From: a virus
IMG/VR virus record: IMGVR_UViG_3300028840_002009
Location: 1 to 29,526 of that record
DNA length: 29,526 nucleotides
Direction: 5' to 3' (one strand)
Shown: positions 1 through 29,526 of the stretch, piece after piece
Position numbering within the stretch: the stretch's first letter is position 1
Layout of the letters: each line of letters begins with the position of its first letter
Position numbers and translations under genes: made by a program
The notes under the pieces: generated by a model
Databases searched by the model: none
Told to the model about the DNA's origin: nothing
The model's input: the letters and a program-made list of their open reading frames with translations, nothing else

Positions 1-4
1 GGGC

Positions 5-199
5 ATGTTTGTTCCACAAGATGATTGGTACATGGAATTGCCGGAATCATTGGCAAACGAATTTGACTTGAAACCCGGCGAAATACTGCAATTGAATATT
101 GAAAGGGTTAATAAAAGCCATGCAAGAGATAATCGAAAGCCTGAACCGGTATGTGAATCACAAAGTAGAAACGGGGAGCTTTCTCCGGGCGGTGCTTGA
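5..199 (+). CDS. Hypothetical protein, possibly truncated by the window edge
   Basis: The frame is open from the left edge, so the true start may lie upstream. The first in-frame ATG is at 5. Residues 10-32 (MELPESLANEFDLKPGEILQ and what follows) resemble the LP-x-L...LKPGD pattern of AbrB-like swapped-hairpin DNA-binding domains, where a hydrophobic strand follows a short helix. That is only a pattern match. The last third (after residue 37) is polar and runs 80 bp into the next gene in another frame, which is more overlap than elsewhere in this window. Either the C-terminal tail is real and overlaps, or this is the remnant of a gene. I cannot assign a function. Confidence 0.4.
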   Translation: MFVPQDDWYMELPESLANEFDLKPGEILQLNIERVNKSHARDNRKPEPVCESQSRNGELSPGGA

Positions 200-344
200 A
201 AACGATTTATTCGGTGCATTTCACAAAGCCGATGATGTCAACCGTTATCGACTGTATGAAATTTGTAAATATATCTGGAATGAACTCCCCGGAATCTGTT
301 GGGGGTCAAAAGAAGCTGTGAAAAAGTGGCTTGGGGAATCATAA
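120..344 (+). CDS. Conserved small phage protein (GSFLRAVLEND family)
   Basis: This 74-residue protein matches a family I recognise from many tailed phages, usually annotated as hypothetical. The family has a short N-terminal helix, the signature GSFLRAVLENDL (about residues 20-31), an AD-x2-N segment, and a C-terminal WGS...V..WL motif; all are present here. No enzymatic motif is visible and the biological role is unknown. I prefer ATG 120, preceded by GAAAGGG at 101-107, over an in-frame TTG at 99, because related proteins begin just before the helix. Its stop overlaps the next start as TAATG, so the two genes are probably translationally coupled. Confidence 0.75.
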   Translation: MQEIIESLNRYVNHKVETGSFLRAVLENDLFGAFHKADDVNRYRLYEICKYIWNELPGICWGSKEAVKKWLGES

Positions 345-565
345 TGAACTGGCAAGACTCAGTGAAAATCGGTGATGTGATTGTTTTACACATCGAATAC
401 CGGCTGGTGATAGGATTGGTAATGAAGAAAACGCCGGATATCCCTGAATACGGTGAAAACCGATATGTTGTGGAACTTGTAACTCCTAACGGAACTGAAA
501 ATATTTACCCTTGGCATAATACAACATTCATTGGCAAGCTGATTTTTGCTGAAAAGGATGGATAA
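344..565 (+). CDS. Hypothetical protein, beta-rich, 73 aa
   Basis: ATG 344 overlaps the upstream TAA, and the protein ends directly before the next ATG. The sequence alternates hydrophobic and polar residues (DVIVLHIEYRLVIGLVM, then YVVELVTP), suggesting a small beta-barrel or SH3-like fold. There are no Cys pairs, no membrane segment and no catalytic motif. An upstream in-frame start at 299 would bury 45 bp in the previous gene and has no good ribosome binding site. I do not recognise the family. Tight coupling on both sides places it in the same transcription unit as its neighbours. Confidence 0.7.
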   Translation: MNWQDSVKIGDVIVLHIEYRLVIGLVMKKTPDIPEYGENRYVVELVTPNGTENIYPWHNTTFIGKLIFAEKDG

Positions 566-865
566 ATGGCAGTTTATGTAATGCATTCATCATGCAGGAA
601 AAACCCGGAAATTCGATGGACATTTGTTGGTAAATTGCTTGCGGATACTGAAAATGAACTTATCGCATTCGCGCTGTTCCTTGGCTTAAAAAAGGAATGG
701 TTACATATCAGCAATTCCGGTGTTCCTCACTTTGATTTGACACGTAACAAATACAATAAAGCCTTGCGAAACGGCGCAAAAGATTTTGATACCATTGAAC
801 ATGACCGCATAAAAGCCCTTATTGAAGCCAGAAAAAATGGTGAAAGGGCGTATGAAAACGACTAA
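566..865 (+). CDS. DUF4031 domain protein
   Basis: The 99-residue protein starts with MAVYVMHSS, then has K-L-L-A-D-T (residues 23-28), a helix with LGLKKEWLHIS, and VPHFDLTRNKYNKALRNGA. This order (MxVYV, a (M/L)xADT segment, GL...W, PH(Y/F)D, then K...A...GA) is the signature of DUF4031, a small family common in phages and in bacteria. The biochemical function of the family is not established; the conserved His-Phe-Asp segment could bind a metal or ligand, but that is inference. The gene begins immediately after the upstream stop and ends 14 bp inside the following gene. Confidence 0.85.
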   Translation: MAVYVMHSSCRKNPEIRWTFVGKLLADTENELIAFALFLGLKKEWLHISNSGVPHFDLTRNKYNKALRNGAKDFDTIEHDRIKALIEARKNGERAYEND

Positions 866-1136
866 GAAAAAGCCCAAGACAATGTGGGATTTGGGGTTTA
901 GATATTTTTGTCCGAAATGCCGCATGGCGTTCAAGGAAAATTTGGTTTTCAATTGGGGTAATTTCGGATGTGTTGATGTTGCGATTGTGAACGCCGTGCA
1001 TGATGGGGAATACATTCAAATCCTGTTAGCGGAAGCGGCCCCATCTGGCAATCAAAAATTCACTGAATGGCTTGAAAACCGGTTGAAAGACAGGTTTATG
1101 ATTGATATACCGATACATATAATCATGGAATGGTGA
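852..1136 (+). CDS. Hypothetical protein with one CxxC pair
   Basis: I choose ATG 852 because GAAAGGG lies at 842-848, giving ideal spacing; a longer TTG start at 822 would overlap DUF4031 further. The 94-residue product has a basic N-terminus (KTTKKKPK), then FRYFCPKCRMAF, which is half of a zinc-ribbon-like unit, followed by an alternating strand pattern and an amphipathic helix (FTEWLENRLKDRF). Only one CxxC is visible (plus a lone Cys later), so a full zinc ribbon is not assured. The family is not recognised. Confidence 0.7.
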   Translation: MKTTKKKPKTMWDLGFRYFCPKCRMAFKENLVFNWGNFGCVDVAIVNAVHDGEYIQILLAEAAPSGNQKFTEWLENRLKDRFMIDIPIHIIMEW

Positions 1137-1139
1137 CTG

Positions 1140-1367
1140 ATGCGATACCGACCGCCTTTGGATATCTCTGTGTTCAGGAAAAAGAAAATGAGCATCCCTT
1201 ACGGTTCGACGGGTACAGGGCTTGTGAAACGTCCTGTTCAACGGAAAAGATTCTATCGGTGTGTTTATTGTGGGCATGTCGAAACCCCGGAAAAACGGCG
1301 TAAGGATGCGTTCTGTTCAGGATGTGGTAGCTCCCAATTTGATATCATTGAAAAAGTAGCTGAATGA
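1140..1367 (+). CDS. Small zinc-ribbon protein
   Basis: The C-terminal half carries CVYCG (residues 41-45) and CSGCG (59-63), the two knuckles of a rubredoxin-like zinc ribbon, with basic residues between them. The start is uncertain. ATG 1140 gives 75 residues, but ATG 1188 (residue 17) has a better ribosome binding site (AGGAA at 1177-1181). The first 16 residues are basic and could be untranslated. Such isolated zinc ribbons in phages may bind nucleic acid or a host protein. The stop overlaps the downstream methyltransferase start as ATGA, so the two are co-translated. Confidence 0.65.
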   Translation: MRYRPPLDISVFRKKKMSIPYGSTGTGLVKRPVQRKRFYRCVYCGHVETPEKRRKDAFCSGCGSSQFDIIEKVAE

Positions 1368-2290
1368 ACCGTATTTACTTTGGTGACAGCATTTCTGTAC
1401 TGCAAACCTTGGAATCTGACAGCGTGGATTGTTGTGTGACAAGTCCACCATATTGGATGTTACGTGATTATGATGTTCAAGGTCAATATGGCATCGAATC
1501 AACACCGTATGAGTATGTAGATACACTCGTAAAAGTGTTCAATCAGGTTAGGCGTGTTCTGAAACCTACCGGAACTTTCTGGCTTAACATCGGTGATTCG
1601 TATGCGGACAGTAAAAAGCTGAAACAAACAAACGATTGGAAACCAAAGGAACTGATTGGCATACCGTGGATGGTGGCGTTCGCATTGCGGCGTGATGGAT
1701 GGTATTTGCGTCAAGAAATCATCTGGTACAAAGAAAGCCTATTACCTGAATCCGCTAAGGATAGATGTACACGGGCGCATGAACAGATTTTCTTATTCGT
1801 AAAATCGTTTGATTACTATTTTGATTGGAAATCCATTCGAGAACCGGCGAAATACGATGGACGCAAAGACACGGTAATGAAAGGTTCACAAAAATACACG
1901 GCAAAAGTCATCCCCGGACAGCAGCCGCACACGGTAGCATCACGGGGCCATGAAAGGTGGCAACGTGGGCCAAATGGCGAGTTTTTACGCAACAAACGGG
2001 ATGTTTGGCCTATTCCCACCGCAACGTATTCAGGAGCGCATTACGCGCCGTTTCCAGAGGAAATACCAAGAACATGTATTTTAGCCGGTTGCCCGGAAGA
2101 TGGGGTGGTACTTGATCCATTTATCGGTTCAGGGACAACCGCGCTGGTAGCGGCGAAATTGGGCCGAAAATTTATCGGTATTGAACTGGACGAATCCAAC
2201 AAAAAATGTATCCAAGACAGGATGTATGAACATAGCCTGTTTTGTGGGCAAATTGATTACATTGATTTTGAACAGACAGAAGGGAAATGA
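1364..2290 (+). CDS. DNA methyltransferase, beta class (N4-cytosine or N6-adenine)
   Basis: This 308-residue enzyme transfers a methyl group from S-adenosylmethionine to an exocyclic amino group in DNA. The catalytic motif TSPPYW (residues 26-31) is N-terminal. The SAM-binding motif DPFIGSGTTALVAA (251-264), followed by GRKFIGIELD, is C-terminal. This is the order of the beta class (N6_N4_Mtase family). SPPY is most frequent in N4-cytosine enzymes but also occurs in N6-adenine enzymes, so the target base is uncertain. No restriction endonuclease partner lies next to it, so I infer an orphan phage enzyme that protects against host restriction or regulates genes. The start forms an ATGA overlap with the zinc-ribbon gene. 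Confidence 0.92.
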   Translation: MNRIYFGDSISVLQTLESDSVDCCVTSPPYWMLRDYDVQGQYGIESTPYEYVDTLVKVFNQVRRVLKPTGTFWLNIGDSYADSKKLKQTNDWKPKELIGIPWMVAFALRRDGWYLRQEIIWYKESLLPESAKDRCTRAHEQIFLFVKSFDYYFDWKSIREPAKYDGRKDTVMKGSQKYTAKVIPGQQPHTVASRGHERWQRGPNGEFLRNKRDVWPIPTATYSGAHYAPFPEEIPRTCILAGCPEDGVVLDPFIGSGTTALVAAKLGRKFIGIELDESNKKCIQDRMYEHSLFCGQIDYIDFEQTEGK

Positions 2291-2871
2291 CCATGAAAAA
2301 GATGATGTTACCATACCCCGTCACGGCTGAATGCTGGCATCCCGGTGTTGAAATTGAGGATGTCGAATACCCTGTTAAACCTGATTTGATTTTCAAGTTT
2401 TTTCATGGCGGCGATGATTGGAAAGACTGGAAAGAAGCCTGTTCAGACCAATATGCTATGCTGAAAACAAAAACATCTGATGCGCTGGTAAAGAACGGTG
2501 ATTGGATTGTCACATTCATTGACGGTACAAAATCAGTGTGGGATACCAATTTGATAAATTCGCTAATGGCGAAAACAGACTATACGGAAGGTGCGCGGCA
2601 AATCTTCATGGAACGCGCCCGGCAAGTTGAATCTGAATGCTGGAATGCAGACCATGACGATTCTGAACATCCTAACGGCGAATTACTGCAAGCGGCGGTT
2701 TGTATGCTGTTCCCGGATGGATTGCAGACGGATAAAGGCGATTCTGTTCCGAAATGGCCGTGGCATCCTGATTATGACAAAAGAGATGCACATTCACATC
2801 TTCGCCGGTTGCAAATCGCCGGTGCGCTGATAGCCGCCGAAATTGACCGGCTGGAACGCCAAAAAGATTGA
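2287..2871 (+). CDS. Conserved phage protein with ERxRQVE...AGALIAAEIDRLER domain
   Basis: The protein has two parts. Residues 1-95 are unassigned and include a WIVTFIDGT strand. The C-terminal part, from about residue 100, has ERARQVESECW, HDDSEHPNGELLQAA, WPWHPD and AGALIAAEIDRLERQ. That arrangement (eRxRQi...W...hDD, GEL..AA, WPW, AGALI.AEIeRl.R) is a widespread domain of unknown function in phage early proteins, mainly helical. It is usually a stand-alone protein of 100-150 residues, so the N-terminal part here is an extra. No catalytic motif is evident. It starts at ATG 2287 with an ATGA overlap; ATG 2293 is an alternative. Confidence 0.75.
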   Translation: MTMKKMMLPYPVTAECWHPGVEIEDVEYPVKPDLIFKFFHGGDDWKDWKEACSDQYAMLKTKTSDALVKNGDWIVTFIDGTKSVWDTNLINSLMAKTDYTEGARQIFMERARQVESECWNADHDDSEHPNGELLQAAVCMLFPDGLQTDKGDSVPKWPWHPDYDKRDAHSHLRRLQIAGALIAAEIDRLERQKD

Positions 2872-2930
2872 TTTTTACCCTTTCATATCCTGCTGTTCTT
2901 TTTCCATAAGAAAACAGAAAGGATATTCCC

Positions 2931-3098
2931 ATGCGGGTAAAAGTTGGGAATTACGTGCAAGTACGAGTTTGGTATATCCCGAAGCCATTTCACGGGCGGG
3001 TGGTTTGGAGAATAAGGGACAGGCTTGCAATCCAAGGTGATTGTGGGCTTGTCCCTATTCACAAAAGCCAGATTAGAAGGGTGTATAAGAACAGGTGA
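2931..3098 (+). CDS. Small basic SH3/KOW-like protein, 55 aa
   Basis: ATG 2931 is preceded by a very good AGAAAGGA ribosome binding site at 2916-2923. The product is strongly basic (many Arg and Lys) and reads as KVGNYVQVRV, a PKPFHGRVV turn, a strand, then VPIHKSQIRRVYKN. The G-x-Y-V-x-V ... G-R-V-V ... V-x2-H-K-S-x-I-R layout resembles small SH3/KOW-like barrels seen in phage and prophage proteins. Function is unknown. The 59 bp before it are pyrimidine-rich and show no convincing promoter or terminator. Confidence 0.65.
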   Translation: MRVKVGNYVQVRVWYIPKPFHGRVVWRIRDRLAIQGDCGLVPIHKSQIRRVYKNR

Positions 3099-3110
3099 AA
3101 AGGAAATAAC

Positions 3111-3311
3111 ATGGCAAGTTCATTTGATGTCTATTTTGGATTCGGGTTTCATATCACTCCAAGAGAATCCGATTATCCTGTAGAGGACAAAATTGAAGCT
3201 GCCGGGTGTATCGACCTTGACGAATTTTTACGAAAGAACGGCTTTGATGTTGGGATAATCGCAACCGGGGATGAATTTGAAAGGGTTTTCACCGGCTTTG
3301 ATGATGATTAA
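3111..3311 (+). CDS. Hypothetical acidic protein, 66 aa
   Basis: ATG 3111 has the ribosome binding site AAAAGGAA at 3098-3105. The protein is acidic, ending TGFDDD, with a segment FDVYFGFGFHIT near the start, and shows no Cys pairs or membrane helix. Length, acidity and position among other tiny early genes would fit a host-interaction protein, but that is only context. I do not recognise the family. Confidence 0.65.
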   Translation: MASSFDVYFGFGFHITPRESDYPVEDKIEAAGCIDLDEFLRKNGFDVGIIATGDEFERVFTGFDDD

Positions 3312-3326
3312 TTGGGGGATGCTATT

Positions 3327-3515
3327 TTGTGGCGTGGCGCGTTTGTAAAAAGATGCCAAGTTTTCAGGGAAAAATACGGATATGGTGTCTGTCCTATTGA
3401 TACTACAAAACTTGATGTCCCTTCCGATGTTATTGATAAACTATATAAGATGCAGGAAATCTTGGGTATTTCAAAGCGGGAACCGCAATGGATGATTTGT
3501 TTCAATTATCTATGA
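3327..3515 (+). CDS. Hypothetical protein with TTG start, 62 aa
   Basis: There is no in-frame ATG near the start. TTG 3327 has GGGGGA at 3314-3319 with 7-nt spacing and is preferred; TTG 3312 is also possible. The sequence contains CQVFREKYGYGVCP, an SDVIDKLYKMQEILGI helix and a C-terminal PQWMICFNYL. Two Cys are 12 apart but there is no CxxC. Function and family are unknown. It sits between two genes with clear ribosome binding sites, in the same orientation, which supports it being coding. Confidence 0.55.
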   Translation: MWRGAFVKRCQVFREKYGYGVCPIDTTKLDVPSDVIDKLYKMQEILGISKREPQWMICFNYL

Positions 3516-3532
3516 GTGGAAAGGATTAAACC

Positions 3533-3772
3533 GTGGAAAGAAAACCACAAAAAGACGCCTTGGGGCAAATATTTCAAGTATTTTTTACCATTGTGCTATC
3601 CCTTGGTGGTGTGATAATGGCGTTTTATGGTTTGAGAGAGGGTAATTTAATAAAAGTGGTTTGCGGTTGCGCGGCGTTAATCATGGTGGAAATACGCATT
3701 TGTACGATAAAAATCTGTGATTTGCTGGAAGAATTGAAAAACAACAAAAAGGAGAAATATAATGGCTACTGA
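3533..3772 (+). CDS. Small two-helix membrane protein
   Basis: The GTG start at 3533 follows GGAAAGGA at 3518-3525. Residues 12-33 (IFQVFFTIVLSLGGVIMAFY) and 38-58 are hydrophobic and predicted to be membrane helices joined by a short loop. The cytoplasmic tail is charged (LEELKNNKKEKYN). It is inferred to be an inner-membrane protein. It could be a superinfection-exclusion or host-takeover factor, but nothing specific shows this; lysis genes usually sit elsewhere and look different. It overlaps the DUF5662 gene by 11 bp. Confidence 0.7.
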   Translation: MERKPQKDALGQIFQVFFTIVLSLGGVIMAFYGLREGNLIKVVCGCAALIMVEIRICTIKICDLLEELKNNKKEKYNGY

Positions 3773-4262
3773 ACAAGAACTTATGAAATCTGAACATGAT
3801 ACCAAGTTGCATCAGTTGATTGTTAATGCATTGATGCTTTCAATCATTGAAGCGTTAATAAAGCGCACATATGCACATGATGAATCAAAGTTGGAATCGC
3901 CAGAAATTGAGATTTTCGCCAAGTATGGCCCGAAACTCAAAGATACCGAATATGGAAGCGATGAATACAAGCAATTCCTTGCCGAAATGAAACCGGCATT
4001 GGAACATCACTATGCGAATAATCGGCATCATCCTGAACACCATGAAGCTGGTATCAATGATATGACACTGATTGATATCATTGAAATGTTTGCGGATTGG
4101 ATCGCGGCAACAAAACGCATGAAAGATTGGGGTAATTTCTACAAAAGCCTTGCCGTAAACAAGACACGCTTTGGAATGAGTGACCAGCTTTCAGTGATTT
4201 TTGCGAATACCTTTGAATCACCAGCATTTCAAGAAGTCTTGGACGTAACAAAAACAAGGTAA
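3762..4262 (+). CDS. DUF5662 family protein
   Basis: The 166-residue protein shows the DUF5662 layout: HDTKLHQLIV near the N-terminus, a helical segment, then AHDESKLESPEIEIF, PKLKDTEYGSDEYK, and HHYANNRHHPEHHEAGINDMTLIDIIEMFADW, ending with NKTRFGMSDQL. The family is common in phages. Its His/Asp-rich conserved core (HD, HH-x3-NRHHPEH, DM.L.D..EM..DW) suggests a metal-binding, HD-domain-like hydrolase, but no activity is established. ATG 3762 has a strong AAGGAG at 3749-3754. Confidence 0.85.
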   Translation: MATEQELMKSEHDTKLHQLIVNALMLSIIEALIKRTYAHDESKLESPEIEIFAKYGPKLKDTEYGSDEYKQFLAEMKPALEHHYANNRHHPEHHEAGINDMTLIDIIEMFADWIAATKRMKDWGNFYKSLAVNKTRFGMSDQLSVIFANTFESPAFQEVLDVTKTR

Positions 4263-4287
4263 ACCCACAACAAAGATGAAACCTGAA

Positions 4288-4305
4288 AATCCACACGTTT
4301 GGAAA
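4288..4305 (-). promoter_or_regulatory. Dispersed near-palindrome, copy 1 (inverted orientation)
   Basis: AATCCACACGTTTGGAAA lies in the short gap before the Dam-type gene. Its core is the exact reverse complement of TCCAAACGTGTGGA, found again at 11043-11056 and 17793-17806, with one base changed at 13763-13776. The 14-bp core is a palindrome except at positions 5 and 10, as expected for a site bound by a dimeric protein. It overlaps the likely ribosome binding region of the downstream gene, so a bound protein or folded RNA here could affect expression. Confidence 0.6.
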
Positions 4306-4310
4306 AATTA

Positions 4311-4814
4311 ATGCTCGGATTTATACATGAAAGCCAACATAACGAATCCCAAGAGTGGTACACACCAAAAAGTGTCTTTGATGCGCTTGGTTTAGAATTT
4401 GATCTTGATGCGGCATCACCGGGGGCTGATATCGTACCGTGGATACCCGCTAAAAAGCATCTTACAATCAAGGAAAACGGGTTAAAAACACCATGGGAAG
4501 GCCGTGTTTGGCTTAACCCACCATACGGACAGGAAACACCAAAATGGATCAAGAAATTTGCGGCGTATTCGGATGGTGTGATGCTTGTATTCTCTCGGAC
4601 GGATACACGATGGTTTCATTCCCACGCTATCCGGTGTGATGCGCTGTGTTTTGTTAAAGGGCGGTTGGGATTCACGCGAAACGATGGTAAATCAGGTAAA
4701 GCCGGTTCAGGATCATTATTGCTGGCGCAAGGTTGTGAATGTGTACAGGCTTTGCTTAACTCAAACCTTGGATATTGTGTGGTAAAATCATCATGTCAAT
4801 CATCGAAGAACTAA
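4311..4814 (+). CDS. Phage N6-adenine DNA methyltransferase (Dam family)
   Basis: The protein of 167 residues matches the phage DNA N-6-adenine-methyltransferase family: EWYTPKSVFDALGLEFDLDAAS (residues 15-36) supplies the SAM-site region, WLNPPYG (67-73) is the catalytic NPPY motif, and a GFTRNDGKSGKAGSGSLLLA segment matches the family's conserved GKAxxxSxL region. It methylates adenine in DNA. The protein is short, as is typical for this family. I choose ATG 4311; a TTG at 4299 would lie inside the dispersed palindrome. It is the second of three methyltransferases in the window, and no cognate nuclease is visible. Confidence 0.88.
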   Translation: MLGFIHESQHNESQEWYTPKSVFDALGLEFDLDAASPGADIVPWIPAKKHLTIKENGLKTPWEGRVWLNPPYGQETPKWIKKFAAYSDGVMLVFSRTDTRWFHSHAIRCDALCFVKGRLGFTRNDGKSGKAGSGSLLLAQGCECVQALLNSNLGYCVVKSSCQSSKN

Positions 4815-5611
4815 ATAACCGTGTCAGCACGCTTCGGGGTTTCATTGGTGAATGTTTTGTTCAGATGCCAGACGTGAAAGGCAAATCCTATAATGCGGAT
4901 TTGATGCAAGCGGCAATCGGGCTGGAAAACCTTGGATATCAAGTAAATTATTCAAGTGAAACCAGCGGACTTAATGTGAAACCCGAAACGCCGTGTGTTG
5001 GCAATCTTCCATTTGTTCATCGGTGCATTGTCAAAGTTAATCCCGAATTCAAACCGCGCCAGACCTACCCCGATGAAATCATAGATTGTGACGATTTCTG
5101 GAAGCGGAAAATCTGGAAATTCCAAGTCAAAGATGTGATGTCACAAATACCTTGTTTTATGAAACCCTGTGTGACAAAACTACATGGATACGCCGGTAAA
5201 ACTGTACAGGATCAATCTGATTTGATTGATACGTCGATAAAATACATGGCCCCCGATGACTTGATGTGGGCATCCGAAATTGTCGAAATGGGTAATGAAT
5301 GGCGGGTGTTCATCGTGAACGGCATCCCGGCTGATGCCAGATTGTATTTTCAAAGAACCGATGATGCTTGGGCTTATCCACCAAACCATAAATTTGTGGA
5401 TGATATTGTTAAAGCATTAAAAAAACACAACTGGTTAAATTATTGCCTTGATATTTCCGTTCCCAAAAACCATAAGCAAGAAGCGATGCTTGTTGAAGTC
5501 ACAGACGGCTATGCGTTTGGAGCATACGGCTGTAATGAACTTGTGCAAGCGGCAATTTTGTTAGGGCGTTGGTACTCGATGGTTAAGGGTGGTAAAAGTA
5601 ATGACGCTTAG
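4793..5611 (+). CDS. ATP-grasp protein, R2K type
   Basis: This 272-residue protein resembles the phage-associated R2K clade of ATP-grasp enzymes (DUF4343-like). Visible landmarks are PCFMKPC, with Lys124 as a likely nucleotide-binding lysine; EWRVFIVNG (169-177), matching the S/E-E-(W/Y)-R-V-F core; DARLYF; a Y-x-L-D-(I/V) strand; and VEVTDGYAFGAYG (234-246), the C-terminal metal/ATP loop. ATP-grasp enzymes join a carboxylate to an amine or thiol through an acyl-phosphate. Members of this clade were proposed to act in peptide or protein modification, but the substrate here is unknown. ATG 4793 has a weak ribosome binding site and lies 22 bp inside the Dam gene, implying coupling. Confidence 0.8.
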   Translation: MSIIEELNNRVSTLRGFIGECFVQMPDVKGKSYNADLMQAAIGLENLGYQVNYSSETSGLNVKPETPCVGNLPFVHRCIVKVNPEFKPRQTYPDEIIDCDDFWKRKIWKFQVKDVMSQIPCFMKPCVTKLHGYAGKTVQDQSDLIDTSIKYMAPDDLMWASEIVEMGNEWRVFIVNGIPADARLYFQRTDDAWAYPPNHKFVDDIVKALKKHNWLNYCLDISVPKNHKQEAMLVEVTDGYAFGAYGCNELVQAAILLGRWYSMVKGGKSNDA

Positions 5612-5780
5612 TAATGCACATTGGACTATGAAAGCATATCGCCAGAGAATGAAGGTATCCGAGTGGCGTAAAATACTCTTGGATGAAAGGGATACACTGA
5701 TATTCAACGGCGATGTTGTACAGTTAAAAGCAAAATCCCTTGGCGCGGGTGTTGTCGAAGTCTACAAAGACATAAAGTAA
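5601..5780 (+). CDS. Hypothetical protein, 59 aa
   Basis: ATG 5601 follows AAGGGTGG at 5585-5592 and overlaps the end of the ATP-grasp gene by 11 bp. The product has a basic helical N-terminal half (MKAYRQRMKVSEWRKILLDE), then strands (DTLIFNGDVVQLKAKSLGAGVVEVYK). No motif is recognised. The overlap and good ribosome binding site support coding. Confidence 0.6.
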   Translation: MTLSNAHWTMKAYRQRMKVSEWRKILLDERDTLIFNGDVVQLKAKSLGAGVVEVYKDIK

Positions 5781-5800
5781 AACATAAGAAAGGCCAAGCA

Positions 5801-5992
5801 ATGTTTGAAGATGATGGGGATTCATTCGCAGATATGGCGGTATCCGGGCTTATTTGTTCCGGGTGCGGTGCCTTCTTTGAAAAAGAACACGGGTATCCGG
5901 TGCTTTGCAAGGATTGCTGGAAAGAATGGACTCCAAGCGAAAGAGAGGGTTATCAGGAAGCAATTTTCAAGGAGCTTACCGGTGACGAATGA
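5801..5992 (+). CDS. Small zinc-ribbon protein (CSGCG...CKDCW)
   Basis: The 63-residue protein contains CSGCGAFFEKEHGYPVLCKDCW (residues 19-40), a compact treble-clef or zinc-ribbon unit with Cys19, Cys22, Cys36 and Cys39. The spacing and the HGYP(V)LCKDCW sequence match a small protein commonly seen in phages. It probably binds one zinc ion. The role is unknown; such proteins often contact DNA or host factors. ATG 5801 is supported by the motif position, with only a modest ribosome binding site (AAAGGCCAAGCA). Confidence 0.75.
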   Translation: MFEDDGDSFADMAVSGLICSGCGAFFEKEHGYPVLCKDCWKEWTPSEREGYQEAIFKELTGDE

Positions 5993-6251
5993 CATTGTGG
6001 GATTATGTAAAATCTTTGCGCAAGGCGGTCATTCATTTTACCGTACAAGGATGATACTTAACGGTAAAGAAACTGAATATGAAGATGTGTACGCGCCAAT
6101 GACTCAAATTGGTAGTGAACACCTGTTCCTTTGTTTACGATTTGATGCCAATAAAAAGCTGGTACGATTTTCTGTTGAAGAAATTGAACCGGAAGATTTG
6201 GACGATTTGGAATTACAGGAATTCCAATATGGGGATGAATACCATGAATGA
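5982..6251 (+). CDS. Hypothetical protein with GTG start, 89 aa
   Basis: The frame is open much further upstream (to 5805), but that part overlaps the zinc-ribbon gene completely. A GTG at 5982 with AAGGAG at 5969-5974 and ideal spacing marks the real start. The protein has strands (HSFYRTRMILNG, HLFLCLRFD, LVRFSVEEI) and a very acidic C-terminus (EPEDLDDLELQEF...DEYHE). No family is recognised. It overlaps its neighbours by 11 and 8 bp, consistent with translational coupling. Confidence 0.65.
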   Translation: MTNDIVGLCKIFAQGGHSFYRTRMILNGKETEYEDVYAPMTQIGSEHLFLCLRFDANKKLVRFSVEEIEPEDLDDLELQEFQYGDEYHE

Positions 6252-6651
6252 AGAAAAGAAACCGAAACACGGTAAATACGAAAAGGTGATAATTACCTTT
6301 GAAGATGGTTCCACCAAAGAAATGGATTATCCGAAAGACCCGGATGCCGAAGCCAAAGCGTGTGATAAATTCATTGATGAATTGCTTGATTTCTTTGTTG
6401 CAAACGGCCCGGTGGTTTCCGGTGAACAACTTGAAGAATTACGGAAAAAATCGGCTGAACTTGCTGGTTTCAAATTAACCCGTGAACAGGCAAAGGCAGA
6501 AAAACGCTGTATCAAATGTGGTGAACCTGTTCATGAATCACAATCAAACGAAAAGGGCGCATTGAGAACGCCGCTTGAAGTCAAAGAATGGGAAATATCG
6601 TTTTTTTGCGGCCCGTGTTGGGATGAAATGGTGGAAACGGAAGATGACTGA
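6244..6651 (+). CDS. Hypothetical protein with C-terminal CxxC pairs
   Basis: The 135-residue protein begins at ATG 6244 (GGGGA at 6231-6235); ATG 6235 is an alternative. After a basic start, a strand pair (YEKVIITFEDGSTKEMDY) and a helical region (FIDELLDFF, EQLEELRKKSAELAGF) come CIKCGEPVHES and FFCGPCWDEM. These four cysteines form a probable zinc site split by about 28 residues. The protein is acidic overall. No family is recognised. It overlaps the next gene by 8 bp. Confidence 0.65.
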   Translation: MNEEKKPKHGKYEKVIITFEDGSTKEMDYPKDPDAEAKACDKFIDELLDFFVANGPVVSGEQLEELRKKSAELAGFKLTREQAKAEKRCIKCGEPVHESQSNEKGALRTPLEVKEWEISFFCGPCWDEMVETEDD

Positions 6652-6856
6652 TTACGGTATCGACTGGACAGGACATTCAGATTATCCCCCGGATCATTGT
6701 GAATGCAAATGCGGTGGGCGGTGGGATAGTCATACAAAAACGATTATTCATAAGGGAAAAATGGTGATTGTGACTGAAAAACCCTGTCCAAAGTGCGGTA
6801 AAAACGATGAAATCCGCGCCGTAAGGGGGGATTGGGAGCAACAAATCATAGGATAA
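6644..6856 (+). CDS. Small zinc-ribbon protein (CECKCGG...CPKCG)
   Basis: ATG 6644 is preceded by GGAAACGGAAG. The 70-residue protein has HCECKCGGRWDSH near residue 18 and CPKCGKNDEIR near residue 50, separated by a basic strand (TIIHKGKMVIVTEK). This is consistent with a zinc ribbon of two knuckles. Tyr, Trp and His near the first knuckle may help bind DNA or protein. Function is unknown. It follows directly on the previous cysteine-bearing gene. Confidence 0.7.
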   Translation: MTDYGIDWTGHSDYPPDHCECKCGGRWDSHTKTIIHKGKMVIVTEKPCPKCGKNDEIRAVRGDWEQQIIG

Positions 6857-6860
6857 AGCC

Positions 6861-7097
6861 ATGAAAACGGTTGAATTCAAGGGAAAAACATACGATTCAA
6901 CACAAGCAATGGAACTGCTTGAAGAATTAAGCAAGAAATTTGATACCGTTCGCTTGATGTACGAAGGTCAAGAATGGTATGCGAATGTGACTTATTATAA
7001 ACGGGGAACATGTGGGCATCATGCGATAGGCGATAACCCGTTTGACGCCTTGTGCAGATTGATAGAACAGGCGAAAGGAAAAGGCCATGGATTTTGA
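6861..7097 (+). CDS. Hypothetical protein, 78 aa
   Basis: The N-terminus (KTVEFKGKTYDSTQAMELLEEL) resembles small phage proteins with an early beta-hairpin followed by a helix. The centre has a strand and a GTCGHHAIGDNPFDALCRLI segment; the His-His and Cys might bind a metal but no complete site is clear. The GDNPFDAL(C)RLI end is a pattern seen in several phage small proteins that lack an assigned function. It overlaps the next gene by 11 bp. Confidence 0.65.
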   Translation: MKTVEFKGKTYDSTQAMELLEELSKKFDTVRLMYEGQEWYANVTYYKRGTCGHHAIGDNPFDALCRLIEQAKGKGHGF

Positions 7098-7386
7098 AGG
7101 CCGGAAAGTGCTTGGTGGTACGTTCTATTTCCTGTTGCCGGAAGATTTCGACGGGGATTTTTCTGATGCGTTGCACCTTATGGCTGAATACTGGAAAAAC
7201 CATCCCAATAAATCAAAGCAAAGAGTCAACCGCAAGATTGTTTCGATGCCGGAATTGTGGAAAGAGTTTTGGGAGCATATTCAAACCGGATTGCGGGTAC
7301 ACGGTCATTTCACGTTTTCAGCGATGAATGAACAGAAATGGGAGTCTTTGAATGACGACAAACCAAGCGGCGAAACTACAGATTGA
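7087..7386 (+). CDS. Hypothetical protein, 99 aa
   Basis: ATG 7087 follows GAAAGGAAAAGG. The protein has a GGTFYFLLPEDFDGDFSDALHLMAEYW segment (strand then helix) and a second helix rich in Trp and Phe (ELWKEFWEHIQTGLRVHGHFTFSAM). There is no Cys pair and no membrane helix. The last 35 bp overlap the HNH-type gene. No family is recognised. Confidence 0.65.
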   Translation: MDFEGRKVLGGTFYFLLPEDFDGDFSDALHLMAEYWKNHPNKSKQRVNRKIVSMPELWKEFWEHIQTGLRVHGHFTFSAMNEQKWESLNDDKPSGETTD

Positions 7387-7816
7387 GGTTGTACCGCAAA
7401 CATGCTGGTATAAGAATTTGCGGTTAATGTTGCCAAAATCGGAGTGGGATCATCTCCGAAAAATGGCCTATAATAAATATAAATACCGGTGTGCAATTTG
7501 TGGCGGTAAAGGTAATAAACACCCGGTTGAAGCACATGAAAAGTGGGAATATGACGAGTCTACCGGAATTCAAAAATTGGTGGATATAATAGCATTATGC
7601 CCGGCTTGCCATGAAGTTGTGCATTTTGGATTGGCCTGTATGCGGGGTAATGAAGGCCGTGCGCTTGAACATCTTCAAAAGGTCAACGGCTGGAATTATT
7701 TTGATGCTATCCAACACGTTGATGATGCTAAGGCGGCATACAAACGCCGTTCTTGTATGGAATGGAAAACCGATGTATCATTGATTAAGGAGTGGTTAGA
7801 AATTAATTCCAAATAA
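7352..7816 (+). CDS. HNH-endonuclease-like zinc protein
   Basis: The 154-residue protein contains YRCAICGG (Cys47, Cys50), PVEAHEKWEYDE (His62, with Glu63 and Trp65), a linker, and LCPACHEVVHFG (Cys83, Cys86, His87, His91). This is the layout of a phage family with an HNH-like fold and a structural zinc. Upstream, WYKNLRLMLPKSEWDHLRK matches the same family. The strict HNH asparagine is not obvious, so it may act as a DNA nicking endonuclease or only bind DNA. ATG 7352 has GGGAG at 7340-7344. Confidence 0.75.
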   Translation: MTTNQAAKLQIEVVPQTCWYKNLRLMLPKSEWDHLRKMAYNKYKYRCAICGGKGNKHPVEAHEKWEYDESTGIQKLVDIIALCPACHEVVHFGLACMRGNEGRALEHLQKVNGWNYFDAIQHVDDAKAAYKRRSCMEWKTDVSLIKEWLEINSK

Positions 7817-7829
7817 AAGGAACGATAAA

Positions 7830-8105
7830 ATGAGTGAAATAGCATTGCTGTTATATTCGACAGTACATCTTCTTTTTTTGCTGTGCATTATTGTATTGTT
7901 ATTGGCATTGCGAAAAGAAAATGTTGGTGGCAATTCACCAGAAAACGCGCCGAAAAACCCGATACCGCCGAAGGGTGGAACGGGTGTGAAACATTATGGA
8001 CGATGCATTGCAAGAGATGCGCCCACAACTCCAAGGCCGGATTTTCCACCAAGCGGCCAAGCACCTAAAGGAAAGGATGAATGCGATGCCAAGACGGATA
8101 CCTGA
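7830..8105 (+). CDS. Small membrane-anchored protein
   Basis: ATG 7830 follows AAAAGGAACGATAAA. Residues 4-27 (IALLLYSTVHLLFLLCIIVL) form one clear membrane helix. The remainder is Pro-, Gly- and Lys-rich and looks disordered (PENAPKNPIPPKGG). The tail overlaps alternative open frames, so its true C-terminus relies on there being no frameshift. It is inferred to sit in the inner membrane with a soluble tail; function is unknown. Confidence 0.6.
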   Translation: MSEIALLLYSTVHLLFLLCIIVLLLALRKENVGGNSPENAPKNPIPPKGGTGVKHYGRCIARDAPTTPRPDFPPSGQAPKGKDECDAKTDT

Positions 8106-8358
8106 TTGTGCTTTTTGCGGTGAACCTCTGAAAAATACGGGGCATGTACGGACGACTTACAAAGCGATTCCCGGAAATCCTGAAATCGGCTGGCATTACC
8201 CTGATTGCGCTGAAAAGGATGATGTGTTTCAAAACATGCGAAAAGACATAAAGCCAGAAAAACGGATAACACCGAAAGCCGCATTGAAAGAGATTGCCAA
8301 ACGCGGAAAAAGCCGGATTTCTGCTAACAAGGGATTTTGGGATGTCAAAACAGGGTGA
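8086..8358 (+). CDS. Small Cys/His protein
   Basis: The frame is open from ATG 7996, but ATG 8086 has GGAAAGGA at 8070-8077 with good spacing and avoids a 110-bp overlap with the membrane protein gene. The product (90 residues) carries CAFCGEPL near the start and WHYPDC about 32 residues later, with HVRTTYKAIPG between: a plausible zinc site of the type CxxC...H..(D)C. The C-terminal half is strongly basic (KPEKRITPKAALKEIAKRGKSR), suggesting nucleic-acid contact. No family is assigned. Confidence 0.65.
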   Translation: MPRRIPDCAFCGEPLKNTGHVRTTYKAIPGNPEIGWHYPDCAEKDDVFQNMRKDIKPEKRITPKAALKEIAKRGKSRISANKGFWDVKTG

Positions 8359-8794
8359 CAAAGCAAGGGCATTTATTAAGGAACACCAAAAAGACATAGG
8401 CTTAACGCCTACTGTTTTTGATCCTATTTCAAAAAAGAAAATACCGTTCACGAAATCTATCTATGGAATCTGTACCAAGTGTGAAAAGGCACAAGTTGTT
8501 CCAGAACATGCTTGGTTTAGAGCGTCAAAACCGAAATGCAAATTGTGCGGATATCCTTTAGAACCTTCACAACGTGCAAAAGAAATGGATACGAGATTCA
8601 GGAGCGATAACCCGATAGAATCAAAAGAAGAATGCCCAAGATGCGGTTGTGCGCTTAACAATAAGAACAAAGGCCCGTTTTGCAATCCTTGCCATATGGC
8701 TTTATTAAAAAAAGGATATGCTGTGAAAGAACTTCCGAAATTAGCCGAAAAAATGAAATCTGAAAGGATGATTGTTGATGAAACAAAAAGCTGA
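8342..8794 (+). CDS. Protein with two zinc-ribbon units
   Basis: ATG 8342 has AAGGGA at 8329-8334. The protein (150 residues) has two cysteine units. The first is CTKCEKAQ with CKLCGYPL about 25 residues later (roughly residues 44-75). The second is CPRCGCAL with CNPCHMAL (about 98-120). The linkers and C-terminal helix are basic (LLKKGYAVKELPKLAEKMKSER). This is one of the most cysteine-dense proteins in the window. Two zinc ions are likely. DNA or RNA binding is inferred from charge only. It overlaps both neighbours slightly. Confidence 0.7.
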   Translation: MSKQGDKARAFIKEHQKDIGLTPTVFDPISKKKIPFTKSIYGICTKCEKAQVVPEHAWFRASKPKCKLCGYPLEPSQRAKEMDTRFRSDNPIESKEECPRCGCALNNKNKGPFCNPCHMALLKKGYAVKELPKLAEKMKSERMIVDETKS

Positions 8795-8975
8795 AACTTG
8801 CGCCTTTTGCAAAGGAACGGGTAAAGTTGACAATATTGAATTGGGAGATTCTGGCATTCTCTATTCAGGAACATGCCCTAAATGTTTGGGTAGCGGGGAA
8901 AAAATCCCCGTGGATAAAAACGCAACAATGGGGGAACGGTTGGCAAAACTCTTGCAATCAAAAGGTAATGTGTGA
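8778..8975 (+). CDS. DnaJ-type zinc-finger (CxxCxGxG) protein
   Basis: The 65-residue protein has two CxxCxGxG units, CAFCKGTG (residues 8-15) and CPKCLGSG (33-40), the repeat seen in DnaJ zinc domains and in small phage proteins. There is no J domain. It probably binds one zinc ion and contacts an unfolded or partner protein, but this is inferred from DnaJ. ATG 8778 is preceded by AAAGGA. The stop overlaps the next ATG as TGATG. Confidence 0.75.
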   Translation: MKQKAETCAFCKGTGKVDNIELGDSGILYSGTCPKCLGSGEKIPVDKNATMGERLAKLLQSKGNV

Positions 8976-9175
8976 TGTCAAAACACGAAACACAAAAACC
9001 AAGTAAGATTGTAGCCACTTTCGTTTGCAAAGGCTGTAAATCTCAAACGTCAAGGACATTGCGTTTTGATAGTATCCATGTGAAAAATAACGTGGTTACG
9101 ATTAAAACGTATTGCCCACATTGCATTGCAGTCAATTATTTGGAATTCGAGGGGGCAACCGATGATGAAGAATAA
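8975..9175 (+). CDS. Small zinc-binding protein (CKGC...CPHC)
   Basis: The 66-residue protein has FVCKGCKSQ (about residues 17-25), a strand region with basic residues, and YCPHCIAVNYLEF (about 46-58). These two CxxC units give a compact zinc ribbon. The C-terminus is acidic (EGATDDEE). ATG 8975 is used; GTG 8972 is equally placed. It overlaps the following gene by 14 bp. Function is unknown. Confidence 0.7.
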   Translation: MSKHETQKPSKIVATFVCKGCKSQTSRTLRFDSIHVKNNVVTIKTYCPHCIAVNYLEFEGATDDEE

Positions 9176-9524
9176 CAAGTACAAGGATATGAACGCCAAG
9201 GAATTTTCTGAATGGATGACACGAATGCTTGGCGATAACGGCCTTGCACGGGTGCGCGTATTCCCGGATTCAGGCGTTTATTTTGGTGGCCCAACGATTG
9301 TTGCTGAACTCCATCCCGAAACTGAACAGACCGTAGCGGTAGCGAATGAACCGGATCCACCGGCATTACAAGCCGCTGTGAATACACCTTTCAGTGAAAA
9401 ATCGGCAAAAAACATGGGGTATTCCGGTCAAGTTTGCCCGAAATGTCAGGGTACACGTGTCAGATGGGTAGGGAAATGCCAGTTTTGCGATGATTGCCAA
9501 GAGTCGATAGGGGGATGTTCCTGA
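9162..9524 (+). CDS. Hypothetical protein with C-terminal zinc ribbon
   Basis: Starts are ATG 9162 or 9165, both after GAGGGGG at 9149-9155. The first 90 residues are acidic and helical (MNAKEFSEWMTRMLG), then a strand and Pro/Ala linker. The last 30 carry VCPKCQGTRVRWVGKCQFCDDCQ, which provides CxxC and CxxCxxC for a zinc ribbon. The CPKC...(R)VRW order resembles ribbons that bind nucleic acid. No family is assigned. The stop overlaps the next gene by one base. Confidence 0.65.
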   Translation: MMKNNKYKDMNAKEFSEWMTRMLGDNGLARVRVFPDSGVYFGGPTIVAELHPETEQTVAVANEPDPPALQAAVNTPFSEKSAKNMGYSGQVCPKCQGTRVRWVGKCQFCDDCQESIGGCS

Positions 9525-9661
9525 TGCCGTTTGAAGATTGTCCGCAATGGCCAAATTACAAGCGTACATGGAAAACAATGGACAGGTGGCAAAGAAAAGA
9601 ATTCCACCGTCAGAATGAACGGCGCGTGAACGCCGGATTAAAGCCGTTGCCGAAACCGTGA
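9524..9661 (+). CDS. Tiny basic protein, 45 aa
   Basis: ATG 9524 overlaps the upstream TGA and follows GGGGGA at 9510-9515 with 8-nt spacing. The product is basic and Trp-rich (PQWPNYKRTWKTMDRWQRKEF, then RRVNAGLKPLPKP). No motif is recognised. Coding is supported by the ribosome binding site, the overlapping stop/start and the absence of other coding in this gap. Confidence 0.55.
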   Translation: MPFEDCPQWPNYKRTWKTMDRWQRKEFHRQNERRVNAGLKPLPKP

Positions 9662-9689
9662 TGTTCTGTTCAATTTGAAGGGGGTACAA

Positions 9690-9878
9690 ATGAGTTTGTG
9701 CAGCATAAAAATTTTTATCCTTCGGGTATACGGCGTTCTGATGATATGGCTTTTTCCATCGGTAGTGATTGTTGACCAGCTTTGGAGTCCATTCATCTTT
9801 GAAAAACGCCCAACGTTGAAAACTTCGATCCAAGACACGTGGCAAGCATGGAAACAATCATACTGGAACGTGAAATGA
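9690..9878 (+). CDS. Small single-pass membrane protein
   Basis: ATG 9690 follows AAGGGGG at 9679-9685. Residues 6-32 (IKIFILRVYGVLMIWLFPSV and onward) form a membrane helix, followed by a charged segment with Trp (KTSIQDTWQAWKQSYW). It is inferred to be a membrane-anchored phage protein of 62 residues. Function is unknown. It ends 4 bp into the DUF6527 gene. Confidence 0.6.
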   Translation: MSLCSIKIFILRVYGVLMIWLFPSVVIVDQLWSPFIFEKRPTLKTSIQDTWQAWKQSYWNVK

Positions 9879-10162
9879 GTGAAAAAACCTGTCATTTCAG
9901 CGGTAACAATTTCTGGTTTGAATGTCCGGGGTGTGGGATGTTGCACCGAATACCGTTCAAGGATGACAAAATCAATTGGACATTCAACGGCAACCGCGAA
10001 AAACCAACGTTCAATCCTTCTGTCCTGTGTCATTACCCGGTAGACGGCAAGGAAAACCGGTGTCATTTCTTCATTCGGGATGGAAATATACAGTTTTGTG
10101 GTGATTCAACACACGAATTGGCTGGTAAAACCGTACCATTACCACCTTTGGAAAAGCTGTAA
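9875..10162 (+). CDS. DUF6527 family protein
   Basis: The 95-residue protein matches a widespread phage family: WFECPGCGMLHRIPF (residues 14-28), then WTFNGNREKPTFNPSVL, RCHFFIRDGNIQFCGDSTHELAGKTVPLP. The family carries CPGC-x2-H and (R/K)CH-x-F(V/I)xDGxIxFxxDxxHxLAG(Q/K)TVxLP. The conserved Cys and His probably bind zinc. Members are sometimes labelled as ammonia monooxygenase by error; no such activity is supported. ATG 9875 matches the family's start; upstream ATG 9848 is possible. Confidence 0.85.
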   Translation: MSEKTCHFSGNNFWFECPGCGMLHRIPFKDDKINWTFNGNREKPTFNPSVLCHYPVDGKENRCHFFIRDGNIQFCGDSTHELAGKTVPLPPLEKL

Positions 10163-10174
10163 GGAAAAACGGGT

Positions 10175-10354
10175 ATGCCAACAAGAATGCTAAAAGATAA
10201 ACAGGTGAAAGCCAGAAAGCCCCATCGGTGCGGATGGTGTGGGAAACCCATTCTGAAAGGGGAACAGTGTTTCCATATGGCTTACGTTTTTGATGGACAG
10301 TTCAATAATGAGCATATGCATTCTGAATGTCATAAGGCCACATTGGATATTTAG
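10175..10354 (+). CDS. Small zinc-finger protein, 59 aa
   Basis: ATG 10175 has AAGGA at 10161-10165. The sequence contains RCGWCGKPILKGEQCFHMAY and ends with HMHSECHKATL, giving CxxC, CFH and ECH as probable zinc ligands, an arrangement like small PARP-type or treble-clef fingers common in phages. A basic N-terminus (KDKQVKARKPHR) precedes it. Function is unknown. The stop lies directly before the ribosome binding site of the next gene. Confidence 0.65.
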   Translation: MPTRMLKDKQVKARKPHRCGWCGKPILKGEQCFHMAYVFDGQFNNEHMHSECHKATLDI

Positions 10355-10367
10355 GGGGGTATTTGTG

Positions 10368-10763
10368 ATGGAAAAACTTGAACCGGATGATTACGAAAAA
10401 CTGGCGATTTTCCTGCTGGAAAAGGATGTTCTTTTTCTAAGTCAGAATGAAAACCAAGCCATTTTATTCCTTGGATGTAACGATGTTTTCGCGTGGGCTT
10501 GCGCTGATGCTGAACCGGTTATGATGGATGACCTGTACAAAATCTATGAGCGTGTGCAAGAGAATGAAATTTATGGCAGTACCGTATGGGTTTGTATCAA
10601 GCGAAACATGCAACCGCAACCGCCGTTGAAAGCGGTGATGAAACGAAAAGGCTATTGGCCTGAAATTATGGATACATTACCCAAGAATCCATTTGAATCT
10701 GATTGGGATACGGAAAGCCTGAAAAAATTCTGTGATGATTATCTTGCATGTGAGACTTCGTAA
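10368..10763 (+). CDS. Hypothetical protein, 131 aa
   Basis: ATG 10368 (or GTG 10365) follows GGGGGG at 10354-10359; the open frame further upstream overlaps the zinc-finger gene and is unlikely. The protein is acidic and mostly helical with scattered Trp and Cys (NDVFAWACADAEPV, VWVCIKRNMQPQPP). It has no membrane helix and no CxxC. The C-terminal part has an acidic helix (DTESLKKFCDDYL). No family is recognised. Its stop is immediately adjacent to the next ATG. Confidence 0.65.
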   Translation: MEKLEPDDYEKLAIFLLEKDVLFLSQNENQAILFLGCNDVFAWACADAEPVMMDDLYKIYERVQENEIYGSTVWVCIKRNMQPQPPLKAVMKRKGYWPEIMDTLPKNPFESDWDTESLKKFCDDYLACETS

Positions 10764-11042
10764 ATGTTACGGCCTGAAATGAAACCTGAAAAATGCTGTG
10801 AAATGGGTACATATAAACACCAGATACCGATGCCGATACGTGGACGGAGTTGCGGGATTGATTTTTGTATTGCCGATATCGTGGCGGCATTGAACGCAGC
10901 AAATATTCCTACCGTTGCATCCTGTTGTGGTCACGGTGAAATGGACGCTACAATAATATTAGAAGATGACCGTCTTTTGATTATTAAGAATCCTGAAAAC
11001 GCCCGAAAATGGCTTGATGAACATTCTGATCCTTTACAATAA
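10764..11042 (+). CDS. Conserved phage protein with IDFCIADIVAALNAA...ASCCGHG motif
   Basis: The 92-residue protein contains the core IDFCIADIVAALNAANIPTVASCCGHG (about residues 32-58), then a strand with LEDDRLLII and an ENARKWLDEH helix. This motif, with the phrase SCCGHG, is recurrent in small phage proteins that lack an assigned function; the adjacent cysteines and His may bind a metal or react as thiols. The start at 10764 directly follows the previous stop, with a weak ribosome binding site; M6 (10779) is another possibility. Confidence 0.75.
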   Translation: MLRPEMKPEKCCEMGTYKHQIPMPIRGRSCGIDFCIADIVAALNAANIPTVASCCGHGEMDATIILEDDRLLIIKNPENARKWLDEHSDPLQ

Positions 11043-11058
11043 TCCAAACGTGTGGATT
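11041..11058 (+). promoter_or_regulatory. Dispersed near-palindrome, copy 2
   Basis: AATCCAAACGTGTGGATT begins on the last bases of the previous stop codon, in the gap before the FGE-fold pair. The arms AATCCA and TGGATT are perfect inverted repeats around AACGTG. A T-rich stretch (11061-11084) follows, so a weak intrinsic terminator is also possible, but only 6 base pairs with 2 G:C can form. It shares its core with 4290-4303, 13763-13776 and 17793-17806. Confidence 0.6.
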
Positions 11059-11117
11059 TGCCCTTTCTTTTTATTTTTTTCCATTCCATATACATATAGG
11101 AGTTGAAAGGGTGAAAT

Positions 11118-11990
11118 ATGCCTGAAAAGTTGCAGAAATGTATCTATCCAGATTCGGTACGTCAATATCTTGGGGCATCCATATGTGAGGATTGCAGCTA
11201 TAAAGATATTTGTGTGCAGTATACCAAACCTGAAAAGCCTACTATCGACTTTAAAACCGATGAACCTAAAAAGAAATTATACACCTTTTCATCACACGGG
11301 ATTGAGTTTGTCGATATCCCGGCTGGATCGTTCCCGATGGGTGAAAATGATACGCATAATGATGAACGGCCTGTTCATAATGTGAATATTACCAAGCGGT
11401 TTTCCATGTCAAAATATCCCATAACACAAGCGCAATATAAACATGCAATGGATGAAAATCCATCCCATTACAAGATGGATACCGCGCCGGTTACAGATAT
11501 ATCATGGAATACGGCAATGAAGTTTTGCGCCCAATTAAAACAATTGGATTATCTTCAAGACGCGGAACACGTTTATTCCTTACCGACAGAAGCCCAATGG
11601 GAATATGCTTGCCGCGCCGGAACAATAACACCGCGCTTTTTTCAAGGAAAAGCGAGTGATTACATGTGGTATGAAAGGAATTACCGTGGTGATGATTGCC
11701 CAAGGATTGTGGGGCAACTGTTGCCGAATGCTTGGGGCTTATACGATATGCTTGGAAACGTGCATGAATGGTGTCTTGATGTCTATAGGAGTTCATTTTA
11801 TAGCAGCTATCCTAACTTGGATAACCCTGTTTGTGTTGCAGTAGATGGTGGAAAAAATGAATACAGAGTTTTAAGGGGTGGATGCTGGACAACAAGCCTT
11901 AGTAATTGCCGGTGCGCAAAACGATTCATGGCGGTTACTAATACAGAATCTCGACAGATAGGGTTTAGAGTGGTAATAAATTATGACTAA
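11118..11990 (+). CDS. FGE/sulfatase-modifying-factor-fold protein 1
   Basis: The 290-residue protein has a short N-terminal Cys domain (Cys8, Cys23, Cys26, Cys32) and a formylglycine-generating-enzyme (SUMF1) fold. Landmarks are IEFVDIPAGSFPMGEN, VNITKRFSMSKYPITQAQY, PVTDISWNTAMKF, LPTEAQWEYACRAGT, PNAWGLYDMLGNVHEWC, and RVLRGGCW (250-257) with GFRV at 282-285. The two catalytic cysteines of aerobic FGEs are not at the expected positions; NCRCAKR (263-269) is partly similar. The fold is C-type-lectin-like and in phages may serve as a display or binding domain. It follows a GAAAGGG ribosome binding site. Confidence 0.82.
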   Translation: MPEKLQKCIYPDSVRQYLGASICEDCSYKDICVQYTKPEKPTIDFKTDEPKKKLYTFSSHGIEFVDIPAGSFPMGENDTHNDERPVHNVNITKRFSMSKYPITQAQYKHAMDENPSHYKMDTAPVTDISWNTAMKFCAQLKQLDYLQDAEHVYSLPTEAQWEYACRAGTITPRFFQGKASDYMWYERNYRGDDCPRIVGQLLPNAWGLYDMLGNVHEWCLDVYRSSFYSSYPNLDNPVCVAVDGGKNEYRVLRGGCWTTSLSNCRCAKRFMAVTNTESRQIGFRVVINYD

Positions 11991-12837
11991 CGAAAAGCTG
12001 AAAACCTGTATTTACCCACAATCTATCAAGGATTTTCTTGGTAGTGAGATTTGCGCCGAATGCCCGTATTTGAAGGATTGCGCTGTTGCGGATTTATCGG
12101 AAATCACCGGAAAAAATAACAAAAAAGGCTATTCGCAATTAGATAAATTTATGAAATGGGGCAATCCTTTCATCTTTCGTGGTATACCGTTTCAGTGTAT
12201 CCCGGAAGGTTATTTCTTAATGGGGGCTGGCGGTACGCTTTTCAAAGAACACTTGGTATCTATTACAGAGTCTTTCTACCTGTCCGAAACGCCGATAACG
12301 CAAGAGCAATATTCCAGTATAACAGGTAGAAACCCATCGGAACGCAAAAATCTATCCGCGCCGGTGACACGTATCAACATGGATGATGCCGTTGAATTCT
12401 GTAGAGAATTATCTAAAGAATCAGGAATCAACGGTATTTATTTCAGTTTGCCCACCGAAGCGCAATGGGAACATGCTTGTAAAGGCGATAAGACCTATCA
12501 GTATTACATTGATAATCTTTCAGATTTCGCGTGGTATGGTCGCTGTGCAGAAATACCGCCGAAAGCTGTAGGACAGAAACAACCTAACGCTTGGGGTTTG
12601 CATGACATGCTTGGTAACGTATGGGAATGGTGTGCTGATTCATGGTATGACTACACCGATAAACCTGAATTTGACCCGTTTCATAAAGATAATAAATCAC
12701 AATACGGCATCCTTCGCGGCGGTTCAATAGTAGAAACCGGGGGGCATTGTACACCATATGACCGTGAGAAATACAATAAAGATAGTCGGTATCCGTATGT
12801 TGGTTTCCGGGTAGCTTTAAAACGAATACCATTTTGA
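11983..12837 (+). CDS. FGE/sulfatase-modifying-factor-fold protein 2
   Basis: A paralogue of the preceding gene, overlapping it by 8 bp. The N-terminal cysteines have identical spacing (Cys9, Cys24, Cys27, Cys33). The FGE fold follows: PFQCIPEGYFLMGAGG, SFYLSETPITQEQYSSI, PVTRINMDDAVEFCREL, LPTEAQWEHACKG, PNAWGLHDMLGNVWEWC, LRGGS (244-248), GFRVAL. The segment between LRGGS and GFRV differs strongly from its neighbour while flanks are alike, as in variable lectin-like domains. Catalytic FGE cysteines are absent. Tandem duplication with divergence of the C-terminal surface loop is the likely history. Confidence 0.82.
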   Translation: MTNEKLKTCIYPQSIKDFLGSEICAECPYLKDCAVADLSEITGKNNKKGYSQLDKFMKWGNPFIFRGIPFQCIPEGYFLMGAGGTLFKEHLVSITESFYLSETPITQEQYSSITGRNPSERKNLSAPVTRINMDDAVEFCRELSKESGINGIYFSLPTEAQWEHACKGDKTYQYYIDNLSDFAWYGRCAEIPPKAVGQKQPNAWGLHDMLGNVWEWCADSWYDYTDKPEFDPFHKDNKSQYGILRGGSIVETGGHCTPYDREKYNKDSRYPYVGFRVALKRIPF

Positions 12838-12850
12838 AAGGAAAAAGAAA

Positions 12851-13126
12851 ATGAAAGTCAAAAGAATTTCACCCGTGTTGGACGCCGTGCAGATAACCGA
12901 TGAATGGTTTCGCCGTAATTCCACACAACGCCCGAAAGGTGCTGTTGTAGACCGTAAAGAAAACCGGATAGAGATAATCCTTTCATGCGGCCTTATATAC
13001 GCATTCGCCGGTGATTGGATTATCAAAGATGGAAACGGTAACACTGAATTATGCCGCGCCGATGATTTCAAAAATCTATATGAAGAAGTACACCCCACCT
13101 ATCCTGTGCAATCCACTGTGCAATAA
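12851..13126 (+). CDS. Conserved small phage protein (DWIIKD...F motif)
   Basis: ATG 12851 follows GAAAGGAAAAAGAAA. The 91-residue protein has the layout of a well-spread phage family: a basic start followed by PVLDAVQITDEW, strands, then AFAGDWIIKDGNGNTELCRADDFKNLYEEV (about residues 51-80), equivalent to the family's (V/A)xxGDWII...G....C..(D/E)xFxxxYE ending. Function is unknown; the fold is a small beta-barrel by pattern. It is the last gene before the regulatory region. Confidence 0.75.
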   Translation: MKVKRISPVLDAVQITDEWFRRNSTQRPKGAVVDRKENRIEIILSCGLIYAFAGDWIIKDGNGNTELCRADDFKNLYEEVHPTYPVQSTVQ

Positions 13127-13171
13127 CCACATGCACAATCTAAAAATTAATACTTGTGCATTGACTGTGCA
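13105..13171 (+). repeat. Cluster of TGTGCA hexamers
   Basis: TGTGCA occurs at 13105-13110, 13117-13122, 13155-13160 and 13166-13171, and inverted (TGCACA) at 13132-13137. The pairs are 11-12 bp apart, close to one helical turn. ATGCACAA (13131-13138) and TTGTGCAT (13154-13161) make an 8-bp perfect inverted repeat. The last copy overlaps the promoter -35 box. A second pair lies at 13267-13272 and 13276-13281. The layout suggests binding sites for a regulator controlling the promoter, or an iteron-like element. Confidence 0.6.
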
Positions 13172-13189
13172 TCTGTGATATGCTATAAG
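13161..13189 (+). promoter_or_regulatory. Strong sigma70-type promoter
   Basis: TTGACT (13161-13166), a 17-bp spacer, and TATAAG (13184-13189) with an extended TG at 13181-13182. Transcription would begin near 13196. It would transcribe toward the C39-like peptidase, terminases and head genes. The -35 box overlaps a TGTGCA repeat, so binding there would block RNA polymerase or recruit it. Confidence 0.75.
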
Positions 13190-13197
13190 TGTAATTA

Positions 13198-13228
13198 ACA
13201 TAGGCGTTTAATCAAGAATTGCCTATGT
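13198..13228 (+). promoter_or_regulatory. Inverted repeat at the predicted transcript start
   Basis: ACATAGGC (13198-13205) and GCCTATGT (13221-13228) are perfect inverted repeats separated by 15 bp, located just after the predicted start of transcription. They could form an operator or a hairpin at the 5' end of the transcript. Confidence 0.5.
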
Positions 13229-13671
13229 CAAAAATGTCGTGTAACCCTGAAAGAAATAATATGCTTTGTGCAAATTGTGCAAAATTCGCCGTGTCCCTCT
13301 TGCTTGCGCCGTTGCGCTGGATGATATCTCTATTCGCAAATGTGAACATGCGCCGGTACACCGCGCCGTGGATGCATGATGAAACACAAACATATACGCC
13401 CTTTGGACACGCTATCTCAGTATACCCCTACCCCTTACAAAATTTTCTCAATTCCAAGAAAGTAAAATTTCTGTGCCATAGGTATGTTTCTATCAAAAAG
13501 ATAGTCTATTATGTTAATAAATTAAGATATATTCGCAAAAAATCGGGAAAAATTAGGGTGGAAAAATATAAATATACTAATATAGCATATATGGCATGTG
13601 AAAAATCTTTGTCTCCTATGTTTGCGAAAAATAAGGGGGTAAACATGGTTATGGGGGTATTAGCATGTTAG
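13225..13671 (+). CDS. Doubtful AT-rich reading frame, 148 aa
   Basis: An open frame from ATG 13225 spans most of the intergenic region, which is longer than expected by chance in such AT-rich DNA. The start of the protein has CNPERNNMLCANCAKF, then a hydrophobic stretch (FAVSLLLAPLRWMISLFA). The second half is rich in Lys, Tyr and Ile and uses ATA, AGA and AGG codons more than neighbouring genes. The ribosome binding site is weak, and the start lies within the inverted repeat. It may be a recently acquired gene, a decayed gene, or non-coding DNA. Confidence 0.25.
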   Translation: MSKMSCNPERNNMLCANCAKFAVSLLLAPLRWMISLFANVNMRRYTAPWMHDETQTYTPFGHAISVYPYPLQNFLNSKKVKFLCHRYVSIKKIVYYVNKLRYIRKKSGKIRVEKYKYTNIAYMACEKSLSPMFAKNKGVNMVMGVLAC

Positions 13672-13693
13672 TCTTGAAAAATCTATGTCTCTT
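13599..13693 (+). repeat. Direct repeat TGAAAAATCTWTGTCTCYT
   Basis: The 19-bp sequence occurs at 13599-13617 and again at 13675-13693, 76 bp apart, with two differences. Both copies lie upstream of the C39-like gene in AT-rich DNA. They may be binding sites for a regulator or the remains of a duplication. Confidence 0.55.
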
Positions 13694-13705
13694 TTCTGTA
13701 CAGAA
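13694..13705. promoter_or_regulatory. 12-bp perfect palindrome
   Basis: TTCTGTACAGAA is a perfect palindrome directly after the second direct repeat. It may be an operator. It lacks the spacing of an E. coli LexA box, so I do not call it one. Confidence 0.4.
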
Positions 13706-13760
13706 TAGGGTACAATCTGGAATGTATTATGAAAAAAGCCTTAAAAGACGGTGTTGCGAT

Positions 13761-13778
13761 TTTCCAAATGTGTGGAAA
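13761..13778 (+). promoter_or_regulatory. Dispersed near-palindrome, copy 3
   Basis: TTTCCAAATGTGTGGAAA lies 11 bp upstream of the C39-like start. Its arms TTTCCA/TGGAAA differ from those at 11041-11058 (AATCCA/TGGATT) by paired changes that keep symmetry, while the centre differs only by C to T. This points to conservation of the symmetry itself. Confidence 0.6.
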
Positions 13779-13789
13779 GTGGTCTGTTA

Positions 13790-14173
13790 ATGCAATACGT
13801 GAAACAAAAAGATGCTGATGGATGTGCTTGCGCATGTCTATCTATGATAACGGGGTTTGATTATGGGATGCTGTATCCGTATCTGAAAAAGAAATACGGG
13901 CGGCATGAACTGTATTTCAATGAATTAATCCATGAACTTGAAGATTGGGGGTATGAATGCGAACTGTACAGACGGTGGCAATTGGAAAACGAAAGCCTGA
14001 AATCACGCGGTTGTTTGTCTATTGCGCATGTGGCGATAGCCGAAAATCGCGCCCCACATCACTATGTGATAATTGATTCGCAAGATAAGGTGTTTGACCC
14101 GGCGTTTGAAGATGGTAAGATTGCGCGGTATGCTTATGTTGGGTACTTGATTGAAGTCAGAGAATACAAATGA
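13790..14173 (+). CDS. C39-like cysteine peptidase family protein
   Basis: The 127-residue protein has the papain-like C39 layout: QKDADGCACACLSMITG (residues 6-22), with Gln6 as the oxyanion residue and Cys12 as the nucleophile, then APHHYVIID (88-96) with His90/91, and Asp103 in VFDP. The domain usually cleaves leader peptides after double glycine when fused to ABC transporters; stand-alone versions also occur in phages and bacteria. Cys14 and Cys16 close to the nucleophile are unusual. ATG 13790 is preferred (GGAAAG at 13774-13779); GTG 13751 would include the near-palindrome. Its substrate is unknown. Confidence 0.75.
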   Translation: MQYVKQKDADGCACACLSMITGFDYGMLYPYLKKKYGRHELYFNELIHELEDWGYECELYRRWQLENESLKSRGCLSIAHVAIAENRAPHHYVIIDSQDKVFDPAFEDGKIARYAYVGYLIEVREYK

Positions 14174-14197
14174 ACTCTGAAAAAGGCGCAATCAAAA

Positions 14198-14284
14198 ATG
14201 AATTATATATGTCTTGCAATCTTTGTTGGGGTGCTGTTGGCGATTTTGTACATCCGAATAACACTGGATGACGATGATGATTAA
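14198..14284 (+). CDS. Tiny membrane peptide, 28 aa
   Basis: A short frame encodes YICLAIFVGVLLAILYIRI, a single membrane helix, then five aspartates. AAAGG lies 11 bp upstream (14183-14187). A competing 33-codon frame from ATG 14170, overlapping the upstream stop as ATGA, covers the same bases. The membrane peptide has a more protein-like sequence. Coding is uncertain. Confidence 0.4.
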   Translation: MNYICLAIFVGVLLAILYIRITLDDDDD

Positions 14285-14296
14285 AGGAAAAAACCC

Positions 14297-14851
14297 ATGA
14301 CTGAACAGACATTTGAAATTGAACAGGATGCAAACGGTGAATTGGTAGCCGTTGATACAAAACAAGACGCTATCGAAAACCGGCGTTCCCAAGTGTGGGA
14401 TTTGTATATGCGCGGGATGAAAGTGAACGTTATCGCCAGCGTCCTAAGCGTTCACCGGAACACCGTTTCCAATGACCTGCGTGAACTGAAAAAGAAACTC
14501 GGTGACGACGTGGCGAAAATGGATCCCGCTGAAAGCGTAGGCGAAACACTCAAACACTATGACGAAATCTGGCGTTCGGCTGTGCTGGAATTCAACGCGG
14601 CGCAAACCACCGGCGCGAAAAATAATTTTCTGAGAACCGCACTTGAAGCAATCCGTCAGAAAGCCGCATTGCTGTCAAGCTGTGGTGTAATACCAACAGT
14701 GAATAACGGTGGTGTGAACGTACAGGTGAACGTGGCGAATATCTCCAACATGCAAAAGCAAATGTCCGGCATGTCCATGGATGAACTTGAAGAAAAGAAA
14801 CTGAAATTATTGAAACGCATTGAGTCTTTACCAATGCCAAGCGGTGCTTGA
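14297..14851 (+). CDS. Probable small terminase subunit
   Basis: The 184-residue protein has a helix-turn-helix (about residues 27-62: RRSQVWDLYMRGMKVNVIASVLSVHRNTVSNDLREL in position), then long helices and a coiled C-terminal part (MSMDELEEKKLKLLKRIE). This architecture (N-terminal DNA-binding HTH, central oligomerisation helices) and its position just before the large terminase fit a small terminase, which recognises the viral DNA and delivers it to the motor. A methyltransferase gene lies between them. ATG 14297 follows AAAGGAAAAAACCC. A generic HTH regulator is the alternative. Confidence 0.7.
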   Translation: MTEQTFEIEQDANGELVAVDTKQDAIENRRSQVWDLYMRGMKVNVIASVLSVHRNTVSNDLRELKKKLGDDVAKMDPAESVGETLKHYDEIWRSAVLEFNAAQTTGAKNNFLRTALEAIRQKAALLSSCGVIPTVNNGGVNVQVNVANISNMQKQMSGMSMDELEEKKLKLLKRIESLPMPSGA

Positions 14852-14860
14852 ACAAACAAA

Positions 14861-14871
14861 GGGTAGTACCC
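14861..14871 (+). promoter_or_regulatory. Palindrome covering a ribosome binding site
   Basis: GGGTAGTACCC ends 1 bp before the methyltransferase ATG and includes its Shine-Dalgarno sequence (AAAGGG). The arms GGGT/ACCC could form a tight hairpin that reduces initiation. This is seen by eye only. Confidence 0.35.
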
Positions 14872-14872
14872 G

Positions 14873-15775
14873 ATGGAAAAACTTTTACCGATTTTCCCGT
14901 ATTTTGGCGGGAAACGAAAGATTGCCGATGAAGTATGGGGATATCTCGGTAATCCTAGCTATTATGTGGAACCTTTTTTTGGGGCGGGTGCTGTACTGTT
15001 TGCCAGACCGCACACACCAAAGTTTGAAACAATCAATGATATTGATGGTTACGTGGTGAATTTCTGGCGGTCGGTAAAACATGACCCGGAAACCGTAGCC
15101 GATGAAACCATGCATATCTGTTCAGAAATAGATGTGCTTGCAAGACAACGCTGGATTTGTGAGTATCGGCGCAAGACGGATTTCTTGGAAAATATGAAGC
15201 ATGACCCGGAATACTACGATGCCAAGATTGCCGGGTACTGGCTTTACGGTATCTGCAACTGGTTAGGTTCTGGTTTCTGTGAAAAGTTTTACTATGGTAG
15301 AATCAGCACCGTGGTCAATAATAACTTGGGTACGAAATGCCAAGTGGTATCGGCGCGGCGTCAAGGCGTGTTCAGTTTAGCAAGACGAGATAATATAAAA
15401 GGATTGATGCAACAATTTTATGAACGGTTAAGGCACGTTGTTATCAATTGCGGTGATTGGGAACGTGTCTTATCCAGCGGTAATATTTATATATCTGAAT
15501 CCATAGCGGTATTTCTTGATCCACCGTATGAACATGGCGGTGATTTGTATAGCAACGGAAAACGCGATGAACGCATTAAACAAAAACTGGTGAAATTCTG
15601 TAACAAGTATGCCAGCACTGTAAAAATTGTACTGTGTGGCTATCAGGGTGATTATGATTTAAAAGGTTGGCACGTTAAAAAATGGGAAGCCAGAAAAGGG
15701 TATGCCACAAAAGAAAATACAAAACACCGTGATGAATGCCTTTGGATTTCACCGGCTTGCGAGGTAAACATATGA
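14873..15775 (+). CDS. D12-class N6-adenine DNA methyltransferase
   Basis: The 300-residue enzyme carries FPYFGGKRKIA (residues 8-18), PFFGAGAVLF (34-43) for S-adenosylmethionine binding, and DPPYEHG (216-222), the catalytic motif. It belongs to the MethyltransfD12 family (Dam-like), methylating adenine in a short site that cannot be read from sequence. It sits between small and large terminase, unusual but seen in phages, and could mark DNA before packaging. It overlaps the large terminase by 4 bp (ATGA). No restriction partner is present. Confidence 0.93.
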   Translation: MEKLLPIFPYFGGKRKIADEVWGYLGNPSYYVEPFFGAGAVLFARPHTPKFETINDIDGYVVNFWRSVKHDPETVADETMHICSEIDVLARQRWICEYRRKTDFLENMKHDPEYYDAKIAGYWLYGICNWLGSGFCEKFYYGRISTVVNNNLGTKCQVVSARRQGVFSLARRDNIKGLMQQFYERLRHVVINCGDWERVLSSGNIYISESIAVFLDPPYEHGGDLYSNGKRDERIKQKLVKFCNKYASTVKIVLCGYQGDYDLKGWHVKKWEARKGYATKENTKHRDECLWISPACEVNI

Positions 15776-17604
15776 ATCATCTGAATCCTTTTGTACAACT
15801 TGATCCATCACAAGCTGAACTTGAAAGCGCGTTACGTGAATTGGAAGTGTTGGAATCCGAGATAAAAACCCGGAAAATGCTCGGTGAACCGATGTATTAC
15901 GGCTTGCCGGATTTAACGTTCCCAATTGGTATGCAACAGGGTACTTTTAACCGGAAAACCGGCGAAATCGAACGGAAACCGTTATCAAAAAAGGAAACGA
16001 ACGGCGAATATGAAGAACGCCAGAATGAAGCGATGCGCGATTTTCTCGAAAACATGATGCAGTTTGAACGCGATGGTAGAACAATCAAGCCAATAATGAT
16101 ACATGAACAATTGCGTTTCGTTTGTGATTTATTCTACAAGAGAGTAAAACGGGCTATCTTGTGGAAAGCGCGTGGATGTGGCGGTTCATTAATGGCGGCT
16201 ATTTTGTTGTGGCTTGACATGATTTATAATAAGCGTTCAGGCCGTGATATGGGGGGTAGTCTTGCACAAGCGCGGATTGTGTACAATTACGTTACAAAAT
16301 TTTGGTCAATGTTTCCCGGAATGAAAACAAATTTAATTTCCGGTCAACCGAGATTATACCTTACTGAGTTAATCACTGGTGTAAGCCTTGAATGTATACC
16401 AGCTTCCGAGAAAAAGGCGCGTGGTGAACATAAACCGGTACTGGTTATGGATGAATCCTGTCAAGAAGGACGCACTATTGATGATGTATTCTTGGCGGCG
16501 ATGAACGCCGTGATGTCTGAACCGGAACACATGATTGTTGCCTTATCAACGTTCCATGTTCCGGTGGGTTTCTTTGCTGATTTGTGGGATTTTGCGGATG
16601 AAAAAGGATTTGTCCGGTACGGATGGAACTGTTTTGAGTCGATGGAAAAATGTACTGCCGGATTAGAAACCGCCACACCGTCAGACCCCCTTGCCATAGA
16701 ATCCTTTTGCCGTAAAAAATGCCCACTTACCGAACGGGTAGAGGAAATTGATAAACTCGGAAATCCCGTTGGAATTCGTTATGACCTTTGTGATGGACAG
16801 GCAAGAACGTCAAACGGCTGGATGACACGTGAACAAGCACTTAATGCATACACAATCAATATGGGTACAGAGGTATTTCGTGTTGAATTTGCATGTCAAA
16901 GACCACAATATTCAGGCCCGATTTATGGCCTTAAACCTATAAATGATGCGGTTTTAGATGAAATCGTGATTGATAACCCGGATGATTTGATTGAGGAAAC
17001 AAACCCGGAAAGACACGCGGTGGTGGGGATAGACTGGGGTATCAGTCTGGAAGGTTGCATGATATTGATGATACCAAATGATGACCATCTGGCGATAGTC
17101 GATTGTGTTTTTCTAAGCCAAAAGCTGTTACGTGAATGGGTAAAACAATTGCATGATTGGCAAGATGAATGGGGGCATCTTGAAGTTTACGCCGATTCAT
17201 CCCATCCATTCAATAACGGTGATTTAGAAGATCAGGGCTTTGATGTCACAGAGGTAGAATTTTCGACGGTCAAGGATTATGGTATTTCAAATCTGTCAAA
17301 GCTGTTCATTCATGGACGAATCAAGATACTATCAGACCATGATAAATTATTGACTCAATTGAAACAGTATCACCGTGATCCTGTAAGCGGTAAAATCGTC
17401 AAGAAGAATGACCACGGGCCGGATGCGCTCTTAGCCGCAACGGTCACATTCGATTGTATGGAATTATGGCCTTTGTCCGGGCGCGAAATTGAACTTTTAA
17501 AAGAATATGAATTGGAACTTGAAGAAAAGGAAGAGGGACAGGAAACAGTGAAAGATAACCGTGAAAAAGATGTTGACAGTAGCGGTACGGTGCTGTTATT
17601 TTAA
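15772..17604 (+). CDS. terL: Terminase large subunit
   Basis: The 610-residue motor has an ATPase half and a nuclease half. KARGCGGSL (residues 132-140) occupies the Walker A position but lacks the usual GK(T/S), and VLVMDE (223-228) is Walker B. ALSTF follows as the coupling segment. The nuclease half shows VGIDWG (Asp421), VYADSSHP (Asp475) and HGPDALLAA (Asp551), the acidic triad of the RNase H fold. The protein docks on the portal, uses ATP to pump DNA into the capsid, and cuts it. GAGG at 15761-15764 supports ATG 15772. The missing Walker A lysine is the only odd point. Confidence 0.92.
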   Translation: MNHLNPFVQLDPSQAELESALRELEVLESEIKTRKMLGEPMYYGLPDLTFPIGMQQGTFNRKTGEIERKPLSKKETNGEYEERQNEAMRDFLENMMQFERDGRTIKPIMIHEQLRFVCDLFYKRVKRAILWKARGCGGSLMAAILLWLDMIYNKRSGRDMGGSLAQARIVYNYVTKFWSMFPGMKTNLISGQPRLYLTELITGVSLECIPASEKKARGEHKPVLVMDESCQEGRTIDDVFLAAMNAVMSEPEHMIVALSTFHVPVGFFADLWDFADEKGFVRYGWNCFESMEKCTAGLETATPSDPLAIESFCRKKCPLTERVEEIDKLGNPVGIRYDLCDGQARTSNGWMTREQALNAYTINMGTEVFRVEFACQRPQYSGPIYGLKPINDAVLDEIVIDNPDDLIEETNPERHAVVGIDWGISLEGCMILMIPNDDHLAIVDCVFLSQKLLREWVKQLHDWQDEWGHLEVYADSSHPFNNGDLEDQGFDVTEVEFSTVKDYGISNLSKLFIHGRIKILSDHDKLLTQLKQYHRDPVSGKIVKKNDHGPDALLAATVTFDCMELWPLSGREIELLKEYELELEEKEEGQETVKDNREKDVDSSGTVLLF

Positions 17605-17654
17605 TGTATTGATGTTTGAATGCAAATTTGTGCCTTTTACAAGGGGAATACACA

Positions 17655-18149
17655 ATGGGATTGCTTGGCGAAACACTTCTTTCAATTCCGGTTGACGAAA
17701 TGCCGAAACCATGTTGTTGGAATTATTTGATTGATTGGCAATCCGTAGGCGAAAGCCAACGTTTGAAATGTATTTGCGGCAACATGTTCAAATCCAAACG
17801 TGTGGAAAAAAGCCTTATCGTCACACCAGAAGTCCGGGATGTTGAAATTGCGCTTTCCAAAAAATGTGCGTATTTTACGACACGCGCCGATGCTGAACGC
17901 TGGATGCGCGGTAACGTTCTTTCCGAAAACGCGGTGATGAAAGAATCCGAATATGCATGGGTTATCAAAATTCTACCGTGGGATTGGGTTGAACAGGGTA
18001 GCGCAAAAATCGTGAAGCAGTCACCCGGTGTTCTTGTTTTGAAAGCACAGCAAATCCAAGACACGGTGAACACATCACCTACAAGACAACAGTTGGAAGA
18101 ATCGGATTCGAGACAGTGGGTTGATCGTCCAAGAACGGTCATTGAATAA
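17655..18149 (+). CDS. Unknown virion-region protein, 164 aa
   Basis: ATG 17655 follows AAGGGG at 17641-17646. The sequence starts MGLLGETLLSIPVDEMPKPC and has Cys at two places (PCCWNYL, KCICGN), a helical centre, and a basic-to-acidic C-terminus with many Gln. No family is recognised. A copy of the dispersed near-palindrome falls inside (17793-17806). Position between terminase and portal suggests a packaging, head or regulatory role. Confidence 0.6.
   Translation: MGLLGETLLSIPVDEMPKPCCWNYLIDWQSVGESQRLKCICGNMFKSKRVEKSLIVTPEVRDVEIALSKKCAYFTTRADAERWMRGNVLSENAVMKESEYAWVIKILPWDWVEQGSAKIVKQSPGVLVLKAQQIQDTVNTSPTRQQLEESDSRQWVDRPRTVIE
17791..17806 (+). promoter_or_regulatory. Dispersed near-palindrome, copy 4 (inside a gene)
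   Basis: AATCCAAACGTGTGGA lies within the coding sequence and encodes part of a helix region (SNP-like reading). It is identical to copy 2 over 16 bases. The intragenic position argues against a simple promoter operator and suggests a roadblock or other site-wide role. Confidence 0.55.
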
Positions 18150-18199
18150 TTTGATTCTGGATTAATCTGGAATCTTTTAACACACGGGAGAATGATAAC

Positions 18200-18493
18200 A
18201 TGGCAAAGAAACTTGCAAAAGTTGCGCGGAATGGCGCGGGTAACGGGAATCAGGCCGATGTTGCGCGTGGTCGTCGTTCGATGGGTAACGCAATGAATGT
18301 GGCGGCAACAAGCGGAACAGAGAACATCAAGAGTGTTCAGACGGAGCGTACACGTGCGCAAAACTATCCCGGCAATATGACACCGAAGGGTGGTCAAAAG
18401 GGTGTGGATGGAAGAATGCGCATGGCTAAGGCAAACCAACGCCAGAATTACCCCGGTACAACGCCGCTGAAAAATGCCAAAAAAGGCATGTAA
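18200..18493 (+). CDS. Small basic virion-region protein
   Basis: The 97-residue protein is Gly-, Ala-, Lys-, Arg- and Asn-rich and contains a repeated segment: QNYPGNMTPKGGQKG and QNYPGTTPLKNAKKGM. No hydrophobic core is obvious, so it is probably disordered or binds nucleic acid or a partner protein. ATG 18200 follows GGGAG at 18186-18190. Lying between large terminase and portal, it may be a structural or DNA-associated protein. The family is not recognised. A strong terminator follows. Confidence 0.6.
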   Translation: MAKKLAKVARNGAGNGNQADVARGRRSMGNAMNVAATSGTENIKSVQTERTRAQNYPGNMTPKGGQKGVDGRMRMAKANQRQNYPGTTPLKNAKKGM

Positions 18494-18514
18494 TTCACAT
18501 TCATTGTTATTATC

Positions 18515-18550
18515 AAGGGTATACGGTGAAATCCCGTATACTCTTTTATT
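18515..18550 (+). terminator. Intrinsic terminator
   Basis: Arms AAGGGTATACGG (18515-18526) and CCGTATACTCTT (18534-18545) pair over 12 bp (one G:U) with a 7-nt loop, followed by TTATT. It separates packaging genes from the portal. Read-through is likely as no promoter is obvious after it. Confidence 0.65.
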
Positions 18551-18567
18551 CTTGATATGGTGTTTTC

Positions 18568-20292
18568 ATGTCCACATCTGTTGATGAAGAAACACAACAA
18601 GTTGAAGTGTTGGGATTCGGGGAATCCGATATCCCAAACAATATTGATGAAGTCATTGATAAATCATTAACCCAAAACCAAACCCAATATGTAATCCAAT
18701 TTCAGAACTTGATTTCCGGTCAAAAAGTCATTGATCCACCTTATAACCCATTGAAATTAACGGCTTTGCTTGAACAGAATACGCGGTTGAATCGTGCTGT
18801 CACGCTTCGGGCGCGGAATACCGTTGGATTGGGGTATTATTTTGTACCGAAACCTGAATTTGCCGATTCAATGACGGAAGAAGAAATCAAAGCTGAATCA
18901 AAAGAATTGCGGGAATTACTTTCTACACCAAACAGGAAAATCCCTTTCATCGAATTGATGACCCGTGAAAAGATTGATGAAGAAGCCACGGGAACGGGCT
19001 ACATCGAAATTGCAAGAAATCGTGTTGGAAAGATTGCAAAGCTGTTTCATTTGCCAGCACATACGGTACGAATCGTAAAGCAAAGCAAAGACGATATTGC
19101 ATATGATGATGAAGGCAATCAATTTGAAATCTATGTTCAATTCAGAAACGGCAAGAAAATCTTTTTCAAAGAATTTGGTGATCCGAGAAAGATTGATTCT
19201 TCCACGGGTAAAAAAGCCAAGGGCAATATCGGATTTGAAAAACAGGCCAATGAAGTAATCAAATTTACCATCTATTCGGCGCGGTCAACATATTACGGTA
19301 TTCCACGTTGGATAGCTGCAATTGCTGCGATTCAGGGCAACCGTATGGCGTCATTACGGAATATGGCATTCTTTGAAAATGATGCGGTAGGGCGTCTTGC
19401 TATCATGGTAACAGGGGGCCGCTTATCACAAGAATCATTGAAACTGATTGAATCCTTTGCCAAGAAACAGACCAAAGGCGCGGAAAAAGCACACCGTGTT
19501 ATGGTCTTGCAAACCGAACCTAAAAAAGTTTTAGGTGGTAGGGGTAACGAAACGAAAATTGAATTGAAACCCCTTACGGTTGGCGCAACCGATGATGCGA
19601 GTTTTCAAAAATATCGGATTCTCAATGACAATGAAGTACAGGAAGCATCGGGGCTTTCAGAACCGTTTTTTACGGCGGCTGGATTAAATAAAGCAACTGC
19701 AACATTATTGCGAAAAATCACGATAGATCAGGAATTGAAACCTGATTTGGAATCCCACGAATACATTTTCAATATGACAGTTGTACCGGAATTCACAAAA
19801 AAATTGCTGCTAAAATTTGTTGCGCCGGATGCGATGGATTCCATTGAAAAAACCAGTTTGGAAGCTGTAAAACAAAAGTCCGGTGTTTCCACACTGAATG
19901 AATCACGCCGTGTACTTGGCGCAAAACCATTTGAACAATCTGAATTTGAATATGGTGATATGCCGTTGCCGTTTGCTTTGATTAAAATGCAAACAGACGC
20001 GGCATTGGGAATGGGGGCATTTGGATCAACAGGGGGTAAACCATCGGAAAACGCGCCGAATCCGTCACGGCAAGCACAGGAAGTTGGTAATGCCGGACAA
20101 GCGCAAGCGCGGTTACAGATGCAGAAAGACGTGCTGTTCAATTCCATACAAGAAGCGACTGAATCCGCTTATGGTATTCGGGATGTATTAAAAGAATTTG
20201 GTAGAGATATTTCAAAAATCGAAATAGAATTATTAAATGGTGAAAAACAAACCATCGAAATTGGAGATAAAAAAGATGCTACTGAACTTTGA
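18568..20292 (+). CDS. Portal protein
   Basis: The 574-residue protein has the HK97/PBSX-type portal layout: LTALLEQNTRLNRAVTLRARNTVGLGYYF near residue 70, a helical stem region, TGTGYIEIARNRVGKIAKLFHLPAHTVRI, the YYGIPRWIAAIAAI core, and a helical C-terminal half (ESGLS/EPFF region, KATATLLRKITIDQELKPDLE). Twelve copies form the ring at one capsid vertex through which DNA enters, and large terminase and neck proteins dock there. Its end overlaps the protease by 17 bp. The C-terminal tail is longer than in small portals, ending in a Gln/Ala-rich helix. Confidence 0.9.
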   Translation: MSTSVDEETQQVEVLGFGESDIPNNIDEVIDKSLTQNQTQYVIQFQNLISGQKVIDPPYNPLKLTALLEQNTRLNRAVTLRARNTVGLGYYFVPKPEFADSMTEEEIKAESKELRELLSTPNRKIPFIELMTREKIDEEATGTGYIEIARNRVGKIAKLFHLPAHTVRIVKQSKDDIAYDDEGNQFEIYVQFRNGKKIFFKEFGDPRKIDSSTGKKAKGNIGFEKQANEVIKFTIYSARSTYYGIPRWIAAIAAIQGNRMASLRNMAFFENDAVGRLAIMVTGGRLSQESLKLIESFAKKQTKGAEKAHRVMVLQTEPKKVLGGRGNETKIELKPLTVGATDDASFQKYRILNDNEVQEASGLSEPFFTAAGLNKATATLLRKITIDQELKPDLESHEYIFNMTVVPEFTKKLLLKFVAPDAMDSIEKTSLEAVKQKSGVSTLNESRRVLGAKPFEQSEFEYGDMPLPFALIKMQTDAALGMGAFGSTGGKPSENAPNPSRQAQEVGNAGQAQARLQMQKDVLFNSIQEATESAYGIRDVLKEFGRDISKIEIELLNGEKQTIEIGDKKDATEL

Positions 20293-23212
20293 CATTAACG
20301 CTGATTCATATCGTGTCTGGAAAGATGCAGATGGAAACCGTTATGTTACAGCTATCATCTCTGATAACAAGCCTGATAAAGCCAATGAACGTGTTTCAGA
20401 AGCTGCACTTGAAGATTTTGTAAGTTATGTAAAGACAAAATCCATTCCTTTATTGCCGTCACACCGTGAATCTTTTGAAATTGGGCTTTCATCAGATGCC
20501 CGTACAATCAAAAAAGGTGATGCTGTTCAATTAGAAATGGATTTCAAGCTGATAGATGGTGATGAACGTGCAGACCGCCTTTATAAAGAAATTGACGATG
20601 GGGAATGCAAACGGCAATTGTCCATTGGCGTGTTCGTTGACCATCGAGAACGCAATTCAGTTTACTTTGAAGTAAACAAACAGGGGCGGCGCATTCGGGT
20701 ACTGAACAAAATGCAACCGGATCATGTTGCCGTGACCCGTGAAAATCATGCATGTAACCCAAGAACAAAATTTACCGATGCAGTCATGAAAGCATTGGAT
20801 GAAGCGGGTATTATTGCCAGCGATTTACCAAGCGAATTACCGGAAAATGAACAGAATCCTATCATCATAAAGGATGCTGAACAGGCATTGTTTTTTGGGC
20901 GTGAATTAAAATATACTGGCGAAGGCCAACGTCTTAAACAAAGCCAAGGTGAATGGGTAAAGGTATACATCGACGCATTGCACAAGGGCATGATTCCAAA
21001 GGAAGCTGAAAAACATGCGTTTCGTGTGATTGAAAAACTTTCCAGAACAATTGATACAAACCCCTTGACAATTCGTGTTGAAAAAAGGGATACTGAGGGT
21101 GTGGAAATCGGTATATTGGATGGGGGTGGTCATTCCCACCAATATATTGTGGAATATGGCAATGAAAAATCTTTAAGAAGTTTCGTCTTGACGACAAAGA
21201 ATCATTGTCATAAGATCAATATAGGTTCAGGGAGAACCGATGTTGTCAATAACCATTCGCATACCATCAAGATACAGGAAAATAAAATGACTGAAAAAGG
21301 TTTCATGCCAAAAGAAGATGAAGCACTTATTGAAATCAGATTTCCAGCCGATGAATTTTCCAGTGAAGAATCAGTAAAAGAATGGCTTACTAATCAAGGC
21401 ATGATTCGACCACAACGTATCAGAACTGAACGTAGTGGTTTCAGACCCGATGACACGGTTGCATATTCGTATACCGCCGAATTCGATACCAAAGACAAAG
21501 ATTATACAAACACACGTGTTGATATGATAGGCTTTAACATATATGCCTTGATTGGATACAATTCATCTTCCCAAAGCCGTGAACTCGGTGTGTTAATGGG
21601 GGATAATAAAGCGGAAATCGAAAAAGCCGCTGTGCCTTACCGCGATTATCCCATGTCAGACGAAACAGGCTGGTCATTTACCGCCGCTGATGGTAATGAA
21701 TTACTCGGTGAAAACGGCGATAATTGGGGGCGTTACAAAGAAGCACACGCTTATTTTGACCGTGAACAGGGTACAGTACCCACGGTTAAACAGGCATACG
21801 GCTTGCCACACCACAAAAACGTGCCTTTGCGCACATATCGCCGGGGTGTAACAGCAGCTATTGCGGCGTTAAACGGTGCGCGGGGTGGTTTCCAACGTGC
21901 GCAAGGTGAAGAAAGAACACGTATATATAACCATCTTGCCCGGCATTTGCGCGAAAATGACATTGAACCGCCTGAATTACAAGAAAAATGGATGGATTCT
22001 TCCCTTTCGGACGAAGAATTATCAAAAATTTTAGAAAATTCCCGCCAAGAAATGATTGCAGTATTGACGGAGAAGGGATACGATACAGAGTGGTTAAGCA
22101 AGGATTGGTGGTTTACTTGGGATGAATCGGTTGCCGGTAATCCCGAAAACATACGGAAAGGTGTTTGGATAATGGGAAATGAAAACGAGAACACAGCCGT
22201 AGAAAAGCAAGCCGAAAAAGAACCGGAAACCAAAGAACCGGAACAAAAGGCTGAAAAAGAAGAGGAAAAGGCTACTGAGGAAAAATCTTCTGAGGAAAAG
22301 GGAGAATCCCAAGAATCTACAGAACAAAAGGAACAGGACGAAAAAGCACGGGGTGAAGGCCAAGGTGTTGGTGGCCCACGTCAAGGCGATGGTGGAACAG
22401 ATACTTGTGTATGCAAGTCTTGTGGTCACGAAATGCCGCATGAACGTGGAACGCCTTGTTCAGAAATCAAATGCCCGGAATGTGGCGGTGAAATGATGGG
22501 TAAAGAAGACCCCGAAAAGCCCGATGAAAAATCCGATGAAAAGCCCGATGAAAAATCGGATGAAAAAACAGAAGAAAAATCGGATGATTCGAAAGAATCG
22601 GAAAAGGATGATGCTGAAAAGGACGATTCCAAAAAGGACGATTCCAAAAAGGATGATCCTGTTGATACAATCGACAAGTCAATTTTCAACGGTGAATTAA
22701 CCGATGACCAGCGCAATTCAATCCGAGAAATCTTTTCTGCACATTACGTTCTTTCTGATAAGGTTGTCAATCCTGAAAACGCGGAAGAAAACGCTGAATC
22801 CGCTGAAAAGGAAACGGCAACCGACGAATCTGATGCTGAAAACAAAGAGGAAAACGAAGAACCGACAATGGCAGACGTTATCAAGCGTTTGGATGCTCTC
22901 GAAAAGGGCATTTCAGAATTGCGCGAAAACGTCAACAAAGAATTGGAAGCGGTTCAGACGGTTGCAATCGACAAATCAACCGATGCATCGAATCAGGTAC
23001 AAGAACGTGTTGAAAAAGCATTCGGTGCGGCTTTCGATAAGGCCGAAGAAATTCTTGCTGAAAAGATGAACGGCCTGAATGAACGGATTGAAACCCTTGA
23101 AAAGAGTGGCGCAGCATCCAAACAGCCGGATGGTCAAGAAGACCCGGATGCACCCCCTGCAAAAGCGGGTAGCTTCAAGGGTATATTCTCAAACGCATTG
23201 AAAAACCGTTGA
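20276..23212 (+). CDS. Prohead protease/scaffold fusion, 978 aa
   Basis: Residues 1-165 are a HK97-like prohead protease with candidate catalytic His63 (LLPSHR) and Ser116 (QLSIG). Residues 280-330 have three His-x-His motifs (286/288, 310/312, 327/329). Residues 520-570 hold the recurrent domain RRGVTAAIAALNGARGG...HLARHLREN. From 633 a disordered acid/Lys-rich linker follows, interrupted by a zinc ribbon (CVCKSCG, CPECGG, 711-736) and SDEK-type repeats. The last 110 residues are a coiled-coil scaffold-like end. The protease processes head proteins and the tail helps assembly. It is much larger than usual (about 200-400 residues), and an internal ATG at 22172 may make scaffold alone. Confidence 0.85.
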   Translation: MLLNFDINADSYRVWKDADGNRYVTAIISDNKPDKANERVSEAALEDFVSYVKTKSIPLLPSHRESFEIGLSSDARTIKKGDAVQLEMDFKLIDGDERADRLYKEIDDGECKRQLSIGVFVDHRERNSVYFEVNKQGRRIRVLNKMQPDHVAVTRENHACNPRTKFTDAVMKALDEAGIIASDLPSELPENEQNPIIIKDAEQALFFGRELKYTGEGQRLKQSQGEWVKVYIDALHKGMIPKEAEKHAFRVIEKLSRTIDTNPLTIRVEKRDTEGVEIGILDGGGHSHQYIVEYGNEKSLRSFVLTTKNHCHKINIGSGRTDVVNNHSHTIKIQENKMTEKGFMPKEDEALIEIRFPADEFSSEESVKEWLTNQGMIRPQRIRTERSGFRPDDTVAYSYTAEFDTKDKDYTNTRVDMIGFNIYALIGYNSSSQSRELGVLMGDNKAEIEKAAVPYRDYPMSDETGWSFTAADGNELLGENGDNWGRYKEAHAYFDREQGTVPTVKQAYGLPHHKNVPLRTYRRGVTAAIAALNGARGGFQRAQGEERTRIYNHLARHLRENDIEPPELQEKWMDSSLSDEELSKILENSRQEMIAVLTEKGYDTEWLSKDWWFTWDESVAGNPENIRKGVWIMGNENENTAVEKQAEKEPETKEPEQKAEKEEEKATEEKSSEEKGESQESTEQKEQDEKARGEGQGVGGPRQGDGGTDTCVCKSCGHEMPHERGTPCSEIKCPECGGEMMGKEDPEKPDEKSDEKPDEKSDEKTEEKSDDSKESEKDDAEKDDSKKDDSKKDDPVDTIDKSIFNGELTDDQRNSIREIFSAHYVLSDKVVNPENAEENAESAEKETATDESDAENKEENEEPTMADVIKRLDALEKGISELRENVNKELEAVQTVAIDKSTDASNQVQERVEKAFGAAFDKAEEILAEKMNGLNERIETLEKSGAASKQPDGQEDPDAPPAKAGSFKGIFSNALKNR
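22154..22174 (+). promoter_or_regulatory. Possible internal start for a nested scaffold protein
   Basis: GGAAAGG (22155-22161) precedes an in-frame ATG (22172-22174), residue 633 of the fusion, at 10-nt spacing. Initiation here would make a 346-residue product without the protease, like the nested scaffold of lambda (C and Nu3). Confidence 0.5.
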
Positions 23213-23291
23213 TGATTCCCGGTTGTGTAGGGTTTCATGCGGTCACGACATAAAGGGAAAAAACGGGGATTTGGAATTAAGGAGTATGACA

Positions 23292-24596
23292 ATGCCAAGC
23301 AATCGGGAACTCGTCGAAAAGACGTTTGACACAGCATCGTTTCTGAACGGTGGTGAACTTAACCCGACGCAACAGGATCGTTTCATTACATTGGTGAAAC
23401 AATTCAGCGTCTTGTTGGGGCAGGTTCGGTTCATCCCCATGCCCACACCACAATACACGGTGGACAAGATGCACATTTCAGAACCGGTTACGGAAGCTAT
23501 TGAAGAAAATACGACTTCCGCAAACCTTGCAGAAGGCCGGTTCAATCAGGTGACATTGCAAGCCGTGAAACTGCGTTCGGCATGGAACATCACAACGGAA
23601 GCCCTGCAATCCAACATCGAGCGTGATGATTTCGAGGACACACTGTTCCAGCGTATGACGGAGCGTATCGCTACCGACCTTGAATTGCTTGCAATTCAGG
23701 GTGACACCACAATTGTTGGAACAGACCCAAGGGCGCGTTTGTTACGGCGTTTGGATGGATGGGATATTCAATCAGCGGGTGCGCACATCATCGACGCCGC
23801 CGCCGAAACCATCGAAAAGAACATGTTTGCGCAAGCCTTGCGTACCATGCCCAAGCAGTATCGGAATGACCCCGGCCTTCGCTGGTTAATGTCCGATACT
23901 CTCGCAACCGACTGGATGAACCTACTTGCAGAACGTGGAACAGCCGTTGGTGATTCCGCGCTGCAAGGCGTTGGTTTGAATCCATTCGGTAAGCCGATGA
24001 TTCAGGTGCCGTTGATCCCGGATGATAAGCCCCTTGTCCTTGCAGACGCAACCCCCGCCTATACCGTTGGTGTGCGGAGTGGCCCGTTTGAAGTCGTGAC
24101 CGGATCGAATGACCAGTTTACAATCACAGATGCATTGGCAACAGCGGTTGCCGTAACGGTTCCAGCAGGAACATGGGATACCGTGACCGTAGCCGCAAGC
24201 ATCAATGCACAGATGATTGCCGGTGGTATCACACTGATCGTGTGTTCGGATGACGGAGACGGCCAACTCAAATTCGAGACAACCGATACCGGCGTTGCCG
24301 CAACTTTCACGCTGGCGGCTGGCGCGAATGACTTCTTGGTAACGGCTGGCGTCACACCGGCTGTCTACACCGGCGCGGCTGCGGGTACGGGTGGAACGGT
24401 TGATGAAGGATCGTTCATCATCCTTACCAATCCGTTGAACATGATATTCGGAATGCTTGACGGCACCCGTGTATTCAGCGAATTCAACAAGGACTATGAC
24501 CGGATTGAAACAGTTGTGTTCAATCAGGTTGATGCGAAGATTGAAAACATTGATGCGCTTGTGAAAGTGATCAATGTAAGACGGCAACAGTTGTAA
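23292..24596 (+). CDS. Major capsid protein (HK97 fold)
   Basis: The 434-residue protein matches phage major capsid proteins of the HK97 fold: N-terminal arm, AEGRFNQVTLQAVKLRSAWNITTEALQSNIERDDFEDTLF spanning the E-loop and spine helix start, ERIATDLELLAIQGD, then P- and A-domain strands. About residues 255-372 are an extra Thr/Val/Ala-rich beta-domain, so the domain is an insertion in the A or P domain. Start is ATG 23292, with AAGGAG at 23279-23284 and 7-nt spacing, not ATG 23286. Many copies make the shell. It is followed by a terminator. Confidence 0.9.
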   Translation: MPSNRELVEKTFDTASFLNGGELNPTQQDRFITLVKQFSVLLGQVRFIPMPTPQYTVDKMHISEPVTEAIEENTTSANLAEGRFNQVTLQAVKLRSAWNITTEALQSNIERDDFEDTLFQRMTERIATDLELLAIQGDTTIVGTDPRARLLRRLDGWDIQSAGAHIIDAAAETIEKNMFAQALRTMPKQYRNDPGLRWLMSDTLATDWMNLLAERGTAVGDSALQGVGLNPFGKPMIQVPLIPDDKPLVLADATPAYTVGVRSGPFEVVTGSNDQFTITDALATAVAVTVPAGTWDTVTVAASINAQMIAGGITLIVCSDDGDGQLKFETTDTGVAATFTLAAGANDFLVTAGVTPAVYTGAAAGTGGTVDEGSFIILTNPLNMIFGMLDGTRVFSEFNKDYDRIETVVFNQVDAKIENIDALVKVINVRRQQL

Positions 24597-24640
24597 TCTT
24601 CGCTGGTAAAAACGAAGTAACGTTTACCGCATTGGCCTAC

Positions 24641-24677
24641 ACAGGTGGTTCGTACACAGACGGGCCACCTGTTTTTT
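24641..24677 (+). terminator. Intrinsic terminator after the major capsid gene
   Basis: ACAGGTGG (24641-24648) and CCACCTGT (24665-24672) pair perfectly over 8 bp with a 16-nt loop, then six T. An extra weaker hairpin (GGTAAA/TTTACC, 24605-24628) lies before it. It would reduce transcription of downstream genes relative to capsid. Confidence 0.75.
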
Positions 24678-24704
24678 CTTTCAGTCTTAGTAAGGAGAAT
24701 GGAT

Positions 24705-25220
24705 ATGGCGAAGTTCCGCTTAATCCAAGCTGCATCGTACCGAGTGATTTCAAAGAGAACCGGAAAATTGTACACGTTTGTTGGGCAAACTCCGGTATCA
24801 GTTACACATCCCATGGATGTCGACTATTTCCAACACCGTCCAGATGCATTTGAAGAAGTTACAGAAGAAAAAGCGGCATCCCCGGTGGAAAAGAAAAAAG
24901 CCGCGAAACAACCGCGTTCATACGCAAAGGTTGTGAGTTCAAAGAAAAAGGAATCAGATAAAGTTCCGGCGCAACCACAAGTTGAACCGGCTCCTGAACC
25001 TAAACCGGCTCCGCAACCTGAACCGAAGGTTGAATCAAAACCTGAACCTGAACCGGAACAGGAAAAACCGGAACAGGAACCGGTGCCTGAACCGGAACCG
25101 GAAAAAAAGGATGCATCATTCACATCCGAAAAGGTGACTTCATCCAAGAAAAAGCGTGGTAGGCCAAAGAAAGCATCGAAGAAATCATCTAAGAAATCGT
25201 CCAAAAAAGAGGATGAATAA
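24705..25220 (+). CDS. Pro/Glu/Lys-rich protein with AT-hook motif
   Basis: The first 52 residues are ordered (FRLIQAASYRVISKRTGKLY...HPMDVDYFQHRPDAFEEV) and resemble small phage head-region proteins. Residues 90-134 are PEPEP-type repeats. The tail (141-171) is a Lys-rich stretch with KKKRGRPKKASKK (AT-hook core RGRPKK at 151-156) and SSKK repeats, similar to histone H1 tails. It may bind packaged or host DNA, or coat the inside of the capsid. AAGGAG at 24692-24697 fits ATG 24705, not ATG 24699. Function is inferred; location after the capsid gene suggests a virion protein. Confidence 0.75.
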   Translation: MAKFRLIQAASYRVISKRTGKLYTFVGQTPVSVTHPMDVDYFQHRPDAFEEVTEEKAASPVEKKKAAKQPRSYAKVVSSKKKESDKVPAQPQVEPAPEPKPAPQPEPKVESKPEPEPEQEKPEQEPVPEPEPEKKDASFTSEKVTSSKKKRGRPKKASKKSSKKSSKKEDE

Positions 25221-25232
25221 TCGGGAGCTACA

Positions 25233-26252
25233 ATGCCGTATTTCGAGTATTGCACAGTTTTAGATATTCGGAATGAAGGCATAGCGGAATCGGACTATTC
25301 TGATGCCCGTGTTCTTGAATGCATTCGCCTTGCATCCGTCAAAATAAACCTGTACACAGACCAATGGTTTCAGCCTGTGATTGGTACTTTGTATCTGGAT
25401 GGTGACGATACGCCTTTTATCAAGCTGCCAGACTACAAAAAGTTCATCAAAGTATCACAGATTGAAATCATTTCTGACAGGTCATCAAGGCTTTCACCGT
25501 TCGATGAATCTGGATTGTTACCGAATCGGCGCGTGTATTCCATACCGGATCAGACCGTTTACGAAATTTCGAATAATCGTCGTATGATTGAATTCGTATC
25601 CGATCCATCACAAAGTTTCCCAACTTTGTTACCGTTTACGAATGATTATTACATTCCCGGTAATATTGAAGTTATTTGGCCCGAAGGACGCCAAAACCTT
25701 CAAGTGGAAGGTGTTTTCGGCTGGCTTGATAACGAAAAAGAATTAACGGCAATTGCCCAAGCTACCGCCCCCGTGACTCAAAATTGGGTTGAAGTCGATT
25801 CAGTTGATGGATGGGAAGCCGGAGATGTTGCGGCTATTTATCTTGCGGCTGATGATGTCCGGTTACTGATTGTAACCGACATTGACACGGCGAATACACG
25901 GCTTGTTTTTGCGGGTGATAAAGCAACTGGCGCGGTATTACGGTTTGAAATACCAGCGGGTACAGAAATAAAGACATTCGGGCAAATACCGATGATGATT
26001 AAATACTGTACCAAACGGTTGGCAATTTTGGCTTTAACAAGCCTTTCATCTATCCTTACCCCAAGTTCAGCTATGGCATCCGCAATTGTGTCTGAAAAAG
26101 TTGATAATTATTCGTATACATTGAATGCAAAATTGATGGAAAAAATCTCTGGTTACGATTCATTGGCGCAAGGTGGTACGGGTGATCCTGAATGTGATTC
26201 GATTTTACAAGCATTCATAGGTGATATCCCACCGTATTTTGGAACAGTTTAA
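25233..26252 (+). CDS. Head-tail connector protein (gp6-like)
   Basis: The 339-residue protein is helical at both ends (YSDARVLECIRLASVKINLYTDQWF; MIKYCTKRLAILALTSLSSIL) like gp6-type connectors that bind the portal. Between them lies a large beta-rich middle, with segments such as WVEVDSVDGWEAGDVAAIYLA. Standard gp6 proteins are about 100-200 residues, so the middle is an insertion. It would form the ring between portal and tail. ATG 25233 follows GGGAG at 25222-25226. Assignment rests on helices and position, so it is moderate. Confidence 0.65.
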   Translation: MPYFEYCTVLDIRNEGIAESDYSDARVLECIRLASVKINLYTDQWFQPVIGTLYLDGDDTPFIKLPDYKKFIKVSQIEIISDRSSRLSPFDESGLLPNRRVYSIPDQTVYEISNNRRMIEFVSDPSQSFPTLLPFTNDYYIPGNIEVIWPEGRQNLQVEGVFGWLDNEKELTAIAQATAPVTQNWVEVDSVDGWEAGDVAAIYLAADDVRLLIVTDIDTANTRLVFAGDKATGAVLRFEIPAGTEIKTFGQIPMMIKYCTKRLAILALTSLSSILTPSSAMASAIVSEKVDNYSYTLNAKLMEKISGYDSLAQGGTGDPECDSILQAFIGDIPPYFGTV

Positions 26253-26692
26253 TGTCAACATACGCTGATTTTCCATTCAGGATGAACCTTCAAAGGATAA
26301 TTATTCACCAGTTATCATCTACCGATACCGTACAGGACAATGATTTTCGTGAACCGGTTGGCCCAAAACAACGTCCAGATGTTCTTACTTTAGAAGGCCA
26401 AGTGAACATGAAAATGCATCACAGGCCGATGGACAGGACAATGACCGGTGACAGGGAAGGCAGTACCCGTTCCGGCAAAGGGAAATGTGTTTTCAAGAAA
26501 GCCTATCTGGATAATCTTGGTATTACATTCCATAAAGGTGATAAAGTCATTGAAGTTGGCCCGGCTGGAAGCGCAACAAGCATAAACGGTGTTATTTTTG
26601 AAGTCGTACCAGTTGCACCGTTACGTGGTCAATTTACATTGGTAGAAGCACATTTTGAATATGACCATGAAAAGCGGGAATCCATCGCATGA
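26252..26692 (+). CDS. Probable neck/head-closure protein
   Basis: The 146-residue protein overlaps its neighbours (TAATG and ATGA-type). It is beta-rich, with NMKMHHRPMDRTMTGDRE, a GKCVFKK strand, FHKGDKVIEVGPAGS and VEAHFEYDHEKRE. The order connector, this gene, tail-completion is the position of head-closure proteins (stopper/gp7-like). No sequence motif proves it. It would close the portal after packaging. Confidence 0.6.
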   Translation: MSTYADFPFRMNLQRIIIHQLSSTDTVQDNDFREPVGPKQRPDVLTLEGQVNMKMHHRPMDRTMTGDREGSTRSGKGKCVFKKAYLDNLGITFHKGDKVIEVGPAGSATSINGVIFEVVPVAPLRGQFTLVEAHFEYDHEKRESIA

Positions 26693-27165
26693 TTCAGATT
26701 GAACGCACAGGCGATTGGAAAAAACTTGAATCATTATTAGACCCCAATATTTTTGCACGGGAAGTATTGGAGTCCATTCAAGAATTATTGGGGGATTCGG
26801 CTGATACTATCGTAAGACAGCAAAGAGAAAAAATAAAATCCGGCGAATTACCAGCAAATGCCCCATATACCATCATGCTGAAAGGCCAAAATTCACCCTT
26901 AATTGATACCGGCGCATTGCTTGCGAGTATTCAATCAGTTAAAATGGGGGATGATTTTGTAGCCGGGCCACAAGGTTCACACTACAGCGGCATGACGGCG
27001 TCCGAATTGGCGGTGAAGCATGAAATGGGGGGTTTTTTCTTGATCGGTAATACTGTACACTTTGTACCGGCGCGTAAATTTGCACAAGAACCGATTGATG
27101 AAGAAATGGAAAGATTGCCAGATGAATTAATTGAAAAAATTGCGGGTGTGTTCGATAGCATGTGA
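26689..27165 (+). CDS. Tail-completion / gp10-like protein
   Basis: The 158-residue protein shows the HK97 gp10-like signature: SPLIDTGALLASIQSV (about residues 68-83), a GP segment, HEMGG (110-114), and VPARKFAQEPI. In this family the order is a helical N-terminus, LxDTGxLxxSI, then HExG and PxRxF. Members join neck to tail. The ATG overlaps the upstream gene's stop (4 bp). Confidence 0.75.
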   Translation: MIQIERTGDWKKLESLLDPNIFAREVLESIQELLGDSADTIVRQQREKIKSGELPANAPYTIMLKGQNSPLIDTGALLASIQSVKMGDDFVAGPQGSHYSGMTASELAVKHEMGGFFLIGNTVHFVPARKFAQEPIDEEMERLPDELIEKIAGVFDSM

Positions 27166-27186
27166 CATGAAATCAGAAGATGTGTA

Positions 27187-28425
27187 ATGCCAACAGCGAA
27201 TTTTCTTTTTTTCAATTCAACGCCCTACACTTATGATGGGAATTACCTGTACATAAGTCATGGGATATGCTCACTTCCCACATTGGGAGATGATGGTGAA
27301 TTTGATTCACGTGGAAAAGCTACTACACCGGCTGATATAACGTTTCCTGAATTTTCAGCGGAAGGATTAACCGATTTAACCGGTGCTCAAATCAGGGGTA
27401 CAATCCCGGATGGATCGGATATCGGTTTTCGTGTCTCTTTAGATGGGGTGACTTGGTATTGGTTTGATGGTGTTGCATGGAACGCGGTTGCGATTCCAAA
27501 CGATTGGACAGATTGGCGTGATTTTGATGCTGGTGTTGCGCAACTTTTTACCGCTTTACCGTCAAAACAGTACACTTTCAAGATGCTTCTTACCCCAAAT
27601 TCGGATGGTGAACCGCCAGAAATTGAGGGTGTTTTTATTCATCACGAATTATTTTATCATTTCCACGAAGATGTAAAACGCACAATTAAGCACTTTTTCG
27701 ATAATGATATTATTATTCGTGGTACGACCGCAACAAAAGTTGGCGCGGCTCCTGTTGTGCAGATACCGTTCGATACAGATTTTCAAACTGTACACGGTAT
27801 AATAGCCGTTTATGATATAACAAACGATCCACACAGGCTGGTGAATCTGTATGCATCTATGGCATCGCCAACGGTCATTAATCTTACCAGTCCAGTATCA
27901 AATGCCGATATTGAAATCCAGTTTAATGCGTCTACAGAATCTTTCATAGCCGTTGATCCTGAATTTAATGATTCAGTTTTACCGTCCATTGTTTTACAAT
28001 TCCCGGATTCTGTTGTAGATTATGATGAAGGAACAACGTACATTTACGAAAAACTTGAATCCAAGGGGGTTTTCAGGCGGCGATTTGAACCGATGCGAGA
28101 GAGGATTTCTTTTCGGGTTTCTTGCCTTTCCACACGCGAAACAACCGCACTTGCCATAAATGACGCTGTAAACCGAAAATTTCAAGCAAAAGAACTGTTA
28201 ATAAAAAGTATTGCATCATGGAAAGACATTTCGATATTGACATTTACACCGCTTGAAGATAATGATATTATAAAGCGTGGTTTACACGTTAAGGTAAGCG
28301 TGATGGAAATCGAAGCAGTAAGGGATTTCTTTGAATACACTGATTCCCCGATACTTGAACAAATTCGTTTGTCAACTGCACCGGGGGTTACTGGAAAAGT
28401 TGAACGGCAACTGGTAGAGGAATAA
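27187..28425 (+). CDS. Structural protein with beta-sandwich domain, 412 aa
   Basis: The first 155 residues carry a phage domain with GTIPDGSDIGFRVSLDGVTWYWFDGVAWNAV and KQYTFKMLLTPNSDGEPPEIEGV, a recurrent virion beta-sandwich (order: probe strand, VSxDGxTWYYWDGxAW, then F-x-F-K-x-L). The remainder is alpha/beta with a C-terminal segment (FRRRFEPMRERISFRVSCLS) that may be the tail-terminator-like part. The gene's position, between the tail-completion and sheath genes, supports a neck or tail-terminator function. ATG 27187 has only a weak ribosome binding site (AGAAG). Confidence 0.65.
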   Translation: MPTANFLFFNSTPYTYDGNYLYISHGICSLPTLGDDGEFDSRGKATTPADITFPEFSAEGLTDLTGAQIRGTIPDGSDIGFRVSLDGVTWYWFDGVAWNAVAIPNDWTDWRDFDAGVAQLFTALPSKQYTFKMLLTPNSDGEPPEIEGVFIHHELFYHFHEDVKRTIKHFFDNDIIIRGTTATKVGAAPVVQIPFDTDFQTVHGIIAVYDITNDPHRLVNLYASMASPTVINLTSPVSNADIEIQFNASTESFIAVDPEFNDSVLPSIVLQFPDSVVDYDEGTTYIYEKLESKGVFRRRFEPMRERISFRVSCLSTRETTALAINDAVNRKFQAKELLIKSIASWKDISILTFTPLEDNDIIKRGLHVKVSVMEIEAVRDFFEYTDSPILEQIRLSTAPGVTGKVERQLVEE

Positions 28426-28428
28426 ACA

Positions 28429-28599
28429 ATGGCAAAAAACATTCGTAATAGCACACGTGAACAGCTTGTTTTACGGCTTTCCGATGGTGTGGAAATCTAC
28501 CTGAAACCGCAAGAAACCAAGGAATTAACGAGTGAACAATTCAATAGCCCTGCGGTACAGCGTGGTTTGCAACGGCGCATGTTGCGGGTTACTCGGTAA
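28429..28599 (+). CDS. Small pre-sheath protein, 56 aa
   Basis: ATG 28429 follows AGAGGA at 28416-28421. The 56-residue protein (EQLVLRLSDGVEIYLKPQETKELTSEQFNSPAVQRGL...) resembles small phage proteins placed directly before the tail sheath, with the pattern L.L.DG..(I/V).LKP.ET.EL. Function is unknown; possibly an assembly helper. It is basic at the C-terminus. Confidence 0.65.
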   Translation: MAKNIRNSTREQLVLRLSDGVEIYLKPQETKELTSEQFNSPAVQRGLQRRMLRVTR

Positions 28600-28630
28600 A
28601 AACACTGAAAGCTAAAAAGGGAGTTATCCG

Positions 28631-29526
28631 ATGGTAGAAACGCTCCGTCCCGATGTGTACATACAGGAATTGGAAGGTCAGGCGGCGGCTCCTGAAATTC
28701 CTGTTTCTAATGGTGGTGTTGTTGCAGCTTTTCGGCGCGGCCCGGAAAATGTGCCTACCCTTGTTGCGGGTCTTCCAGAAGCCCAAAGAAAGTTTGGCGA
28801 TTATTTCCCAAGTTCCTATGGGATGTATTTTGTCAAAAACTTTTTTGACCAGAAAGGCCAACGTCTGTACATTTCGCGTCCACGTGGCGCGGGTGCGGCA
28901 AACGCTTCAAAGAATTTTAATGACTTGGGGGGTGCTCCAACACACGGTGAAGTTGAATCAACGGCATCTGAACCGTTCAATCTTGAACCGGGTGATACCT
29001 TACAAGTCACAACAGAAGCCGGTGGGCCTTGGACGGCAACTTTCAACGCCACACGCGCAACTTATCCCGGAATTGGTGGCCTTGGCGGGCCATTGATTCC
29101 CGGCCCAAAAACAATGCAAGTTCGCATTGATTTAGGCGAATGGCAAACAATCAATTTTGCTGGTGGTGAAACGCAAGCACAGTTTGTTGATGCCGTTAAT
29201 GCGCAATTGCTTGGTGGCTATGCCGCTCCCAATCTCTTGAATGTCGATATCACATCAGACAAACGTGGTACAGCGTCGCTTGTCGAATTGCAAAATGTTG
29301 ATCCTGATATCACCGCCCAATTCGGCCTTGTTCCGGGTGTATCACCATCTGGAACAGGTGATGTTCCTGATATCGACAATGTGACAGGAGCACAAGCGGC
29401 GTCCGTCATTGAAACACAGATTGATGCGGCGGCGGGTGCAGATGTTGTGTCAGTCAGCGTCAATGGTGGAAAGTTGCTAATCCAAACCACAACGTTAGGT
29501 TCGGCTGGTTTTGTTCAGGTGAATGG
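28631..29526 (+). CDS. Tail sheath protein (N-terminal part)
   Basis: The gene runs to the right edge without a stop; 298 codons are seen. The start RPDVYIQELEG, then PVSNGGVVAAFRRGPENVPTLVAGL, AQRKFGDYFPSSYGMYFVKNFFDQKGQRLYISR, matches tail sheath N-termini: (V/I)SxxGxVGxxxRGPxNxPxLVxSxxxFxxxFG...A...FFxNGGxxxYVxRV. The rest of the visible sequence (about residues 105-298) is Gly/Thr/Val-rich beta-structure, probably the outer domain. It marks a contractile tail. ATG 28631 has AAAGGGAG at 28615-28622. Confidence 0.88.
   Translation, partial: MVETLRPDVYIQELEGQAAAPEIPVSNGGVVAAFRRGPENVPTLVAGLPEAQRKFGDYFPSSYGMYFVKNFFDQKGQRLYISRPRGAGAANASKNFNDLGGAPTHGEVESTASEPFNLEPGDTLQVTTEAGGPWTATFNATRATYPGIGGLGGPLIPGPKTMQVRIDLGEWQTINFAGGETQAQFVDAVNAQLLGGYAAPNLLNVDITSDKRGTASLVELQNVDPDITAQFGLVPGVSPSGTGDVPDIDNVTGAQAASVIETQIDAAAGADVVSVSVNGGKLLIQTTTLGSAGFVQVN

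Follow-up and report, generated by a model that had tools for sequence, protein, structure and literature searches.

The protease-scaffold fusion gene and its neighbours

Between the portal and major capsid genes of the virus analysed here lies a gene of 978 codons, and the question is whether it is translated into a single fusion protein or also, from a start inside the same frame, into a separate scaffold protein. The window, that is, the whole stretch of DNA that was analysed, is a virus record of 29.5 kb. ORF analysis of the window showed that the gene is an open single frame on the plus strand, flanked on its 5' side by the portal gene (Phage_portal Pfam match, 6.7e-17) and on its 3' side by the capsid gene (Phage_capsid PF05065, 6e-9; phrog_1623, 7.6e-69). 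The two head genes concerned are as follows.

20276..23212, plus strand: prohead protease-scaffold fusion gene (ORF); 17-nt overlap with the portal stop; start with GGAGA, Shine-Dalgarno (SD) energy -6.4
23286..24596, plus strand: gene of the major capsid protein (HK97 fold family); AAGGAG precedes the ATG, which is 23286 or 23292

An earlier note on this DNA placed the start at 20276, and we also prefer this start, as its SD energy is -6.4 kcal/mol, compared with +0.1 kcal/mol at the upstream in-frame ATG 20237. The full-length fusion has a mass of 110 kDa. The protease and the scaffold-like region share one frame directly before the capsid gene, which is the arrangement of nested protease/scaffold genes. 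Pattern searches of viral contigs found no close relative of the whole protein, nor was one found in the genome contigs, and a Pfam search gave no family for the whole 978-residue protein; the matches to HSBP1 and similar families were rejected as coiled-coil noise. Elsewhere in the window, a D12-class adenine methyltransferase gene (14873-15775; 5e-16) is located directly 5' of the terminase gene.

Domains of the fusion protein

The same note described the product as a 978-residue protein that joins a protease, middle domains and a coiled-coil, scaffold-like end. This description holds, since the frame is open throughout and the domains were either matched or modelled.

20309..20770, plus strand: protease domain, T4 gp21/herpesvirus-protease fold (phrog_80; AlphaFold2 model; structure matches; invariant residues)
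21128..21262, plus strand: His-rich stretch with three HxH motifs, between the protease and the middle domain; missing from L012-L015 (alignment A3)
21623..22171, plus strand: helical middle domain (LNGARGGF ... WW..WD ... GVW; alignment and model)
22172..22399, plus strand: acidic disordered linker (32% Asp+Glu; pLDDT < 50)
22400..22501, plus strand: zinc-ribbon-like insert (CxCxxC ... CPECG) in the linker (model pLDDT 81-87)
22868..23107, plus strand: C-terminal coiled-coil helices, scaffold-like (model helices 878-912 and 918-957)
23168..23209, plus strand: conserved C-terminal motif, GxFxGxF-like (alignment A3)

The first ~160 residues match the head maturation protease family phrog_80 (1.7e-5), and an AlphaFold2 model of the protease, built from a 25-sequence alignment, has a pLDDT of 83. 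This model matches T4 gp21 (5jbl) with a Z score of 12.5 over 137 residues, far above unrelated entries, and herpesvirus proteases with Z scores of 6-8. No ClpP-like structure was among the matches listed for the model, an absence that is no evidence against a likeness to ClpP. H63, S116, D149 and H150 (counted from 20276) are invariant in 25 divergent sequences and are candidates for the catalytic His, Ser and third residue. By its modelled fold the domain is a prohead protease of the T4 gp21/herpesvirus type, for which proteolysis of scaffold and capsid is predicted.

The middle domain is also present in Thermus phage Riverbug and in MFTV1, and it stands alone in Moorella phage MTATph1; a search with the domain gave a single weak phage match. 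In the MTATph1 contig (L002, 5998-6375) the free-standing LNGARGG domain of 125 aa lies among replication and recombination genes; thus, the role of this domain is not confined to head genes.

Residues 633-708, in the linker, contain 32% Asp+Glu and no Trp. The zinc-ribbon-like module was observed in the scaffold linker of the window phage only; neither L072 (the nearest relative of this phage, see below) nor any other aligned relative has it. In its C-terminal part the protein resembles the corresponding ends of the head maturation protease families phrog_3017 (6e-4) and phrog_9427 (3e-3), and by analogy the GxFxGxF-like motif is a candidate capsid-binding tail. As a separate observation, a small protein encoded between the terminase and portal genes of two relatives (L004, 503-838; L005, 1575-1889) starts with FKGIF or FKSVF, like the tail of the window scaffold, FKGIFSNAL.

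The proposed internal start in the window

The earlier note proposed that a scaffold is nested in the gene and starts at ATG 22172, where the folded part ends and the acidic linker begins.

22155..22163, plus strand: GGAAAGGTG, Shine-Dalgarno-like sequence belonging to the proposed scaffold start; exact match to the anti-SD over 5 nt, with a register spacing of 10
22172..23212, plus strand: proposed nested scaffold gene; 346 aa, 38.2 kDa, pI 4.4; starts at the same junction in L072, L073, L076 and L077

The reading of the sequence is correct: ATG 22172 is codon 633, preceded by GGAAAGG at 22155-22161 and then 10 nt. The longest exact anti-SD match before this ATG is AGGTG at 22159-22163. Its position at the boundary of the folded and disordered parts agrees with the full-length AlphaFold2 model (8-sequence alignment; mean pLDDT 49, that is, low confidence), in which the last helix of the middle domain stops two residues before the Met and the pLDDT stays below 50 for ~75 residues from Met 633 onward.

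The SD energy at 22172 is -7.9, and 4.8% of the 797 ATGs on the plus strand of the window have a site at least as good. Within the ORF, three of the 19 internal ATGs attain this level (22172, 22493 and 22496), synonymous recoding attains it in 37% of draws, and about one ATG as good as 22172 is expected by chance in this ORF. Taken alone within the window, the ribosome site of 22172 is no better than chance, and thus the case depends on relatives. The ATGs at 22493 and 22496 are in frame and have an SD energy of -9.1, but they lie within the zinc ribbon and their match is only GGTGA at 4-7 nt. Gene starts in the window often have modest SD sequences (median -6.2 for the best early ATG of each ORF), so that the moderate one at 22172 is compatible with use. 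The RNA at 22172 is about as structured as the ORF on average.

Internal start signals in the relatives

We found about 25 distinct relatives, which form three groups. The window group consists of L004, L005, L007/L008, L010/L011, L012, L013, L014/L015 and the partial L072. The short group, without the middle domain, comprises L025-L039 and L045-L060, from which 14 distinct members were examined. The giant group, with the middle domain and ~1110-1135 residues, consists of L073/L074, L075/L076 and the partial L077. All complete members read through as a single frame, which indicates that the fusion is real and old. Two portal genes among these relatives contain intein-like sequences: that of L004 (2108-5206) carries an intein that includes an HNH endonuclease (Intein_splicing, 7.6e-19; HNH_3, 2.9e-7), and the portal ORF of L074 (2-1492; the same ORF in L073, and a similar one, 3-1544, in L076) has intein-like and LAGLIDADG-like sequence. 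The intein and LAGLIDADG Pfam matches of L074 are weak, and this is apparently a different intein from that in L004.

In nearly all relatives, a junction between a folded part and the scaffold carries an in-frame ATG preceded by a good ribosome site. Among the in-frame ATGs of the linker-start stretch, 8 of 10 have an SD sequence of at least 5 nt at suitable spacing, compared with 27/190 elsewhere in the same genes (Fisher p 1.5e-5, which is a guide only, since related sequences are counted repeatedly and the stretch was defined post hoc). In the comparison set, the other long ORFs of the same contigs, an SD sequence of at least 5 nt precedes 58/591 ATGs. A distant relative, L080, has AAGGAG-N5-ATG after the folded part.

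The short group provides the clearest series. Ten aligned members have a Met in one column right after the protease, within a poorly conserved stretch, and in nearly all of them the arrangement is GGAGG-N7-ATG (GGAGG-N10 in L028). In L036, the GGAGG precedes 7652. In L055 there is no signal at the shared column, and AAGGAG lies 5 or 6 nt before an ATG (3763) about two dozen codons downstream; weaker versions occur in L058 and L059. Shuffling synonymous codons and scoring the SD energy alone is uninformative in Lys/Glu-rich contexts, and therefore codon identity was tested instead. The SD sequence of the short group is encoded by Gly-Gly, and these pairs read GGAGG in 9/9 cases at the site, compared with 3/56 elsewhere in those genes. 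Windows just 5' of the Met rank 1-5 of 536 in silent-codon conservation (10 sequences), and 1-4 of 508 when six divergent members were analysed; among 20 invariant Gly columns, the SD column is the only one at which all six use a single codon (GGA). We regard this conservation as strong sequence-based evidence for an internal start, which would lie right after the protease.

In the giant group, L073, L076 and L077 open the acidic linker with AGGAGG-N8-ATG (AGGAGGT in register, -13.2 to -13.7 kcal/mol), and 22172 occupies the corresponding junction in the window. In L073, the AGGAGG precedes 4538. In the silent-site test, which here covered only three sequences, the windows at the site rank 23-84 of 1025. 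L073 (3656, -13.0) and L077 (3668, -11.6) each have another strong internal ribosome site with an ATG, upstream of the middle domain, which possibly gives a third product.

In the window group, each member has at least one internal start signal, and its position is not constant. The nearest relative of the window by the C-terminal part, L072 (38% identity), has AGGAG-N8-ATG 18 residues past the invariant Asp of the WD motif; the distance in the window is 17, i.e. one residue off. In a MAFFT alignment of the two the site falls in a gap, so the correspondence rests on the distance from this motif. Within the first 45 residues of the linker, L012 and L013 have AAGGAGG-N8-ATG and L008 has GGAGG-N11-ATG; no linker-start ATG was found in L004, L005 and L011. 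In the alignments, L004, L005, L008, L011, L012, L013 and L014 lack a Met at the position of ATG 22172.

Two proposed products from one gene

The best explanation, which we hold with moderate confidence, is that the gene is translated in two ways; in the window phage, ATG 22172 is the most likely internal start and would yield an acidic coiled-coil scaffold of 38 kDa. Translation from 20276 would yield the 110-kDa protease-scaffold fusion, presumably in few copies per procapsid, and ribosomes starting internally in the same frame, putatively at 22172, would yield a protease-free product in excess. This product would be the scaffold that assembles with the capsid protein and may later be digested by the fused protease. 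A candidate internal start with a ribosome site at the scaffold boundary is present in the window, moderate and with long spacing (10), and such sites are strong and conserved in relatives; the nested start is supported because L072, L073, L076, L077 and the short group carry conserved signals. Judged from such signals, a nested scaffold appears well supported for the family and likely in the window phage, and 22172 is the best single candidate for the start in the window. Thus, the proposal of a nested scaffold gained comparative support, while its exact start is weakened by the seven relatives without the Met and by competition from another ATG.

21596..21598, plus strand: ATG of the rival internal start; present in all 8 proteins of alignment A3, missing in L072; GGTG, -5.5 in the window

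This main rival lies before the middle domain and would give a product of 538 aa and 60 kDa, containing the LNGARGGF domain and the scaffold. Its Met is invariant in all 8 proteins of A3 amid a variable linker, and apart from M1 no other Met is invariant. The equivalent Met has AAGGAGG 5-8 nt upstream in L004, L005 and L011 and AAGGAG 5 nt upstream in L014, and in these four the equivalent ATG is the best internal ATG by SD. However, the SD at 21596 is weak in the window (-5.5) as well as in L008 (-5.3), local RNA is more structured there than at 22172, and the Met is absent from L072, the nearest relative. We therefore think it unlikely that 21596 is the nested start of the window phage. The stronger version, that 22172 is spurious and 21596 the true start, was first suggested by the seven relatives without the Met, and was reversed by L072 and L073-L077.

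Another explanation is that there is no internal start here and that a single fusion protein is made, from which the protease frees the scaffold by self-cleavage, as in P2 gpO. This would agree with the finding that the site at 22172 alone is not above chance and with L005 and L011, in which the start of the linker lacks a good ATG. However, in these two an ATG upstream of the middle domain is preceded by AAGGAGG, and internal start signals are kept in three groups of relatives, with silent-codon selection in one of them; self-cleavage alone seems to us a doubtful account. A last possibility is that in every member a Lys/Glu-rich linker (AAG/GAG codons) yields the internal Met and its purine-rich run as functionless by-products. 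This is very improbable, for although recoding with synonymous codons frequently restores a comparable SD at Lys/Glu sites, the short-group SD comes from Gly-Gly, its GGAGG is otherwise rare yet fixed and silent-site conserved here only, and the spacing from SD to ATG is kept at 7-8 nt in most members.

Two-way translation of the gene may extend to the family as a whole. We suggest, tentatively, that a widespread phage family with herpesvirus-type proteases makes nested scaffolds, and that the inner start shifted along the gene with the gain of domains, to lie after the protease or on either side of the middle domain; L073, L077, L012 and L013 may use two inner starts to make graded forms of the scaffold. 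The ratio of scaffold to protease is a basic problem of head assembly, and a family in which one gene has an internal start that shifts in position between relatives, under a constant principle, would be a natural series for testing how this ratio is set. The family is uncharacterised, and the trick of lambda and Mu would recur across all of it with the inner start in differing places. In such genomes, gene callers would overlook a structural protein.

Comparison with known systems

The protease C of phage lambda is ClpP-like, and the protease of MD8, related to that of lambda, is described as modelled on ClpP. The lambda scaffold Nu3 is made from within the protease gene C and shares its C-terminus (Shaw and Murialdo 1980, cited in PMC8508860). 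The comparison with C/Nu3 drawn in the earlier note is fair as an analogy of layout, as in both cases protease and scaffold occupy one gene before the capsid gene. The window gene differs in its protease of the T4 gp21/herpesvirus type (the class of the lambda protease being taken from background knowledge) and in having additional middle domains as well as a zinc ribbon. For Mu and the Mu-like phage PaMx73, too, protease-scaffold genes with inner starts are described (PMC4378225). The inner start of PaMx73, unlike that considered here, is proposed at a Val codon. We know of no middle domains in the protease-scaffold gene of Mu or PaMx73. P2 gpO has protease and scaffold in one gene (PMC8508860). 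The window gene shares this combination. To our knowledge, no nested start has been described for P2 gpO.

Three shorter proteins have the same middle domain: the head maturation protease of Thermus phage Riverbug (438 aa), MFTV1 gp11 (365 aa) and Moorella phage MTATph1 CDS0105 (125 aa). No strong internal SD before an ATG was found in MFTV1.

In herpesviruses, the scaffold is also made alone from inside the protease-scaffold gene (UL26/UL26.5), by means of a separate nested transcript. The window gene has the same protease fold class, likewise fused to a scaffold, whereas the proposed second product would depend on an internal ribosome site rather than on a second transcript. PMC8539031 cites work on both UL26 and UL26.5. 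If the family-wide reading is true, nested scaffolds of this kind would be the translational equivalent, in phages, of UL26/UL26.5, and the herpesvirus layout (protease-scaffold plus scaffold alone) would extend to phages whose protease has the same fold as that of herpesviruses. The principle of the nested start is already known from lambda C/Nu3 and Mu. The inserted domains set the window gene apart from the known kinds, as does, compared with lambda, probably the class of the protease; what is new is the shifting inner start.
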